From positions 62,001 to 126,000 of the forward strand of contig JACRLX010000023.1 in the NCBI GenBank assembly GCA_016235165.1: a stretch of 64,000 nucleotides of DNA, given 5' to 3'. Position 1 is the first letter of the stretch. Every line of letters begins with the position of its first letter. The notes below the pieces were generated by a model. It had not been told where the DNA came from. It saw only the letters and a program-made list of their open reading frames with translations, and ran no database searches. This document shows, in pieces, positions 1 to 64,000 of this stretch. The DNA comes from Rhodocyclales bacterium (GTDB taxonomy: Bacteria > Pseudomonadota > Gammaproteobacteria > Burkholderiales > Rhodocyclaceae). The position numbers and the translations under genes were made by a program.

Positions 1-450
1 CTGCCGGCTGCCCTTGAGTATCGGCTCGTAATAGCCGGTGATGAGCCCGTTGCGCGAACCGTCGGGATTGACCAGTGCCCAGGGGCGGAAGCTGCTTTCG
101 AACCAGGAACGCAAGGCGCCGGTCGTGGTGTCGGTGAGATCGCGGGCGGAGGCGCAGACCGGCTTCCAATGCGCCTGGCGTTCCAGGCCGCGGCAACTGG
201 CGACGAAGGCGGTGAAGGTGGCCGAGGGATCGTCGTCGGTCCAGCCCGTCAGCTCGTTCCACTCGGCGGCCTGCAGCGGTTTTTCGGCCGGCTTGGGCGG
301 TTCGACCGTGGGGCAGACCGGGCATGCGGGACAGGCCTGCGACGCCGGGCAGGCGGTACTTGCAGCAGGCTGTGCCGGTGCCTGCGGCGGCAGTTGCGAA
401 CAGCCGGCAAGGGCCAGCAGGACAAGGAAAGCGGGGAAGGAGCGGAACAT
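1..450 (-). CDS. mltA: Membrane-bound lytic murein transglycosylase A (C-terminus beyond window)
   Basis: Translating from the ATG at 450 gives a lipoprotein signal (MFRSFPAFLVLLALAGC, lipobox LAGC), a Pro/Cys/Ala-rich linker, then the start of the MltA catalytic domain including GLITGYYEPIL, the conserved GYYEP stretch of the family. MltA cleaves peptidoglycan glycan strands at the outer membrane, leaving 1,6-anhydromuramyl ends. The 150 codons visible are the N-terminal part; the gene runs off the left edge. It is divergent from the AAA+ ATPase gene across about 60 bp. The family call is seen directly; the symbol follows from it. Confidence 0.85.
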   Translation of the reverse strand, partial: MFRSFPAFLVLLALAGCSQLPPQAPAQPAASTACPASQACPACPVCPTVEPPKPAEKPLQAAEWNELTGWTDDDPSATFTAFVASCRGLERQAHWKPVCASARDLTDTTTGALRSWFESSFRPWALVNPDGSRNGLITGYYEPILKGSRQ

Positions 451-511
451 GAATCTGCTAAAGTGCGCCGACAGCAAGAGCCCGCAAGCTTAACCGATCT
501 CCGAGACCGCA

Positions 512-1411
512 ATGACCGACCTCCAGCGCGCCGTGGCACCCCTGATCGACCGCCTCGACGCCCTCTTCGACCGTCTCGACGCCGTGTTGCCGCCGCCCCT
601 GCCGGCCACCGACTGGTCGGCCACGGCCTTCCGCTGGCGCACCCGTGGCGGACGCGGCTGGCTGGAGGCCATCAAGCAGCCGCACCGCATCCGCTTCGAG
701 GATCTGCAGGGCGTCGATGAGCAGAAGCAGCGCATCGCGCAGAACACCAAGCAGTTCGTGAGCAAGCGCAGCGCCAACAACGTGCTGCTGACTGGCGCGC
801 GCGGCACCGGCAAGAGCTCGCTGGTCAAGGCCGTGCTCAACCAATTCGCCGCCCGGGGCCTGCGCCTGATCGAGGTGGACAAGGACGAGCTGGTGCACCT
901 GCCCGAGATCGTGGACCTGATCGCGCCTCGCCGCGAACGCTTCATCATTTTCTGCGACGACCTCTCCTTCGAGTCGGGCGAGCCCGGCTACAAGGCCATG
1001 AAAAGCATCCTCGACGGCTCGATCACCGGCATGCCGGACAACCTGCTGGTGTATGCCACCTCGAATCGCCGCCACCTGATGCCGGAAAAGATGTCGGAGA
1101 ACCTCGAAACCAAATACAACGCCGACGGCGACATCCATCCCGGCGAAACCACCGAGGAAAAGGTCTCGCTCTCCGAGCGCTTCGGTTTGTGGCTCTCGTT
1201 CTACCCCTTCGGCCAGGATCACTACCTGGAGATCTGCGCCCATTGGCTGGCCGAGTTCGGCGCCTCCGCCGCGCAGATCGAGGCGGCGCGCGGCGAGGCC
1301 CTGCAATGGAGCCTGATGCGCGGTTCGCGCAGCGGCCGCGTCGCCTGGCAGTTCGCCCGCGACTACGCCGGGCGGCATGCCGGATCGTCCCGGGCCGCCG
1401 CGAAGAAATGA
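512..1411 (+). CDS. DUF815-family AAA+ ATPase
   Basis: A 299-residue P-loop ATPase of the DUF815 type. Walker A (GARGTGKS) lies at residues 95-102 and a Walker B-like FIIFCDD at 144-150, followed by DGSITG and the YATSNRRHL stretch typical of the family. Members are widespread in proteobacteria but their physiological role is not established. The N-terminal 50 residues are predicted helical. The stop codon overlaps the start of the downstream Nudix gene (ATGA), so the two are probably translationally coupled. No signal peptide or membrane segment is visible, so it is presumably cytoplasmic. Confidence 0.85.
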   Translation: MTDLQRAVAPLIDRLDALFDRLDAVLPPPLPATDWSATAFRWRTRGGRGWLEAIKQPHRIRFEDLQGVDEQKQRIAQNTKQFVSKRSANNVLLTGARGTGKSSLVKAVLNQFAARGLRLIEVDKDELVHLPEIVDLIAPRRERFIIFCDDLSFESGEPGYKAMKSILDGSITGMPDNLLVYATSNRRHLMPEKMSENLETKYNADGDIHPGETTEEKVSLSERFGLWLSFYPFGQDHYLEICAHWLAEFGASAAQIEAARGEALQWSLMRGSRSGRVAWQFARDYAGRHAGSSRAAAKK

Positions 1412-2352
1412 AGCTCACCGAAGTCGCAGCCGCCGTCATCGAAAGGCGCGCGGCGGATGGCGGCATGGAGTTCCTGCTCGGCCAGCGCGCGCCGGGCACC
1501 TTCTATCCCGGCTACTGGGAATTTCCCGGCGGCAAGGTGGAGCCTGGCGAAACCGCGCAGGCGGCCCTGGTGCGCGAGCTGGGCGAGGAACTCGGCATCG
1601 GCGTGACCCGCGCCGACCCCTGGCTGCGCCGCGAGCATGTCTATGAGCACGCCCATGTACGGCTGAATTTCTTCCGTGTCCGCGACTGGTGCGGCGAACT
1701 GCACGACCACGTGCATAGTGCCCTGGCCTGGCAGCGCGCCGGCGCATTGACGGTTTCGCCCATGCTGCCGGCCAATGCGCCGGTGCTGGCGGCGCTGGCA
1801 TTGCCCGACTTCTACGCCATCAGCCATGCCGGCGAGATCGGTATCGACGCCCAGTTGCTGGCCCTGGCCCGGGCGCTGGAAGGCGGTCTGCGCCTGGTGC
1901 AGTTGCGCGAGCCGACGCTGGATGGCGCGCGTCGCGTCGCTTTCGTCCATGCCGCGGTGGACCTCTGCCACCAGTATGGCGCGCGGGTGCTGGTCAATGG
2001 CGACAGCGGCCTGGCGGAAGCCGCCGGCGCCGATGGCGTGCACCTGCCGGCGCGCGACCTTGCCGCCATCGAGCGGCGTCCCGACTTTCCGCTGGTCGCG
2101 GCATCCTGTCATGTGGCTGCTGAATTGGACCGGGCAGCGGCGCTGGGTTGCGATTTCGCGGTCTTCGGCCCGGTACGCCCCAGCGCCAGCCATCCCGGCG
2201 CGGCCGGCATCGGCTGGGACGCCTTTGCGGCCGCGCTCGCCGTACCGCCACTGCCGACTTTCGCCCTCGGCGGATTATCGCGCGGCGACCTCGATGCGGC
2301 GCAACGTGCAGGCGCCCACGGCATTGCGGCGATCCGCGCCGCCTGGAGGTAG
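1408..2352 (+). CDS. Nudix (MutT-like) hydrolase fused to ThiE-like domain
   Basis: A 314-residue two-domain protein. Residues 1-130 form a Nudix domain with a full Nudix box (GGKVEPGETA then RELGEELG, roughly 41-63), as in MutT, which hydrolyses oxidised dNTPs such as 8-oxo-dGTP. From about residue 135 (FYAISHAGEIG) to the end is a thiamine-phosphate-synthase-like TIM barrel (LVQLREP, ADGVHL, FGPVRPSASHPG, FALGGLSRGD). This fusion is common in beta- and gammaproteobacteria; whether the ThiE-like part is catalytic is unknown. An in-frame start exists further upstream, but I chose the ATG at 1408 because it begins the Nudix domain and forms an ATGA overlap with the ATPase gene. Confidence 0.87.
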   Translation: MKLTEVAAAVIERRAADGGMEFLLGQRAPGTFYPGYWEFPGGKVEPGETAQAALVRELGEELGIGVTRADPWLRREHVYEHAHVRLNFFRVRDWCGELHDHVHSALAWQRAGALTVSPMLPANAPVLAALALPDFYAISHAGEIGIDAQLLALARALEGGLRLVQLREPTLDGARRVAFVHAAVDLCHQYGARVLVNGDSGLAEAAGADGVHLPARDLAAIERRPDFPLVAASCHVAAELDRAAALGCDFAVFGPVRPSASHPGAAGIGWDAFAAALAVPPLPTFALGGLSRGDLDAAQRAGAHGIAAIRAAWR

Positions 2353-2550
2353 CTACTCGCCCGACTCGCCGGGTTTGGGCTCTTCTTTCGCCGCCACCCG
2401 GTACTGGTCCGAGGCCCAGGCGCCGAGGTCGAGCCCTTTGCAGCGTGCCGAGCAGAAGGGCCGATGCTTGTTTTCTGCGACCCATTCGACGGGTTTGCCG
2501 CAGGCAGGGCAGGAAACGATGCGGGGTGACGCGGGACTTACAGGTTGCAC
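2353..2550 (-). CDS. yacG: DNA gyrase inhibitor / zinc-binding protein YacG
   Basis: A 65-residue protein with a four-cysteine zinc site (C14, C17, C33, C37: CPACGK, then FCSARCK) and the DLGAWA motif of YacG, followed by an acidic C-terminal tail. In E. coli YacG binds GyrB and inhibits gyrase. No ATG exists before the first cysteine pair, so I place the start at the GTG at 2550, which overlaps the last codons of zapD and gives the usual family length. The order coaE-zapD-yacG is the conserved proteobacterial arrangement, so co-transcription is likely. Confidence 0.85.
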
Positions 2551-3293
2551 AGCGTCAGTTCGAAATTCACCTGGCTGTCGAGCTGACGTGGCCGCTGGTC
2601 CATGTCGGGACGCAGGAAGCGGATATTGATGGCGAACTTGCCGGCGGAAATTTCGGGCAGGCAGGGTTCGCCCGAGCCGGTCTTGAGCCGGATCAGCTGG
2701 GCGTTGCGGCCGCCGAGCATGAGCTGGAATTGCCCGCGCTGGGCTACCTGGGCCTCGGCGCGGCCCGAGGCGCGCAGCAGGCGCAGCACGATGGCCAGGC
2801 CGGCGCGGATCGGCAGCATGGGTGCGACCCAGTTTTCCAGGTCCTGCCGGCGCAAGGCCGCTTCGCGGTGGCGCCAGTAGTGGTAGCCCGGCAGGTCGAA
2901 CTCGCAGACGCCGCCCGGAATCGCGGCGCGGTTCTTGATTGTCATCAGCCACTCGTTTTCGCGCAGGTAGTGGCCGATCTTGCCCTGCATGGCGAGCAGC
3001 AGCGAACTGGCCTGTTCGATTTCGTAGAGCGCGCCATTGAGCGCCTCTTCGGAAATGTCGGGGTTGTTGCGGAAGGACAGCAGGATCTGGCGCTGGCGTT
3101 CGAGTTCCTGCACCAGGTCGAATTTCAGTTCGGCGCGGCCGGCGACTTCGAGGATCTCGAACAGCGTGACCAGCGCGACATGGTGCTCCAGCGCCCCGTC
3201 CGCCGTGGCGAAATGGGCGATCTTGTCGAACAGGTCTTCAAGCCGCAACAGTGTGCGAACGCGCTCGCTGAGAGGGTATTCGTAAGTGATCAC
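2538..3293 (-). CDS. zapD: Cell division protein ZapD
   Basis: A 251-residue ZapD (formerly YacF) protein. It starts [22 protein letters not shown], the family N-terminus, has the helical first half expected, and contains the conserved [11 protein letters not shown] region of the beta domain near the middle. ZapD crosslinks FtsZ filaments at the division ring in the cytoplasm. Length matches the family. It sits between coaE upstream and yacG downstream and overlaps yacG by 13 bases, consistent with one transcript. Confidence 0.93.
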
Positions 3294-3347
3294 ACGCCGG
3301 CCGGGTCGGGAAAATTCACGGGATTGTGACCCAATTCAGTGCAAATC

Positions 3348-3965
3348 TCAACCAAAATGCCCTGCCGTTGCCAGATAAGTCGCATGCAAACGCGCGATTT
3401 GCGGGTTCAGGTCGGCTAGCTTGCCGTCATTGTCGATCACGTCGTCGGCGGCCTCCAGGCGCTGCGCGCGCGTGGCCTGGGCGGCGAGGATGCGCTCGAC
3501 TTCGGCACGCGCCAGGCCATTGCGTTGCATGACGCGGGCAATCTGGGTTTCCTCGCTGCAGTCGACCACCGCGACGCGGTTTACCCGCTCGCGGTAGCTG
3601 CCCGACTCGACCAGCAGCGGCACCATGAGAATCGCATAGGGAGAGTCGGCGCCGGCGAGACGGCGTTCGCTCTCCGCGCGGATCATCGGGTGCAGGATGC
3701 CCTCCAGGCGCTTGCGCGCGGAAGGATCGGCAAAGACGATGGCGCGCATCGCGGCGCGATCCAGCGCGCCGTCGGCCGCGGCGACGGCATCGCCGAAGGC
3801 GGCGCGGATCGCCGGCATCGCCGCGCCGCCCGGGATGGTGAGCTGGTGGGCGATGGCATCGGTATCGATCACGACGACGCCGTGGTCCTCGAACAGCCGG
3901 CCGGCCGCGCTCTTGCCGCTGCCGATGCCGCCGGTGAGCCCGACCACGAAGCTCATCGCGGGCAA
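3348..3965 (-). CDS. coaE: Dephospho-CoA kinase
   Basis: The final enzyme of coenzyme A synthesis: ATP-dependent phosphorylation of dephospho-CoA. The 205-residue product has the P-loop GGIGSGKS at 12-19, then VIDTDAIAHQL with the conserved Asp pair, HPMI, and the LLVESG lid region. Starting at M4 (MSFVVGLTGG) would be closer to the common N-terminus; the ATG at 3965 overlaps the preceding gene by 13 bases. It is followed by zapD and yacG on the same strand. Length and motifs are standard. Confidence 0.94.
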   Translation of the reverse strand: MPAMSFVVGLTGGIGSGKSAAGRLFEDHGVVVIDTDAIAHQLTIPGGAAMPAIRAAFGDAVAAADGALDRAAMRAIVFADPSARKRLEGILHPMIRAESERRLAGADSPYAILMVPLLVESGSYRERVNRVAVVDCSEETQIARVMQRNGLARAEVERILAAQATRAQRLEAADDVIDNDGKLADLNPQIARLHATYLATAGHFG

Positions 3966-4609
3966 TCCATCACGGCGGCATCGGCATGTGGCGCGATCAA
4001 TTGCGGCAACTGCTGTACGAGTTTCGTTGCCGGACCGCGCAGTTCGACGCGGGCCTTGGCCGGCGGCTGGTCACGGGCATCGATGCGGGCGGATTTGATC
4101 CCGCGCCTGTTGAGCCCGACGAGGAATTCGCGCGCCGCCGGCTCGGCGGGGAAGCGCCCGAGCACGATCTCCTGGCGGCCGCCATCGAGCGCCACGGTTT
4201 CCTGCTGCTCGACGCCGATGCGCTTGAGTTCCGCCGCCTTCTTTTCCGCCGCCGCGAGGTTGGGCAGGTCGGTGATCACCACCAGATAGAGCGCAGGGTC
4301 CAGCTGCGGCATCAATTGCGCCTCGAAACTGGCCGCAGTCGCCGCCGTCTTCAAGCTTTCGGCATCGACCATGCGCAGGCCGCCGACGATGCGGCAGGCG
4401 ATTTCACCGCCGCCGCCGGAAGTCGGCGCTGGCGCCACGGCGGGCGCGGCCCCCGGCACGGAAATCAGACGCAGCTTGTCGGGTTGCAACTGCTGCGCCA
4501 GGCGCTCTGCTTCCCGGTTGGGATCGCCGCCACCGAAATAGCCCTGGCCCCAGGCAAAAAATACCAGGTTGGCGAAGATCAACAGGAAGAAGCTGACGCG
4601 CAAGGCCAT
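3953..4609 (-). CDS. Membrane-anchored SPOR-like protein
   Basis: A 218-residue protein with one N-terminal membrane segment (MALRVSFFLLIFANLVFFAWG), a Pro/Ala linker, and a C-terminal half (CRIVGGLRMVDAES onward) with two alpha/beta repeats typical of SPOR domains, which bind denuded peptidoglycan. SPOR assignment is by pattern (YLVVITDLPNLAAAEKKAAELK, with a G.F.....A..F stretch later) and is weaker than a motif match. It lies between speD, from which it is separated by only three bases, and coaE. A copy of the dispersed 16-bp repeat encodes part of the linker (APTSGG). Confidence 0.6.
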   Translation of the reverse strand: MALRVSFFLLIFANLVFFAWGQGYFGGGDPNREAERLAQQLQPDKLRLISVPGAAPAVAPAPTSGGGGEIACRIVGGLRMVDAESLKTAATAASFEAQLMPQLDPALYLVVITDLPNLAAAEKKAAELKRIGVEQQETVALDGGRQEIVLGRFPAEPAAREFLVGLNRRGIKSARIDARDQPPAKARVELRGPATKLVQQLPQLIAPHADAAVMDCPR

Positions 4610-4612
4610 GGG

Positions 4613-5002
4613 TCATCGGTTGCCGGAAACCGGCGCAACGGCGCCAGGCGTACCGCGTTCAATATCGCGGCGCAGGCTGCGTCCCGGCTGGAAGGCAAGG
4701 GCCAGCGCGCGATAGGCGGATTCCGCCGCGGCGCGATTATCGCGGCTGTGGTTGCAGACGTAAAGGTCGCAGGTGACGGCATTCTGTTCCGGCCAGGTAT
4801 GCACCGCGAGGTGCGATTCCGCCAGCACCAGCGCGCCGGTGGCGCCGGCCTCGGGAAACTGGTGGAAGGCGGCGGCGACCACTTCCAGTCCGGCCTCGAC
4901 GCAGACGCGCCGGCACAGTGCGGCCAGCGTATCGGCGTCGCGCAGCAGGCGGGGCTCGCCGGCGCAATCGTGGAATTCGGCGAGGATGTGGAGGCCGTTC
5001 AT
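4613..5002 (-). CDS. speD: S-adenosylmethionine decarboxylase proenzyme
   Basis: A 129-residue class 1B SpeD. The motif AESHLAVHTWPE contains Ser63, the expected self-cleavage site that becomes the pyruvoyl group, and His68; a cysteine at 83 (YVC) completes the usual catalytic trio. The enzyme makes decarboxylated SAM, the aminopropyl donor for spermidine-type polyamines. Some SpeD homologues decarboxylate other amino acids, so the substrate is inferred. The start at 5002 overlaps the stop of the FAD protein gene by four bases (ATGA). The same series also encodes a membrane-bound aminopropyltransferase, which would use its product. Confidence 0.85.
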   Translation of the reverse strand: MNGLHILAEFHDCAGEPRLLRDADTLAALCRRVCVEAGLEVVAAAFHQFPEAGATGALVLAESHLAVHTWPEQNAVTCDLYVCNHSRDNRAAAESAYRALALAFQPGRSLRRDIERGTPGAVAPVSGNR

Positions 5003-6597
5003 AGGGAGGAAGCGAAGGATACGCCGAGCCGGCGCAGCGTGCGCTCGGCCGCCAGCACGCCGCGGTAATTGGCTTCCTCGAACAGCGACAGGCCGGAGGC
5101 GTCGGCATGGGCGAACTGAAGTCCGGGCAGGCCGCGCTCGAACACCTCGCGCGCGCCGCCCCACAGCCGGCCGGGCAGCGGCCGGATCATGGCATGGGCA
5201 TGGCGATGGACGTCGAGCCGGGTGACGAGTTCGCGGATTTCCGGGTGCGGGCGGGAGAGGTCGGCGAGGATCTCGCGCGCCCAATCGTCGCGGGAGTATG
5301 AGAGTCGGCGCTGGCGGGACGCCGATTCCTCATGCAGGGCACGGTACCAGGTGATCACAGTGGGCCCCGGGGCGTAGCGCAGCTGCTGGTGCGTCGCCAC
5401 CACATAGCCCAGCGCGCTACTGTTGTGGATCACGTTGTCCCAGGCCAGCGGCGCGCCGGCGCGGGTGGTCGGGGAGTCCTTAAGAGTGAGCGTCGCCACC
5501 ACCCAGGGCGCGTACTCGGCGCCGGCCAGCGCGTTGCGCCACGCCGTCGGCAGCGTCGGGAAAACGTGCGGCAGCAGGAACAGCGGTGCTGCCCAGATCA
5601 GCTCGCGGCAGACGATACGGATGCTGCGATTTTCGGCGGGGAGAAAGACATCGAGGCTTGTTCCCCGGCGTCCCTGCTCGACGCGGAATACCAGCGCCTG
5701 GGGCAGCACCCGTCCCGCCGCCGCGCGCGCCAGCCCGCGCGCCAGCCAGGCGTTGCCTTCCGGCGCGGTCAACACCTGGCCTTCGCCATCGCGGCAGGCG
5801 AAGTAGTGCAGGCCGGCCCAGGCCGAGGTTTGCGCCGCGCTCGTGCCGTAGTCGTCACGGCAGGCGTAGTCGACCAGCCAGTGCAGGCCCGGCGCGGTGT
5901 AGCCCTGCGCCAGCAGCCAGTCGCGCAGGTTGCTGCGGTCAAGCGCCAGCCGCCTGGGGTCGCGGCCGGAAAGCGCCAGCGGCAGGGCGAAGGGCCGCCG
6001 CCCGGCGCCGTCTCGGCGCTGGCGCAGTTCGTGGATGACGTCCTGGAATCGGGTGTATTGCGCGCGTTCCGCTGCCGGCACGCCCAGCGTCGGCCACAGG
6101 CCCTCCTGCCAATAGCCGTCCTTGTACAGCCGCTCCTGCGGCGCGTGACACAGGTAGCGTTCGTCATAGTCCGGATGCGCGGCGTCCGGATCGCCGCGCA
6201 ACACGCCCAGCTCGGCCAGCAGCTGGCGCGTGGCGCGCGCTTCGCGCGGCGGAAGCGGCAGGTAGTGGGCGCCCAGCGGATAGTCCGAGACTTCGTTCCT
6301 GGCGGCGCGCGAATTGCCGCCGGCCTCAGCTTCCATTTCCAGCAGCAGGTAGTCGTCGCAGCCGGCGCGCGTGAGTTTCCACGCCGCCGACAGCCCGGCT
6401 ATGCCGCCACCGACGATGGCCACCGCGCCCCGCCGCGTTTCGCTCGGCGGCGGGAAATCCGGCTGGCGCAGGCGGTGGCCGAGCGCGTCGCTGGCGCCGG
6501 TGAGCTTCCCCGGTGGCAAAGGCGGCGCGGCCTTGCCGCCACAGGCCGCGAGCGCGGCAGCAGCGGAACTGGCAGCGAGAAAATCGCGCCGGCGCAT
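4999..6597 (-). CDS. FAD-dependent amine-oxidase-like protein with Tat/lipoprotein signal
   Basis: A 532-residue flavoprotein. The N-terminus MRRRDFLAASSAAAALAACGG combines a twin-arginine-like motif with a lipobox ending at C19, so export as a folded lipoprotein is likely. The dinucleotide-binding motif VGGGIAGLSAAWKL at 62-75 and LLLEMEAEAGGNS mark the NAD(P)-binding/amine oxidase superfamily. Its start overlaps the stop of the membrane aminopropyltransferase gene by one base (TGATG) and its stop overlaps speD. Context suggests a polyamine or polyamine-derived substrate in the periplasm, but nothing in the sequence fixes that. It carries a copy of the 16-bp dispersed repeat. Confidence 0.8.
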   Translation of the reverse strand: MRRRDFLAASSAAAALAACGGKAAPPLPPGKLTGASDALGHRLRQPDFPPPSETRRGAVAIVGGGIAGLSAAWKLTRAGCDDYLLLEMEAEAGGNSRAARNEVSDYPLGAHYLPLPPREARATRQLLAELGVLRGDPDAAHPDYDERYLCHAPQERLYKDGYWQEGLWPTLGVPAAERAQYTRFQDVIHELRQRRDGAGRRPFALPLALSGRDPRRLALDRSNLRDWLLAQGYTAPGLHWLVDYACRDDYGTSAAQTSAWAGLHYFACRDGEGQVLTAPEGNAWLARGLARAAAGRVLPQALVFRVEQGRRGTSLDVFLPAENRSIRIVCRELIWAAPLFLLPHVFPTLPTAWRNALAGAEYAPWVVATLTLKDSPTTRAGAPLAWDNVIHNSSALGYVVATHQQLRYAPGPTVITWYRALHEESASRQRRLSYSRDDWAREILADLSRPHPEIRELVTRLDVHRHAHAMIRPLPGRLWGGAREVFERGLPGLQFAHADASGLSLFEEANYRGVLAAERTLRRLGVSFASSL

Positions 6598-8099
6598 CAA
6601 TGCGCCTGCACCCGACCCCACTCGCGCTCGAAGATGCGCACCAGGTTCTGGTTGTCGAGGCGGTTGGGCTCGGCGGCGACGCGCGCCATGTCTGCAGGAA
6701 AGTGGAACAGCGTGGGGATTGCGTCCGGGGTGACGAAGCGCGTGGCGACCGGGATCGTAGATGGCGGCCGGTAGTCGCGCTTGCCGGCGAGGATGTAGCC
6801 CCATTCGCCAAAGCTCGGCACCAGCGCGTGGTAGGGCGCGCTGCGCCAGCCGGCGGCTTCCAGCGTGGCGACCACGGTCCAGTAGCTTTGGCGGGCGTAG
6901 AGCGGCGAGGTGGCCTGCACCGCGACCAGGCCGGTTTCGGCGACGTGCCGTTTCAGCAGCCGGTAGAAGGCGGTCGAGTAGAGCTTGCCCAGGGCGTGGT
7001 TCGAGGGATCGGGAAAGTCGGCGACGACGAAGTCGAAGATTTCGGCCGAGGCTTCCAGCCATTGCAGGGCATCGGCGTTCACGATTTTCAGCCTGGGCGA
7101 GGCCAGGGCGTTGCCGTTGAGCTGGCTCAGCAAGGGCGACCGGGCGAAGAGCTCGGTCATGCGCGGGTCGAGGTCGACCAGGGTGATGTGCTCCACCTGC
7201 GGATACTTGAGGATCTCGCGCAGCGCCATGCCGTCGCCGCCACCCAGCACCAGCACGCGGCGCGCGCCGGGCAGTGCGGCCAGGCCGGGATGCACCAGGG
7301 CTTCGTGGTAGCGGTACTCGTCGCGCGAGGAGAACTGCAGGTTGTGGTTGAGGTAAAGCCGCGTCTCGTCGCGCTGGCGCGTGACGACGATGCGCTGGTA
7401 GGGGCTGGACTCGGCATGCACGATGTCTTCGGCATAGAGGTTGGCTTCGGCCAGGCTGACGAAGACCCCGGCGAAACCGAAACCGACGGCCAGCAGCGCC
7501 AGCACCGCGATGCACTGGGCGCGCAGCGCCGGCAGCGGGCCGAGCTGGGCGCGGAACAGCCACAGCGCCCAGGCGGCGACCAGGGCATTGAGCAGGCCAA
7601 ACAACAGGGCGCTCCTGACCAGGCCCAGGTGCGGCGCCAGCAGCAGCGGGAACAGCACCGACACCGCCAGCGCGCCGATGTAATCGACGCTGAGCACCTG
7701 CGCCACCAGGTCCTTGAACGCCACTTCGCGCTTGAGGATGCGCATGATCAACGGAATTTCCAGCCCGACCAGTATCCCGATCAGCAGCACCAGGCCATAG
7801 AGCGCGAAACGGAAGGGCCCGGCGTGCAGGGTGAACAGCAGGAACAGCAGCCCGGCCGAGAGGCCGCCGAGCAGGCGGACCAGCAGTTCGATCTGGATGA
7901 AGCGGATCAGCAAGTTGCCGCCGACATGCTTCGACAGCCAGGAGCCGATACCCATGGCGAACAGGTAGGCGCCGATCACGGTGGAGAACTGGGTCACCGA
8001 ATCGCCCAGCAGGTAGCTCGCCAAGGCGCCGGCGATCAGCTCGTAGGCCAGGCCGCAGGAGGCGACGATGAAAACCGAGGCCAGCAGCGCGCGCTGCAT
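6597..8099 (-). CDS. Membrane-embedded polyamine aminopropyltransferase (SpeE-like)
   Basis: A 500-residue protein. The first ~225 residues contain about seven hydrophobic segments (from LLASVFIVASCGLAYELIAG onward). The rest is a spermidine-synthase domain: QRIVVTR, LYLNHNLQFSSRDEYRYHEAL, LVLGGGDGMALREIL (SAM/dcSAM binding) and VVADFPDP (catalytic Asp region). Long N-terminally membrane-bound SpeE relatives are known, but their product is uncertain. Adjacent SpeD would supply decarboxylated SAM. ATG at 8099 is the only start that keeps the first membrane segment intact. It is the middle of a run of overlapping genes. Confidence 0.87.
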   Translation of the reverse strand: MQRALLASVFIVASCGLAYELIAGALASYLLGDSVTQFSTVIGAYLFAMGIGSWLSKHVGGNLLIRFIQIELLVRLLGGLSAGLLFLLFTLHAGPFRFALYGLVLLIGILVGLEIPLIMRILKREVAFKDLVAQVLSVDYIGALAVSVLFPLLLAPHLGLVRSALLFGLLNALVAAWALWLFRAQLGPLPALRAQCIAVLALLAVGFGFAGVFVSLAEANLYAEDIVHAESSPYQRIVVTRQRDETRLYLNHNLQFSSRDEYRYHEALVHPGLAALPGARRVLVLGGGDGMALREILKYPQVEHITLVDLDPRMTELFARSPLLSQLNGNALASPRLKIVNADALQWLEASAEIFDFVVADFPDPSNHALGKLYSTAFYRLLKRHVAETGLVAVQATSPLYARQSYWTVVATLEAAGWRSAPYHALVPSFGEWGYILAGKRDYRPPSTIPVATRFVTPDAIPTLFHFPADMARVAAEPNRLDNQNLVRIFEREWGRVQAH

Positions 8100-8158
8100 T
8101 ACTTTGAGGCGACAACATCAGCGCCAGGTGACATCGAGCGCAGCGAGCCGATCAATAG

Positions 8159-8190
8159 CCCCGCCCCGGGGCGGGGATGGGGGTGGGGGG
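8159..8190. other. GC palindrome plus G-quadruplex-type sequence
   Basis: CCCCGCCCC is followed directly by GGGGCGGGG (8159-8176), a perfect 9-bp palindrome. It runs into four G-runs of 4, 4, 5 and 6 with one- or two-base spacers (8168-8190, plus strand), a canonical G-quadruplex pattern. It lies in the 165-bp gap between the 47-residue gene and the membrane aminopropyltransferase gene, the largest gap in this otherwise tightly packed part of the series. A role in transcript attenuation is only a guess. Confidence 0.5.
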
Positions 8191-8264
8191 CGAATTTGCC
8201 AGCCCCGGGTGTAATGAAGGCACTGCGTATCATCCTTCAGGACGGCAAATCGAAGTCATGGGCG

Positions 8265-8408
8265 TTACTTGTGATAAAGGCGTGAGGCCTGCCCTGGGCG
8301 CAGGGCCTGGGCATTGGCGTCGTCGGCGAACAGGGACCAGCCCCGGTATTGGGCGTAATTGAAGAGCACGAAGGCGGTCAGGCCGAGGATCATGGCGATG
8401 CGCTGCAT
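8265..8408 (-). CDS. 47-residue membrane peptide
   Basis: A short gene whose ATG (8406-8408) shares a base with the TGA stop of the upstream DUF4178 gene (TGATG), a clear coupling signal. The product begins MQRIAMILGLTAFVLFNYAQY, one hydrophobic segment, followed by a short polar tail ending LYHK. I do not recognise the family. Its position between DUF4178 and the aminopropyltransferase suggests it belongs to the same membrane system. The coding call rests on the overlap and the hydrophobic pattern. Confidence 0.6.
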   Translation of the reverse strand: MQRIAMILGLTAFVLFNYAQYRGWSLFADDANAQALRPGQASRLYHK

Positions 8409-10498
8409 CAGTCGCCGCCTCCGCCACCGTCCCCACCTCCGCCACCGCCGTCGCCACCGCCACTGTCGCCACCGAAGTCACTGCTGAAGTCGCTGTAGGC
8501 GCCGCTGCCGCCGGCATCGGCACTGCCGCTGAAACTGCCGCTGCTGTCGGAGCTGCTGTCGCTCGCGCCATCATCGCCGTCGGAATCACTCTCGCTGCCG
8601 AAGTCGCCGCCGCTGGAAAGGAAGTCGGCTTCCTTCCAGCGTTCGGCCTCGAAGTTGGCCACCCGGTAACGGCTGAACATCGGCAGCAGGACCAGGAAGC
8701 CCAGCAGGAAAAAGAAATTGCTCCAGGCCGCCGGATCGCGGATCACCCGCACGCGGTCGGCGACGCCGACGCGCTTTTCGGCGGAAAACTCGGGATCGAT
8801 GACAAGGTAGTAGTCCCCCGCCGGCAGGTCGCGGAACACCAGCTCGCGCGAGCGGTCGCCTTCGCTCCAGCTGCCGTCGTCATAGCCGTGCCAGTAGGCG
8901 AGCTCGGTCTGGCTGGCCCAGGCGCGGCCGCTGTTCTTTTCCACCAGGGTCAGGCCGAGGCCAAGCCAGTTGTTGTCGAGGTCGGTGTCGTGACGCAGCA
9001 CCACGCTGCGCGCCTCGCGTTCGAGCCGGAAGCCCTGGGAGGTGATCGCTTCGTCCTTGTCGGTGGCAAAGAACAGGCGCTGGTCGAGCACGGTGCGCCC
9101 GCCGAGGAGGAAGACCCACAGCAGCTGGGCCAGCAGCGCCAGCACGGCGAATTTCCAGAACTGGCCGCAGACCCGGCGATGCGCTTCGGCGCGCGGGTTG
9201 GGCTGGTTCATGGCGATGCCGATCGGTTCGGGCAGGGCGTGGTCGAGCTTGAACGCGGTGGCGACTTCCCCGACCGGCAGGTAGTCGCCCAGCGACCAGG
9301 TGATCTCGGCATGCCGCGCCTCGCGGCTCAGCATGCGCGGCGGGGCGACGAAGTCCATGGTCTCCCAGGTCTCGCCGACTTCGACCTTCCAGGTGAATTC
9401 GCCGATGACATAACGGGTCACGGCCGAACCGGCGGAGAAGCGCCGATACTGCTGCGCGTTGTGGCTTACCATGGGGAAGCCGACCTGGTAGCGCGGCGGA
9501 TTGTTGATGGGGCTGACCCAGCTCCAGTGGCCGTTCGCCTCGATCAGCCAGCGAAAGCCCTCCTCCGCGTGGTGCAGCAGGTATTCCTGCCAGGGGTAGT
9601 CCCTGCCCTCGGCGCTGACGGCGCGTTCCTGGAAGCCGATCACGGTCCACTCGCGGCCGCCGAAGCGGCCCGTGCTGCCGAGCGGGATCGCCGGCTCGAT
9701 GCGCGTCGCGGCGGCGGCCTTGTGCAGGATGCGCAGGCTGGCGTTGTCGTGTGCCAGCACCGTCAGGCACGAAGGACAGGCCACGCTTTGCACCGCCTTG
9801 TCATGGATGCCGATGGCGCTGCCGCAGCGCGGACAGCTGAGAGCCTTGACCACCCCGGCAGGCCTGGCGGCCGCCCCGTCGCGCAGATTGGCGAAGCCGA
9901 AACTGGCGAAGGACAGCGACTCACCGACGAAGACCAGCGGCGGTGTTTCCGAGTAGTCGATGCTGGCGAAGCCAGTACCCCCGGTGGCGCGCAGGTCCAC
10001 CAGCGGTGCCGGGTAGCCGGCGCCGAAGGCGAAGGGCAGTTCGCCCTCGCCCGCTACGCACATTGCCTCTTCGCGGTTGCTGACGACGAATTCCCGCCCG
10101 GCGATGCGCACGGCATCGTTGGGCATGATCCCGGCGAAGGCCGGCAGCGCGCCGCCGGGCGGCGTCAGGAAGCTGATCGTGTATTCGCCGCCGGCGTCCG
10201 ACAGCCAGCCGGAGCGCATGTCGTCGAACAGCACATGCCATTCGTTCCAGACGCCCGCTGCATAGCGCAGCTGGATGCGGCCGATGACCGCGAAATGCAC
10301 GCCCTTGTAGCGGCCCTCGGTGCCGAGCCGGATCGGCGAGGCGTCTTCGAGCAGGTCGGCCATGCGGCCGAGGTTTTCCAGGTTGCCACGGTGGCGTACC
10401 AGCGTGCTGCGGCAGAACTCGCAGACGCCATGGAAGGAGGCCGAGGACTTGAAGACGACCGGCGCGCCGCAGGCCGGGCAGTTGGCGCTGAAGGGCAT
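8408..10498 (-). CDS. DUF4178 protein with two zinc ribbons
   Basis: A 696-residue protein built as two units. Each has a zinc ribbon (CPACG..CEFC near the N-terminus; CPRCG..CPSC near 230-250) followed by a DUF4178 domain (LGTEGRYKGVHFAVIGRIQLRY; LGSTGRFGGREWTVIGFQER). A membrane segment (FWKFAVLALLAQLLWVFLLGG) precedes a ~120-residue globular part, then a second membrane segment (SNFFFLLGFLVLLPMF), and the last ~75 residues are almost only Ser, Gly and Asp. DUF4178 genes are often found beside SPFH, DUF350 and SpeD/SpeE genes, as here. Molecular function is unknown. It follows the SPFH gene by 24 bp. Confidence 0.85.
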   Translation of the reverse strand: MPFSANCPACGAPVVFKSSASFHGVCEFCRSTLVRHRGNLENLGRMADLLEDASPIRLGTEGRYKGVHFAVIGRIQLRYAAGVWNEWHVLFDDMRSGWLSDAGGEYTISFLTPPGGALPAFAGIMPNDAVRIAGREFVVSNREEAMCVAGEGELPFAFGAGYPAPLVDLRATGGTGFASIDYSETPPLVFVGESLSFASFGFANLRDGAAARPAGVVKALSCPRCGSAIGIHDKAVQSVACPSCLTVLAHDNASLRILHKAAAATRIEPAIPLGSTGRFGGREWTVIGFQERAVSAEGRDYPWQEYLLHHAEEGFRWLIEANGHWSWVSPINNPPRYQVGFPMVSHNAQQYRRFSAGSAVTRYVIGEFTWKVEVGETWETMDFVAPPRMLSREARHAEITWSLGDYLPVGEVATAFKLDHALPEPIGIAMNQPNPRAEAHRRVCGQFWKFAVLALLAQLLWVFLLGGRTVLDQRLFFATDKDEAITSQGFRLEREARSVVLRHDTDLDNNWLGLGLTLVEKNSGRAWASQTELAYWHGYDDGSWSEGDRSRELVFRDLPAGDYYLVIDPEFSAEKRVGVADRVRVIRDPAAWSNFFFLLGFLVLLPMFSRYRVANFEAERWKEADFLSSGGDFGSESDSDGDDGASDSSSDSSGSFSGSADAGGSGAYSDFSSDFGGDSGGGDGGGGGGDGGGGGD

Positions 10499-10522
10499 GG
10501 GCGGTGCGGGGGCGGTGCGGCG

Positions 10523-11575
10523 TCAGCCGAGCTTCTGCAGCAGTTCTGCCTTTTTCGCGTCGAACTCGGCTTGCGAGAGGATGCCCTTGGCCACCAGGCC
10601 GTGCAGCTTTTCCAGCGTGGCGACGACATCGTCGGCCGACACCGGCGCGGTAGTCGGCGCAGAAGTCGGCGCTGGAGGGACGGCGATTCCGGGAGCAGCG
10701 GGGGCTGCCGGGTTCAATGCACCTGCCATTGCTCCCGCGATCTGCTGGCCCATGCCGAAGCCGACACCAACCCCGGCGCCCAGCCCCGCCAGGCCGCCTT
10801 CGTTCTGCGCCGCGAGCGGGATCGCCTCGGCGGTCTGGAACTGGGTGTAGGCCTGCATGCCGCCCATCATGTTCACGCCGATGCGCTTGTCGAGCATGGC
10901 CTGCAATTCCTCGGGCAGCGAGATGTTCTGCACGTTGAGGCTGTCCAGCGCCAGGCCGTATTGCTGGAACATCGGGTCGAGCTTGGCCTTGAGCGCCCTG
11001 CCGAACTCCTCCTGGTTGCCCGCCATGTCGATGAAGGGCACGCCGGATTCACCGAAGATGTCGGAAATGTGGCCGACGATGGTATTGCGCAGCTGGCCTT
11101 CGAGCTGCTCGGAAGTAAAGCGTTCCAGCGTGCCGGAGAGCGTGGTGTGGAAGGCTTTCGGATCGGTCAGGTGGAAGGCGTAGATGCCGAAGGCGCGCAG
11201 CCGCACCATGCCGAAATCCTTGTCGCGGATGGTCACCGGGTTGGGCGTGCCCCACTTGCGGTCGATCTTCTGCCGCGTGGAAAAGAAATACACGTCGGAC
11301 TTGAAGGGCGACTCGAACAGCTTGTCCCAGTTCTTCAGGTAGGTCAGCACCGGCAGCGTCTGCGTCGTCAGCTTGTACATGCCGGGGCCGAAGATGTCGG
11401 CCACCACGCCCTCGTTGATGAACACCGCCATCTGCGATTCGCGTACCGTCAGGCTGGCGCCGTTCTGGATTTCCATCTCGGCCATGGGGAAGCGCCAGGC
11501 CATGGTCTCGCCGTCGTCCTCGGTCCACTGGATGATGTCGATGAACTGTTTCTTGATGAAGTCCATGAGTGCCAT
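10523..11575 (-). CDS. SPFH-domain protein with C-terminal SHOCT
   Basis: A 350-residue protein of the 'virion core protein'/SPFH type. It begins MALMDFIKKQFIDIIQW, has the SPFH core (ESQMAVFINEGVVADIFGPGMY, TLPVLTYLKNWDKLF, SDVYFFS), a Gly/Ala/Pro-rich linker from about 255, and a short C-terminal SHOCT helix pair (LEKLHGLVAKGILSQAEFDAKKAELL). SPFH proteins assemble on membranes and organise microdomains. The linker contains a copy of the dispersed 16-bp repeat (PAPTSAPT). It lies between DUF350 and DUF4178 genes with gaps of about 25 bp, consistent with one transcript. Confidence 0.87.
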   Translation of the reverse strand: MALMDFIKKQFIDIIQWTEDDGETMAWRFPMAEMEIQNGASLTVRESQMAVFINEGVVADIFGPGMYKLTTQTLPVLTYLKNWDKLFESPFKSDVYFFSTRQKIDRKWGTPNPVTIRDKDFGMVRLRAFGIYAFHLTDPKAFHTTLSGTLERFTSEQLEGQLRNTIVGHISDIFGESGVPFIDMAGNQEEFGRALKAKLDPMFQQYGLALDSLNVQNISLPEELQAMLDKRIGVNMMGGMQAYTQFQTAEAIPLAAQNEGGLAGLGAGVGVGFGMGQQIAGAMAGALNPAAPAAPGIAVPPAPTSAPTTAPVSADDVVATLEKLHGLVAKGILSQAEFDAKKAELLQKLG

Positions 11576-11599
11576 GTGCGTCTCCCTGGGTATCGGTTT

Positions 11600-12004
11600 T
11601 CAGTAGGTCATGCAGGCGGCGTTGATCAGGCCGATGGTCAGCGACAGCGCGGCGACGAAGACCGCCGGCGCGATGCGGTTGGCGGCAATGTCTTCCTTCA
11701 GCGTCGGCAAGGCCACCCGCGCCACGCCCCAGGCCAGGAGCTGGATGACTCCGGCGATGAGGCCCCACACCAGCAGGTCGAGCAGGGTGTCGCTGTGGGC
11801 GATGACATTGGCGATCGGCATGGCGAAGCCGAGCACCGCGCCGGACAGCGAAACGGCGGCGGCGATGTTGTTGTTGCGGATCAGGCGGATCTCGTCGTAG
11901 GGCGTGACGAACAGGTAGATGGCGACGAATGCCGCCAGCAGCGTCAGGGCGGCGCCGAAGTAGGCAAGAAAATTCGGCAGCGTGGCAAGGAAATGGGCGG
12001 GCAT
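11600..12004 (-). CDS. DUF350 membrane protein
   Basis: A 134-residue protein with four hydrophobic segments and the DUF350 signature (IYLFVTPYDEIRLIRNNNIAAAVSLSGAVLGFAMPI). E. coli YjfL is a family member; function is unknown, though the family recurs with polyamine, SPFH and PspA-type genes. It heads the tight group DUF350, SPFH, DUF4178, small peptide, aminopropyltransferase. A strong hairpin without a T-tract lies upstream at 12034-12061. Confidence 0.85.
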   Translation of the reverse strand: MPAHFLATLPNFLAYFGAALTLLAAFVAIYLFVTPYDEIRLIRNNNIAAAVSLSGAVLGFAMPIANVIAHSDTLLDLLVWGLIAGVIQLLAWGVARVALPTLKEDIAANRIAPAVFVAALSLTIGLINAACMTY

Positions 12005-12033
12005 GTCTGGGCCTCCGATCAGCGTGTCATTCT

Positions 12034-12061
12034 CCCCTTGTCGCGCAATGGCGACAAGGGG
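12034..12061. other. Inverted repeat between AsmA-like and DUF350 genes
   Basis: CCCCTTGTCGC, a six-base loop, and GCGACAAGGGG form a perfect 11-bp hairpin. No run of T follows on either strand, so it is not a classical intrinsic terminator. It could still slow transcription leaving the AsmA-like gene or be an operator before the DUF350 gene. Confidence 0.5.
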
Positions 12062-12091
12062 TGGCCCGACAGTTTGCCGTCCGGCTTGCGG

Positions 12092-13750
12092 TCAGCGTTG
12101 GTAGTTCGGTGTCGCCAGCGAGCCGCCGATTTTCAGGGTTTGCGCGCGGCGCGGACCGGGCGCGAGCGCCTCGACCGTGAGCCGGCCGTTGGCCGCGCCC
12201 TGGGCATCGAAACCGAGTTCGCCGTCGGCCTTGAGTCCCGGTGCCAGCAGCCGCAGCCGGCTCAGTTCGACGCGTCTGGCCTCCACCGCGAAATCCCCGG
12301 CCAGCGACTCGAAGCGGAAATTGCCGCCGCTTCCCCGCTGCTGCAAGACGCGGTCGAGATCGACGCCGACCAGTTCGCCGCGCCCCAGCAGGAAGCTGCC
12401 GGCCATCGACGCCCGTGCCGGCAGTTCGCTTGGCTGACTGGCCGCGGCAACCAGCGTGGCCTTGCCGGAGACATCGCCCTCGTCGATCCAGGCCCGCGCC
12501 AGCTTGCCGGCATCGATGCGCCTGGCGGCGAGCTTCGCGCTCAGGCGCCAGCCTTCGCCCCAGCTCAAGAGGCCGTCGCCCGCCAGTTCGCCCGCCAGTG
12601 CCGTGGCCGAAAATTTGTCGCAACGCAGGCTCCCGGCGCCCAGCTGGCCCGTCAATGACAAATCCGTCAGCGGCGATTTGGCGCCCAGCAGCCAGCGTGT
12701 CTGGCTGGCTTCCAGCGCCAGCCGCCATTGCTCCTCGCGGTGCAGCTCGAACTTGAGCCTGCCCGATTCGGCACCTTCGCCGCCGCCGCTCAACGAGATC
12801 AGCCGGCCGTCCTGAAAGCGGGCGTGCAGGTTCAGCGGTGGCAGATCCTGCTGTCCGCCGGTGAACATCAGATCCTTGACGTTGATCTCGCCCGAGTTCA
12901 GCAGCGCCGAGCCGGATGCGCCGTCGAGCAGCGCCAATGCCAGCCGTGGCGGCAGCAGCGGACGTTCGATGCGTATGGCATGGTAAGCGGGCAGTTCGGA
13001 GAAAATTCCGCGCCAGCCGCTGTCGATGGCGATTAACCCTATGTGCGCCGCCGCGGAAGCTGTGCTGATGCTCACCTCGTGCAGATGCCATTGCGGTCGC
13101 GGCAGCAGCGCCAGCCTTGCGCTGCCGATTTTCACCGGGACGCCGAATAGCGCGCTGGCGCTCTGCTCGAAGCCGGCGCGCCGGCTTTCGAAGTTGTAGA
13201 GCTGGAGGAAACCGAGAATCAGCACGGGTGGCAGCAACAGCCCCAGCAGCAGCGGCCAGATCACGCGCCGCTGCCGTTCGCGGCGCTGGCGCAGGCGTTC
13301 CTGGAGTGCCGCGCGGTCGCGTTCCTCTTCTTCGAGGCGGGCGCGTTCCAGGGCCTCGGCGCGGGCCTTCTTTTCCGCGGCCTTGCGCCTGCGTTCCTCT
13401 TCGGCGCGTTGCCGTGCGGCTTCGGCATCGCGCGCGGCCTGATCCGCCGCCTCGCGCTGTGCAGCTTGCTCCGCTTCGCGTCGTGCCAACTCGGCGGCCG
13501 CAGCGCGGGCCTGCTCTTCCGCCAGCCGGCGCGCCTGTTCCTCGGCCGCCAGGCGCAGGCGCTCGGCCAGTTCCAGCGCCGCCTTTTCCTCGGCCTTGCG
13601 GCGTGCCTCGTCATCGAGCTGGCGCAGCAGCTCGGTAGCGTTGCCGTCACGCTGGCCGCGCCGCCGCGCAAAATCGACGCGCAACTTCTCGGCGGTTTGG
13701 TCAATGCCTGGTTGGCTGTGGTCCAGCGCGATGTCGATCGGTCGTGCCAT
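12092..13750 (-). CDS. AsmA-like protein with long cytoplasmic coiled coil
   Basis: From the ATG at 13750, which has GGAG six bases upstream, the product is 552 residues. Residues 40-160 are an uninterrupted Glu/Arg/Ala-rich coiled coil (ARRKAEEKAALELAERLRLA style). A single membrane segment follows at about 163-185 (VIWPLLLGLLLPPVLILGF). The remaining ~365 residues have the beta-rich, LARLALLPRPQWHL-type pattern of AsmA-family proteins, which bridge or act at the inner and outer membrane. The coiled coil in front of the membrane segment is unusual for AsmA members. Longer upstream starts exist but have poorer ribosome sites. Confidence 0.7.
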   Translation of the reverse strand: MARPIDIALDHSQPGIDQTAEKLRVDFARRRGQRDGNATELLRQLDDEARRKAEEKAALELAERLRLAAEEQARRLAEEQARAAAAELARREAEQAAQREAADQAARDAEAARQRAEEERRRKAAEKKARAEALERARLEEEERDRAALQERLRQRRERQRRVIWPLLLGLLLPPVLILGFLQLYNFESRRAGFEQSASALFGVPVKIGSARLALLPRPQWHLHEVSISTASAAAHIGLIAIDSGWRGIFSELPAYHAIRIERPLLPPRLALALLDGASGSALLNSGEINVKDLMFTGGQQDLPPLNLHARFQDGRLISLSGGGEGAESGRLKFELHREEQWRLALEASQTRWLLGAKSPLTDLSLTGQLGAGSLRCDKFSATALAGELAGDGLLSWGEGWRLSAKLAARRIDAGKLARAWIDEGDVSGKATLVAAASQPSELPARASMAGSFLLGRGELVGVDLDRVLQQRGSGGNFRFESLAGDFAVEARRVELSRLRLLAPGLKADGELGFDAQGAANGRLTVEALAPGPRRAQTLKIGGSLATPNYQR

Positions 13751-14058
13751 GTCGTGCTCCGTGACGCGATGCGAAATGTCGGGCATCGCCGCGCCTGAAT
13801 CATCCGGCAAATCCCCGGCATGGAACGTGACGTAGCGCACGCCAGGCCGCGTGTGGCGGCGCGAAGAGCGTGAACTAGCGCACGGAGCGGCGCATTTTCC
13901 GCTCAAGGCACTGCGGTGGGCTTCGCTACATTCGCGTCACGATGAATGAGACGGGATGATCAGGCAGGCTTGGCTGGCCGGCGGCGTCATGGTCTGCGGC
14001 ATGGCCCTGGCGACACCCGCCGACCGGGCGGGAACGGAACGCGAGGCATCCGCGATCC
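13751..14058. other. Gap with a frameshifted signal-peptide-like reading frame
   Basis: Between the minus-strand AsmA-like gene and the plus-strand Sel1-like gene. From the ATG at 13956 (GAGACGGG just upstream) one reads MIRQAWLAGGVMVCGMALAT, a good signal peptide, up to about 14058. That frame ends just before the GTG-led frame of the Sel1-like protein; dropping the C at 14058 would join them. The rest of the gap shows nothing I can name. Confidence 0.45.
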
Positions 14059-14340
14059 GTGTTCGATGCGGCCCTGCTCGGGGCCGCGCGGGGCGATGCC
14101 GAGGTCGCCTACCGCGTGGCGCGCGCCTACATCGACGGCAAGTCGGGGGTCTTCTCCAGCCTCTACCGCCACGAACAATGGCTGCGTTTCGCCGGCGAAC
14201 TCGGCCACGCGCGTGCCAGCTGGGAACTGGCGCAGCTCTACAACACCCTTGGCCGCGTCGCCGAAGCCGCGCACTACGAAAAGCGTGCGATCAGTCTCGG
14301 CTACAAGCCGCCACCGCGCCTGTCCCCCCGCGATTACTGA
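14059..14340 (+). CDS. Sel1/TPR-like small protein, probably frameshifted at its N-terminus
   Basis: Ninety-three residues read from a GTG: FDAALLGAARGDAEVAYRVA, then LGHARASWELAQLYNTLG and AAHYEKRAISLGYKPP, two or three Sel1-type helical repeats that usually mediate protein-protein contacts. On its own it has no export signal, but a signal peptide lies in another frame immediately upstream (13956-14058), one base out of register. The gene may thus be a 127-residue exported protein broken by a one-base insertion, a sequencing error or, less likely, a programmed frameshift. The 16-bp repeat begins at the stop codon. Confidence 0.55.
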   Translation: MFDAALLGAARGDAEVAYRVARAYIDGKSGVFSSLYRHEQWLRFAGELGHARASWELAQLYNTLGRVAEAAHYEKRAISLGYKPPPRLSPRDY

Positions 14341-14354
14341 AAGTCGGCGCTGGC
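14339..14354 (+). repeat. Dispersed 16-bp repeat, exact copy
   Basis: GAAAGTCGGCGCTGGC, beginning within the TGA stop of the Sel1-like gene. Exact copies in inverse orientation occur at 46119 and 58314. Confidence 0.7.
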
Positions 14355-14421
14355 TCGCTTTGCGTACCTGGAACGCCGCTTCGCGGGCAGGTAACGGCGA
14401 GCAGGCCCGCCGCGGCGCGTC

Positions 14422-15129
14422 TCAGCGCGTCAACCCGTAATGTGCCAGGCCTTCCAGCACCAGGTGCTCCACCACGCGGCAGGGTTGGGCCAGGTGCGGC
14501 ACCAGGTCGGCCGCGGCGCCGCCGGAGAGCAGGCAGGCGAGGCCTTGCGGCTGGGCTGCGCGCACGCGCTCGATGGCGCCCAGTGTGGCGTGCAGGGCGC
14601 CGCTGACGATGGCGTCATCGGTGTTGCTGGCGAGGGCGCGAAAGTGGCCGACGGCATGGGGAAGATCGGCCGTGTTGCTGGCCAGGGCGCTGCGCATCAG
14701 GGCCAGGCCGGGCAGGATCAGGCCGCCGAGGAAACGGCCGCCGGCGTCGAGCACATCGACGGTGGTGGCAGTGCCGGCCAGCACCACCACGCAGGCATCG
14801 CAGTGCAAGGCGCGGGCGCCGATCAGCGCCGCCCAGCGGTCGGCACCCAACTGCTGCGGCGCATCGTAGCCGTTGCTGATGCCGCAGGCAGCGGGCGATG
14901 AGCTCAGCCAGTCGAGCGGCAGGCGCAGTTTCGCGGCCAGCGCCTCGATGCGCTGGCGGGCCTGCTCGCCGGCGACATTGCAGGCGACGATACGGGTCGG
15001 CGGCACCGGCAGGCGATTTTCCAGGGCATCGAAACTGGCATATTCCAGCGCACCCTGGGCACGCCACGCGACGCCCTCGCACAGGCCGTACTTGAGGCGC
15101 GTATTGCCGGCGTCGAGGCAGAGCAGCAC
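14422..15129 (-). CDS. coaX: Type III pantothenate kinase
   Basis: First step of coenzyme A synthesis. The 235-residue product starts MLLCLDAGNTRLKYG with the ASKHA phosphate motif DAGNT at 6-10, and has GADRWAALIGA and GTATTVDVLD, both hallmarks of CoaX. Type III kinases need a monovalent cation and are not feedback-inhibited by CoA. I chose the GTG at 15129 because it places the motif at the usual distance and lies just after the birA stop. birA-coaX is a common betaproteobacterial pair. Confidence 0.9.
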   Translation of the reverse strand: MLLCLDAGNTRLKYGLCEGVAWRAQGALEYASFDALENRLPVPPTRIVACNVAGEQARQRIEALAAKLRLPLDWLSSSPAACGISNGYDAPQQLGADRWAALIGARALHCDACVVVLAGTATTVDVLDAGGRFLGGLILPGLALMRSALASNTADLPHAVGHFRALASNTDDAIVSGALHATLGAIERVRAAQPQGLACLLSGGAAADLVPHLAQPCRVVEHLVLEGLAHYGLTR

Positions 15130-15134
15130 CGGCG

Positions 15135-15905
15135 TCAGACCGGACGCAGCGAGACTTCGCCGGACAGCACGCGCTCGACGCGGCCCTCGCTTTCGAGCAG
15201 CAGCGCGCCATCGGCATCGACGCCGCGACAGATGCCCTGGCGCGCCGCGCCGAAATCGGCGCTCAGCACGACGGGCGCATCCTGGTAGGCGTGGCGCACG
15301 GTCCATGCATCGCGCATGGGCGCAAAGCCGCTCGTGGCGAACTGTTCCAGGCGTTCCAGCAGCCGGGTCAGCAGGAGGGCATAAAGTGCGTTGGGGTCGG
15401 CATCCGGCAGGTCGAGCGCGGCCGACGCCACCCGCAATTCATTCGGCATGGTGGCGGCCAGGCGCAGGTTGAGGCCGATGCCGATTACGGCGGCATGCGG
15501 TGCGCCGGGCAGCAGCTCGACCAGGATGCCGCCCAGCTTGCGCCCGTCCTTGAGGATGTCGTTGGGCCATTTCAGCGCCGTACCGTGGGCGCCGACTTTC
15601 GTCATAGCGTCAGCAACCGCCAGGCCGACCGCCAGCGACAGCCCGGCCGGCGCGGTGCCCGGCGCGAAGCGCCAGAGCAGCGAGAAGGTCAGGCTGTCGC
15701 CGGGGCTGGCGAACCAGCTGCGGCCGCGCCGGCCGCGCCCGGCGGTTTGTTCCCTGGCGACGACGACCGTGCCCGAGGGTGCGCCGGCCTCGGCGCGTGC
15801 CAGCAGCACGGCGTTGGTCGAATCACAGCTGTCGAGCACGTCGATGTCGAAGCGGCGGGCGGCGGGCCCGAGGCGGGCAGCGATCGCGGCGATGGTGGCA
15901 GGCAT
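15135..15905 (-). CDS. birA: Biotin-[acetyl-CoA-carboxylase] ligase
   Basis: A 256-residue biotin protein ligase. It has the biotinyl-AMP loop GRGRRGR, the KWPNDIL motif, GGILVEL and a C-terminal SH3-like domain (GICRGVDADGALLLES). It attaches biotin to the acetyl-CoA carboxylase carrier protein. The N-terminal helix-turn-helix of E. coli BirA is absent, so this is a ligase without the repressor role. The ATG at 15905 is preceded by GGGGGA. It is followed within six bases by coaX. Confidence 0.92.
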   Translation of the reverse strand: MPATIAAIAARLGPAARRFDIDVLDSCDSTNAVLLARAEAGAPSGTVVVAREQTAGRGRRGRSWFASPGDSLTFSLLWRFAPGTAPAGLSLAVGLAVADAMTKVGAHGTALKWPNDILKDGRKLGGILVELLPGAPHAAVIGIGLNLRLAATMPNELRVASAALDLPDADPNALYALLLTRLLERLEQFATSGFAPMRDAWTVRHAYQDAPVVLSADFGAARQGICRGVDADGALLLESEGRVERVLSGEVSLRPV

Positions 15906-15973
15906 GGTGATCCCCCGAGTCGCGCAGCGGAAGCGACCGCTGGCGGGGGAACTATAGCTTATGCCGCTGCGGC

Positions 15974-17395
<1,422 letters not shown>

Positions 17396-17427
17396 CAGTC
17401 TTCCTTCTTCTTTAGTTTCGACGCAAC

Positions 17428-17443
17428 GCCTGCTTTCGCAGGC
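17428..17443. other. Small hairpin between ntrB and ntrC
   Basis: GCCTGC-TTTC-GCAGGC forms a 6-bp stem with a four-base loop in the 49-bp ntrB-ntrC gap. It may set relative expression of the two genes; no T-tract follows. Confidence 0.4.
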
Positions 17444-17444
17444 A

Positions 17445-18518
17445 TTAGTCTTCACTGAAACTGCGTTTTCTTGCCAGCGGCAGCAACAGCGAGAAGCAGG
17501 TGCGCCCCGGGCGCGAACTGACTTCGATGCTGCCGCCATGCTGCTGGATGAAACTCTGGGCGATGGTAAGGCCGAGGCCGCTGCCCTTTTCGCGGCCGGA
17601 CACCAGCGGGTAGAAGATCTTGTCGCGTATCTCCTCGGGCACGCCGGGTCCGTTGTCGATCACTTGCAATTCAAGTGCCAGCTCGTAGTGCTTTTTTGCC
17701 AGCGTGACATGGCGCGCGGCGCGGGTGCGGTAGATGATTTCGCCCTTGCCGTGCATCGCCTGTGCCGCGTTGCGCGAGATGTTGAGGATGGCCTGGATCA
17801 GCTGTTCGCGGTCGCCGGTGAGGTCGGGCAGCGAGGTGTCATAGTCGCGCCGCACGCTGACCTCGTGGTATTCGGCGTGGATCAGGCGTCGCACGCGTTC
17901 GAGGATTTCGTGGATGTTCACCTGGGCCGGCTGCATCACGCGATGCGAGGAGAGCAGGCGCTGCATCAGGTCCTGCAGGCGGTCGGCTTCCTCGATGATG
18001 ACCTGGGTATATTCCTTGAGCTGCGGGCTGGCCAGTTCGCGCTCCAGCAACTGCGCCGAACCGCGGATGCCGCCCAGTGGATTCTTGATCTCGTGCGCCA
18101 GGTTGCGCACCAGTTCGCGGTTGGCCTGCTGCTGCTGCGCCAGCTGCTCCTCGCGTGCCGCCTTGAGCTGCTGGTCGATCGGCCGCACTTCCAGCAGCAG
18201 GCGCGCATTCGCCGCTTCGACCGGGGTCACCGTGCAATCGACATGGAGTTGGGCATCGGGTCCGCGCTGGATGCGGATGTTGTGGCCGGTATAGCTCCAG
18301 TTGTTCTTCAGCGCGTTGTCCAGCGCGGCGGAAAGCTCGGGCGGTTCGCCCACCAGCTTGCTCAGGGCATGGCCGAGCACTTGCCGCGAGCTGACGGCGA
18401 ACAGGTTCTCAGCGGCCGGATTGAGGTGGCGCAGCACCAGCCCGGCGTCGACCAGGACCACGGCGGAGGAGAGCAGATCAAGGCCGCTGAACGCGGTGTA
18501 GGAGGCGGTTTCATTCAT
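17445..18518 (-). CDS. glnL: Nitrogen regulation sensor kinase NtrB
   Basis: A 357-residue PAS-histidine kinase. The N-terminal PAS domain (SSAVVLVDAGLVLRHLNPAAENLF) is followed by the H-box LVRNLAHEIKNPLGGIRG with the phosphorylated His, then N (NISRNAAQAM), DNGPGVP and GSGLGL boxes. It phosphorylates or dephosphorylates NtrC according to PII state. The ATG at 18518 gives the usual N-terminus; a GTG nine codons earlier is possible. Partner ntrC lies directly downstream. Confidence 0.93.
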   Translation of the reverse strand: MNETASYTAFSGLDLLSSAVVLVDAGLVLRHLNPAAENLFAVSSRQVLGHALSKLVGEPPELSAALDNALKNNWSYTGHNIRIQRGPDAQLHVDCTVTPVEAANARLLLEVRPIDQQLKAAREEQLAQQQQANRELVRNLAHEIKNPLGGIRGSAQLLERELASPQLKEYTQVIIEEADRLQDLMQRLLSSHRVMQPAQVNIHEILERVRRLIHAEYHEVSVRRDYDTSLPDLTGDREQLIQAILNISRNAAQAMHGKGEIIYRTRAARHVTLAKKHYELALELQVIDNGPGVPEEIRDKIFYPLVSGREKGSGLGLTIAQSFIQQHGGSIEVSSRPGRTCFSLLLPLARKRSFSED

Positions 18519-18573
18519 CGCCGGTGATCGCTGCAAGAAGCGCACCAGTCAAGGGTTGGCAGCCGGCCGCGAT

Positions 18574-19011
18574 TCAGCGGAGGTTGCCGAGTTCCTTTTT
18601 CAGCGCTTCGACGTTGCGTTCGTGCAACGCCAGCGAATCGCGCAGCGGCTGGAGTTTGTCGGCGGGCTGGTTGCCGGCCTCCTGCAAAGCCTTGCGCGCT
18701 TTTTCCGCGCCTTGCGCTTCGGTCGCCAGTTCCCTGTCGAGAATCGCCTTGCGATCGCTGTCGCGGCTCTTTTGTTCGCTGCCGGAAACGCGCGGGAAGT
18801 CGCTCGGCGTTGGCGTTGCGGCGGCGCGCGGGCGCGCGGCACCAGCCGCCGGCGGCGGTGGCGATGCGGACTGCGACAGCACCACGCAGGTCTTTTTCGG
18901 CGGCTTCTGGTTGGTATACAGGACGACGCCGGATTCGTCGGTGCACTTGTAGAGCGTGCTGCCGACGGCCGTTACTGGCAGCAGTGCCAAGGTGATCAGG
19001 AGCGGCTTCAT
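18574..19011 (-). CDS. DUF4124 periplasmic protein
   Basis: A 145-residue protein with a signal peptide (MKPLLITLALLPVTAVGS) and the DUF4124 core (LYKCTDESGVVLYTNQKPP), then a Pro/Ala linker and a C-terminal coiled coil. DUF4124 proteins are small exported proteins of unknown function and are often found near glnA-ntrBC in betaproteobacteria. It lies between glnA and ntrB on the same strand, separated from glnA by a terminator. Confidence 0.8.
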   Translation of the reverse strand: MKPLLITLALLPVTAVGSTLYKCTDESGVVLYTNQKPPKKTCVVLSQSASPPPPAAGAARPRAAATPTPSDFPRVSGSEQKSRDSDRKAILDRELATEAQGAEKARKALQEAGNQPADKLQPLRDSLALHERNVEALKKELGNLR

Positions 19012-19066
19012 GGTGCCGAGTGTATGTCAAATCCGCGGAATACCGCCCGCTTCGCGACCGGGAAAC

Positions 19067-19095
19067 AAAAAGGACGGGTCGCCCCGTCCTTTTTT
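19067..19095. terminator. Intrinsic terminator after glnA
   Basis: AAAAA, GGACGGG, loop TCGC, CCCGTCC, TTTTTT: a 7-bp GC stem flanked by A5 and T6, so it can work on both strands. It lies 18 bp past the glnA stop and upstream of the DUF4124-ntrB-ntrC genes, suggesting these are transcribed separately. Confidence 0.88.
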
Positions 19096-19112
19096 GCCGT
19101 GCGCGACCGGGA

Positions 19113-20522
19113 TCAGATCGAGTAGTACATCTCGTACTCGAGCGGATGGGTGGTCATGCGGAAGCGCGTGACTTCTTCCATCTTGAGCTCGATGTAGGCA
19201 TCGATCATCTCGTTGCTGAAGACGCCGCCGCGGGTCAGGAATTCGCGGTCCTTGTCCAGGTAGTCCAGCGCCTGGTCGAGCGCCGAGCACACGGTCGGGA
19301 TCTTGGCATCCTCTTCCGGCGGCAGGTCGTAGAGGTTCTTGTCGGCGGGGTCGCCGGGGTGGATCTTGTTCTGCACGCCGTCGAGGCCGGCCATCATCAT
19401 CGCCGTGAAGCCGAGGTAGGGGTTGCAGCCGGGATCCGGGAAGCGTACTTCGATGCGGCGGGCCTTGTCGGAATGCACGTAGGGCACGCGGATCGAGGCG
19501 GAACGGTTGCGTGCCGAGTAGGCCAGCTTGACCGGGGCTTCGAAGCCGGGGACCAGGCGCTTGTAGGAGTTGGTCAGCGGGTTGGTGATGGCGTTCAGCG
19601 CGCGCGCATGCTTGATGATGCCGCCGATGTAGTACAGCGCGAACTCGGACAGGCCGGCATAGCCGTTGCCGGCGAACAGGTTCTTGCCGTCCTTCCAGAT
19701 CGACTGGTGCACGTGCATGCCGGAACCGTTGTCGCCGACGATGGGCTTGGGCATGAAGGTCGCGGTCTTGCCGTAGCTGTGGGCGACGTTATGCACGATG
19801 TATTTCAGGATCTGGGTCCAGTCGGCGCGCTGCACCAGACTGCCGAACTTGGTGCCGATTTCGCACTGGCCGGCGGTGGCGACTTCGTGGTGATGCACTT
19901 CGACCGGCACGCCGCAGGCTTCCAGCGCCAGGCACATCTGGGCGCGGATGTCGTTCAGGCTATCAACGGGCGGCACGGGGAAATAGCCGCCCTTGACGGT
20001 CGGGCGATGGCCGCTGTTGCCGGCCTCGAACTTGTCGGCCGAGGCCCAGGCGGCTTCTTCCGAAATGACCTTGCAATAGGCGCCGGACATGTCGACTTTC
20101 CACTCGACGGCGTCGAAGACGAAGAACTCGGGTTCCGGCCCGAAGTAGGCGGTGTCACCGACGCCGGAGGACTTGAGATAGGCCTCGGCGCGCTTGGCGA
20201 TCGAGCGCGGGTCGCGGTCGTAGCCCTTGCCGTCGGCCGGCTCGACCACGTCGCAGGTCAGCACCAGCGTGGTCTCGTCCATGAAGGGGTCGATGTAGGC
20301 CGTCTTCGCGTCAGGCATCAGCTGCATGTCGGAGGCCTGGATGCCCTTCCAGCCGGCGATCGAGGAGCCGTCGAAGGCGTGGCCGTCTTCGAACTTTTCC
20401 ATGCCGAAGGCGGAGATCGGCACGCCGACGTGTTGTTCCTTGCCGCGGGTGTCGGTGAAGCGGAAGTCGACGAACTTGACTTCCTTCTCTTCGACCATCT
20501 TGATTACGTCCTGGGGGGTCAT
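19113..20522 (-). CDS. glnA: Glutamine synthetase, type I
   Basis: A 469-residue dodecameric-type glutamine synthetase that makes glutamine from glutamate, ammonia and ATP. Recognisable parts are [11 protein letters not shown], the ATP site [16 protein letters not shown]-like stretch (here [16 protein letters not shown]), NRSASIRVP, and [10 protein letters not shown] near residue 398 with the tyrosine that GlnE adenylylates. Start is supported by AGGAG eight bases upstream. A sigma-54 promoter and two NtrC sites lie upstream, so it is expected to be nitrogen-regulated by the ntrB-ntrC pair downstream. Confidence 0.97.
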
Positions 20523-20594
20523 GAGCTGCTCTCCTGAAAATGAATGACTAAGGCTGAAAGCGATACCGGAAGCGAAACGGTGCGAATGCGGGTT

Positions 20595-20610
20595 AGCAGG
20601 TAGCGTGCCA
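20595..20610 (-). promoter_or_regulatory. Sigma-54 promoter of glnA
   Basis: Read on the minus strand: TGGCACGCTACCTGCT. This matches the sigma-54 consensus TGGCACG-N4-TTGCW at all but one specified position. The predicted start of transcription is near 20584, giving a leader of about 60 bases before the glnA ATG. Confidence 0.85.
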
Positions 20611-20672
20611 TTGGTGGGGCACGGGGAAGCGATTGTGCCACAAGTCTTTTTGGTGTTTTCGTCAAGTTGACA

Positions 20673-20689
20673 TGCACCACAATGGTGCA
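20673..20689. promoter_or_regulatory. NtrC-binding site 1 upstream of glnA
   Basis: TGCACC-ACAAT-GGTGCA, a perfect palindrome identical to the NtrC consensus TGCACC-N5-GGTGCA. Its centre is about 97 bp upstream of the predicted glnA start, a normal enhancer distance. Confidence 0.88.
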
Positions 20690-20703
20690 GTTATGTTATG
20701 TAG

Positions 20704-20720
20704 CGCACTAAAGTGGTGCA
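20704..20720. promoter_or_regulatory. NtrC-binding site 2 upstream of glnA
   Basis: CGCACT-AAAGT-GGTGCA: one half matches the consensus fully, the other at four of six bases. Its centre is 31 bp (three helical turns) from site 1, on the same face of the DNA. It overlaps the last codons of the CDF transporter gene. Confidence 0.72.
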
Positions 20721-21898
20721 ACGCTCAGGTTCAGCCGGATGGCACTGAACCAGGGGTCGCCCGCCAGTTTCTCGGCCAGGCGCAGGCGCAACGCAGCCAG
20801 GCGCTCGGCGTCGACGAATCCGGGAGGCAGGAAGATCTCGGCCTCGACCCGGTTGCCGAGGTAGTGCAAGGTAGTGCGCTCGAATTCCGGCGGTTCTGCG
20901 CCGAGCAATAGGCGCAAATGGCCGAGCAGGAACTCGCGGTCGGGCAGTTCCGCGGCGGCATTGCCCATCAGGTCGTTCTCGGCATCCACATGCACCAGGA
21001 CATCGAGCACCTCGGGGTGGCTGGCCAGCACCCGGCGCCGCGCCGTTTCGGCGATGCGGTGGCCCTCGGAAACGCTGACGCGCGGATTGACCTGCACATG
21101 GGCGTCGACCAGCACCTGGTGGGCCATGCGCCGCGTGCGCAGCTCGTGCATGCTGAGCACGCCAGGGGTGGCGGCGATGCTGGCGCGGATCGCCGCGACC
21201 TCATCGGCGGAGAGCCCGGTGTCGATCAGCTCGCGGATCGCGTCCCAGGCGAATTTGGCGCCGGCCTTGACGATCATGCCGCCGACGATGATCGCCGCCA
21301 CCGCGTCGGCAAAGTTGAAGCCGAGCAGCGCGCCGCCGATGCCCGCCGCCACCACCAGCGAGGACAGCGCGTCCGCGCGCGCATGCCAGGCGTTGGCCAC
21401 CAGCATCGGCGAACGCAGGCGCTCGGCGGTAGTCAGCATGTAGCGGAACAAGCCTTCCTTGGCGGCAAGGGTAATCAGTGCCGCCCACATTGCCGCCACG
21501 CCTACCGGCGGTGCGCTGCCCAGATCCTGCAGGCGGCCGGCGGCGGTGATCAGGATGCCGGCGCCGGTGCCGGCCAGCAGCAGGCCCAGCACCAGCGAGG
21601 CGGCGGTTTCGTAGCGGCCGTGGCCGTAGGGGTGCTCGGCATCCGCCGCTTCCGCGCCCTTGCGGTTGGCGACCAGCACGAAGGCGTCGGCGACGATGTC
21701 CGACAGCGTGTGCATGGCGTCGGCAATCAGGCTCTGCGAATGGGCGATCAGGCCGACGACAATCTGCATCGTCGTCAGAATGACATTGACCCCGATGCTG
21801 ATCCAGGTGATGCGCTGGCCTTCGGCGAAGCGCGAACCCGGGCCGGTGTCGGACTGAAGCGGCTTGGCCATGTAGTGACTATGGGGTTCGCGGGACAT
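20708..21898 (-). CDS. Cation diffusion facilitator transporter
   Basis: A 396-residue CDF-family exporter for divalent metals by proton antiport. Six membrane segments lie in the first ~225 residues, with metal-site motifs DAMHTLSDIVAD and HARADALSS (the paired D/H..D ligands of segments 2 and 5) and the DAEHPYGHGRYE loop. A cytoplasmic domain follows, here longer than usual, with an extra C-terminal ~80 residues. Metal specificity (Zn, Fe or Mn) cannot be read from the sequence. A start at 21871 (MAKPLQS) is equally possible. It is upstream of glnA on the same strand and its 3' end overlaps an NtrC site. Confidence 0.88.
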   Translation of the reverse strand: MSREPHSHYMAKPLQSDTGPGSRFAEGQRITWISIGVNVILTTMQIVVGLIAHSQSLIADAMHTLSDIVADAFVLVANRKGAEAADAEHPYGHGRYETAASLVLGLLLAGTGAGILITAAGRLQDLGSAPPVGVAAMWAALITLAAKEGLFRYMLTTAERLRSPMLVANAWHARADALSSLVVAAGIGGALLGFNFADAVAAIIVGGMIVKAGAKFAWDAIRELIDTGLSADEVAAIRASIAATPGVLSMHELRTRRMAHQVLVDAHVQVNPRVSVSEGHRIAETARRRVLASHPEVLDVLVHVDAENDLMGNAAAELPDREFLLGHLRLLLGAEPPEFERTTLHYLGNRVEAEIFLPPGFVDAERLAALRLRLAEKLAGDPWFSAIRLNLSVAPL

Positions 21899-21954
21899 TG
21901 CGGGCGGGTATACTCTTTTCTCCCATTGTATAACCCTGCCGCCAAGCCACTCTC

Positions 21955-22407
21955 ATGGGTCGCCTGAACGAAATCCTGTCCCTCGCCCAAGCGCGTGCGC
22001 GCGAGATGAAGCTCGCCTTCGAAGGTGCGCTGACGCCGCGCGAAGCGCATGAAGTGTTGCAACTGGCAAAGCATGCGCGCCTGATCGACGTGCGCACCAA
22101 GGCCGAGCTGGACTGGGTCGGCCGCGTGCCTGGCGCGATCGAAATCGAATGGCAGGATTGGCCGGCCAAGCAGCTGAATCCCTGGTTCCTGCAAACGCTG
22201 AAACACAGCGTGGTCAGCGAATCCCTGCTGCTGTTCCTGTGCCGCTCCGGCCAGCGGTCGGCGCACGCCGCCAAGGCCGCCACCGAGGCTGGCTACCCCG
22301 ACTGCTACAACATTCTCGAAGGCTTCGAGGGCAACAAGGACGTTAACGGCCAGCGCAACCGCAGCGGCGGCTGGCGCCATGCCGGCCTGCCCTGGAACCA
22401 GAGCTGA
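21955..22407 (+). CDS. Rhodanese-domain protein
   Basis: A 150-residue single-domain rhodanese with active-site loop CRSGQRS holding the sulfur-accepting cysteine, preceded by LIDVRTKAELDWVGRVPGA. Rhodaneses move sulfane sulfur between acceptors. It is just upstream of nadA (eight bases), whose product carries an iron-sulfur cluster, so a role in sulfur supply is possible but not shown. No signal peptide. Confidence 0.87.
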   Translation: MGRLNEILSLAQARAREMKLAFEGALTPREAHEVLQLAKHARLIDVRTKAELDWVGRVPGAIEIEWQDWPAKQLNPWFLQTLKHSVVSESLLLFLCRSGQRSAHAAKAATEAGYPDCYNILEGFEGNKDVNGQRNRSGGWRHAGLPWNQS

Positions 22408-22415
22408 GGTCCATC

Positions 22416-23513
22416 ATGCAAACCGCCACCATCTCCTTCGACCGCTTCAACAGCCTCGCCGACAAGGACGCCGGCGAACGCATCCGCGCCGCCAGGGCGA
22501 AGCTCGGCAAGGACGTTGTCCTGCTCTGCCACCACTACCAGCGCGCCGACGTCTATGCCCACGCCGACATCACCGGCGATTCGCTCAAGCTGTCGCGCCT
22601 GGCTTCGCAGGCCGAGGCCAAGCACATCGTCTTTTGCGGCGTGCATTTCATGGCCGAAGTGGCCGACATCCTCTCGCGCCCGGAACAGATTTCCATCCTG
22701 CCCGACCTCGCCGCCGGCTGCTCGATGGCCGACATGGCCAGCCTGGCCAAGGTCGAGCGCGCCTGGCGCGAACTCGGTGCGGTGCTCGATCCCGACCAGA
22801 AGGTGACGCCGGTCACCTACATCAATTCCGCCGCCGACCTCAAGGCCTTCTGCGGCGCCCATGGCGGCATCGTATGCACCTCGTCGAATGCACCGAAGAT
22901 TCTCGACTGGTCGTTCAAGCAGCGCGAGAAGGTGCTGTTCTTCCCCGACCAGCACCTCGGGCGCTGGAGCGGCTACAAGATGGGCATCCCGCTCGACGAA
23001 ATGGTGATCTGGAACCCCGACCTGGAGCAGGGCGGCCTGACGAAGGAACAGATCGAGAAGGCGAAGATCATCCTCTGGCACGGCTACTGTTCGGTGCACC
23101 AGATGTTCCAGCCGCGCGACATCATCAAGTTCCGCAACCAGCACCCGGATGGCATCGTCATCGCGCACCCCGAATGCAGCTTTGAAGTCTGCAAGCAGTC
23201 GGATTACATCGGCAGCACCGAGACCATTCTGCAAACGGTTAAGGCCGCGCCGCCGAACACGCGCTGGCTGGTCGGTACCGAGCTGAATCTCGTCGAACGC
23301 CTGGCGCAGGAAGTGAAGCACGAAGGCAAGACCGTGCAGTTCATGGCCGGCACCATCTGCATGTGCTCGACCATGCAGCGCATCGACCCGCAGCACCTGG
23401 CCTGGACGCTGGAGAACCTGGTCGAGGGCAAGGTGGTCAATCAGATTTCCGTGCCCGAGCACGAAGCCAAGCTGGCGAAAATCTCGCTGCAACGCATGCT
23501 CGACGTGTCCTGA
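22416..23513 (+). CDS. nadA: Quinolinate synthase A
   Basis: A 365-residue NadA, which condenses iminoaspartate with dihydroxyacetone phosphate to quinolinate in NAD synthesis. Motifs seen: LLCHHYQRADVYAHADITGDSL, FCGVHFMAEVADIL, LPDLAAGCSMADM (first cluster Cys), YINSAADLKAFC, HPECSFEVC and GTICMCSTM, which supply the [4Fe-4S] ligands. Length is usual. nadB and nadC are not in this window, but an NAD synthetase gene is at 61.8 kb. Confidence 0.96.
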   Translation: MQTATISFDRFNSLADKDAGERIRAARAKLGKDVVLLCHHYQRADVYAHADITGDSLKLSRLASQAEAKHIVFCGVHFMAEVADILSRPEQISILPDLAAGCSMADMASLAKVERAWRELGAVLDPDQKVTPVTYINSAADLKAFCGAHGGIVCTSSNAPKILDWSFKQREKVLFFPDQHLGRWSGYKMGIPLDEMVIWNPDLEQGGLTKEQIEKAKIILWHGYCSVHQMFQPRDIIKFRNQHPDGIVIAHPECSFEVCKQSDYIGSTETILQTVKAAPPNTRWLVGTELNLVERLAQEVKHEGKTVQFMAGTICMCSTMQRIDPQHLAWTLENLVEGKVVNQISVPEHEAKLAKISLQRMLDVS

Positions 23514-23531
23514 GCGGCAAAGCGCCGTAGC

Positions 23532-23547
23532 GCCAGCGCCGACTTTT
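23532..23547 (-). repeat. Dispersed 16-bp repeat, 15/16 match
   Basis: GCCAGCGCCGACTTTT, the inverse of GAAAGTCGGCGCTGGC with one mismatch, in the gap between nadA and the convergent hydrolase gene. Confidence 0.6.
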
Positions 23548-23554
23548 GGCGCGA

Positions 23555-24802
23555 TCAGGCCGGCGCCGTCGCGCCGAACCAGTGCAGCAAATGGCGCCCG
23601 ACCGCGTCGTTCAACAGCAGGTCGAAATGGTCGCAATCGAAGATGAGCGCCATGTCGCTTGCCGCGAAGTCGAGGCAACGCGCCGGGTCGGCATGACGGC
23701 CAAGGGCGCTGTTCGCCGGCACCAGGCCGTCGCCGCGCAGGCGCTTGATGTCGCCGGCCGGCGCATGCTGGCGGGTTGCGGCCACCGCGTGGCAATGCAC
23801 GCCAGCGGGTAGCGGCAGGAACGAGCGATGGTCGCGCGGCGTCGCATCGTGAGTCGTCGCCCAGTCTTCGTCCACCAGGTTGCCGTGACGCAGGTCCTTG
23901 ATGCCGGCACTGCGCGAGCGGCCGAGCCGGGTGAAGGGCGCGAAATAGGGGCTCAGCGCCAGCGCGTTGTCGAACCAGTTGCCGGCGCGCTCCAGCGGTG
24001 CGCCATGCTGCGGCGTGCCGAGGAAGACGATGCGCCGCAGCTTCCCGCGCCAGGCCAGATCGGCGGCTTCGGCATAGTGGCAGGTGCTGCGCGCCACCAG
24101 ACCCCCCATGCTGTGGCCGAGCAGGGCAATTTCCTCGATCGGCCCCCGCCAGGCGTCGACCAGGCCTTGCAGCAGCGCCGCCAGTTCGCGGCCGTTCTCC
24201 GAAATGTGGCGGCCGCTGTTGTAGTGCAGGTAGAGCGGCGTGTAGTCCGCTGCATCGGCCAGGAGCCGACCATGATCGTGGCCCTGGCGCCGCCATTGCA
24301 GATCGTTCATGCACAGGCCGTGGATCAGGATCAGCAGCTTGCGCGGTCGCGTGCCCCAGGCCGGGCGCAGCGCCGCCCGCCCCAGCAGCAGCGGCAGGCC
24401 GTGGTCGCGCAGGCTCATGGTGATCGCCAGCGGGTTGCCGCGGGCGGCGAGGTGCCCGCCCCAGATGCCGTTGAGCACCGCGAGCCAGGCTTCGCGGCGC
24501 GGATCGAGCTTGCGCGCGGTGGCCGGCAACGCGCGTTCGGCGAGGTTCCAGGCGCCGCCCACGCCGCGGGTAACGCCGCGCACCGCCGCATACACTAGGC
24601 CGGAAATCCCCGGCGCCCGGCCGCCGGGTGCCGTGCCCAGCGGCGGCGACAGCCGCGCGATGTTGCGATGCATTTCCTCGACCAGCGTGGTGATGCCGGT
24701 CACGGAATCGAAACCCAGGCGCCCCAGGGCATGCAGGTCGGCGAGCGTGAATGGCGGCCCGGCGCCGTCGGCGCCCCGCCCGGTGATCGCGTTTCTTGCC
24801 AT
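23555..24802 (-). CDS. Alpha/beta hydrolase (lipase-like)
   Basis: A 415-residue serine hydrolase. The oxyanion region LLILIHGLCMND and the nucleophile elbow GHSMGG are clear, with a late GDGLVPANSALG and DHFDLL supplying likely acid and His. The first ~170 residues are helical and not part of the core fold. It resembles PGAP1/triacylglycerol-lipase-like esterases; substrate unknown. The ATG at 24802 has GGAGGAGGG upstream. It converges on nadA. Confidence 0.78.
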   Translation of the reverse strand: MARNAITGRGADGAGPPFTLADLHALGRLGFDSVTGITTLVEEMHRNIARLSPPLGTAPGGRAPGISGLVYAAVRGVTRGVGGAWNLAERALPATARKLDPRREAWLAVLNGIWGGHLAARGNPLAITMSLRDHGLPLLLGRAALRPAWGTRPRKLLILIHGLCMNDLQWRRQGHDHGRLLADAADYTPLYLHYNSGRHISENGRELAALLQGLVDAWRGPIEEIALLGHSMGGLVARSTCHYAEAADLAWRGKLRRIVFLGTPQHGAPLERAGNWFDNALALSPYFAPFTRLGRSRSAGIKDLRHGNLVDEDWATTHDATPRDHRSFLPLPAGVHCHAVAATRQHAPAGDIKRLRGDGLVPANSALGRHADPARCLDFAASDMALIFDCDHFDLLLNDAVGRHLLHWFGATAPA

Positions 24803-24932
24803 GCCTGCCCTCCTCCGGCGCCGCCGATTGCGTGCCGCTTCGGCGATTGTGCGGCCATCGGCCGGCTGAATGCCGAGCGTCCAACCTAAAACGCGGGATG
24901 CTCGCCACCGCGACAAGGACCTCAAGGCGTGG

Positions 24933-24950
24933 TTTCAGCAACTGCTGAAA
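24933..24950. promoter_or_regulatory. Palindrome 1 upstream of the AbiEi-like gene
   Basis: TTTCAGCA-AC-TGCTGAAA, a perfect 8-bp inverted repeat. A near-identical palindrome covers the gene start 66 bp downstream. The pair probably forms the operator by which the antitoxin represses its own operon. Confidence 0.6.
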
Positions 24951-24997
24951 TTAGTCTTTTGAGTGAAATTTATGCCAACATTTCATTGATTATGATA

Positions 24998-25017
24998 TTT
25001 TCAGCATGTGCTGAAAA
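24998..25017. promoter_or_regulatory. Palindrome 2, overlapping the AbiEi-like start codon
   Basis: TTTTCAGCA-TG-TGCTGAAAA, a perfect 9-bp inverted repeat with the same core as palindrome 1. The GTG start at 25008 begins in its centre, so a bound repressor or an RNA hairpin would cover the initiation site. Confidence 0.62.
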
Positions 25018-26090
25018 ATACCAATACACCGAAAGAGGCAGAGAGTCGCGCTTATGACGCGCTGCGCGGCATGCTTGAGAAGATCCCTGTCCTCCAGATC
25101 GAAGGCATCGGGGCCGAATCCGCATCCGCCGACTGGAAGCCGGACTTGATGGTCCGGCTGCTCGTGGACGGGCAGCCCCACATGCTCATCTGCGAATACA
25201 AGTCAAACGGGCAACCGCGGCATGCCCGGACCGCAATACTGGAGTTGCGGAACTATGTTGCGCACCAGGCCCCCCAGGCAACGCCTGTCTTCATCGCGCC
25301 CTACATCTCACCCGCGGTGCGGCAAATGTGCCAAGAGAAGAGCGTCGGCTTTCTCGACCTGGAGGGAAACGCCCGGATCGCCTTTGGTGGCGTGTTCATC
25401 GAGCGTGTGGTGACGAACAAGCCGGTGGTCGAACAACGCGAACTCAAATCCCTGTTCAGGCCGAAGTCGGCTCTGGTTTTGCGCGCCATGCTCCGCGAGC
25501 CCGGCCATGCATGGCGCGTCACCGAGTTGTCGGAAATCTCCGGGGTCAGCCTCGGGCACGTCAGCAATGTGCGCACCGGCTTGATCGATCGGGAATGGGC
25601 ACGCGCCTCGAACGATGGCCTGGTCCTCGCGGCGCCCGATGCACTGCTGGACGCATGGCGGGACAGCTACACCGCGCCACCGGGCGAACGGCTGCGCTTC
25701 TACACGCCGCTGCATGGCGGCGCACTCGACGACGTAGCTCGAAGCGCTCTGCGCGCGGACGACTCTCCCGGGCGTGCTGCCTTCGCATCGTTTTCGGCGG
25801 CGCAGTGGCTTGCCCCCTACGGGCGTACCGGAACGCACTACTTCTACGCCGACGACGACGGCCTGCGCAAACTCCAGGCAGCGCTGAAGCTCGCGCCCGC
25901 CTCGAAGGGCGAGAACGTGGTCGTCACCCTGCCGAAGGACCCGGGACTGCTCGCCGACACCGTTGAACCTGCACCGGGCGCGGTCTGCACGAGTCCGGTT
26001 CAAACCTACCTCGACCTCTCCATCGCTGGAGAACGCGGCGCTGAGGCCGCCAACCACCTGCGGCAGGAAAGGCTCTCGTGGCCCAAGTGA
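25008..26090 (+). CDS. AbiEi-type antitoxin/regulator with PD-(D/E)XK-like N-terminus
   Basis: A 360-residue protein. The N-terminal third has PD at 45-46 and ICEYK with E63 and K65, the spacing of a restriction-endonuclease-like fold. A helix-turn-helix follows (WRVTELSEISGVSLGHVSNV, near 165-185). The layout fits AbiEi-family antitoxins of type IV systems, which repress their operon and counter the AbiEii toxin. No ATG is available; the GTG at 25008 lies in a palindrome. It overlaps the next gene by 13 bases. Assignment to AbiEi is by pattern and neighbour. Confidence 0.7.
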   Translation: MLKNTNTPKEAESRAYDALRGMLEKIPVLQIEGIGAESASADWKPDLMVRLLVDGQPHMLICEYKSNGQPRHARTAILELRNYVAHQAPQATPVFIAPYISPAVRQMCQEKSVGFLDLEGNARIAFGGVFIERVVTNKPVVEQRELKSLFRPKSALVLRAMLREPGHAWRVTELSEISGVSLGHVSNVRTGLIDREWARASNDGLVLAAPDALLDAWRDSYTAPPGERLRFYTPLHGGALDDVARSALRADDSPGRAAFASFSAAQWLAPYGRTGTHYFYADDDGLRKLQAALKLAPASKGENVVVTLPKDPGLLADTVEPAPGAVCTSPVQTYLDLSIAGERGAEAANHLRQERLSWPK

Positions 26091-26950
26091 CGCCACCCCA
26101 AGAACCACAGTCGGCGGCCGAGTATGACGACCGCACGACCGCGGCCGTGAAGTCCGTGCTGATCGAGCTCGGCCAGATTCTCGGCAGCTTCAAGGGCAAG
26201 TTCGCCATCATTGGCGGCGCGGTTCCCTGGCTGCTGCTGGCCAACGAAGACATGCCCCACGTCGGCACGCTCGACGTGGACGTCGGGCTGGACGCGGAAG
26301 CGCTCGGCGACGGCGAGTACGCAACCCTGATCGGCGCGCTTCAAGGCCATGGCTACGCCCAGCGCGAGGGGCTTCGGCGCTTCCAACTGGTTCGTCAGGT
26401 GCTGGCGCATGACGGCGGCGAGGCAATCGACGTCCTGGTCGATTTCCTGATGCCGCGCGATGCGGAAGTCGTCAGGAACGATCCGCCCCTGATAAGCGAC
26501 TTCGCCGTGCAACGGGCGGATGGCGCCGACCTGGCGCTGCGCTTCTATCAACTCGTGGCTGTGGCGGGGCCGATGCCGGACGGTGGGACGAACCGCGTGG
26601 AGATCGCGGTGTGTTCCATTCCTGCCCTGCTGGCAATGAAGGGCCATGCGCTGGCCGGCCGCTACAAGCAGAAGGACGCCTACGACATCTATTACTGCGT
26701 GCGCAATTATCCTGGCGGAATAGAGGCGCTGGCCCGGGAATGCCGCCCACTGCTGGGGCACGCAAGCGGCGAGCGCGGCTTCCAAAACATCGCAGAGAAG
26801 TTCGATACCTTCGAGGGGCACGGCCCCACCTGTGTGAGGCGCTTCGTCGAAGACACGCACGCGCTGGGCGATCGCACGCCTGAACAGTGGCAGCAGGATG
26901 CGTTCGGGCAGGTCGACGCGCTGCTGCGTGCCATGGCGCTGCGGGTTTGA
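26078..26950 (+). CDS. AbiEii-like nucleotidyltransferase toxin
   Basis: A 290-residue protein with the polymerase-beta-type nucleotidyltransferase signature FAIIGGAVPWLLL followed by TLDVDVGLD, the GG...DxD catalytic pattern, and AMKGHALAGRYKQKDAYDIYY, the AbiEii-type lysine/aspartate region. AbiEii toxins are thought to modify tRNA or nucleotides and stop growth on phage infection. The gene overlaps the AbiEi-like gene, the expected order for a type IV toxin-antitoxin pair. The exact target here is unknown. Confidence 0.75.
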   Translation: MAQVTPPQEPQSAAEYDDRTTAAVKSVLIELGQILGSFKGKFAIIGGAVPWLLLANEDMPHVGTLDVDVGLDAEALGDGEYATLIGALQGHGYAQREGLRRFQLVRQVLAHDGGEAIDVLVDFLMPRDAEVVRNDPPLISDFAVQRADGADLALRFYQLVAVAGPMPDGGTNRVEIAVCSIPALLAMKGHALAGRYKQKDAYDIYYCVRNYPGGIEALARECRPLLGHASGERGFQNIAEKFDTFEGHGPTCVRRFVEDTHALGDRTPEQWQQDAFGQVDALLRAMALRV

Positions 26951-27248
26951 GTCGCGCTCGATGGGCTAGACGCAACCAGGTTTAGGACATTCTCTGGAAC
27001 TACGGTGCGTGCTCGCAGAGGCCACACGCTGGTCCGAAAACGCGATCCGCATGAACGCTTCACGCGCTATCGCCTACGCGACGGCACGAGCGTTGCTCAT
27101 GGCGTTCGCTTGGTGTTTGCCGGCAACAACCATTAACGACCGGTTGTTTCCCAAGCATGTCATATAGGGCATCTACAATGCGAATCCTGCATTCCCATGC
27201 AGCGAGTCCACCATAATTCCGTTCTCCGTTGAAACTCTCCGAGCGCAT
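26951..27248. other. Gap between the AbiE pair and the 691-residue gene
   Basis: No convincing gene. It holds one inverted repeat, AACAACC (27125-27131) and GGTTGTT (27142-27148). GC content falls across it, marking the change from the AbiE pair to a lower-GC segment. Confidence 0.5.
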
Positions 27249-29324
27249 ATGACCTCCGCCCATCGCACTGGACACATTCAACCCGCTGCCAAAGAGACGA
27301 GCCGCCTGTCGGATTGGTTGCAACAAAACTACGACAATGGCGACGGTTTAAAGCTGCTCAAGGCAATTGAAATAGAAAGATTTCATGATCATCTGGATGG
27401 GGAGGAAGCAACGCGCCTAAAGCGGTTAGCATGTAACTGGCATTTAGCAAAGAAAGCAAATGATGGCCCCGATCCGGAATCGTGGGGCTTTCCACTGTTG
27501 GAAGATTTCTGGAGTTTGGCTAGCAACGATTTCAGGACTCGCTATGAATTGAAAGGCGGTTGGCTTTCGTATCTGCAGCGTCTGGCATTGCTTGAACCGC
27601 AATGGGTGCTTGATTGGTGGCGTTGGAAGATGGAAGGCCGACGTGGTCGCTACTACGACTGGCGCCGTGGCTACTACGAAGATGACACCGAAAAGATTGC
27701 CAAAGCAATAATCAAGTCAATCGCGTCGTCAACTAACGGGGCAAGGGTCTCTAATGCAGTGGCGACAGCTATTGATTCTTCGAAGAGAGACGCCGCCATC
27801 GCAATGCTTGACTGGGTAGTACAGATATGGAGTCCTATCGCTCAAGGTCAATTGACTGAAGCTCTCAGAGACAATGGTGAACAACTGGATGCTGTTCTTC
27901 GGCCATACTTTGATGAGAAAATTTTTCCAACCAAGAAGATGAGTGACGGTGGGCACTCTTGGTCTGAACGGATCGATCAGCTTCCGCCGTCGATAGTTGC
28001 GGCAACAAGCGCGATGCCGACAAGACTTCGATATGGCGTTGGATTTGCTATCGGGGTCAGAAATGCCGAGTCAGGTACCGGGCCAACGCTAGAAGGCACT
28101 GGAGCGGGGCTCGGCGACTTTGGAATAGAGACGAGCGAAGTTGTCATTGCTGCGATCCATCCGATGGTCGCTCTTTGGGCTTTGCTACGCAAAATTGCCG
28201 ACTATGAATCGCGGTCGTGGAGCCACAAGACCGAGCTTCGAGGTTTGCACGATCATGTGGCAAGACTCGCGGCAGCTGCTCCTGAGCCTTGGGCGGAGGC
28301 ACTGCCATACATACTTGCCCGCGCAGAAAGCATCGGATCGGTAGCTCAAGCCGTGACTCTCGAGCTTTCGATTACCAACGTGGATGTGCGACGAGCGCTC
28401 GATCTATGCGCACAACATTCGAACGAACCAATCCGCTTGTTGGCGCGAGGCTTGATTGCGCTGCTGGACGGGATCGGGAGCCCAAATGCAGATGCGGCTC
28501 GAAACTTGGCAGATGCCGCCGCTCGGTTCATTGACGGCAAGCCAATCTTTCCTCACCCGCTCGCGCCAATGTCTTCAATCTGGATAGGTTCGACAGGGAT
28601 AGAGACCTTACTTCGAGACGGTATACGAAGGGCTGCACAAAGGTTTGCAGGAGAAGTCAGGGACCAAAGCGGGGATATTGAGGAGACTCTTACCAAGGCA
28701 TTGCTCAAGGAAATCGAATTCGAGTTCCGCGAACTGAAGTCGCGACAGAGCTATGCACATCTGGATGGAAAGGGGACGGGACCGTCATTGCTTTCGCTGG
28801 AACAGCGCCCGACTTCGAAGTCAGTCGAAGAACCGGAATGCGGTTGTGACATAGCTTGGATAGTTCGTAGCTCGGTTCCAGGTCGGCATAAGGCGGCGTG
28901 GGTCGATCTGGTACAGGTGAAAAAGTCCAAAGCCTTTCTTGCGCATGATGGCACTGTCAAGCAACTCGATGCATGGAAGATCGACGTGCAGCAACTCGAT
29001 GCCATCCTGAAGTACTCGCCGACGGCGGCATATTGGATGGTTTGCGCCATGGGCGAAGTGTTGGCGATTCCCGCGAAGCACCTTTTCGCAGTCTATTTTG
29101 CGCGCGATTCTGGCGCTCAGCAGAAGTCGTTTACTGTCGGCTATCACGAGGTCCGGATGGCCGCGATATCTATCGAGCAGTATGTTACCGACTTGCTAAT
29201 CGGACAATGGCTGGGAACCGTCGATGAACAACTCGTCAAGTTTGTCGTCGAGGGAAACCCCAGAATCCGACCGAGAGTTGTCGTCGAAGTTTTGATTTCG
29301 GTTGGCAAAGAAAGTCAAGGTTAG
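27249..29324 (+). CDS. Unrecognised 691-residue protein with PD-(D/E)XK-like C-terminus
   Basis: I do not recognise this protein. Residues 1-440 are mostly helical with HEAT-like stretches (PEPWAEALPYILARAESIG, EPIRLLARGLIALLDGIG). Near the C-terminus ALLKEIEFEFRE, then CGCDIAWIV (D534) and WVDLVQVKKSK (Q556, K558) give the E...D...QxK order of a PD-(D/E)XK nuclease fold. No membrane segment or signal peptide. Codon use and GC are clearly lower than in neighbours, suggesting acquisition by transfer. It sits beside an AbiE-type pair, so a defence role is plausible but only inferred. No good ribosome site precedes the ATG. Confidence 0.65.
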   Translation: MTSAHRTGHIQPAAKETSRLSDWLQQNYDNGDGLKLLKAIEIERFHDHLDGEEATRLKRLACNWHLAKKANDGPDPESWGFPLLEDFWSLASNDFRTRYELKGGWLSYLQRLALLEPQWVLDWWRWKMEGRRGRYYDWRRGYYEDDTEKIAKAIIKSIASSTNGARVSNAVATAIDSSKRDAAIAMLDWVVQIWSPIAQGQLTEALRDNGEQLDAVLRPYFDEKIFPTKKMSDGGHSWSERIDQLPPSIVAATSAMPTRLRYGVGFAIGVRNAESGTGPTLEGTGAGLGDFGIETSEVVIAAIHPMVALWALLRKIADYESRSWSHKTELRGLHDHVARLAAAAPEPWAEALPYILARAESIGSVAQAVTLELSITNVDVRRALDLCAQHSNEPIRLLARGLIALLDGIGSPNADAARNLADAAARFIDGKPIFPHPLAPMSSIWIGSTGIETLLRDGIRRAAQRFAGEVRDQSGDIEETLTKALLKEIEFEFRELKSRQSYAHLDGKGTGPSLLSLEQRPTSKSVEEPECGCDIAWIVRSSVPGRHKAAWVDLVQVKKSKAFLAHDGTVKQLDAWKIDVQQLDAILKYSPTAAYWMVCAMGEVLAIPAKHLFAVYFARDSGAQQKSFTVGYHEVRMAAISIEQYVTDLLIGQWLGTVDEQLVKFVVEGNPRIRPRVVVEVLISVGKESQG

Positions 29325-29506
29325 TGCATCCTTTGCGTTGTGCCATTCTCGAGAACCTTAAATGGCGTCCGCTGCCATATATCGTGGGCAGACGATTGGC
29401 CGATGATTCCGGAGCCACTTCGCTTGTGTTAGGTCTGACGCGAGGTCAGTTCGTCGATCGGCTCTGAGGGCATTGTTGAAGGGGTCTTACTACAACCTCA
29501 TCCCGC

Positions 29507-31597
29507 TCAATCCCGCGTCATCACGCGCTGCAATTCCAGCCTGAAGCACACGCCGTCATCCAGGTTCTCGGCGGCGATGGTGCCGCCCATCTTGGCCATG
29601 TAGGTCCTGGCGACGAACAGGCCCTGGCCGCGGTTGCCGTGGGCGCCGGCTTCGGCCTGGTCGGAAACGCCGTACTCGAAGATGTTGGCTATCAGTTCCG
29701 GCGGGATGCGCGGCCCGCTGTTGCGGATGCCGATGACGACGGCCTTGTCGCGGGCTTCCATCGACAGTTCGATCGGGCTGCCGGGCCTGCGGTAGCGGTC
29801 GGCGTTCTTCAGGACGTGGCCGAACACGTCTTCCAGCGAATAGGCGTCGGCGCGGGCATGCAGGTCGGGTGGACAGTCGCCGAGCACGACATGGTCAATG
29901 CCTGCGCCGGCGGCGTTGGCGGCCACCTCGCGCACGAAGGCCGAGATGTCCAGCGCGCGCAACTGCAGCGAGGTGGACTGGATGGCCTCGCTCGGGCTGG
30001 CGCTGCCGTAGAGGATGCGCACCGCCTGCTGCATGCGGCTGAGGTAGCGGTGGCTGGGGTCTTCCGGTCCGGGGTGCAGGGCCAGCAGCGATTGCAGCGG
30101 CGACATGATTTCGTGGCCGACGGCGTGCCACATGTCCTTTTCCTGGTCGGCGCGGATGCGCTCGCGTTCGGCGTCCTCCTTCACCCGGCGCAACAGGTCG
30201 TCGAGGCCGCCGGCGAGCAGGCCCAGCTCGTCGCCGCCGCGCAGGTCGCCCAGCTCGTAGCGCTCCAGGCCGCCTTCGCCGCGCACGGTGCGCGAGAGGC
30301 CGCGCGTGCGGCGCGTCAGGCGCGCGATGCGGCGCACGATGCCGATCTCGATCACCAGCCAGGCGAGGCCGATGGCGGCGAGCATGGCGCCGACGAACCA
30401 CGACAGGCGGGTGGCGACTTCCGCCAGGTTGCGGTTCACGCTGCGCGCGTCGCCCACCAGACGCAGCTGGTAGCTGCCGCGCGGCGTCGCCACTTCGTCC
30501 GTCAGTTCCACCGCGGCGGCGTCCAGGCTGGCCACCGGCAGGCGGCCGATCAGCCGCAGCAGGATTGGCGAGGCCGGTTCCCGCCCTTCGTCGCGGCCGG
30601 CCAGACGCAGGGCGGTGGCGGCCGGTGCGCCGCGTTTGGCGATGGAAAGCGTCTCGCCCGCCTGCAGCAGCGCGGCGAGGTCGTCGAAGACAAAAGGCGG
30701 CAGCGCGCCGGGCGCGGCGCTGTCGAACAAGGGCTTCTCGTCGCCGGGCGGCAGCACCTCGACGCGCACCTTGAAGCTGTCGAGATCGGGTGGCGGCCAG
30801 GTCGGCCGGGCGCCCTGGAACAGGGCTTCGCGCAGGGCCTCGACCGGCAGGCGCAGCGAGAAGAAGGCGCTGTGCCGGCAGCCGTCCGGGCCCACGCCCT
30901 CGGCCCTGCCGCCGTCGGCGCATTCCGGGCCCTGCCACACCCAGCCGCGAAAATCGCGCAGGGGACGGGCGCCGCGGTAGTTGCGCTCCTCGCGTTCGAC
31001 ATAGCCGGTGAAGCGCCCGCGCCGGCCGTCGCTGCGCTGCGCGTCGGCGGGTGCCTGTTCGAAGGGGGCCAGCCAGCGGGTGGTCTGGCCACGCAGGCTG
31101 ACGGTGACGCGCAGGCGGTGGGCGCCGTCGAGGGTTTCGTCGCCGATTTCGTGCGCTATCAGCGGCGCGGCGAGGAAGCTGCCGGCGGCATAGATGAAGC
31201 CGCCGGCCCAGGGGTTGTTGCCGATGGCGATGCACAGGCTGCCGCCGTTGGCGTACTGCACCAGGCAGCCGGCCATCTCGACGGCATTGCGGACCTTGTC
31301 CTGGTCGTCGAAGTCGATTGCGGCAAAGGGCAGCAGCACCGGTCGGCCGGCGGCCGCGGCCGGTGCCGTCCAGCCCGGATTGAGCAGGGCAAGCTGGCCG
31401 CTGGGATGATGCAGGCGGGCCACGATCTGGGCCTGGGTCTTCTTCAGGCCGGCGCGGTAGTTGTCGTGGCTGCGCTGCTTTTCCTCCTGCAGCACGGTGA
31501 CGGCCAGCGTCAGCACGGCGGCGGCCAGCAGCAGGAAGGCCGCGCGGAACAGCAGGCGCAGGCGGAAGGAGGCCAGCCAGGCCAGCATCGAGTTCAA
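29507..31597 (-). CDS. Sensor histidine kinase with large periplasmic domain
   Basis: A 696-residue kinase. One membrane segment near residues 13-35, a ~350-residue extracytoplasmic region, a second segment (LSWFVGAMLAAIGLAWLVIEIGIV), a HAMP-like linker, then the H-box HAVGHEIMSPLQSL, an N-box (HVLKNADRYR) and GNRGQGLFVAR. The box that normally reads DxGxG is instead NSGPRIP, so the ATP lid is atypical. Its start overlaps the response regulator stop by four bases (ATGA), so the two form a two-component pair. Confidence 0.82.
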   Translation of the reverse strand: MNSMLAWLASFRLRLLFRAAFLLLAAAVLTLAVTVLQEEKQRSHDNYRAGLKKTQAQIVARLHHPSGQLALLNPGWTAPAAAAGRPVLLPFAAIDFDDQDKVRNAVEMAGCLVQYANGGSLCIAIGNNPWAGGFIYAAGSFLAAPLIAHEIGDETLDGAHRLRVTVSLRGQTTRWLAPFEQAPADAQRSDGRRGRFTGYVEREERNYRGARPLRDFRGWVWQGPECADGGRAEGVGPDGCRHSAFFSLRLPVEALREALFQGARPTWPPPDLDSFKVRVEVLPPGDEKPLFDSAAPGALPPFVFDDLAALLQAGETLSIAKRGAPAATALRLAGRDEGREPASPILLRLIGRLPVASLDAAAVELTDEVATPRGSYQLRLVGDARSVNRNLAEVATRLSWFVGAMLAAIGLAWLVIEIGIVRRIARLTRRTRGLSRTVRGEGGLERYELGDLRGGDELGLLAGGLDDLLRRVKEDAERERIRADQEKDMWHAVGHEIMSPLQSLLALHPGPEDPSHRYLSRMQQAVRILYGSASPSEAIQSTSLQLRALDISAFVREVAANAAGAGIDHVVLGDCPPDLHARADAYSLEDVFGHVLKNADRYRRPGSPIELSMEARDKAVVIGIRNSGPRIPPELIANIFEYGVSDQAEAGAHGNRGQGLFVARTYMAKMGGTIAAENLDDGVCFRLELQRVMTRD

Positions 31598-32304
31598 AGC
31601 TTGTGCGCCGGCTCAGCCCAGCGGAAGCCGCGCATGGGGATGTTCTCGATGCGGTCGAAGTTTTCGTCGAGTTCGCGGAAGGCCTCGCGGATGGTGCTGA
31701 CGTGCTTGCGGATGTTGTCGCGGTTACGCCCGCTCTTCACCACCTGGAACAGCTCGTCGTAGGACACGACCTCGCCGCGCCGCTGGTAGAGCGCGGCGAG
31801 GATGCGCTGCGCGGTGAGCGGCAGGTTCACGCGCTTGCCGCGCCACAGCGGCGTGTTCTGGCGCAGCGGGTCGAGCGAGAGTTCGTCGCCGGCCGGCGCG
31901 GCGGCGTGGCTGGCTTCGCGCTCGCGCGAGGCGCGCAGGATTTCGAGGAAGGTGTCGATGAAGTCGGCTTCCTCGAAAGCGGTCTTCTGCAGGTAGTCCC
32001 AGGCGTCGAGCGCCTTCATGATGCCGCGGTAGATGGCGGCCGGCATGGCCGAGACCACCAGCACCGGCGTGCCGCGCGCCGATTTGTTGATGGCGTTGAT
32101 GATGGCGACGCCGGCGTGGCGCTCGCGCCCGAGTTCGATGTCGAGCACCACCACGTCGTAGCTTTCGCGCGTGATCGCCGCCTCGGCGTCGTCGCGGTTG
32201 AACCAGGCGTCGATCGCTATGCCGGGCCGGGCGGCGCGTATCCATTCCCGGATCTGCTTGCTGGTCGGGATGTCGTCCTCGATGACGGCGACCTTGATGC
32301 CCAT
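31594..32304 (-). CDS. OmpR-like response regulator
   Basis: A 236-residue regulator. Receiver domain with acidic pair EDD at 9-11 and phospho-acceptor in VVVLDIELGRE; the conserved switch residues VVSAMP and Lys (LQKTAFEEAD) are present. The C-terminal winged helix (LTAQRILAALYQRRGEVVSYDELFQVV, then NIRKHVSTIREAF) is shorter and less typical than OmpR. It precedes the kinase gene and is divergent from the SPFH gene across about 220 bp, a possible target promoter. Confidence 0.82.
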   Translation of the reverse strand: MGIKVAVIEDDIPTSKQIREWIRAARPGIAIDAWFNRDDAEAAITRESYDVVVLDIELGRERHAGVAIINAINKSARGTPVLVVSAMPAAIYRGIMKALDAWDYLQKTAFEEADFIDTFLEILRASREREASHAAAPAGDELSLDPLRQNTPLWRGKRVNLPLTAQRILAALYQRRGEVVSYDELFQVVKSGRNRDNIRKHVSTIREAFRELDENFDRIENIPMRGFRWAEPAHKL

Positions 32305-32527
32305 TTCATGAAACTCCGCGCGATGTGCCGCCGCCAGTATCGCCGTTTTCGCGGCCGCGGGCAGCGCCGCCGCGTGAATGTTTGTTCACGCGGCTGAGCG
32401 AAGACGCCCCGCGCCGGCCTGGAAAGCACCACGGCATGCGCGGCACAGTGCGTTCCATGACGGAGCGCGCATCGATCTTCCCGCCTCCGCATCGAACAGG
32501 AAGGTCACCATCGTGAAGGAGAGCATC

Positions 32528-33766
32528 ATGTCGCAACGCTTCAGTGAAATCGCCAGTCGCATCCGTGAATCGGCGGGCAGCCTGTTTTCAAACGCTGGCA
32601 GGGTCGGCGGCAATGTCGCCGGCGGCCTCGGTGACGGGCTGTATCGCTCGCGGCGCCGCCTCATCGCGCTGGCCATCGCCGGGATCGGCGTGTATGGCCT
32701 GGTCAACCACCCGCCGCTGGAGAACGTCGAGCGCGGCGAGCTGGCCCTGCGCATCAATCGCTTTTCCGGCGAATTCGAGGAAGTCGGCGACGGCGCGGTG
32801 ATGGTGCTGCCCGGCCTGCACGAGCTGCGTCGCTACTCGCTGCGCGACCAGGTGTACCGCCCGGCCGCCAGCCAGAGCGCCGGCGGCGCGGCGCCCTTCC
32901 AGACCGTCGAGGGGCTGTCGATCGGCGTCGATGTCAGCATGCGCTATGTGCTGGATCGCCAGGGCGTCGTCGCCAGGGCGCGTTCGCTGCCCGCCGACAT
33001 CGGCGCCGAGGTGGTCGAGCCGGCGGCGCAGAGCGTGCTCTACAAGGTGCTCGCCAGCCACACGGTGCGCGAGATCTATTCGAGCAAGCGCGCGGCGATC
33101 CAGGCGGCGATCGAAGCGGAGCTCAAGCCCCTGCTGGCCAAGGACGGCATCAAGCTGCAGGGCGTGATGATCGGCAAGATCGACCTCCCGGCCGACTACA
33201 AGCGCGGCATGGAATCGCTGCTGGCCGAAGAGCTGGCCTCGGAGAAGATGCGCTACACGCTGGAGTTGAAGGACAAGCAGGTGAAGCAGACGGCGCTGGA
33301 AGCCCAGGCCGAGCTGGTGCGCCGCGAAAAGGCCGCCGAAGCCGCCGGCCAGGAACAGGTGATCGCCGCCAAGGCGCAGGCCGAGGCGATGAAGCACGTG
33401 CTGCCTTTCAAGCAGAAGCAGATCGAGCAGCGCGAACTCGAAGCCGAGGCGGCCAAGATCACGCGCGTCAAGGCGGCCGAGGCGACATCGCAATCGCGCC
33501 TGATCGAGGCGACCGGCGAGGCCGAATCGCGGCGCAAGCTGGCCGATGCCGAAAGCTACCGCGTGGAACGCCTGGGCAAGGTCGCCAGCGAGCAACTGGC
33601 GCGCGACGGCGAGCTGCTGACGCGGCATCCGCTGCTGATCCAGAAGACCATGGCCGACAAGCTTTCGGACAAGATCTCGGTGATCATCGCGCCGCCCTCG
33701 ACCAGCGGCGGCTTCATCGGCGCCAACCTGCTCGGCGGCGCGCCGGCCAAGCACGGGGAGGAGTGA
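32528..33766 (+). CDS. SPFH/Band 7 membrane protein
   Basis: A 412-residue protein with an N-terminal membrane segment (LIALAIAGIGVYGLV), an SPFH/prohibitin domain (ERGELALRINRF, then VDVSMRYVLDRQ) and a long Glu/Ala/Lys-rich coiled coil at about 240-360, as in prohibitin or HflK-like proteins. Such proteins form membrane cages or scaffolds. The ATG at 32528 has AAGGAG upstream; a longer in-frame start exists but has no ribosome site. It is followed by the SH3-like protein gene, nearly overlapping. Confidence 0.85.
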   Translation: MSQRFSEIASRIRESAGSLFSNAGRVGGNVAGGLGDGLYRSRRRLIALAIAGIGVYGLVNHPPLENVERGELALRINRFSGEFEEVGDGAVMVLPGLHELRRYSLRDQVYRPAASQSAGGAAPFQTVEGLSIGVDVSMRYVLDRQGVVARARSLPADIGAEVVEPAAQSVLYKVLASHTVREIYSSKRAAIQAAIEAELKPLLAKDGIKLQGVMIGKIDLPADYKRGMESLLAEELASEKMRYTLELKDKQVKQTALEAQAELVRREKAAEAAGQEQVIAAKAQAEAMKHVLPFKQKQIEQRELEAEAAKITRVKAAEATSQSRLIEATGEAESRRKLADAESYRVERLGKVASEQLARDGELLTRHPLLIQKTMADKLSDKISVIIAPPSTSGGFIGANLLGGAPAKHGEE

Positions 33767-33768
33767 TC

Positions 33769-35223
33769 ATGGCCACCACCGTTGCCGTTGCCGCGATGTC
33801 GGCGCTGGCCATCGTTGCCCAGGACCAGGTGCCGCTGCGCGCCGCGCCGCGCGATTCGGCCCCCGCGCAAGCCATGCTCTGGGCCGGCGACAGCCTGGAG
33901 ATCCGCGGCGAGAAGGGCGACTACCTGAAGGTCTACGACCATCGCCACGAGCGCGCCGGCTACGTCAGGATGCCCGCCGTGCGCGTGCAGTCGCTGGCCC
34001 CCGAAAAGGCGCCGGAGCTGCTGGCGGTGCTGCGCTTCCTGCGCGAGGCGCCGGGTTCCGAGGCGCTGGGCATCGCCTATGCGGCGGCCTACCTGAAGGC
34101 CGCCCCGGCCGGATCCATCGACGGTGAGGCCTTCGAGGCCCTCGGTGCCATGGCGGAACGCCTGGCGCGGCGCGGTTCCGCCAGCCAGGCGGCAAAGGGC
34201 GGCGACGCGACGAAGGCGCAGGCCACCGCCGCCCATCTGGAGGTGGCGGCGGCCTATGGCGTCAACATGGTCGGTTTCGAACGCGAGGGCCAGGTCCGCC
34301 TCTGCTATGACGGCGAGGCCCATCGCCGTGTGCTGGCCCTGCCCGCGACCGACGCGCAAAAGGCGCAGGCCGCGCTGGCCCTGACCCGCCACGATTGCCT
34401 GCCGCCTGACATGACGCCGGTCGACCGTTTTGCCCGCGACAACTGGCGCGCCGAGCTGCTGGACCGGATCGCGGCGGACAAGCTGCCCGAAGTGATGCGG
34501 AACCGCCTGCGCCTGCGCAAGGCCGGCGTCTGGGCCAGTCTCGCCTACCAGCGCGCGCGCCGGCCCGAGCTGGGTACCGCCGCCGTGCAACAGGCGGGCA
34601 ATCGCGCGCTGACCGAACTCGCCGGCATCGACAGGAACGAACTGACGGAAGGCGATGCCGCGACCTACACCGATGCCGCGATCCGCGTCGGCGCTTCGCG
34701 CTGGGCCGCCGTGTCGCCAGCGCCGACTTCCCATCCGTCGGCCAGGCTGTCGATCGCGCTCTCCACCGGCCAGCCGGGCGAAACCTGCGTGCATCTGGTC
34801 GATGCCAAACACGACCTGCGCAAACCGCTGCTCACGCGTTGCACCTACGGCGTGGTCTGGGCCGCCTCCGCGATGCCGAATGCCAAGGGCACGGCGCTGG
34901 CGCTGGCGGTACAGCCGCTGGACACCTGGCGCGAGATGTGGGTGTTCCGCCAGAACGCGCAGGGCTGGCAGGTCGACGTGCTGCCACCGGCCAACGACAA
35001 TCCGGGCCTCGGCTACGTCGAGTTCGCCGGCTGGGTGCCGGGCGAGCAGCAACTGCTGGCCGCGCGCGAAGTCCGTTCCGAGGGGCGTTTCAAGTCGAGC
35101 TTCGAGGTGATCCGGCGGACCACCCTCGAAGTGGAAAAGCGCGCCGACAAGCCGGAAAGCCTGAGCACCTTCTATCGCTGGCAGAGTCCGCAGTGGAAGG
35201 CGGGGACGATCGCCCTGCGCTGA
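33769..35223 (+). CDS. Unrecognised protein with N-terminal SH3-like domain
   Basis: A 484-residue protein. Residues 1-18 are weakly hydrophobic (MATTVAVAAMSALAIVAQ) and may be a signal. Residues 20-75 resemble a bacterial SH3 domain (VPLRAAPRDSAPAQAML, then GDYLKVYDHRHERAGYVR). The rest is helical, then beta-rich near the end (FYRWQSPQWKAGTIALR). I assign no function. GGGGAGGAG upstream favours the ATG at 33769 over a GTG at 33763. It starts two bases after the SPFH gene's stop and is probably co-transcribed with it. A copy of the 16-bp repeat encodes SPAPTS. Confidence 0.6.
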   Translation: MATTVAVAAMSALAIVAQDQVPLRAAPRDSAPAQAMLWAGDSLEIRGEKGDYLKVYDHRHERAGYVRMPAVRVQSLAPEKAPELLAVLRFLREAPGSEALGIAYAAAYLKAAPAGSIDGEAFEALGAMAERLARRGSASQAAKGGDATKAQATAAHLEVAAAYGVNMVGFEREGQVRLCYDGEAHRRVLALPATDAQKAQAALALTRHDCLPPDMTPVDRFARDNWRAELLDRIAADKLPEVMRNRLRLRKAGVWASLAYQRARRPELGTAAVQQAGNRALTELAGIDRNELTEGDAATYTDAAIRVGASRWAAVSPAPTSHPSARLSIALSTGQPGETCVHLVDAKHDLRKPLLTRCTYGVVWAASAMPNAKGTALALAVQPLDTWREMWVFRQNAQGWQVDVLPPANDNPGLGYVEFAGWVPGEQQLLAAREVRSEGRFKSSFEVIRRTTLEVEKRADKPESLSTFYRWQSPQWKAGTIALR

Positions 35224-35265
35224 ACGGTAGCGCGCGGCTCCGCGCCGGCCAGTCGGCACCGGGCC

Positions 35266-35281
35266 GAAAGTCGGCGCCGGT
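35266..35281 (+). repeat. Dispersed 16-bp repeat, 14/16 match
   Basis: GAAAGTCGGCGCCGGT in the 100-bp gap before the queuosine-precursor transporter gene. Two mismatches to the exact copies. Confidence 0.5.
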
Positions 35282-35325
35282 GACACGGCGTACACTGGCA
35301 TCCCCGCACCGCCAGGGCCGCCCCG

Positions 35326-36033
35326 ATGAACCCGCCACGCAGCTACCGCTATTACGACTTCGTCATGGCGGCCTTCGTCTGCGTGCTGCTGTGCTCCAAC
35401 CTGATCGGCGCGGCCAAGGCGGCCGTGGTCACGCTGCCGCTGCTGGGCGAGGTGACGTTCTCGGCTGGCGTGCTGTTCTTCCCGATCTCCTACATCTTCG
35501 GCGACATCCTGACCGAGGTCTATGGCTACGGCCGCGACCGGCGCGTGGTCTGGGCCGGCTTCGCCGCGCTGGCCTTCGCCGCCTTCATGGCCTGGGTCGC
35601 GCTGTCGCTGCCGGCGGCGCCGGGCGACTTCAACCAGGCCTACCAGGCGCACATGGAGGGCGTGTTCGGCAACACCTGGCGCATCGTTGCCGGCAGCATG
35701 ATCGCCTTCTGGTGCGGCAGCTTCGCCAACAGCTATGTGATGGCGAAGATGAAGGTGTGGATGGCAGGCCGCCGGCTGTGGATGCGCACCATCGGCTCGA
35801 CGGTGGTCGGCGAGGCGGTGGATTCGGGCCTGTTCTATTTCATCGCCTTCTACGGCATCTGGCCCGACGCACAGGTGGCGAAGATCGCCCTCGCCCAATA
35901 CCTGCTCAAGACCGGCTGGGAAGTGCTGATGACGCCCGTCACCTACCGCGTGGTGGCGGCCCTGAAGCGCGCCGAGGACGAGGACTGGTACGACCGCGAT
36001 ACCGACTTCAACCCCTTCCGCGTCCGCGTCTGA
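35326..36033 (+). CDS. yhhQ: Queuosine precursor transporter
   Basis: A 235-residue VUT-family membrane protein with six or so hydrophobic segments. Family marks are FPISYIFGDILTEVYGYGRDRR, SMIAFWCGSFANSYVMAKMK and GEAVDSGLFYFIAFYG. E. coli YhhQ imports preQ0/preQ1 for tRNA queuosine synthesis. Length is usual. It is followed 30 bp later by the EEP phosphohydrolase gene. Confidence 0.9.
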   Translation: MNPPRSYRYYDFVMAAFVCVLLCSNLIGAAKAAVVTLPLLGEVTFSAGVLFFPISYIFGDILTEVYGYGRDRRVVWAGFAALAFAAFMAWVALSLPAAPGDFNQAYQAHMEGVFGNTWRIVAGSMIAFWCGSFANSYVMAKMKVWMAGRRLWMRTIGSTVVGEAVDSGLFYFIAFYGIWPDAQVAKIALAQYLLKTGWEVLMTPVTYRVVAALKRAEDEDWYDRDTDFNPFRVRV

Positions 36034-36063
36034 GGGCGTTCGTCGCGCTAGACTGGCGGCGCC

Positions 36064-36822
36064 ATGGGCACCACGCTCTCGATCGCCACCTGGAACATCC
36101 ACAAGGGTTTTTCGCAGTTCAACCGCCGCATGGTGGTGCACGACCTGCGCGAGCGCCTGCGCGAACTGTCGGCCGACATCGTCTTCCTGCAGGAAGTGCA
36201 GGGCCTGCACCTCGGCCATGCCGAGCGGCACGCCGACTGGCCCGCGCAGCCGCAGCACGAGTTCCTCGCCGAGGATGTCTGGCATAACCACGCCTACGGC
36301 CGCAACATGGTGTATGACCATGGCCACCACGGCAATGCCATCCTGTCGCGCTTTCCCATCCTGCATGAACACAACCAGGATGTGACCCACCTGCGCTTCG
36401 AGCGGCGCGGCCTGCTGCACTGCGCGCTGGAGGTGCCGGGGCTGGGCCTGCCGCTGCACTGCGTCTGCGTCCATCTGTCGCTGTTCGCCCGTTCGCGGCG
36501 CTGGCAGATGGCGGCGCTGGCCGAGCGCATCGAGGCCCTGGTGCCGCCGGACGCGCCGCTGCTGATCGCCGGTGATTTCAACGACTGGCGCAACCACGCG
36601 CGGGACTTGCTGGCCGAGCGTCTCGGGCTGCGCGAAGTCAGCGCCAGCGGGGACCGCCCGCCGGCGCGCAGCTATCCCGCGCTGCTGCCGCTGTTCCGCC
36701 TCGACCGCATCTACCAGCGCGGACTGCGCTTGCAGACCAGCCGCGTGCATGCCGGGCCGCCCTGGTCGGGCATTTCCGACCACGCCGCACTGTCGGCCGA
36801 GTTCCGCATCGCCTTGTCGTGA
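36064..36822 (+). CDS. Endonuclease/exonuclease/phosphatase family protein
   Basis: A 252-residue EEP-superfamily metal-dependent hydrolase. Motifs: SIATWNIHKGF (N), VFLQEVQG (metal-binding E), VHLSLFAR, IAGDFNDWR (D/N) and SGISDHAALSAEF (catalytic H). Substrates in this superfamily range from DNA to phospholipids. It overlaps the clsB start by four bases, and this EEP-clsB pair is a recurring arrangement, so a role with cardiolipin synthase in phospholipid metabolism is likely. Confidence 0.87.
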   Translation: MGTTLSIATWNIHKGFSQFNRRMVVHDLRERLRELSADIVFLQEVQGLHLGHAERHADWPAQPQHEFLAEDVWHNHAYGRNMVYDHGHHGNAILSRFPILHEHNQDVTHLRFERRGLLHCALEVPGLGLPLHCVCVHLSLFARSRRWQMAALAERIEALVPPDAPLLIAGDFNDWRNHARDLLAERLGLREVSASGDRPPARSYPALLPLFRLDRIYQRGLRLQTSRVHAGPPWSGISDHAALSAEFRIALS

Positions 36823-38030
36823 GCGCCGTCCGCCTGGATACTGCTTTGCATAACTTTCCTGCGCCCCTGGCGCGCGGCTTTACCGACGGCAACCACCTGC
36901 AACTGCTGAAGAGCGGCGGCGAGTACTTCCCGGCATTGATCGCCGCCATCGAACAGGCGCGGCATGAAATCCACCTCGAAACCTACATCTTTGCCGACGA
37001 TGCGATGGGGCGCCGCGTCGCCGCCGCGCTGGCGCATGCGGTGCGGCGTGGCGTGGCGGTGCGGGTGCTGGTGGATGGTTTCGGCGCGCGCGGTTTCGAG
37101 TCCGGGCTGGGCGCCGGCCTGGCCGACGCGGGGGTGGAGATCCTGACCTACCGGCCCGAAGCGGGGCGCTTCGCCTTTCGTCGCCATCGCCTGCGGCGCA
37201 TGCATCGCAAGCTGGTGGTGATCGACGGCGGCATCGGCTTTGTCGGCGGCATCAACGTGCTCGACGATTTCGACGCCGGCACCCTGCCGCGCTTCGATTA
37301 CGCGGTGCGCGTCGAGGGCCCGCTGGTGGCGCGCCTGCACCTTGCCGTGCGCCATGTCTGGCGCATGGTGCGCTGGGCCCGGCTCGGCCGCCGGCCGCCG
37401 CCGCCGCCGCCCCTGCCCCGGCATGCGGGCGGTGCGGGCACCATGCGGGCGGCCTTGCTGCTGCGCGACAACCTGGCGCACCGCCACGACATCGAATACG
37501 CCTACCTCGACGCGATCCGTAGCGCGCGCAGCGAAATCCTCATCGCCAATGCCTACTTCCTGCCCGGCCGCCGCTTCCGCAAGACCCTGCTGCTGGCGGC
37601 GCAGCGCGGCGTAAGCGTCAGCCTGCTGTTGCAGGGCCGCTCTGACCACGTGCTGTTCCACTACGCGGCGCAGGCGCTATACGACCGCTTGCTGGCGGCC
37701 GGCGTGCGCGTCTACGAATATGACAAGGCCGAGTTGCATGCCAAGGTGGCCGTGGTGGACGATGACTGGGCCACGGTCGGCTCCTCGAATATCGATCCCT
37801 TCAGCCTGCTGCTGGCGCGTGAGGCCAATCTCGTGGTGCGCGATGCCGGCTTCGCCGCCGAGCTACGCGCCAGCCTGACGGCGACGCTGGCTGGCGCCGC
37901 GCGCGAAATTCGCGCCGAGGACCAGGCCCATCGGCCCTGGCGCGCGCGCCTGGCGAGCACGCTGGCGTATTCCCTGGTGCGCTTCATGCTCGGCGTGACC
38001 CGCTACGCCGGCAGGCAGTATTCGGGTTGA
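36819..38030 (+). CDS. clsB: Cardiolipin synthase B
   Basis: A 403-residue phospholipase D superfamily enzyme with two HKD motifs: HRKLVVIDGGIGFVGGIN and HAKVAVVDDDWATVGSSNID. ClsB forms cardiolipin from phosphatidylglycerol at the inner membrane and lacks the N-terminal membrane segments of ClsA, as here. A Pro-rich linker (RRPPPPPPLPR) separates the halves. It overlaps the upstream EEP gene and is followed by the tRNA-Gly promoter. Confidence 0.9.
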   Translation: MSAVRLDTALHNFPAPLARGFTDGNHLQLLKSGGEYFPALIAAIEQARHEIHLETYIFADDAMGRRVAAALAHAVRRGVAVRVLVDGFGARGFESGLGAGLADAGVEILTYRPEAGRFAFRRHRLRRMHRKLVVIDGGIGFVGGINVLDDFDAGTLPRFDYAVRVEGPLVARLHLAVRHVWRMVRWARLGRRPPPPPPLPRHAGGAGTMRAALLLRDNLAHRHDIEYAYLDAIRSARSEILIANAYFLPGRRFRKTLLLAAQRGVSVSLLLQGRSDHVLFHYAAQALYDRLLAAGVRVYEYDKAELHAKVAVVDDDWATVGSSNIDPFSLLLAREANLVVRDAGFAAELRASLTATLAGAAREIRAEDQAHRPWRARLASTLAYSLVRFMLGVTRYAGRQYSG

Positions 38031-38055
38031 GGGCCGGGTTACGGAGACATTGCCG

Positions 38056-38085
38056 TTCGACATCGCGATTCGCAGCGGCTACAAT
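38056..38085 (+). promoter_or_regulatory. Promoter of the split tRNA-Gly gene
   Basis: TTCGAC at 38056-38061 and TACAAT at 38080-38085, spaced 18 bp, a good sigma-70-type promoter. It would start transcription near 38092, four bases before the mature tRNA 5' end. Confidence 0.6.
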
Positions 38086-38523
38086 CCGCTCCCACGCGGG
38101 CGTCGTATAACGGCATTACCTGAGCTTCCCAAGCGTGCGACACGTCGCATAGGTAGCTAGCCTACTCGGGCGCTTTATTACCGAGAGAAAATAGCATTAG
38201 CAGAGGTGAAGGGGGCAACTCCTCTCACTTCATTAAAGAGTGCGGTTCAGGGCAACCTGGGCTTCACCCTATGTGAAAGCTGTACAAGTAATTGTCCAGC
38301 GGTCTCGCAAGAGGCTGACTGAACCGGGGGTTCAGCCCTCTGTAGTCTAGGAGCGGTGCGTCACTGGTAACGGTGGGGTGCTAAGCGCTCTGACAATGTA
38401 GCCACCTTTCGGGGTACGCCGTATCCCGTGAGGGGTCGCGGCGTGATTTCGGCAGTTGCATCCGAATGAGGCGCTAGGCTGAGTTGGTTGGTTAACGCAA
38501 GTGAACCGTTGATAAACGTCGTA

Positions 38524-38529
38524 AAGCTT
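38524..38529 (+). other. Probable EBS2 of the intron
   Basis: AAGCTT can pair with GAGCTT in the tRNA 5' exon (38122-38127), five Watson-Crick pairs and one G-U. IBS2 so defined is one base upstream of IBS1, the expected layout. Confidence 0.5.
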
Positions 38530-38594
38530 GACTGAGCCAAAAGCAACTTGTTTCATCGGGCTCTGCCAAAAGGCATGTGATCGGTTGTTCGCTT

Positions 38595-38600
38595 GCTTGG
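38595..38600 (+). other. EBS1 of the intron
   Basis: GCTTGG in the loop of a GTTCGC/GCGAAC hairpin (38587-38607). It is fully complementary to CCAAGC, the last six bases of the 5' exon (38129-38134), which is IBS1. EBS1 in a terminal loop of domain I is the standard arrangement. Confidence 0.78.
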
Positions 38601-38933
38601 TGCGAACACGCTGACATGAGATCACCGGCGAAATGACGGAACCTTCCCAACTCTGTTACTTGTATGGAACGTGGTAAGCCCAACGCGGCGTCCGGCCAGT
38701 ATGGCGGACAAGGGTGACCGTAAGGTTATCTGCTGCCGTAGTGGGTAGAGGATGATGGAAAAAGCGAATGCTGTCCTGTAATGGGGCGGATAGGGGATGA
38801 AACGATTGCCCTGACGCGAAAGCGTGCAGACTTCCATCTGGTGATCTATCGCAAGATAGGTCTGTTAATCGCACCCGGCGGGGATGATGTAATATTCCCG
38901 CAAGGGAGTGTTGCGTCTTCCTTTCGGGGACGG

Positions 38934-39007
38934 GCGGGTGTAGTTCAATGGTAGAACTTCTGCTTCCCAAGCAGATAGCGTGGGTTCGATTCCCATCACC
39001 CGCTCCA
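38934..39007 (+). tRNA. Intron-borne complete tRNA-Gly(CCC)
   Basis: Acceptor GCGGGTG/CACCCGC, all seven pairs; D stem GTTC/GAAC; anticodon stem TCTGC/GCAGA with loop TTCCCAA (anticodon CCC); T stem GTGGG/CCCAT; discriminator T and encoded CCA. It is 74 nt, with no defect that I can see. It sits inside the intron, 17 bases before the maturase start, probably in domain IV. Its body and anticodon stem differ from the interrupted host tRNA, so it is not a simple duplicate. Confidence 0.9.
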
Positions 39008-39024
39008 TTCAACCGGAGGTTGAT

Positions 39025-40695
39025 ATGGACGCAATGCAGTTCAATTGTGATGTCGCCTCCACTGCATGGCAATCTTGGCACGATGTTTCATGGGCCGAGG
39101 CTTGTCAGGTAGTTGCGAGGTTACAGGCACGTATTGCGAAGGCAGTAAAAGCAGGGGAATGGCGGAAGGTTCGCAACCTGCAGAGACTCCTGACCAAATC
39201 CAGCAGCGCGAAAGCGCTGGCAGTACGGAGGGTCACGGAGAATCAAGGCCGGAAAACTCCAGGGGTGGATAAGCAAACCTGGGGCACGCCGGACGAGAAA
39301 TGGCAGGCGGTTGTCGGTCTCGGCAGCAAGAGATACAGGCCCTTGCCACTGCGTCGCATCTACATACCGAAAGCAAATGGTGACAAGCGCCCTCTGGGCA
39401 TTCCAACCATGCGTGATCGGGCCATGCAAGCGCTGCATCTTTTGGCGCTTGATCCTGTCGCCGAAACGACTGGAGATGCTCACTCCTACGGCTTCCGTCG
39501 TGAGCGCTCGACGGCCGATGCCATCGAACAGGTACGCAATGTACTTGGTCGAAAAGCGTCACCGAAATGGGTGCTGGAGGGGGATATCAAAGGCTGTTTC
39601 GACAACATCAGTCACGACTGGCTGGTTGCCAATGTCTGCATGGACAAAGGCATCCTTCGGAAATGGCTGAAGGCAGGATTTATCGAAATGGGAAGGCTTT
39701 TCCCTACGAACGCTGGCACGCCACAGGGAGGCATCATTTCCCCGGTGTTGGCAAACATCGCGCTGGACGGCCTGCAACGTGAGCTTGAAACACTGTTTCA
39801 CACAGTGCGACAGGCGCGCGCGGCAAAGGTCAATCTGGTGCGCTATGCGGATGACTTCGTGATCACCGGCAGCTCGAAAGAACTGCTCGAAAACGAGGTC
39901 AGGCCTCTGGTGGAGAAATTCCTGGCTGTCAGAGGACTTGCGCTCTCGGAGAAGAAGACCAAAATCACGCATGTGACGGAGGGCTTCGACTTTCTGGGCT
40001 GGAATGTCCGGTATTTCAAACGAATGCTGCTCACGCGGCCGTCGAAGAAAAATACCAAAGCGTTCCTCGACAAGATTCGCGCCGCGTTAGGTGGGCTGAA
40101 GTCGGCCGCACAGGCTGAGGTGATAGAAAAACTCACCCCGGTTATTCGGGGGTGGGCCAACTACCATCGAAGCCAAATGGCCACGCTCACATTTTCGAAG
40201 TGCGATCATCAAATCTGGCAAGCGTTGTGGCGTTGGGCGTGTCGTCGTCACCCGAACAAGGGGAAGCGATGGATCAAACAGCGTTATTTCGTACGCCTCA
40301 AAGGTCGCGATTGGCGATTTTCGGAAAAGGACAAGCTGCTGCCCGTTTTGCGTGGGTACCGGAAACGGCCCCACGTGAAGATCAAGGGCGAAGCAAATCC
40401 CTACGACCCGATGTATGACGAGTATTTCTCCAGGCGGCTTGCCCGCAAAATGGATGCGACGCTCGAGGGTCGCCGGAAGCTACGTTGGCTCTGGTGGTGG
40501 CAGGAAGGTCTCTGTCCCATCTGCGAGCAGAAGATCACGCGAGATACTGGGTGGCATCTGCACCACATAATCAAACGGTCGCAACGTGGTTCGGACAAGC
40601 TCACCAATCTGGTGCTGCTGCATCCGAATTGTCATATGCAACATCATTCAACGGAGAAATCCGGCTCTGCCGGTGTCAGCATGTACAAGTGCTGA
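39025..40695 (+). CDS. ltrA: Group II intron reverse transcriptase/maturase with HNH endonuclease
   Basis: A 556-residue intron-encoded protein from an ATG with GGAGG upstream. RT blocks include RPLGIPTMRDRAMQ, EGDIKGCFDNISH, GTPQGGIISPVLANI and VRYADDFVI (YADD catalytic box). A maturase domain X follows (VIRGWANYHR), then a C-terminal HNH nuclease (CPICEQ, HLHHI, NLVLLHPNCHMQHH). It should promote splicing and retrohoming. HNH-bearing maturases of this length fit the bacterial/chloroplast-like lineage. No frameshift or premature stop, so the intron is probably active or was until recently. Confidence 0.93.
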   Translation: MDAMQFNCDVASTAWQSWHDVSWAEACQVVARLQARIAKAVKAGEWRKVRNLQRLLTKSSSAKALAVRRVTENQGRKTPGVDKQTWGTPDEKWQAVVGLGSKRYRPLPLRRIYIPKANGDKRPLGIPTMRDRAMQALHLLALDPVAETTGDAHSYGFRRERSTADAIEQVRNVLGRKASPKWVLEGDIKGCFDNISHDWLVANVCMDKGILRKWLKAGFIEMGRLFPTNAGTPQGGIISPVLANIALDGLQRELETLFHTVRQARAAKVNLVRYADDFVITGSSKELLENEVRPLVEKFLAVRGLALSEKKTKITHVTEGFDFLGWNVRYFKRMLLTRPSKKNTKAFLDKIRAALGGLKSAAQAEVIEKLTPVIRGWANYHRSQMATLTFSKCDHQIWQALWRWACRRHPNKGKRWIKQRYFVRLKGRDWRFSEKDKLLPVLRGYRKRPHVKIKGEANPYDPMYDEYFSRRLARKMDATLEGRRKLRWLWWWQEGLCPICEQKITRDTGWHLHHIIKRSQRGSDKLTNLVLLHPNCHMQHHSTEKSGSAGVSMYKC

Positions 40696-40711
40696 TGCTC
40701 GTAGATTGCTT

Positions 40712-40786
40712 GAGCCGTATGCGGGGAAACTTGCACGTACGGTTCTTAGGGGAGGGGATTATCGCGAGATAATCTCCTTACCCTCC
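40712..40786 (+). ncRNA. Intron domains V and VI
   Basis: Domain V occupies 40712-40745: it begins GAGCCGTATGCGG, has a GAAA-type tetraloop region and closes with ACGTACGGTTC. It is 34 nt, as expected. Domain VI follows, with GATTATC-GCGA-GATAATC as its upper stem and a bulged A (40780) as the probable branch point, seven bases from the 3' splice site. Confidence 0.82.
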
Positions 40787-40822
40787 TCATGAAGAGGGTT
40801 CGACTCCCTTCGCCCGCTCCAG

Positions 40823-40856
40823 AAGAAAAAGCCGGCCCTCGGGCCGGCTTTTTCTT
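40823..40856. terminator. Bidirectional terminator after tRNA-Gly
   Basis: AAGAAAAAGCCGGCCC, loop TC, GGGCCGGCTTTTTCTT: a perfect 16-bp inverted repeat, GC core with flanking A and T tracts. It ends the tRNA transcript and also the convergent FecR-domain gene, whose stop is 18 bp away. Confidence 0.9.
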
Positions 40857-40873
40857 GGGCAGCGCGAGGGCGC

Positions 40874-42112
40874 TTACTGCTGCGTCGTCTCGGCCTTGAT
40901 CGCCAGCCACTTGCCGCCACGCTGGACCAGGACGAACTGTTCCAGCGACTCGAAGCGGTAGGGCTTGCCGGACTGCTTGCCCTGCTCGACCACGGCGGAG
41001 CGCAGGCTGATGTTGTCGCAGGCGGCGCTGCCGGCCAGGTCCACCAGGCGCGCGTCGGTCCACACCCGGCGCTGGCGGTAATCCTTGAGGCCCTTGATGG
41101 CGGTGATGGTGCTCTGTGCCAGCTCGTCGCGGGTCAGGTCGACGCTGGCCATCTTGCCGTCCTTCTCCTTGACGTTGGCCTTGACCTTGGCATCCTGGGC
41201 GAACATCGCGATCACGCCCTGGGCATCGCCCTTGGCGATGGCGCCATCGAGCTGGGCCAGCCAGGTCTTGGCGATATCGACCGGCGCGCATTCGGCGGCG
41301 GCACCGGGGGTCTTGCGCTTCTGCTCCAGCAGGCGCTTGGCTTCCTGGTCCGCGTTCTGCGAATAGCGGTCGAGCTCGGTGTCGAACTCGCCCGGCACGT
41401 AGAAGCTGGGCACCTTGTCCAGCAGCACCGGCAGCAGGATGGTCAGCAGCGCGCGATCCTTGGTCTTGGGCGGGTTGCGGGCAAAGCCGACCTGGCCGGG
41501 ATCGATGTCGACCTTGTTTTCGCCCACCTTCAGGGTGGTGCCGCCGCGATTCACCTTGTCATAGGTACCCTCCGGGTTGGAGCTCTGCTTGGCCAGCTCC
41601 GGGGACGGAACGTAGGGCTCGTGGTCGGTGCCGCGGATGCCGATGGTAGCCGACGGGGTGACGACGACATGGCCGCTGCGGTTGGTCTGCCCGATCCAGC
41701 CGCTGATCAGGCGCAGCGAGCCGGTGACCAGGCGCACGGCGAAGCCGTCGCTGGGTTTGTCCTCGGCGGCAAAGCGTTCGGCGACGAACTCGGTGTTGGG
41801 GCGGACTGCCACCACGCCGGCATCATCGGTGCGCAGCACGGCTTCGGCTTCGCCGCCGGCACGCAGGCGCTCGCCGACATAGACGGGATCGCCCTCACGC
41901 AGTTTGCGCACCGGCGCACCGACCTTGCTGGCCGTCACTTCGCCGCGAATGCGCCAGACCATGCCGAATTTGGCGCCCGTCGCGGCGGGCGCCGCTTCGG
42001 CGGCCGGAGCCGCTGCCGCGCTGGCGCTCATCGGGGCGGCAACGAACATGAGACAGAGACCCAGGCTGCCCATCAGGGCGCCGAGGCTGGTTCGATTGAA
42101 TGACAATTTCAT
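40874..42112 (-). CDS. FecR-domain exported protein with NTF2-like C-terminus
   Basis: A 412-residue protein with an N-terminal signal peptide (GALMGSLGLCLMFVAAPMSASA). Residues ~48-165 form a FecR domain (GEVTASKVGAPVRKLREGDPVYVGERLRAGGEAEAVL, then TPSATIGIRGTDHE). The C-terminal ~130 residues (AKTWLAQLDGAIAKGDAQGVIAMFAQDA) resemble the NTF2/SnoaL fold. No membrane segment beyond the signal, so probably periplasmic. Unlike FecR anti-sigma factors no sigma factor lies beside it. Function unknown. Confidence 0.78.
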   Translation of the reverse strand: MKLSFNRTSLGALMGSLGLCLMFVAAPMSASAAAAPAAEAAPAATGAKFGMVWRIRGEVTASKVGAPVRKLREGDPVYVGERLRAGGEAEAVLRTDDAGVVAVRPNTEFVAERFAAEDKPSDGFAVRLVTGSLRLISGWIGQTNRSGHVVVTPSATIGIRGTDHEPYVPSPELAKQSSNPEGTYDKVNRGGTTLKVGENKVDIDPGQVGFARNPPKTKDRALLTILLPVLLDKVPSFYVPGEFDTELDRYSQNADQEAKRLLEQKRKTPGAAAECAPVDIAKTWLAQLDGAIAKGDAQGVIAMFAQDAKVKANVKEKDGKMASVDLTRDELAQSTITAIKGLKDYRQRRVWTDARLVDLAGSAACDNISLRSAVVEQGKQSGKPYRFESLEQFVLVQRGGKWLAIKAETTQQ

Positions 42113-42264
42113 GGTGAACTCCTTTGCTTTCCTGATATTTCACTGTAACAATCTATTGGAGCATAACGGCATTACGCCAGCTGTGCGGTATTTGGCAGTT
42201 TTCGCCAAATAGCCGCCGGCAGGGCATGAATTCTGTCATATCCGGGCACCCGGCTTGCCGGCCC

Positions 42265-45048
42265 TCATCCGCTGTTGCGCAATCCGGCCGCCACGCCGTT
42301 GATGGTCAGGTGGATGCCGCGCTGCACCCGGTCGTCGGTTTCTCCCGCGCGGTGGCGCCGCAGCAGCTCGATCTGGATGTGGTTGAGCGGGTCGAGATAG
42401 GGGAAGCGGTTGCGGATCGAGCGCTTCAGCAGCGGATTGAGGTCGAGCAGTTCCTTTTCACCGGTGATCGCCAGCAGCGCAGCGATCGAGGCCTGCCATT
42501 CGGCCTTGAGGCGCGGAAAGATCGCGTTGCGCAGTTCGACATCCTTGACCAGCAGCGAATAGCGCTCGGCGATTACGATGTCGCTCTTGCCCAGCACCAT
42601 GTCCATGTTCGACAGCGTGGCGCGGAAGAAGCCCCATTCGCGATGCATTTCCGCCAGCAGCGCCATGCCCTGCTCGCCCTGTTTTTCGCGCCAGGCGGCA
42701 ACGGCGGCGCCGAAGCCGAACCAGCCCGGCAGCATCAACCGGCATTGCGCCCAGGAGAAGACCCAGGGTATCGCCCGCAGGTCCTCGATGGCGCGCGTCT
42801 TCTTGCGCGAGGCCGGGCGGCTGCCGATGTTGAGCGCGGCGATTTCGGCGATCACCGTCGATTGCCAGAAGTAGTCCTCGAAACCGGGCGTCTCATACAC
42901 CATGGCGCGGTAGGCGGCGAAGGCGGAAGCCGAGAGTTCCTCCATCGCGGCCAGGTATTCCGGCTTTGGCGCATCGTGCTGGTGGCCGAGCAGCGTGGCT
43001 TCCAGCGTCGCGGCGGCGAGGATTTCCAGGTTGCGGCGGCCGAGCTCGGGATTGGCGTACTTGGAGGCGATCACCTCGCCCTGCTCGGTGATGCGGATCT
43101 GGCCCTGCACCGCGCCCTGCGGCTGGGCCAGGATCGCCTGGTAACTCGGTCCGCCGCCGCGGCCGACGCTGCCGCCGCGGCCATGGAACAGGCGCAGGGT
43201 GACGCCGTGGCGGGCGAACACCTCGGTCAACGCGATCTCGGCGCGGTACAGCGCCCAGCCCGAGCTCAGGAAGCCGCCGTCCTTGTTGCTGTCGGAATAG
43301 CCGAGCATGCATTCCTGCAAGGCGCCGCGGGAACCGAGCAGGCGGTTGTAAAGCGGAATCGAGAGCAGCTGGTCCATGGTCGGCCCGGCGTTGGCGAGGT
43401 CGGTTATGGTCTCGAACAGCGGCACGATATTCACGTCCAGCGCATGCTCCAGCGGCCGCAACAGGCCGACTTCCTTGAGCAGCACGGCGACTTCGAGGAT
43501 GTCCGAGACGCCGTCGGTCTTGGAGATGATCACGTCCTCGATCGCGGCGCGACCGTAGCGCTGGTGGATGCCGCGCGCGGCATGGAAGATCGCCAGTTCG
43601 CCGCGCGTTTCGTCCGAGTAGTCGACGCCGGGCGCGGCCAGCGGCCTCGGCGTGGCGAGTTCTTCCAGCAGCAGGGCGATGCGGGCGTCCTCGTCCAGCG
43701 CCAGATAGTTCGTGCCGGGGCGGGCGATGGCCAGCAGTTCGGCCACGGTGCGCGCATGTACGTCGGAGTTTTGCCGCAGGTCCAGCGGCGCCAGGTGGAA
43801 ACCGAAAATGGCGACGGCATGGCGCAGGCGGCGCAGGCGGCCGCGCCCGAGCAGGCCGCACTTGTGGCTGATCAGCGAGCGGTGCAGCACGTCGAGGTCG
43901 GCGCCGAATTCGGCGGCGCTGGCGTAGGGCTCGGCCTCACCCACGGCGTGGCGCGGGGCTTCGAGGCCGTCGAGCGCCAGCGCGCTGGCGGCCAGCCGCG
44001 CATAGAAGCCGGCAATGGCGCGGCGGTAGGGTTCGTCGAGGCGGTGCGGGCTGCGATCGGGCGAGATCTCGGCCAGGCGCATCAGGTCTGCATCGGGCAC
44101 CTCGATCAGCGATGTGGTGGTCGACAGTTCAGCGCCGAGCTGGTGCAGCTGTTCGAGCAGGTAGCCGATGGCCTTGCGGCTTTGCGCGCGCATTGCTGCA
44201 TCGAGCACCTCGGCGGTGACGAAGGGATTGCCGTCGCGGTCGCCGCCGATCCAGGAGCCGGGACGCAGGAAGGCCGGCAGTTCGGCCAGGCCCTGTTGGC
44301 TCCAGCCGGGTACGGCCTTCGCCAGGTGGTCCTCGCTGGCGTTGTAGAGGCGCGGCAGTTCGCGCAGGAAGGTCATGTCGTAGAACGAAAGCGCGTTGTT
44401 CACCTCGTCCATCACAGACAGCTTGGCCCGGCGCAGCATGCGCGTCTGCCACAGGCGCAGCACGGCGCGGCGCAGGGCTTCGTCGTGCTCGGCCTGTTCC
44501 TCGGGCGCCAGTTCGGTGCGGTCGCGCTGGTCGAGCAGGCGCGCGATCTTCCACTGGCAATCGAGGATGCTTTTCCGCTGCACTTCGGTCGGGTGGGCGG
44601 TGAGTACCGGCCGCACCTGGGCGGCGGCGAAGAACTCGGCAAGTTGCCCCGCGCCGATGCCGGCTTCCTCTGCGCGGCTAAGCGACAGGGCCAGGCTGCC
44701 TTCGCGCGGCGCGGCGCCGGCGCGGGCATGGGCGCGGCTGCGCCGGATGTGGTGCTGGTCCTCGGCGATGTTGGCCAGGTGCGAAAAATAGCTGAAGGCG
44801 CGCACCACCATGTTGGTGCGCTCGCGCGGCAGGCCGCGCAGCACGGCATCGAGTTCGCTGCGCGCCGCGCTGTCGTCGTCGCGGTGCACGCGCAGCGCCA
44901 GCTGGCGGATCTGTTCGACGCGGTCGAAGACCTCGGCGCCCTCCTGTTCGCGCACGGTGTCGCCGAGCAGGCGGCCGAGCAGGCGGATGTCTTCGCGCAG
45001 GGGTTGGTCTTTGTCGGCCCCGCCGACCCTGTCGTGGTGTGGTTTCAT
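42265..45048 (-). CDS. ppc: Phosphoenolpyruvate carboxylase
   Basis: A 927-residue PEP carboxylase, which replenishes oxaloacetate from PEP and bicarbonate. Both family active-site regions are present: [13 protein letters not shown] with the catalytic His, and [16 protein letters not shown] with the catalytic Lys. [12 protein letters not shown], the glycine-rich loop, and the C-terminal [22 protein letters not shown] with its allosteric region are also seen. Length is usual. It lies downstream of gltL on the same strand. Confidence 0.96.
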
Positions 45049-45104
45049 GGCAGCATCTTAGCCGCAGTGCAGCAATGATGGATCACGCTTGTTGATCGGC
45101 TTTA

Positions 45105-45833
45105 TCAGTGATGCAGGATGCGCGAAAGGAAGACTTGCGCCCGCGGCGAAGCCGGGGCGGCGAAGAAGTCGCCGGCCGGGGTGTCCTCGACGATCTCGCC
45201 CTGGTCCATGAACAGGATGCGCTGCGCCACCTTGCGCGCGAAACCCATCTCGTGGGTCACCACCATCATGGTCATGCCCTCGCGCGCCAGCTCGATCATG
45301 ACATCCAGCACTTCGCCGATCATCTCCGGATCGAGCGCCGAGGTCGGCTCGTCGAACAGCATGCAGACCGGGTCCATCGCCAGGGCGCGGGCGATCGCCA
45401 CGCGTTGCTGCTGGCCACCGGAAAGCTGGGCCGGATACTTGTCGGCGTGGGCGGCAAGGCCGACGCGGTCGAGCAGCCGGAGGCCGCGCGCGTCGGCCTC
45501 CTCCGCGCCGCGACCCAGTACCCGCAGCTGGGCTAGGGCCAGGTTCTGGCGCACGCTCATGTGCGGGAACAGCTCGAAGTGCTGGAACACCATGCCGACC
45601 CGGGCGCGCAGTCGTGGCAGGTCGGTGGCCGGATCGCCGACGGATACGCCATCGACCACGATGCGCCCCTGCAGGAAAGGTTCCAGGCCATTGACGCACT
45701 TGATCAGGGTCGACTTGCCGGAGCCCGAGGGGCCGCAAACCACCACCACTTCGCCCTTGGCGACCGTGGTGCTGGCGCCGTTCAGCACCCGGGTCTGGCC
45801 ATACCATTTCGAGACATCGCGGATTTCGATCAT
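45105..45833 (-). CDS. gltL: Glutamate/aspartate ABC transporter ATPase
   Basis: A 242-residue polar-amino-acid-type ATPase: Walker [10 protein letters not shown]-loop FQHFELFPH, signature LSGGQQQR, Walker [14 protein letters not shown] and the switch His in VVTHEMGFA. It has no permease or binding protein beside it; the matching gltK, gltJ and gltI genes are 11 kb away at 56.9-59.2 kb on the same strand. The segment upstream of its ATG has no clear ribosome site or promoter, fitting an operon that has been split. Confidence 0.88.
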
Positions 45834-45836
45834 GAA

Positions 45837-45872
45837 GATTCACTGCTGTCCGGTTAAATTGAAGAGTGAATC
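45837..45872. repeat. Inverted repeat at the left edge of the catabolic island
   Basis: GATTCACT (45837-45844) and AGTGAATC (45865-45872), a perfect 8-bp inverted repeat with a 20-bp spacer, next to gltL. The spacer begins GCTGTCCGG. It may be the end of the insertion element whose remnant lies downstream, but I cannot name the element. Confidence 0.35.
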
Positions 45873-45988
45873 GGTGAACGCTGCGAATGGTAAGGGTTTA
45901 AGGGCGGCAATGGGTGTCGCCGAATTGAATTCGATGTTGGCGTTCCCGCAGAATTTCGCGCTTTGGCTCGGAGACTGCCACTTACACA

Positions 45989-46048
45989 GGCAAGATGCTG
46001 TTTGCCCAGACCATGGACTTTCAGTCATGGAAGGCCTTCCATCAATAG
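45989..46048 (+). pseudogene. Probable IS4-family (DUF4372) transposase N-terminal remnant
   Basis: Translation gives [19 protein letters not shown] then a stop. This resembles the start of IS4-type DUF4372 transposases (pattern GKxLFAQxMDFxPWxxF). Only about 20 codons remain recognisable; the following sequence keeps no transposase likeness that I can see. It lies in the 340-bp gap between gltL and the regulator gene, at the island boundary. The match is short, so confidence is limited. Confidence 0.4.
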
Positions 46049-46118
46049 TTGCAACAAGGCGTCTCGCTCTACTCAAGCAAAGCGTTCTGGCCACCGAGGT
46101 TTCCTGCATCGCCGTGTC

Positions 46119-46134
46119 GCCAGCGCCGACTTTC
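46119..46134 (-). repeat. Dispersed 16-bp repeat, exact inverse copy
   Basis: GCCAGCGCCGACTTTC between the transposase remnant and the regulator gene's stop. Together with preceding bases it shares 23 bases with the copy near 34.7 kb. Confidence 0.7.
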
Positions 46135-46173
46135 AACATTGCTGGCGGTATCGCTCCCCGGCTTTACGGCAGG

Positions 46174-47970
46174 TTATCCTGGGTATGCCAGACCCATCTT
46201 CCGCATCCTATAGGCCAACTGCGGCCGGGTGAGACCCAGGAGGCGGGCGGCGGCGGAGAGTTTGCCCTTGGCGCGTTCGACGGCGAGTTTCATCAAGGCG
46301 CGTTCGACGGCATCGATCGACAGGCGGTCCGTATCCGCCTGGCCAGCCACGCGCGCCAGTATCCGGAACAGGTCGGGTGTCTCTTCGTCCGCCGCCCGGA
46401 CGATCTCCGCGGCCAGACTGCCCCCGTCGGAAACCGAGAACAGCGGCGAATCCTGAGCCTCGCCGCTGATGAACAGATGGGCCAGGTCGATGGCCGCGCC
46501 GTTCTCCGCGGCGATGACCCCTCGCTCCACCAGGTTCTGCAATTCCCGGATGTTGCCCGGGAAGCCATAGTTGAGCAGGGCACGCATGGCGCGGATGGTG
46601 AAGCCGGCGACGGCACGGCCATGGCGCTGGTTGTAGTGGCGCAGGAAATGGTTGAGCAGCAGGGGGATGTCGTCGCGCCGCTCCCGCAGCGGCGGGATGA
46701 GGATGGGAAAGACATTGAGGCGGAAGAACAGGTCCTCGCGGAAACGGCCCGCCCGGACTTCTTCTCGCAGATCGATGTTGGAGGCAGCCACCAGGCGCAC
46801 ATCCACCCGGCGCATGCGGGTGTCGCCGACGCGCTCGATTTCCCCGGTCTGTACCGCGCGCAGCAGTTTTCCCTGGGCCACCAGGGATAGCGAATTGATT
46901 TCGTCGAGGAACAGCGTGCCGCCGTCCGCCCGCTCGAAGCGGCCGGGCCGCGACTGGGTGGCGCCGGTGTAGGCGCCCCGCTCGACGCCGAAGAGCTCCG
47001 CTTCCACCAGGGTTTCGGGAATCGCCGCGCAATTGATCGAAACGAAGGGAACATCCTTCGTGATGCCGATGCCGTGCAACATCTTGGCAAAGAGTTCCTT
47101 ACCCGTGCCGGATTCGCCGATGAACAGCACCGTGGCGCGGGTGGGCGCCACCCGGTTCAGCCGCTGGCAGCAGGCGGCGAAGGCCGGGGAAACTCCGACC
47201 AGGGAACGGGAGCCATCGGTATCCTCGGCGCCCGCCGGCAAGGGGGCCAGCGCGATGCCGTCGCGGCCGTAGCCGGCGGCATCGACGAAGTCCTGCACAT
47301 TGAGGTAGCGCAGATCTTCCTCGACGTTGTCCCATTCCTCGGCGGGTTTGCCGATGACCCGGCAGACCGGCGCGCCCATCGCCCGGCACTCCGTTTCGCG
47401 GAACACGATCAATTTGCCGATCAGGGTCGTGACATAGCCGATGGCATAGCCGAGCTGCATCCAGCAGACGGCCTCGGTGGCCATGCCATAGGCGGCGATG
47501 TGCTCATCGGCCTCGCTGGAGTTGTGCCAGACGAACTCGCCGCTGTAATTGCCTCGCACCGCGTCATAGGCGATGCTCACGGGCTCGACTTTCACGATGC
47601 CTTCGATGGCGTGCAGCCGGGTTCCGGCGGCGAGCACGGCAATCGGCTCGGCGTCCGGCCACTGCTGACGGACCAGTTCGGCGTCGCGCGCGCCGGACAC
47701 GTAGCCCGTACGTGTCAGCGCGCCGCGGGCCCGCTCCGGCCCCATGCCGTCGATCAGTTCCCGCCGCAAGGCGCCGAAGGCGGCGTTGTGCAGCAGGATC
47801 ATGCGCTGGTTGTTCAGCCAGACGCGGCCGTCGCCCGGAGAGAAATAGAGGCACTCGGTCAGATCGCGCAGGGTCGGCCTGGCGGCCTCGTCCAGGTCGC
47901 GGCTATGGCCGCTGGCGAGCATGGCGCCGGTAGTGCGGGAGACTTCGGCCAGGGAAATTTTTTTCTTCAT
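46174..47970 (-). CDS. XylR/DmpR-type sigma-54-dependent activator
   Basis: A 598-residue regulator. The N-terminal ~210 residues are an XylR_N plus V4R sensor domain ([19 protein letters not shown], then [30 protein letters not shown]), which in relatives binds aromatic effectors directly. The AAA+ domain has [14 protein letters not shown] (usually GAFTGA) and GGTLFLDE; the C-terminal Fis-type helix-turn-helix is [21 protein letters not shown]. It is divergent from the aldehyde dehydrogenase gene, which has a sigma-54 promoter, so it probably activates the island's catabolic genes. The effector is not evident. Confidence 0.9.
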
Positions 47971-48013
47971 TTGATGAAAATGAAAATCGCGTGATCAAAA
48001 CAAATTTAATCAC
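47970..48013. promoter_or_regulatory. Putative activator-binding region
   Basis: Imperfect inverted repeats TTTGAT (47970-47975)/ATCAAA (47994-47999) and GTGAT (47991-47995)/ATCAC (48009-48013), about 170-190 bp upstream of the predicted start. XylR/DmpR sites have TTGATCAA-like cores at comparable distances. The match is loose. Confidence 0.35.
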
Positions 48014-48145
48014 ATGGTCACAGTTGCCGTTGGATTTCCTTTTTTGCAATGCGGCATGAGCGCCGCCCGCCAAAGCCTGGCGACCGATGCTGAATCAGGG
48101 CTAAAGCAGCTTGTTGCGCTGCATGAGTGGCGGTGGCGAAAAATC

Positions 48146-48160
48146 AGGCACGTGGTTTGC
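48146..48160 (+). promoter_or_regulatory. Sigma-54 promoter of the catabolic operon
   Basis: AGGCACGTGGTTTGC matches TGGCACG-N4-TTGC at every position but the first. Predicted start near 48172, about 44 bases before the aldehyde dehydrogenase ATG. A sigma-54 activator gene is divergent and next to it. Confidence 0.78.
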
Positions 48161-48215
48161 GAATGAAAAGCTCAGCGCCCAACCGGGCTGGACCCTGAAA
48201 CTTGGAGATTCGCAA

Positions 48216-49679
48216 ATGACGGCAAACATTCTGGACACGGGCATCTGGGACAAGAAAATTTTTTCGGGTGGCTGGGTCGACGGTCACGGCGGCAGCCAGG
48301 AAGTGCGCGAGCCGGCCACCGGCGAACTGCTCACCACCGTGGGACTCGGCATTGCAAACGACATTGCCGTTGCCGCGACGACGGCCGCGCTGGCCCAGAA
48401 ACAGTGGGTCGCCGTGCCGCCGCGCGACAAGGCGGCGATATTTCTCAAGGCGGCCCGCCTGATGGAGGAGCAGGCCGACGCGCTGGGCCTGTGGATCGCG
48501 CGGGAAACCGGCGGCCTGGTGCTCAAGGGCATGCACGAGGTGCGCGAAGCGGCGGCCATTTTCCAATTGGCGGCGGGCATGGTCACAGGGCCCCAGGGGG
48601 TGACCCTGGCGAGCCCGCCGGGACGCCTGTCGCTGGCGCGCCGCGTGCCCCATGGTGTGGTCGGCGTCATCTCGCCCTTCAATTTCCCCTTGATCCTGTC
48701 CCTGCGCGCCGTGGCCCCGGCACTTGCCGCCGGCAACGGCGTGGTGCTCAAGCCCGATCCGCAGACTCCGGTGACCGGCGGTTTCCTGATCGCTCGCGTC
48801 CTGGAACTGGCCGGCTTGCCGGCCGGACTGCTCCAGGTGCTGCCCGGCGGCGCCGAAGCCGGCGAGGCGCTGTGCACCGATCCGAAGGTGGGCATGATCT
48901 GCTTCACCGGGTCTACGGGCGTGGGCCGCCGCGTCGGCGAACTGGCGGGCCGCCACCTGAAGAAGGTCGCGCTGGAACTCGGCGGCAAGAGCCCGCTGAT
49001 CGTGCTCGATGACGCCGACATTGACCTGGCGGTGTCCAATGCGGCCTGGGGCGCCTTCCTGCACCAGGGACAGATCTGCATGGCTTCCGGGCGCATCCTG
49101 GTCCATGAGAGCATGGCGCCGGAGTTCATCCGCCGCCTGGCGGAAAAAGCCAGCCATTTGCCGGTCGGCAATCCGGCGAAGGAGCAAGTGGCCCTCGGAC
49201 CGCTGATCAACGCCCGCCAGGTGCAACGGGTGCACGGCATCGTCCAGGACAGCGTCGCCGCCGGCGCCAAGCTGGAGGCCGGCGGTACCTATGACGGCCT
49301 GTTCTACCGGCCCACCGTGCTGTCGAATCTCAAGCCGGGCATGCGCGCCTTCGACGAGGAGGTCTTCGGCCCCGTCGCCAACATCGTCACCTACCGCAAC
49401 GACGACGAGGCCGTGGAACTGGCCAACACCACCGAGTACGGCCTGTCCTCGGCCATCATCTCGCCCGCGGTGGGACGGGCGATGGCCCTCGGCGAGCGCC
49501 TCGGCGCCGGCATGCTGCACATCAACGACCAGACCGTCAATGACGAATGCACCAACCCCTTCGGCGGCCGCGGCTGCTCGGGCAACGGCGGCCGCGCCGG
49601 CGCCATCGCCGACCTTGACGAATTCACCCAGTGGCAATGGGTGACCGTCAAGGACGTGCCGCCGCGCTATCCGTTCTGA
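48216..49679 (+). CDS. xylC: Benzaldehyde-dehydrogenase-like aldehyde dehydrogenase
   Basis: A 487-residue NAD(P)-dependent aldehyde dehydrogenase. The catalytic Glu is in ELGGKSP, the nucleophilic Cys in QGQICMASG, and the cofactor motif in FTGSTGVGRRVG; FNFPLILSLRAVAPALAAGN is intact. Length and pattern match benzaldehyde dehydrogenases of the XylC type, and an XylB-like gene lies nearby. The ATG at 48216 has GGAG upstream, and upstream in-frame codons precede the promoter. The substrate is inferred from context; other aryl or terpene aldehydes are possible. Confidence 0.82.
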   Translation: MTANILDTGIWDKKIFSGGWVDGHGGSQEVREPATGELLTTVGLGIANDIAVAATTAALAQKQWVAVPPRDKAAIFLKAARLMEEQADALGLWIARETGGLVLKGMHEVREAAAIFQLAAGMVTGPQGVTLASPPGRLSLARRVPHGVVGVISPFNFPLILSLRAVAPALAAGNGVVLKPDPQTPVTGGFLIARVLELAGLPAGLLQVLPGGAEAGEALCTDPKVGMICFTGSTGVGRRVGELAGRHLKKVALELGGKSPLIVLDDADIDLAVSNAAWGAFLHQGQICMASGRILVHESMAPEFIRRLAEKASHLPVGNPAKEQVALGPLINARQVQRVHGIVQDSVAAGAKLEAGGTYDGLFYRPTVLSNLKPGMRAFDEEVFGPVANIVTYRNDDEAVELANTTEYGLSSAIISPAVGRAMALGERLGAGMLHINDQTVNDECTNPFGGRGCSGNGGRAGAIADLDEFTQWQWVTVKDVPPRYPF

Positions 49680-49689
49680 GCCGGAGAAC

Positions 49690-50592
49690 ATGAGCATGAG
49701 TATCCTGCGCCTCTGGAAGGCAAGAGCCGTCCGCTTCGTCTTCGACCGTTTCATCCTGCCCAGGATCGGCTATGACGTGGACGGCCTGGGGGAAACCTGC
49801 GACGAAGAACGCATCCTGCCGACGGCGACCGGGCCGGTGCGGGCCCTGATCCATCGCCCGGGCCGGGATAGCGGGCCGTTGCCGCTGTTCGTCAACATCC
49901 ACGGCGGCGGTTTCGTTTTCGGCCTGCCCGAGCACGATGCCGTGTTCTGCCGGCGCATCGCCGCGCGGGTCGGCTGCGTGGTGGCCAATCTCGACTATGC
50001 GCGGGCGCCGGAGCATCCCTTCCCGGTGGCGCCGGACCAGTGCTATGCGGCCGTGGCCTGGCTGGCGGAGCACGCTGCCGAACTTGGCATCGATGCCAGT
50101 CGCATTGCCGTGGGCGGCCACAGCGCGGGCGGCAACCTGACCGCTTACGTGGTGGCTCAGGCCAAGGCGAGGGGCGGGCCGGACATCCGCTTCCAGGTGC
50201 TCGACTATCCCTTCACCGATGCCCGCACCGATCCGGCGGCGAAACGCGTACGTACCGACAAGCCGCTGCTCAAGCCCGGACTGATGAATCTCTTCAATGC
50301 CTGCTACGTGCCGCCGGAACTGGCCGGCGATCCCCGCGTCTCGCCGCTGTTCGCCCCCCTGGATGAGCTGCGCGGCCAGCCGCCGGCCCTCGTCATCACC
50401 GCCGAATACGACGCCCTGCGCGACGAGGGCGACGCCTATGCCGCCCGACTCAGGGAAGCCGGCGTTCCGGTGCGCCACGAAGTCTTCCCCGGCGTCGACC
50501 ACGTCTTCACCCACGTTGGCCCCAAAGCCCAGGCCGATGCCGCCTGGGCGCTGATGGAAGACTGCCTGCGCCAGGCCTTCCGGCCGAACTGA
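49690..50592 (+). CDS. HSL-family alpha/beta hydrolase (esterase)
   Basis: A 300-residue hormone-sensitive-lipase-type esterase. HGGGF supplies the oxyanion hole, GHSAGG the nucleophilic Ser, and [12 protein letters not shown] and GVDHVFTH the acid and His. It starts 10 bp after the aldehyde dehydrogenase and is followed by an alcohol dehydrogenase, so it could release the alcohol from an ester. CCGGAGAAC precedes the ATG. Substrate not known. Confidence 0.85.
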
Positions 50593-50621
50593 CCACAGTG
50601 CACCCAAGCAAGGAGGAGACC

Positions 50622-51716
50622 ATGAAAATTCGCGCCGCCGTCACCCGCGACAAGAAGATCGCCATCGAAGAACTGGACATCGAAGATCCCCGTGAATCAG
50701 AAATTCTGGTCAAGGTGGTCGCCACCGGCGTCTGCCACACCGACATCGTGGTCCGCGACGGCCACCTGCCGACGCCGCAGCCGGTGGTGCTCGGCCACGA
50801 GGGCGCCGGCATCGTTGAAAAGGTCGGCGGCAATGTGACCAAGGTGGCGCCTGGCGACCACGTCGTCATGAGCTTCAATTCCTGCGGCGGCTGCCCGAGC
50901 TGCGCCGACCATGCCCCGGCCTACTGCCTGGAATTCTTCCCCCGCAACTTCTTCGCCACCCGCGCCGATGGTTCGAGCGGCCTGTCGCAGAACGGCGCGC
51001 CCATCCACAGCAATTTCTTCGGTCAGTCCTCCTGGGCCACCCATGCCCTGTGCCACGAGCGCAATGTCGTCAAGGTACCCACGGATGTGCCGCTGGAACT
51101 CATGGGCCCGCTCGCCTGTGGCGTGCAGACTGGCGCCGGCGCCGTCATCAATGCGCTCAAGGTCGGCGTCGGCAAGTCCTTCGCCGTCTTCGGCGCCGGC
51201 TCGGTGGGGCTTTCCGCCATCATGGCGGCCCGTGTCGTAGGCGCCACCACTATCATCGCGGTGGATCTCAACGCCGACCGCCTGGCCTTCGCCAGGGAAG
51301 TGGGCGCCACCCACGTCATCGACTCCGGCACGGAGAACGCCACCGAGGCGTTGATGAAGCTCACCGGCATCGGCCTCGATTTCGTGCTGGACACCACCGG
51401 CCTGGCGCCGGTGATCCGGGCGGCGGTGATGGCGCTGGCGCCGCGCGGCACCTGCGGCATCCTCGGCGCATCCCCCCTGGGCAGTGAATTCACGCTGGAC
51501 GAGGTGCATTTCATGAGTGGCGGGCGGCGGCTGATGGGCATCGTCGAGGGCGAATCGGAACCCGAGCTTTTCATCCCGACCCTGATCGAGCTCTATCGCC
51601 AGGGCCGCTTCCCCTTCGATCGCATGGTGAAGTTCTACGACTTCGCCGACATCAACACCGCAATCCACGATTCGGAAACCGGCCGCAGCATCAAGCCCAT
51701 CGTCCGCATGGGCTGA
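50622..51716 (+). CDS. xylB: Zinc-dependent aryl-alcohol (benzyl-alcohol-type) dehydrogenase
   Basis: A 364-residue medium-chain zinc alcohol dehydrogenase. Catalytic zinc ligands: GVCHTD and GHEGAGIV; structural zinc: [18 protein letters not shown] motif: [14 protein letters not shown] then VDLNADRL. It matches XylB-type benzyl alcohol dehydrogenases in length and pattern. AAGGAGGAG precedes the ATG at 50622. With the aldehyde dehydrogenase it would convert an alcohol through the aldehyde to an acid. Confidence 0.82.
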
Positions 51717-51749
51717 ATCACCACAACACACCACGAGGAGACTGACACC

Positions 51750-53081
51750 ATGCAAGAAACCAACGCAACCCACGTTGTCGATTCCACCGTAGAGGGTCCG
51801 TCCCGCCGGGAATTCATTCGCGCTGCCGGCGCCGCCGGACTGGCCCTGGCCCTGCCCGGCGGATCGCTGTGGGCGCAGGGCGCCGACCCGAAAAATACGC
51901 TCAGGATCGGCTTCATCAGTCCGCGCACCGGCCCCCTGGCCAGCTTCGGCGAGACCGACCCCCATGTGCTCGCCCTCGTCCGCAAGGCGCTGGCGTCCGG
52001 GCTGAGCGTCGGCGGCAAACAATATGCCGTGCAGATCATCGAGCGGGACACCCAGTCCGACCCCTCCCGCGCCAGCCAGTTGGCCAAGAGCCTGATCAAC
52101 GAAGAAAAGGTGGACCTGATGCTGGCCATCTCGACGCCCGAGGTGGTCAATCCCGTATCCGATGCCTGCGAGGCTGCCGGCGTGCCCTGCCTGTCCTCGG
52201 TGATGCCCTGGGAAGAGTGGTATTTCGGTCGCGGCGCCAAGCCCGGCGCGCCCTCGCCCTACAAATGGAGCTTCCATTTCTCCTTCGGCGTGGGCAGCTT
52301 CGTGCGCGCCTATACCGCCCAGTGGGGCCTGATTCCGACCAACCGCAAGGTGGGCGTGCTCTACCCCAATGATGCCGATGGCAATGCGATCCGCGCCAAC
52401 CTCGCGCCCGAACTGGCGAAAGCCGGATTCACCATCGTCGATCCCGGCCCCTATGAGAACGGCACTACCGATTATTCGGCCCAGATCGCCAGGTTCAAGG
52501 CGGAGAAGTGCGAGATTTTCAACACCTTCCCGATTCCCCCGGATTTCGCCGCCTTCTGGCGTCAGGCGGCCCAGCAGGGGTATACGAAAACGGTGAAGAT
52601 CGCCCAACTGGCCAAGACCGGTCTCTTCCCTTCCACCATGGAAGCCCTGGGCAATCTCGGTTTCAACCTGGCCGGTGGTGCCTATTGGCACAAGCACTTC
52701 CCCTACACGTCGCCGCTCACGGGCTTGAGTGGCGTGGCCCTGGCCGACGGTTACGAAGCCGCCAGCGGCAAGCAATGGACGCAGCAGTTGGGCGCCACCA
52801 TGGCCCTGCTGGATGCCGGCTTCGCCGCCCTGAAGACTACCGCCGATCCGAAGAACAAGGCGGGCCTGGCGAAAACCCTGGGCACCTTGAATACCGAGAC
52901 CATGGTCGGCAAGGTGGACTTCACCAAGGGGCCGGTGTCCAACGTGGCGGTCACGCCCATCATCGGCGCGCAGTGGGTGAAGGCCCAGCCGGGCGCCAAA
53001 CACAAGCTCGACTTCGTCATTACCTCCAATGCCGATGACACCAAGGTACCGGTCGGCGCCAAGCTGATTTCCTACAGTTGA
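51750..53081 (+). CDS. Branched-chain-type ABC substrate-binding protein with Tat signal
   Basis: A 443-residue type I periplasmic binding protein. The N-terminus carries a twin-arginine signal (PSRREFIRAAGAAGLALALPGG) after a ~20-residue lead. The mature part starts TLRIGFISPRTGPLASFGETD, the LivJ-like pattern. Relatives in catabolic clusters bind aromatic acids and related compounds, not amino acids. It starts a Liv-type transporter with two ATPases and two permeases downstream. Confidence 0.88.
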   Translation: MQETNATHVVDSTVEGPSRREFIRAAGAAGLALALPGGSLWAQGADPKNTLRIGFISPRTGPLASFGETDPHVLALVRKALASGLSVGGKQYAVQIIERDTQSDPSRASQLAKSLINEEKVDLMLAISTPEVVNPVSDACEAAGVPCLSSVMPWEEWYFGRGAKPGAPSPYKWSFHFSFGVGSFVRAYTAQWGLIPTNRKVGVLYPNDADGNAIRANLAPELAKAGFTIVDPGPYENGTTDYSAQIARFKAEKCEIFNTFPIPPDFAAFWRQAAQQGYTKTVKIAQLAKTGLFPSTMEALGNLGFNLAGGAYWHKHFPYTSPLTGLSGVALADGYEAASGKQWTQQLGATMALLDAGFAALKTTADPKNKAGLAKTLGTLNTETMVGKVDFTKGPVSNVAVTPIIGAQWVKAQPGAKHKLDFVITSNADDTKVPVGAKLISYS

Positions 53082-53088
53082 AATTCGG

Positions 53089-53808
53089 ATGGCCGAGCTA
53101 TTGTCTGCGGCGGGCGTGGGCCTGCGCTTCGGTGCGCTGACGGTGCTGGACGGGGTGGACTTCGCCGTCGGCGAGGGCGAGGCGGTAGGTATCGTCGGTC
53201 CCAACGGGGCCGGCAAAACCAGCTTGCTCAACGTGCTGGCGGGGGCCTGCCGGCCCAGCGTCGGCGCGGTGCGCTATGGCGGTGGCGACGTGAGCCGCCT
53301 CGATGCGGCCGAGCGCTGCCGCCTGGGACTGGGACGCTCCCATCAGGTGCCGCGGCCCTTCCTCGGCATGAGCGTGATCGAGAACCTGATGACCGCTGCC
53401 ACCCACGGCGGCGGCTTTTCCGGCGCCGCGGCGCAGGCGCGCAGCCTCGATGCCCTGGCCCTTTGCGGCATGACGCCGCTGGCCAATCGTCGGGCCGAGA
53501 CCCTCGGCCTGCTGGACCGCAAGCGCCTGGAACTGGCCCGCGCCCTGGCGACTTCGCCGCGGGTGCTGCTGCTCGATGAAATCGGCGGCGGCCTCACCGA
53601 TGGCGAGGCGGCGGAACTGGTGGCCATCATCCGCGAGATTCGCGCTCGCGGCGTCGCCATCGTCTGGATCGAACACATCGTCCATATGTTGCTCCGGGTC
53701 ATCGACCGGCTGGTCTGCATGGATGCCGGCCGGGTGATCGCCAACGGCGAGCCGAGGGCCGTGCTGGCCGATGCCGGGGTGATCGACGCCTACATGGGAG
53801 CCATCTAG
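53089..53808 (+). CDS. Liv-type ABC transporter ATPase (LivG-like)
   Basis: A 239-residue ATPase: Walker A GPNGAGKT, Q-loop SHQVPRPF, Walker B LLLDEIGGGL and switch His WIEHIVHML. The signature, usually LSGGQ, reads LGLLDRKRLELARAL, with no Gly-Gly pair, which is atypical for LivG. Possibly it acts with the intact ATPase next door in a heterodimer. It begins 8 bp after the binding protein gene. Confidence 0.85.
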   Translation: MAELLSAAGVGLRFGALTVLDGVDFAVGEGEAVGIVGPNGAGKTSLLNVLAGACRPSVGAVRYGGGDVSRLDAAERCRLGLGRSHQVPRPFLGMSVIENLMTAATHGGGFSGAAAQARSLDALALCGMTPLANRRAETLGLLDRKRLELARALATSPRVLLLDEIGGGLTDGEAAELVAIIREIRARGVAIVWIEHIVHMLLRVIDRLVCMDAGRVIANGEPRAVLADAGVIDAYMGAI

Positions 53809-53809
53809 C

Positions 53810-54520
53810 GTGAGTCTGTTGCACGTGGATAAGCTTTCCGCTTCCCATGGCCAACTGCCAGCGGTGCGCGGCATCGAATTCACCGTGGACGAGGGCGAGA
53901 TCGTCGCGCTGGTGGGCGCCAACGGCGCCGGCAAGACGACCCTGTTGCGGACCATCGCCGGCGCTCATCGCGCCGACCGTGGCCGTGTCGTCTTCGACGG
54001 CGTGGAGGTGACCGGCCTACCGGCTCATCGCCGGGTCGCCGCCGGCATTTCCCTGGTGCCCGAGGGCCGCCGTCTGTTTCCGACCATGAGCGTCGAGGAA
54101 AACCTGCGCGTGGGTGCCAGCGCCGCCCGTCCGGGCGAGTGGAGCGTGACGCGGGTGCTGGACGCCTTTCCCCAACTCCAACCCCTGCGCCGTCGACGCG
54201 CCGGAGAGTTGTCCGGCGGTCAGCAACAGGCCGTCGCCATCGGGCGGGCGCTGATGGCCAATCCCCGCATCCTGCTGCTCGATGAAATTTCCCTTGGCCT
54301 GTCCCCCAAGGCGGTGGACGGCGTGTATGCCTCCCTGCGCATCCTGATCGATGCGCGGGTTACCCTCATCCTCGTCGAGCAGGACCTGGGGCGGACCCTG
54401 GCCACGGCCGACCGCATTCTTTGCCTGCTAGAAGGCCGTATCGTCGCCGCCGGGAGGGCCGACGAGATGAGCCGGGAACAGGTCATGGCCCATTATTTCG
54501 GTACGCGGGAGGCAGCATGA
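53810..54520 (+). CDS. Liv-type ABC transporter ATPase (LivF-like)
   Basis: A 236-residue ATPase with GANGAGKT, LVPEGRRLFPTMSVEENL, the normal signature LSGGQQQAVAIGRAL, Walker B LLLDEISLGL and switch residues in VEQDLGRTL. It starts at a GTG two bases after the LivG-like stop. Family length and order (binding protein, LivG, LivF, LivH, LivM) fit a single transport system for a substrate of the island. Confidence 0.88.
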   Translation: MSLLHVDKLSASHGQLPAVRGIEFTVDEGEIVALVGANGAGKTTLLRTIAGAHRADRGRVVFDGVEVTGLPAHRRVAAGISLVPEGRRLFPTMSVEENLRVGASAARPGEWSVTRVLDAFPQLQPLRRRRAGELSGGQQQAVAIGRALMANPRILLLDEISLGLSPKAVDGVYASLRILIDARVTLILVEQDLGRTLATADRILCLLEGRIVAAGRADEMSREQVMAHYFGTREAA

Positions 54521-54546
54521 GAGCCTATCCCCCGACCCCTGCCCCA

Positions 54547-54599
54547 CGACCGGCTTTGCACAGCCGGTCGGCTGCGGCAGCGCGGAGCAGTGCTCCGCG
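54547..54599. repeat. Two perfect palindromes between LivF- and LivH-like genes
   Basis: CGACCGGCT/AGCCGGTCG (54547-54570, 6-base loop) and CGCGGAGCA/TGCTCCGCG (54581-54599, 1-base loop), each with nine paired bases. They lie in the 187-bp gap, and similar palindromes follow the LivH gene, suggesting REP-like elements. Confidence 0.5.
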
Positions 54600-54707
54600 A
54601 ATTCCTGCCTTCGCCCCAGGGAAAGGGGCGACGTTGGTTCAGCCGCGCAAGGCGCGGCTTCCAGTTGTTGGCTCGCTGCCTCCTTGGGGCGGCCCGGCGG
54701 ACGCAGC

Positions 54708-55688
54708 ATGACCAACGCCCTGCTCCAGGGCCTGCTGCTCGGTGGCTACTACGCGCTGCTGGCCGCCGGCCTTTCCTTCCTGTTCGGCGTCATGCGCATC
54801 ATCAACCTTGCCCACGGCAGCCTGGCGGTGGTGGCCGCCTTCGCGCTGTGGCTGCTGGCCGACCGCCAAGGGCTCGATCCCTTCCTGATGCTGCCGCTGG
54901 TGATGCTGCCAATGGCCCTCCTGGGCTGGCTGTTATATCGCCTGGTCTTTGCCCGCAGCCTGCGCGGTGGCGCGCTGACGCCCATCCTGGCCTCCTTCGG
55001 TCTGGCTACAGTGGTGGATAACGCGCTGTTCCAGGGTTTCGGCGCCGACACGCGCTCCCTGGCCCCTTACATCGGCAATCTGGCGTATGAGAGTTGGGCC
55101 TTGCCCGGCGACATCTTCGTCGGGCAACTGGCCGTTCTCGTCTTCGCCACCGCCCTGGCCGTACTGGGCGGCCTGCAATGGATGCTCTCCCGCACGCCCC
55201 TGGGCCGGCGGATACGCGCGGCCGCCGAGGATCCGGATGCCGCCGGCCTGGCGGGCGTGGATACGCATCGCATCTATGGCGTCGCCACCGCCATTTCCCT
55301 GGCCATCGTCACCCTGGCGGGCCTGGCCATGGCCCTGCGTGCCACCTTCGATCCCTATTCCGGCCCCCAGCAGTTGATTTTCGCCTTCGAGGCGGTGGTC
55401 ATTGGGGGTGCCGGTTCCCTGTGGGGCACGCTGGCGGGCGGCCTGATCCTCGGCGTCGCCCAGAGCGTCGGCGCCCATGTCAATCCCCAGGGCTTCCTGC
55501 TCGCCGGTCATGGGGTCTTTCTCGCCATCCTGGTGCTCCGCGTCCATGGCGGGCCGGCATTGATGGCCCGTTGGCGCGGCTTGCGCGGAGCTGACTTTCA
55601 TGATGCGCGGGCTACGCCCCCGACCATGAAAGTCAGCCAAGCCAATAGGCCCTCCCCTCCCGGCCTCCCCTCACGGGGAGGTGACTGA
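54708..55688 (+). CDS. Liv-type ABC transporter permease (LivH-like)
   Basis: A 326-residue membrane permease with about eight hydrophobic segments. It begins MTNALLQGLLLGGYYALLAAGLSFLFGV, and has the family EAA-type loop EDPDAAGLAGVDTHRI and FAFEAVVIGGAGSLWGTLAGG. After LMARWRGLRG the last ~35 residues are encoded by an inverted repeat and low-complexity DNA and look unlike the family, so the original C-terminus was probably replaced. The ATG at 54708 was chosen over an upstream in-frame start because it gives the standard N-terminus. Confidence 0.85.
   Translation: MTNALLQGLLLGGYYALLAAGLSFLFGVMRIINLAHGSLAVVAAFALWLLADRQGLDPFLMLPLVMLPMALLGWLLYRLVFARSLRGGALTPILASFGLATVVDNALFQGFGADTRSLAPYIGNLAYESWALPGDIFVGQLAVLVFATALAVLGGLQWMLSRTPLGRRIRAAAEDPDAAGLAGVDTHRIYGVATAISLAIVTLAGLAMALRATFDPYSGPQQLIFAFEAVVIGGAGSLWGTLAGGLILGVAQSVGAHVNPQGFLLAGHGVFLAILVLRVHGGPALMARWRGLRGADFHDARATPPTMKVSQANRPSPPGLPSRGGD
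55590..55680. repeat. Inverted repeats at the 3' end of the LivH-like gene
   Basis: GCTGACTTTCATG (55590-55602) and CATGAAAGTCAGC (55625-55637) form a 13-bp perfect hairpin with a 22-base loop inside the coding sequence. A second stem, CTCCCC/GGGGAG (55665-55680), follows. They probably belong to mobile REP-like sequences that extended the gene. Confidence 0.55.
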
Positions 55689-55746
55689 TTTGCTCGCTTC
55701 GCTCGATATCACCTGTTGCTCCGAACTACGTATTCCACGTTAAGAC

Positions 55747-56733
55747 ATGAATCCATCCACTCTCACGATCCATCGCTGGACGCCCCTGTCCATCACCTCG
55801 CTGGCCGCTGTCGTCGGCGCCCAACTGCTGCTCGTTGCCGTGCCGCTGGTCTTCGACGCCAACGTGGTGGAACGGCTGACCACACTGTTCATCTACGGCA
55901 TCCTGGCCTTGATGTGGAACTCCCTGGCCGGTTACGGCGGACTGGTGTCCGTGGGCCAGCAAGCCTTCTTTGGCCTGGGCGCGTATGCGGCCATCCGCCT
56001 GGCCGACGCCGGCTTCCCGGTCTATCCCGCCCTGGCCCTCGGCGCGCTGCTCGTCGCCGTCGCCGCCTTGCCCATGGCCCAGGCCATGCTGCGGCTCAAG
56101 GGCGGGGAGTTTGCCATCGGCATGTGGGTGGTGGCCGAGTTCGTGCACCTGCTGGTGAACCTGGATCCCCTGATCCAGGGCGAGACCGGTACCTCGCTCA
56201 TCGCCCTCAACGGTTTCGACGCCGAGGCGCGCCGCTCCTATACCTATTGGGCCGCCCTGGCATCCATGGCGGCCCTGGCCTGGGGCATGTTCTTCCTCTT
56301 GCGCGGCCGCCTGGGCACGGCGGCCCAAGCCATTCGCGACAACGAAGAAGCCGCTGCCTCGGTGGGCGTACGGGTCTTTGCCGCCAAGCGCACGCTGTTC
56401 CTGCTCTCCGCCTTCGGCTGCGCCCTGGCCGGCGCCCTGTGGGTCGCCACCACCATCAGCTTTCAACCCAAGACCTACTTCAGCGTGCAGTGGTCGGCCT
56501 ATATGATCTTCATGGTGCTGGTCGGCGGTATCGGCACCTTTGAAGGTCCCATCCTAGGTGCCGTGCTTTTCTTCGCGGTCGAGACGGCGTTTGGTGCCAC
56601 GGGCGTCTGGTACATGATCGGCCTTGGCGCCACCGCGCTCCTGTTCGCGATGCTGCTGCCCCAGGGTCTGTGGGGCGCCATCGAGAAGCGCTTTGGCCTG
56701 CGATTGCTGCCGGTGGGCTACTTTCTCAAATAG
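55747..56733 (+). CDS. Liv-type ABC transporter permease (LivM-like)
   Basis: A 328-residue permease with about ten hydrophobic segments. FIYGILALMWNSLAGYGGLVSVGQQAFFGLGAYAA is the LivM signature, RGRLGTAAQAIRDNEEAAASVGVRV the cytoplasmic EAA-like loop, and VLVGGIGTFEGPILGA the C-terminal family region. It ends the Liv cluster and the catabolic island; glt genes on the opposite strand follow. Confidence 0.88.
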   Translation: MNPSTLTIHRWTPLSITSLAAVVGAQLLLVAVPLVFDANVVERLTTLFIYGILALMWNSLAGYGGLVSVGQQAFFGLGAYAAIRLADAGFPVYPALALGALLVAVAALPMAQAMLRLKGGEFAIGMWVVAEFVHLLVNLDPLIQGETGTSLIALNGFDAEARRSYTYWAALASMAALAWGMFFLLRGRLGTAAQAIRDNEEAAASVGVRVFAAKRTLFLLSAFGCALAGALWVATTISFQPKTYFSVQWSAYMIFMVLVGGIGTFEGPILGAVLFFAVETAFGATGVWYMIGLGATALLFAMLLPQGLWGAIEKRFGLRLLPVGYFLK

Positions 56734-56782
56734 CCGTCGGCACTCGGATCACCGGTACGGGGAAATATTTCGCCCTCACCTC

Positions 56783-56871
56783 GAAGGCACAGAGAGAAAC
56801 AGAATGCCTGGGCATGCCATGGGCTCGAACGCCGCTTTCTCATCTTGCTTTTCTCTGCGTCTCTGTGGTTC
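56783..56871. repeat. Inverted repeat at the right edge of the island
   Basis: GAAGGCACAGAGAGAAACAG (from 56783) and its near-inverse, TTTTCTCTGCGTCTCTGTG (56849-56867). CACAGAGA-containing inverted repeats are frequent dispersed elements in many proteobacteria. They fill most of the 160-bp gap between the LivM-like and gltK genes. Confidence 0.45.
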
Positions 56872-56893
56872 AAAAGGTATTTCGTGCGTATTC

Positions 56894-57574
56894 TCAGCGG
56901 ACGATAGCGACGCGTTTTTGCAATTGTCGTACAGCCAGCGAGAGGCTGAAACAGATGGCGAAATAGATCAGGGCCGAGAGCACGATCATTTCCACCGGGC
57001 GATTGTAGTTCTTGCCCACCACGTCGGCGGCCTTGAGCATGTCCTTGGCGCCGATGGCATACACCAGCGAGGTGTCCTGGAACAGCACGATGGTCTGCGT
57101 CAGGAGTACCGGCAGCATGTTGCGCAGGGCCTGCGGCAGCACCACGTGGATCATGGTCTGCGCCTGTGTCAGGCCCAGCGCCTGGGCCGCCCAGACCTGG
57201 CCGCGCGGCACGCTCTGGATGCCCGAGCGCATGATCTCGCAATAGAAGGCGGCTTCGAAGGCGGTGAAGGTGATGATGGCCGAGGTTTCCGCGCCCACCG
57301 GCGTGCCGGTGATGAAAGGGATCACCAGGAAGAACCAGAGGATCACCAGCACCAGCGGGATCGAGCGCATGGTGTCGACATAGGCGCCGGCCGCCAGCGA
57401 CAGCGGTTTGAACGGTGACAACCGCGCCAGCGCCAGCAGGGTGCCGAAGAAGATGCCGCCGCTCATCGCGATCAGCGTCAGGCGCAGCGTGAACAGCAGG
57501 CCGTCGCGGATGAAGGGCAGGCTCGGGCCCCAGACTGTGAAGTCGAATTCACCCACGTCAGCTGGTCCGCGCAA
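56894..57574 (-). CDS. gltK: Glutamate/aspartate ABC transporter permease
   Basis: A 226-residue HisMQ/GltJK-type permease with five membrane segments and the EAA loop (EIMRSGIQSVPRGQVWAAQALGLTQAQTM). It overlaps the gltJ gene by 17 bases. The expected next gene, gltL, is missing here and instead lies 11 kb away at 45.1 kb, across the catabolic island. Confidence 0.88.
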   Translation of the reverse strand: MRGPADVGEFDFTVWGPSLPFIRDGLLFTLRLTLIAMSGGIFFGTLLALARLSPFKPLSLAAGAYVDTMRSIPLVLVILWFFLVIPFITGTPVGAETSAIITFTAFEAAFYCEIMRSGIQSVPRGQVWAAQALGLTQAQTMIHVVLPQALRNMLPVLLTQTIVLFQDTSLVYAIGAKDMLKAADVVGKNYNRPVEMIVLSALIYFAICFSLSLAVRQLQKRVAIVR

Positions 57575-58295
57575 TCAGGCCGGGCACGCGGGTGCGCGCC
57601 TCGATCCAGGCCATGCCGCGGTTGGCAGTGAAGGCGCAGATGAAATACAGCAGGGTCACGGCGAGGTAGGTCTCTATGCCCTGCTCCGAATCCTCCTGCA
57701 TCTGCCGCGCCTGGAAGGTGAGCTCCATGACGCCGATGGCGAAGGCGATCGAGGAGTTCTTGAACACGTTCATGAATTCCGAGGTCAGCGGCGGGATCAC
57801 GATGCGCAGCGCCTGCGGCAGGATCACGTGGCGATAGGCCTGCGGCAGTGTCAGGCCGAGCGCCAGTGCTGCGTCGCGCTGGCCGCGCGGCAGGCTGCCA
57901 ATGCCGGCGCGGACCTGCTCGGCGACGCGGGCCGAGGTGAAGAAGCCGAGGCAGAGCGCGGCGGTGGCGAATTCCTTGGCCGGCATCTCCTGCTTGACCC
58001 ACAGGCCCCAGTCCGGCGGCAGGAATTCGGGCACGACGAAGAACCAGAGGAACATCTGCACCAGCAGCGGGATGTTGCGGAACAGCTCGACCCAGGCCGT
58101 GCCGAGCAGGGCGATCGGCCGCGACGGCGCGGTGCGCAGCGCGCCGACGGCAATCCCGATCAGCAGGGCCAGCAGCCAGGCCGCGAGCGACACCGCCAGG
58201 GTCCAGCCCAGCCCGGTGATCAGCCAGTCGAGGTAGGTTTCTTCACCGGCCTTGACCTGCTCGCCGAAGACGCCCCAGTTCCAGTGATAGTTCAT
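57558..58295 (-). CDS. gltJ: Glutamate/aspartate ABC transporter permease
   Basis: A 245-residue permease partner of GltK, with N-terminal MNYHWNWGVFGE, typical of GltJ, five membrane segments and the EAA loop (EQVRAGIGSLPRGQRDAALALGLTLPQAYR). It overlaps gltK and follows gltI by 40 bp. That gap contains an exact inverse copy of the 16-bp repeat. Confidence 0.9.
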   Translation of the reverse strand: MNYHWNWGVFGEQVKAGEETYLDWLITGLGWTLAVSLAAWLLALLIGIAVGALRTAPSRPIALLGTAWVELFRNIPLLVQMFLWFFVVPEFLPPDWGLWVKQEMPAKEFATAALCLGFFTSARVAEQVRAGIGSLPRGQRDAALALGLTLPQAYRHVILPQALRIVIPPLTSEFMNVFKNSSIAFAIGVMELTFQARQMQEDSEQGIETYLAVTLLYFICAFTANRGMAWIEARTRVPGLIARTS

Positions 58296-58313
58296 GCGTT
58301 AAATCGGCGTGGT

Positions 58314-58329
58314 GCCAGCGCCGACTTTC
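58314..58329 (-). repeat. Dispersed 16-bp repeat, exact inverse copy
   Basis: GCCAGCGCCGACTTTC in the 40-bp gap between gltI and gltJ. Confidence 0.7.
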
Positions 58330-58335
58330 GTTGCG

Positions 58336-59229
58336 TCAGTAACTTTCAGCCGGCGCGTCGCTCGGCGACTCGATCAGGAACTTCAGCAGCTCGCTTTTCG
58401 GGAAGTTCAGGTTCACCTGCCTGGGCGGGATCGGCGACATGAACCAGCGCGCATAGAGCTTGTCGATTTCGCCTTTCTTCATCAGGCCCTTGACCGTGTC
58501 GTCGACCAGCTTCTTGAACTCGGGATCGCCCCGGCGCAGCATGATGGCGATCGGCTCGATGCTCAGCACTTCGCCGACGATGGCGTAGTTGTTTGGTGCC
58601 TTCGAGGTAGCGATCAGGCCGGCGAGCAGGTTGTCGTCCATGACGAAGGCTACGGCGCGGTCGGTCTCCAGCATCAGGAAGGAGTCGGCGTGGTCCTTGC
58701 CATAGACCTCCTTGAAGTCGATGCCCTTGCCCTTTTCGTGGGCGCGCATCAGTTGCACGCTGGTGGTGCCGGTGGTAGTGGCCACCGGCTTGCCGCCGAG
58801 CTGGCCGAGCGACTGGATGCCGGAAGCCTTCTTCACCGCCATGCGCACGTTGGTGACGAAGGTGGTCGGGGCGAAGGCGACCTGCTTCTGCCGCGCCTCG
58901 TTGTTGGTGGTCGAGCCGCATTCGAGGTCCACCGTGCCGTTGCTCACCAGTGGGATGCGGTTCTGCGAAGTCACCGCCTGGTGCGTGACCTTGAGCGCCG
59001 GCAGCTTCAGCTTCGCCTTGACGGCATCGACGATGCGATTGCAGATGTCGATGTGGTAGCCGATCGGCTGCTGCTTCTCGTCGAGGTAGGACAGCGGATA
59101 GGAGGATTCGCGGATGCCCAGGGTGATGCCGCCGCTGTCCCTGATCTTCTTCAGCGTGCCGGAATCCTGGGCGAAGGCCGGCACGGCCAGCAGGACGAGG
59201 AACAGCGTGGTGCTCAGGCGGCGGTGCAT
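58336..59229 (-). CDS. gltI: Glutamate/aspartate ABC transporter binding protein
   Basis: A 297-residue periplasmic binding protein of the GltI type. Signal peptide MHRRLSTTLFLVLLAVPAFAQ; then GTLKKIRDSGGITLGIRESS and YHIDICNRI, VDLECGSTTNN (the conserved Cys-Gly-Ser-Thr-Thr-Asn-Asn of GltI). The ATG at 59229 has AAGGAG upstream. It is followed by gltJ and gltK. It lies only 11 bp after the Atm1-type exporter gene, so read-through from there is possible. Confidence 0.92.
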   Translation of the reverse strand: MHRRLSTTLFLVLLAVPAFAQDSGTLKKIRDSGGITLGIRESSYPLSYLDEKQQPIGYHIDICNRIVDAVKAKLKLPALKVTHQAVTSQNRIPLVSNGTVDLECGSTTNNEARQKQVAFAPTTFVTNVRMAVKKASGIQSLGQLGGKPVATTTGTTSVQLMRAHEKGKGIDFKEVYGKDHADSFLMLETDRAVAFVMDDNLLAGLIATSKAPNNYAIVGEVLSIEPIAIMLRRGDPEFKKLVDDTVKGLMKKGEIDKLYARWFMSPIPPRQVNLNFPKSELLKFLIESPSDAPAESY

Positions 59230-59240
59230 GGGGCTCTCCT

Positions 59241-61073
59241 TCAGGGGGCTTCGGTCAGGTCTTGTTGCTGCAGGGCCCACATCTGCGCGTACATGCCGCC
59301 CAGGTCGAGCAATTCGCGATGCGTGCCGCGCTCGACGATGCGCCCGGCGTCGAGCACCAGGATCTCGTCGGCGTTCATCACTGTAGACAGGCGGTGGGCG
59401 ATGATCAAGGTGGTGCGCCCCACCGCCGCCTGCTCCAGCTCGGCCTGGATCGCCTTTTCGGTCTTCGAGTCGAGCGCCGAGGTGGCTTCGTCGAAGATCA
59501 GGATCGGCGGGTTCTTGAGCAACGCGCGGGCAATCGCCACCCGCTGCTTCTCGCCGCCGGAGAGCTTGAGGCCGCGCTCGCCGACGCGCGTGTCGTAGCC
59601 GTCCGGCAGGGTCTGGATGAACTCGTGGATGTGCGCCGCCTGGGCTGCGCTGATGACTTCCTCGCGCGGCGCCGTGGGCCGGCCGTACTGGATGTTGTAG
59701 AAGATCGTGTCGTTGAACAGCACCGTGTCCTGCGGCACGATGCCGATCGCGGCGCGCAGGCTGGCCTGCTTCAGTGCGCGCAGGTCGGAACCATTGACCT
59801 TCACCGAGCCGGTGGTGCTGTCGTAGAAGCGGAACAGCAGGCGCGCCAGCGTGGATTTGCCCGAACCGCTGTGGCCGACCACGGCCACCGTCCTGCCGGC
59901 GCCGACCTTGAAGCTGATGTCGTGGAGTATCTGCCGGTTGGACTCGTAGGCAAAGCCGACGTTTTCGAACTCGATCTCGCAAGGCCCCTGCTCCCCGGCG
60001 GCGAACAGCGGCCGCGCGTCGGGCGCGTCCTCGATCTCGCGATTCCTGCTCAAGAGGCCGAACATGCGCTCGATGTCGGTCAGCGACTGACGGATCTCGC
60101 GGTAGAGCACGCCGAGGTGGTTGAGCGGCATGTAGAGCTGGATCAGGAAGGCATTCACCAGCACGATGTCGCCCACCGTCATGCTGCCGTTGGCGACGCC
60201 CACCGCCGCGCGCCACATCATCAGCGTCACGCCGGCGGCGATGATCAGCGACTGGCCCAGGTTGAGCCAGGACAGCGAGACCTGGCTGCGGATCTGCGCC
60301 ACCTCCCACTTCTGCATCTGCTCGTCGTAGCGGTCGTGCTCCCAGCGCTCGTTGTTGAAGTACTTCACCGTCTCGAAGTTGATCAGGCTATCCACGGCGC
60401 GAACGTTGGCCGCCGAATCCAGCTCATTCACCTCGCGCCGGATCACCGTGCGCCAGTTGGTAACGAGGATGGTGAACACCACGTAGATGCTCAGCGTCGT
60501 CGCCGTGATCAGCGTGAAATCCCAGGCGTAGCGCGCGGCGAGGATGCCGATCACCAGCGCGATCTCGACCAGGGTCGGCAGGATGGAATACAGGGTGTAG
60601 CTGATCAGCGAGCCGATCGCCCGCGTGCCGCGCTCGATGTCGCGCGTCAGGCCGCCGGTCTGGCGGTCGAGGTGGAAGCGCAGGCTCAAGCTGTGCAGGT
60701 GCTCGAAGACCTGCAGCGTGATGGTGCGCACCGCGCGTTGGGTGACGCGGGCGAAGAAGATCTCGCGCAACTCGGTGAACAGCACGGTCGAGAAGCGCAG
60801 CGCGCCGTAGGCCGCCAGCAGGCCCAGCGGCACCAGCAGCACCGCCTGCTCCAGCTTGCTGCCCGGCAGGGTGAAGGCGTCGATGATGTCCTTGAACACC
60901 ATTGGTACCGCGACGTTGGTCAGCTTCGCCAGCAGCAGGCAGGACAGCGCGAACACCACCCGCCACTTCCAGGCCCACAGGTAGGGCAGTAGGGTCTTGA
61001 CGGTTTCCCAGTCGTGGCGGGTTTCCGGGATCGGCCCGGGCAGGGCCATGGTGGGAGGGTTGCGGCGCATCAT
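59241..61073 (-). CDS. Atm1-type ABC exporter (half-transporter)
   Basis: A 610-residue ABCB half-transporter: an N-terminal six-segment membrane domain (WKWRVVFALSCLLLAKLTNVAVPMVFKDIID) with the NFETVKYFNNERWE loop typical of Atm1/HMT1 proteins, then an ATPase with GHSGSGKS, FNDTIFYNIQYG, LSGGEKQR, LIFDEATSALD and the switch His in IAHRL. Bacterial Atm1 relatives export glutathione-linked metal or sulfur species. The third or fourth codon ATG is also possible. It sits between the GNAT and gltI genes. Confidence 0.85.
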   Translation of the reverse strand: MMRRNPPTMALPGPIPETRHDWETVKTLLPYLWAWKWRVVFALSCLLLAKLTNVAVPMVFKDIIDAFTLPGSKLEQAVLLVPLGLLAAYGALRFSTVLFTELREIFFARVTQRAVRTITLQVFEHLHSLSLRFHLDRQTGGLTRDIERGTRAIGSLISYTLYSILPTLVEIALVIGILAARYAWDFTLITATTLSIYVVFTILVTNWRTVIRREVNELDSAANVRAVDSLINFETVKYFNNERWEHDRYDEQMQKWEVAQIRSQVSLSWLNLGQSLIIAAGVTLMMWRAAVGVANGSMTVGDIVLVNAFLIQLYMPLNHLGVLYREIRQSLTDIERMFGLLSRNREIEDAPDARPLFAAGEQGPCEIEFENVGFAYESNRQILHDISFKVGAGRTVAVVGHSGSGKSTLARLLFRFYDSTTGSVKVNGSDLRALKQASLRAAIGIVPQDTVLFNDTIFYNIQYGRPTAPREEVISAAQAAHIHEFIQTLPDGYDTRVGERGLKLSGGEKQRVAIARALLKNPPILIFDEATSALDSKTEKAIQAELEQAAVGRTTLIIAHRLSTVMNADEILVLDAGRIVERGTHRELLDLGGMYAQMWALQQQDLTEAP

Positions 61074-61185
61074 GCGCCTGATTTTAGCCCCTGCCTCGGG
61101 GGCACTGCGTTTGGGCGGGCTGGGTGACTATCGCCTTGAGGCTACTTGCCGCGCCGACACCTCGTCGGATGTCAAACGCATCCGC

Positions 61186-61704
61186 TCAGGCGCCACCCTG
61201 CTTCAGCCACTCGTCGCGCAAGACGGCAAGCAGGACCTGATCTACCCAGGCGCCGTTGCGCCAGGCGACTTGGCGTTGCTGGCCTTCGATCTGGAATCCC
61301 GCACGCTGATGTACCACCCGCGATGCCTCGTTGCCTGCAAGGTAGTTCGACACGATGCGGCGCAGGCCCAGCGCATTGAATCCGCGATCAAGCATCCCGG
61401 ATGCCGTGGCTGTGCCGACGCCTTTTCCCCATGCCGATCTGTCGCCGACAACGATGAAGAATCTGGCCGCACCGTTGACCGGGTCGTAGTCCTCGAGTCC
61501 GGTCATGCCGACGAAGCGCCCTTCATAGTCGATGGCGAGCCTGCACCAGGCGTCGCCGAGGACGAAGGCCAGCGCCTGGTGAAACAACACGGGACGCTGG
61601 CAACGATCCTCCAGCCAACGCGTTACTTGCGGGTCCGCCAGAAAGCCGGTGTAGGTTGCGACGTCGTCATAGCGCGGGAGGCGCAGCAGGATGGGCGTTT
61701 GCAT
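61186..61704 (-). CDS. GNAT-family N-acetyltransferase
   Basis: A 172-residue RimJ/RimL-like acetyltransferase. The acetyl-CoA-binding region is DRSAWGKGVGTATASGMLDRGF, followed by GLRRIVSNYLAGNEASRVVHQRAGF, the typical motif A/B pattern. It lies downstream of NAD synthetase and the membrane sirtuin on the same strand with a 53-bp gap, so it may be co-transcribed. The sirtuin could reverse its acetylation, but the target is unknown. The start at 61704 gives the full family N-terminus. Confidence 0.8.
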   Translation of the reverse strand: MQTPILLRLPRYDDVATYTGFLADPQVTRWLEDRCQRPVLFHQALAFVLGDAWCRLAIDYEGRFVGMTGLEDYDPVNGAARFFIVVGDRSAWGKGVGTATASGMLDRGFNALGLRRIVSNYLAGNEASRVVHQRAGFQIEGQQRQVAWRNGAWVDQVLLAVLRDEWLKQGGA

Positions 61705-61757
61705 GGCTGTCGGGCTCCTGGATGAGTGATCGGGGCGCTTAGGTGCCGGTGTTCCGG

Positions 61758-62669
61758 TCAGGCGGGTGCGGGCACCGGGTAGTCGAGCTTCTGTGCCACG
61801 GGAAAGCCCTTGATGCTGGCTGCTGCTGCAACCAGCCGCTGAAGGCGTGACACGATATCGCTTGGCAATCCGGAATACCCGGCGATCTCCGATGCCTGGC
61901 TCAAACCCGCGGCGATGCAAGCGAGCGCCAGGTCCAGGCGTTCAAAGGAAAGCTCGGCGTGGATGCGCGCCGCCAAGGCGATCTGGTCCTGGTCAAACGC
62001 ACGCTGCGCTCCGATAGGGGCGCCATGGACGAGCCAGTAGGCCAGATCCTCAAGATCGCTTTGACCCTGCCAGTATCCGGCGGATGCCGGCTGCCGGATG
62101 ACTTCCTGCCGACTTCCCAGAGCCTCGGCCAACTGGAAGACCTGCGTTTTGTAGAGTTGGGCAATCGGGCCGAGATGCCACAGGCCATCGCCGAAACGGA
62201 CAAAGAATCCGCATTCGGTTTCCGTGCGATTGGAGGTACCGACGGTGATGTAGCCGCGATCATGGTAGGTGCAATAAATGAGGCTGCGCAGGGAATTCTT
62301 GGCACGCCCGACATCGAGATAGGCATCGGTGGTGTAGCCTTCCGCCGGGTCCGCGTTTGCCAGCACGTCAATCAGGCCCCAAGCCCAGCCTGCCAAGGGT
62401 ACTTCGACCAACGCCGTGCCTAACTCACGCGCCAGGTCGCGGGCATTCTGCAAGTGGCGAGGCTCCATGTCGGCTTGGACCACGGTGAAGAACTTGACCC
62501 GGTCGACGCCCACTGCCTTGACCAGCAGCCGCGCCGTGACATCCGAATCGACACCCCCGGACAGACCGAGAATCGCGCGCCGGTCATCTGCCAGGCGATG
62601 CTGCAGAAACTCCGTTGTCCGCCGGATTTCGACCGCAACTTGCGCTTCGGAAAGCCGCAGCGGCCTCAT
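61758..62669 (-). CDS. nadE: NAD synthetase
   Basis: A 303-residue ammonia-dependent NAD synthetase, the last step of NAD synthesis from nicotinate adenine dinucleotide. The PP-loop LGLSGGVDSDV, GTSNRTETECGFFVRFGDG and LYKTQVFQLAEAL are all seen. No glutaminase domain is fused, which suggests NH3 as nitrogen donor. The start at 62669 overlaps the sirtuin stop by four bases (ATGA). A nadA gene is elsewhere in the window. Confidence 0.85.
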   Translation of the reverse strand: MRPLRLSEAQVAVEIRRTTEFLQHRLADDRRAILGLSGGVDSDVTARLLVKAVGVDRVKFFTVVQADMEPRHLQNARDLARELGTALVEVPLAGWAWGLIDVLANADPAEGYTTDAYLDVGRAKNSLRSLIYCTYHDRGYITVGTSNRTETECGFFVRFGDGLWHLGPIAQLYKTQVFQLAEALGSRQEVIRQPASAGYWQGQSDLEDLAYWLVHGAPIGAQRAFDQDQIALAARIHAELSFERLDLALACIAAGLSQASEIAGYSGLPSDIVSRLQRLVAAAASIKGFPVAQKLDYPVPAPA

Positions 62670-64000
62670 GATCGCCCCTGGCCGAGAGCCGTGGGCAAGC
62701 CGAGATAGGCTGCCAACACTGGCAGTGCCCGCTCTGCCGGGGATACCAGCACCCGGTCGCCGGGAAAGACGGGTACCGCCAGCCAGCCGGTGGTCAGAAA
62801 TATGCAGTTGGCCCCGTTGGCGCGTGCTGTCGCCGTCAGGGTGGCGGCGGACGAAACCGCCAGCTGGCTGCCTGCCACCAGGAATACTTTGCATGTCGCG
62901 GCAGCTTGGGCGTCACGCCATGCGGCCGGGGAAATATCCTCCCCGAAGGCGATGACAGCAGGTTTCAGGAAGCCTTCGCACTGCGCGCAGAACATGTCGT
63001 TGCGACGCCACTCCGCATCGGCGGGCCAGGTTGTCGTTGTGCGGCAAAGCAGGCAATGCACGTGATGGATCGAGCCGTGCAGTTCAATGACACCGGAGCT
63101 GCCCGCCGCCTGGTGCAGGCCGTCAACGTTCTGGGTGATGATGCCGCCGATCAAGCCCGAGTGCCCAAGATCGGCCAAAGCGCGGTGCGCGGGATTGGGC
63201 TTTGCCTTGAGTACACATTCGCGAAACCAGTCGCAGGCATCCCAGTAAAGAATGCGCGATCCGCGATCCGCGATGAAGGCCTGAAAGCCATATTGGTGGA
63301 GCGGAACGCCGGGGGCAAGCCACGCACCCGAGGTGTAGTCGGGGATACCGGAAGCAGTGCCGATGCCGGCGCCGGTCAGGACACAGGTACCGCCATTGTT
63401 GTGTGCGTCGGCAATCAGTTTCGCCGCATGCTGCAATTCGGGATTGAGGAACAGGTCGCGGTTTCGTCCAAGTACCGTGAGGATCGCGACCCATATCCCG
63501 ACAAACAGCGGTGCCATCAGGGGCGGGACGTCATCGAGCAGGGCGAAATGCGGCCAAGCGAGCCAGACCAGCGTGGCCGTCAGGGTGGCAACGGCAGCGG
63601 CCATCCACCCGTGTCGACATCCGGGCAACAGTGTTGCGGGAAACGCGAACAGCGCTGGCGCCACGGTGAACGCCCAGAGGCCGGCATTGCCTATGGTTCG
63701 AGGGTCGGCTTCCCGTACCAGCAGGAGCATCGCGACCATCGCGGCACCCATGGCGGCGATGGCGGCTGACTTGAAATTCTTGGTCGCCATGGCCGTCGCC
63801 ACCAGAACGATTGCTCCGGCATAGTCGGCCACACCCGGTGCCGGGGCTTTGTCGAAAGACCAGAAATCGGCCTTCAGTACCGTGAACGCAAAGAGTGAGA
63901 TCCAGACCGTGAGCAGGCCGCAGAGGCCCAGTGCGGGCAGGTGCCAGAGTTGGGCAAGGCGACAGACCGGCCGGCGCAGGGCGAGACAGGCAAGGATGGC
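62666..64000 (-). CDS. Membrane-anchored SIR2 (sirtuin) NAD-dependent deacylase, 5' end beyond window
   Basis: The reading frame stays open from 63832 to the right edge, so the GTG at 63832 is not the true start. The visible N-terminal ~170 residues hold several hydrophobic segments (LGLCGLLTVWISLFAFTVL; AIVLVATAMAT; AAIAAMGAAMVAMLLLV). A sirtuin domain follows: GAGIGTASGIPDY, TQNVDGLHQAAG, catalytic His in IELHG, zinc Cys pairs CLLC and CAQC, and GSQLAVSSA. Sirtuins use NAD to remove acyl groups. It overlaps nadE by four bases, which makes NAD. Confidence 0.82.
   Translation of the reverse strand, partial: AILACLALRRPVCRLAQLWHLPALGLCGLLTVWISLFAFTVLKADFWSFDKAPAPGVADYAGAIVLVATAMATKNFKSAAIAAMGAAMVAMLLLVREADPRTIGNAGLWAFTVAPALFAFPATLLPGCRHGWMAAAVATLTATLVWLAWPHFALLDDVPPLMAPLFVGIWVAILTVLGRNRDLFLNPELQHAAKLIADAHNNGGTCVLTGAGIGTASGIPDYTSGAWLAPGVPLHQYGFQAFIADRGSRILYWDACDWFRECVLKAKPNPAHRALADLGHSGLIGGIITQNVDGLHQAAGSSGVIELHGSIHHVHCLLCRTTTTWPADAEWRRNDMFCAQCEGFLKPAVIAFGEDISPAAWRDAQAAATCKVFLVAGSQLAVSSAATLTATARANGANCIFLTTGWLAVPVFPGDRVLVSPAERALPVLAAYLGLPTALGQGRS

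Follow-up and report, generated by a model that had tools for sequence, protein, structure and literature searches.

The window analysed here is a 64-kb stretch (64,000 nucleotides) from a Rhodocyclales bacterium in which a tRNA-Gly(CCC) gene, hereafter the host gene, is split by a group II intron between tRNA positions 40 and 41. All features described below lie on the forward strand. The 5' exon of the host gene, up to tRNA position 40, occupies positions 38096 to 38134, and the 3' exon, from position 41 to the encoded CCA, positions 40787 to 40821. The intervening 2652 nt (38135 to 40786), which begin with GTGCG, are identified as the intron by Rfam matches, by comparison of borders among relatives and by an empty site found in a genome of the same genus (L202). 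There, the sequences matching window positions 38077-38134 and 40786-41275 are contiguous and yield an intact tRNA-Gly(CCC) gene, with the same downstream neighbourhood as the split gene of the window. Since this empty site joins both flanks across an intact gene, it fixes the intron borders. A promoter-like site (TCGACA-17-TACAAT, 10 of 12 consensus matches) precedes the split gene at positions 38057 to 38085; as two such sites were found in the stretch against 1.3 expected, it can be regarded as a consensus match only. A terminator-like hairpin 3' of the gene (40825 to 40854) was read from the sequence and is absent from the consensus scan list.

The insertion has the makeup of a group II intron. 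Its domain I core (38324 to 38473) matches Rfam model RF02012 (group-II-D1D4-7; 101.1 bits, E 4.8e-20), and domains V and VI, running to the 3' splice site (40710 to 40786), match RF00029 (Intron_gpII; 70.8 bits, E 6.2e-12), both above the Rfam gathering score. Between them, a reading frame at positions 39025 to 40695, preceded by a ribosome-binding site, GGAGG, read from the sequence at 39015 to 39019, encodes a protein of 556 residues in which Pfam recognises reverse transcriptase, maturase and HNH domains (RVT_1, RVT_N, GIIM and HNH). The exon-binding sites were inferred: EBS1 (GCTTGG, 38595 to 38600) is the perfect complement of the IBS1 CCAAGC, and EBS2 (AAGCTT, 38524 to 38529) was assigned to the IBS2 of the host exon from a comparative pairing table. 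Thus, the sequence establishes a group II intron with a domain I core, domains V and VI, a reverse transcriptase-maturase gene and predicted EBS-IBS pairing, while its splicing and retrohoming activities remain inferences.

The only tRNA that ARAGORN detects in the window lies inside this intron. It is a tRNA-Gly(ccc) at positions 38934 to 39007, with encoded CCA; it matches the Rfam model for tRNA at 73.3 bits (E 3.9e-14) and is separated by a 17-base spacer (39008 to 39024) from the maturase ATG at 39025. A previous reading, made from the sequence alone, had proposed just this, a complete tRNA-Gly(CCC) with CCA 17 bases before the maturase start, and ARAGORN, Rfam and the sequence itself all bear it out. 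Other interpretations of the carried tRNA were considered and rejected. It is not a chance tRNA-like fold, given its score and its recurrence in related introns (46 of 52 loci, below). Nor does the intron sit between two tandem tRNA genes: the tRNA is within the intron, just ahead of the maturase gene, and the two halves of the host gene lie on either side. A duplicate of the host gene can also be excluded for the window, where the two tRNAs differ in the anticodon stem (TGAGC/GCTCA in the host, TCTGC/GCAGA in the carried copy) and at 16 further positions outside it, and where the carried gene is identical to native genes from other families. On this point too the sequence-only reading was right, as far as the window is concerned.

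To place the element among its relatives, genome contigs were scanned for the maturase and the best 80 of 436 relatives were kept. Fifty-two loci (L002-L050, L071, L073 and the window) make up the tRNA-Gly group. The host 5' exon is found ending at the same base in 44 of the 52 and the 3' exon in 51, and the intron begins with GTGCG in 42 of the 44 loci having a 5' exon, the window included; the variants are GCGCG in L009 and GTACG in L047. ARAGORN reports a complete tRNA-Gly(ccc) just upstream of the maturase start in 46 of the 52 loci, and every one of the 46 is the isoacceptor, Gly(CCC), of the gene that is split. In the six loci without a complete call, the gene contains masked bases (L011), the available sequence begins inside the maturase so that the region is absent (L036 and L043), or only the last bases of the carried tRNA remain, adjoining foreign DNA (L027, L035 and L045). 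A quick tree of 90 maturases (93 rows less L036, L043 and L190) sets 53 tRNA-Gly rows on one side of a branch with SH-aLRT support of 98.

The clade spans beta- and gammaproteobacteria and extends down to about 60% maturase identity. Record titles name Rhodocyclaceae, Zoogloeaceae, Azonexaceae, Gallionellaceae, Oxalobacteraceae, Sphaerotilaceae, Methylococcaceae, Lysobacterales, Solimonas and others. A planctomycete bin contains a maturase identical to one in a proteobacterial bin and may have been misbinned. By our count, members occur in 12 of 150 genomes of the family, fragments included; in the order, 2 of 399 genomes carry one at 79% identity or more. Plasmid records matching the maturase at E <= 1e-100 number 1445, of which 1414 are below 60% identity and 31 between 60 and 80%; the 15 listed are at 55-56%, and a plasmid-borne member of the clade is not excluded. 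Some introns contain additional DNA: the intron of L019 has further DNA inserted and measures 4998 nt, and in L045 and L046 the maturase is separated from domain V by added sequence that seems to contain small reading frames. The sequence-only reading had named absence of the tRNA from sister introns, or a recent chance insertion, as findings that would refute it. Relatives at the same base of tRNA-Gly(CCC) carry the same isoacceptor in 46 of 52 loci, which favours the proposal, and the phylogenetic span and maturase divergence of the clade speak against a recent accident.

The nearest relatives by maturase (55-59% identity) are the groEL stop-codon introns of the type known from Azotobacter vinelandii, where an intron has been reported at the 3' end of groEL (PMC4465626). 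They resemble the tRNA-Gly introns in starting with GTGCGAC and in being fixed on one base of one gene, the groEL-type site being occupied by 21 of the 29 relatives outside the clade among the best 80. Their own site, however, is a stop codon, a choice that may itself avoid harm, although this is only an inference; the intron of the window is not there but in tRNA-Gly(CCC). The groEL introns fall on the opposite side of the branch defining the tRNA-Gly clade, and ARAGORN found no tRNA inside any of the 29 outside relatives. A large insertion at the intron 5' end has been described as a feature of the groEL intron lineage (PMC4465626); the distance from splice site to Rfam core match is 189 nt in the window and about 358 nt in the A. 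vinelandii locus, L053. One relative outside the clade, L180 (3228-3692), ends a few bases 5' of a tRNA-Leu(cag) gene, and a second tRNA-Leu(cag) with a similar leader follows 300 bases further on.

The carried tRNAs show the marks of constraint on their structure. In 26 distinct sequences (25 of the 27 distinct carried tRNAs, two of 75 bases being left out, plus L194), 98.4% of 546 stem cells are paired, compared to 86.4% in shuffles; covariation is 0.302 versus 0.090, and 64 cells are changed on both sides versus 21.7. None of 500 shuffles reaches the observed pairing or covariation, a result that kinship among the sequences inflates. Counts of double-change pairs (7) and of further pair types (13) are no higher than in shuffles (244 and 448 of 500, respectively). 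Shifting the partner by 1-3 bases lowers the pairing to 44-54%. The stems are thus under pairing constraint. The anticodon CCC is kept in all distinct carried tRNAs, and all 27 also retain G1-C72, C2-G71, G3-C70 and U73, which we take to be glycine identity elements. The gene survives where the maturase does not: it is intact in L017 and L023, whose maturases have one stop each (possibly assembly errors), in L047 (frameshift) and in L073 (maturase in two pieces). In L192, from the genus of the window, other DNA interrupts the maturase gene about 49 residues in, and the carried tRNA is intact.

The position of the carried tRNA suggested that it might act as a processing signal. According to this explanation, the tRNA is kept since its cutting frees the maturase message, or since it closes a stem hiding the ribosome-binding site, and not for the translation of GGG. 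In its favour, the distance from the end of the tRNA to the maturase start is 14-18 bases in each of the 46 loci, and in a single-sequence fold the ribosome-binding site and start codon pair with bases preceding the tRNA (the stretch that includes the tRNA has z -3.7). Yet any tRNA would do for such a purpose, while all 46 are the very isoacceptor that the insertion splits, and the glycine bases of the acceptor end are preserved. Moreover, the outer stem is absent from the consensus fold of 30 sequences, and the regulatory stem, present in the single fold only, was rejected. We therefore consider a role in processing alone to be unlikely.

To ask what other source of this tRNA the cells possess, 54 genomes that bear the intron, for most of which completeness is not stated, were searched with a pattern matching tRNA-Gly(CCC) genes without interruption. 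Exactly one match was obtained in 40 of 40 genomes of a first set and 13 of 14 of a second, and in 52 of the 54 the single intact tRNA-Gly(CCC) found by the pattern is the carried copy. The exceptions are the Thauera genome of L027, where the match is a host-like copy (L217) about 100 bases past the broken carried tRNA, and G140, which has no match and in which the carried gene borders at its end on foreign DNA. In the genome of the window, Gly-TCC and Gly-GCC genes were found once each among 38 other tRNAs; no other Gly-CCC was seen in a tRNA set that is incomplete (it lacks Asp, for example). In the order as a whole, an intact match is present in 295 of 399 genomes and, by our count, all but four of these have a single copy. 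Since nearly all genomes of the order with a match have one copy only, the target of the intron is usually a single-copy gene. The proposal that the carried tRNA rescues the function disrupted by the insertion is thereby supported, indirectly; its expression, its charging and the need for it are inferred.

If the carried gene is to persist next to an element that targets tRNA-Gly(CCC), its fit to the guide sequences of the intron becomes relevant. Host and carried genes were compared in the 43 of 52 loci having complete host exons and a complete carried tRNA. The anticodon stem is the same in none of the 43. In 37 loci the two genes differ at pair 29-41, the 3' base of which immediately follows the insertion point. 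At base 41, T is found in 40 of the 43 hosts but in only 5 of the 43 carried copies, and six loci show pair 31-39 flipped. Carried and host genes differ by exactly base pair 29-41 in L022, L047 and L050, and by two base pairs only in L048. In these four loci the carried tRNA has the backbone of the host gene, which qualifies, for the clade, the claim that it is no duplicate.

The consequences for recognition were predicted from pairing with the exon-binding bases (43 rows; L048, whose base 41 is changed in the comparison above, was lost from these rows through the search pattern, and L026, without a 3' exon, was further excluded from counts combining three features, leaving 42 loci). In the window, the three bases of EBS2 facing positions 29, 28 and 27 form a pair followed by two wobbles with the host exon, and two mismatches followed by a wobble with the carried tRNA; the first base of the 3' exon is T in the host and A in the carried copy. 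The two EBS2 mismatches and the different first 3' exon base described in the sequence-only reading are thus both confirmed. EBS2 (AAGCNN) pairs with IBS2 in 43 loci, base 29 being paired in 37 of 43 hosts, and its sixth base fits host base 28 in part of the loci. Taken alone, EBS2 pairs better with the host in 31 of 43 loci and with the carried copy in 4, the two being equal in the other 8. For 41 of 42 loci, one or more of the intron's contacts are predicted to be weaker with the carried copy: base 41 is changed in 36, EBS2 pairing is weaker in 30 and IBS1 is changed in 6. The exception is L005, for which no weakening is predicted. A covariation search for an EBS3 partner of host base 41 yielded no qualifying column.

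The departure from the target is not a general property of native tRNA-Gly(CCC) genes. Base 41 is other than T in 23 of 27 distinct carried tRNAs compared to 27 of 293 native genes of the order (Fisher p 2e-17, uncorrected for kinship); this baseline, which records base 41 as T or non-T only, derives from 29 non-T among 295 matches after subtracting two that are intron-borne. Carried copies that keep target bases 39 and 41 do occur (L005, L012, L025 and L037), and in the L027 genome the carried tRNA, though broken, is target-like too. Conversely, the hosts of L007, L049 and L071 have A at position 41, otherwise the resistant state, yet hold the intron; in all of them EBS2 still fits A at position 29. 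These hosts may have changed their stem after insertion, or may have been poor targets. Altogether, predicted pairing, and nothing beyond it, indicates that the carried copy resists targeting by its own intron in most loci, L005 excepted.

The stem sequences also have a history of their own. The carried tRNA of the window is identical over 74 bases to genes in two genomes belonging to other families within the order (L204 and L205), neither of which has a maturase match of this kind, and is one base off a third gene, L185. Likewise, the native gene L186 equals the sequence carried by L022 and L047, and L187 has the same stem. Identity shows that the gene carried by the intron of the window is a tRNA allele that occurs naturally, and its earlier description as recoded has to be corrected in this sense. 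When mapped on the maturase tree, where some forks are open, the carried stem underwent at least 24 changes (15 types in 46 rows) and the host 5' stem at least 16. The carried tRNA behaves as a cassette that has been replaced repeatedly, mostly by non-target alleles.

Such exchange could also be expected of a passenger. In this alternative, the function is provided by the split gene, which splices well, and the carried tRNA is a passenger or a spare dose maintained by recombination with native genes. It can be said in support that host exons, once joined, give well-paired tRNAs (25 distinct), and that the carried genes, with their 24 changes, were exchanged repeatedly and can equal natives of other families. 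Against it, wherever the carried gene is missing among the 52 loci, masking, a contig end or inserted DNA accounts for the absence; the gene is retained in carriers whose 5' splice site is altered (L009 and L047) or whose maturase is broken; and a passenger would have no need to avoid the target sequence. This explanation, too, seems improbable to us.

A third alternative is that ICEclc-like integrative elements dock at the carried tRNA, which would in this way help the intron to spread. ICEclc-type elements have been reported to use 18-bp sites at the 3' end of tRNA-Gly (PMC9960961). In L027, L035, L045 and L190, roughly the final 20 bases of the carried tRNA directly adjoin foreign DNA, and a LysR-family gene is found beside the junction in L045 and L190, as well as in L035 by our reading. 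These loci look like cases in which an ICEclc-type element used the intron-borne tRNA as attachment site. In the L035 and L045 genomes, a whole carried tRNA with the 5' half of the intron is present at the other end of the insert (L207 and L218). However, an attachment sequence of this kind is already available in the host 3' exon, making an extra gene unneeded; only 4 such loci were found; and these insertions separate the two halves of the intron. Docking is accordingly a very unlikely reason for the presence of the tRNA.

The best reading of these data is, in our opinion, that of a natural home-and-rescue retroelement. We regard it as likely, with a probability of roughly 0.73. The insertion site, the carried gene and its conservation, its status as sole copy and its departure from the target at the recognition bases are shown by sequence, while expression, charging and need are inferred. 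As we envisage it, a site-specific mobile group II intron would target the normally single-copy tRNA-Gly(CCC) gene and bring along a complete tRNA-Gly(CCC), placed in the domain IV region just before the maturase gene. The promoter of the host tRNA would transcribe exon, intron and carried tRNA as one unit, from which RNase P and 3' processing would excise the carried tRNA. Natural split introns are broken in domain IV, so removal of the tRNA from this domain need not stop splicing. GGG decoding by glycine tRNA would go on whether or not the split gene is spliced. Finally, the anticodon stem of the carried copy would represent an allele poorly recognised by the exon-binding bases, which would limit both insertion of the intron into its own rescue gene and splicing against that gene.

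How far the cell depends on this supply is less certain, as the evidence that the carried copy replaces the lost function is indirect and rests on the finding that in 52 of 54 genomes the pattern picked up this copy and no other intact gene. Splicing of the split host gene may still yield tRNA: that the joined exons are still well paired means either that splicing may suffice or that the insertions are recent. In addition, tRNA-Gly(TCC) could read GGG by wobble, and since the genome of the window has a Gly(TCC) gene, rescue may not be essential.

The individual parts of this system are of known kinds; the combination is new as far as we have searched. Group I introns in bacterial tRNA genes and group II introns in plastid tRNA genes are self-splicing and rely on splicing; to our knowledge none of them contains a complete tRNA. 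No description of a tRNA inside a bacterial group II intron was found in the openly licensed PMC literature searched, and the relevant passages of a survey of prokaryotic group II introns (PMC8919778) mention tRNA introns only of other kinds. The earlier statement that no such description was known thus met with nothing contrary in that literature. ICEclc and other tRNA-integrating elements also insert in tRNA-Gly, through 18-bp attachment sites (PMC9960961). They leave a whole tRNA, integration itself restoring the 3' end of the same gene, but they carry no second whole gene and make no change against re-insertion. The closest parallel in design is provided by the engineered HomeR home-and-rescue drives, which insert in a needed gene and carry a rescuing copy (PMC7968924). 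The rescue copy in such drives is recoded. HomeR drives are man-made, based on a DNA nuclease and built in animals, whereas the intron is natural and RNA-based, and need of the gene has not been shown for it; the likeness is an analogy of logic.

On a practical level, genome annotation may count an intron-borne tRNA as an ordinary gene. If the home-and-rescue reading is true, the intron would offer a natural example, in a retroelement, of the recoded-rescue design of engineered gene drives; its cargo would be replaceable, with changes that can be followed at the level of single base pairs. A bolder version would hold for the lineage as a whole, and we lean towards it by a small margin: these group II introns would be natural home-and-rescue drives that hit a single-copy tRNA gene, bring a working substitute and repeatedly trade that substitute for poorly recognised alleles, so that resistance alleles of the host become protected cargo. 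In either form, the reading makes it possible to test how a mobile intron lives in a single-copy RNA gene, and how host resistance alleles can become captured by the element they resist.
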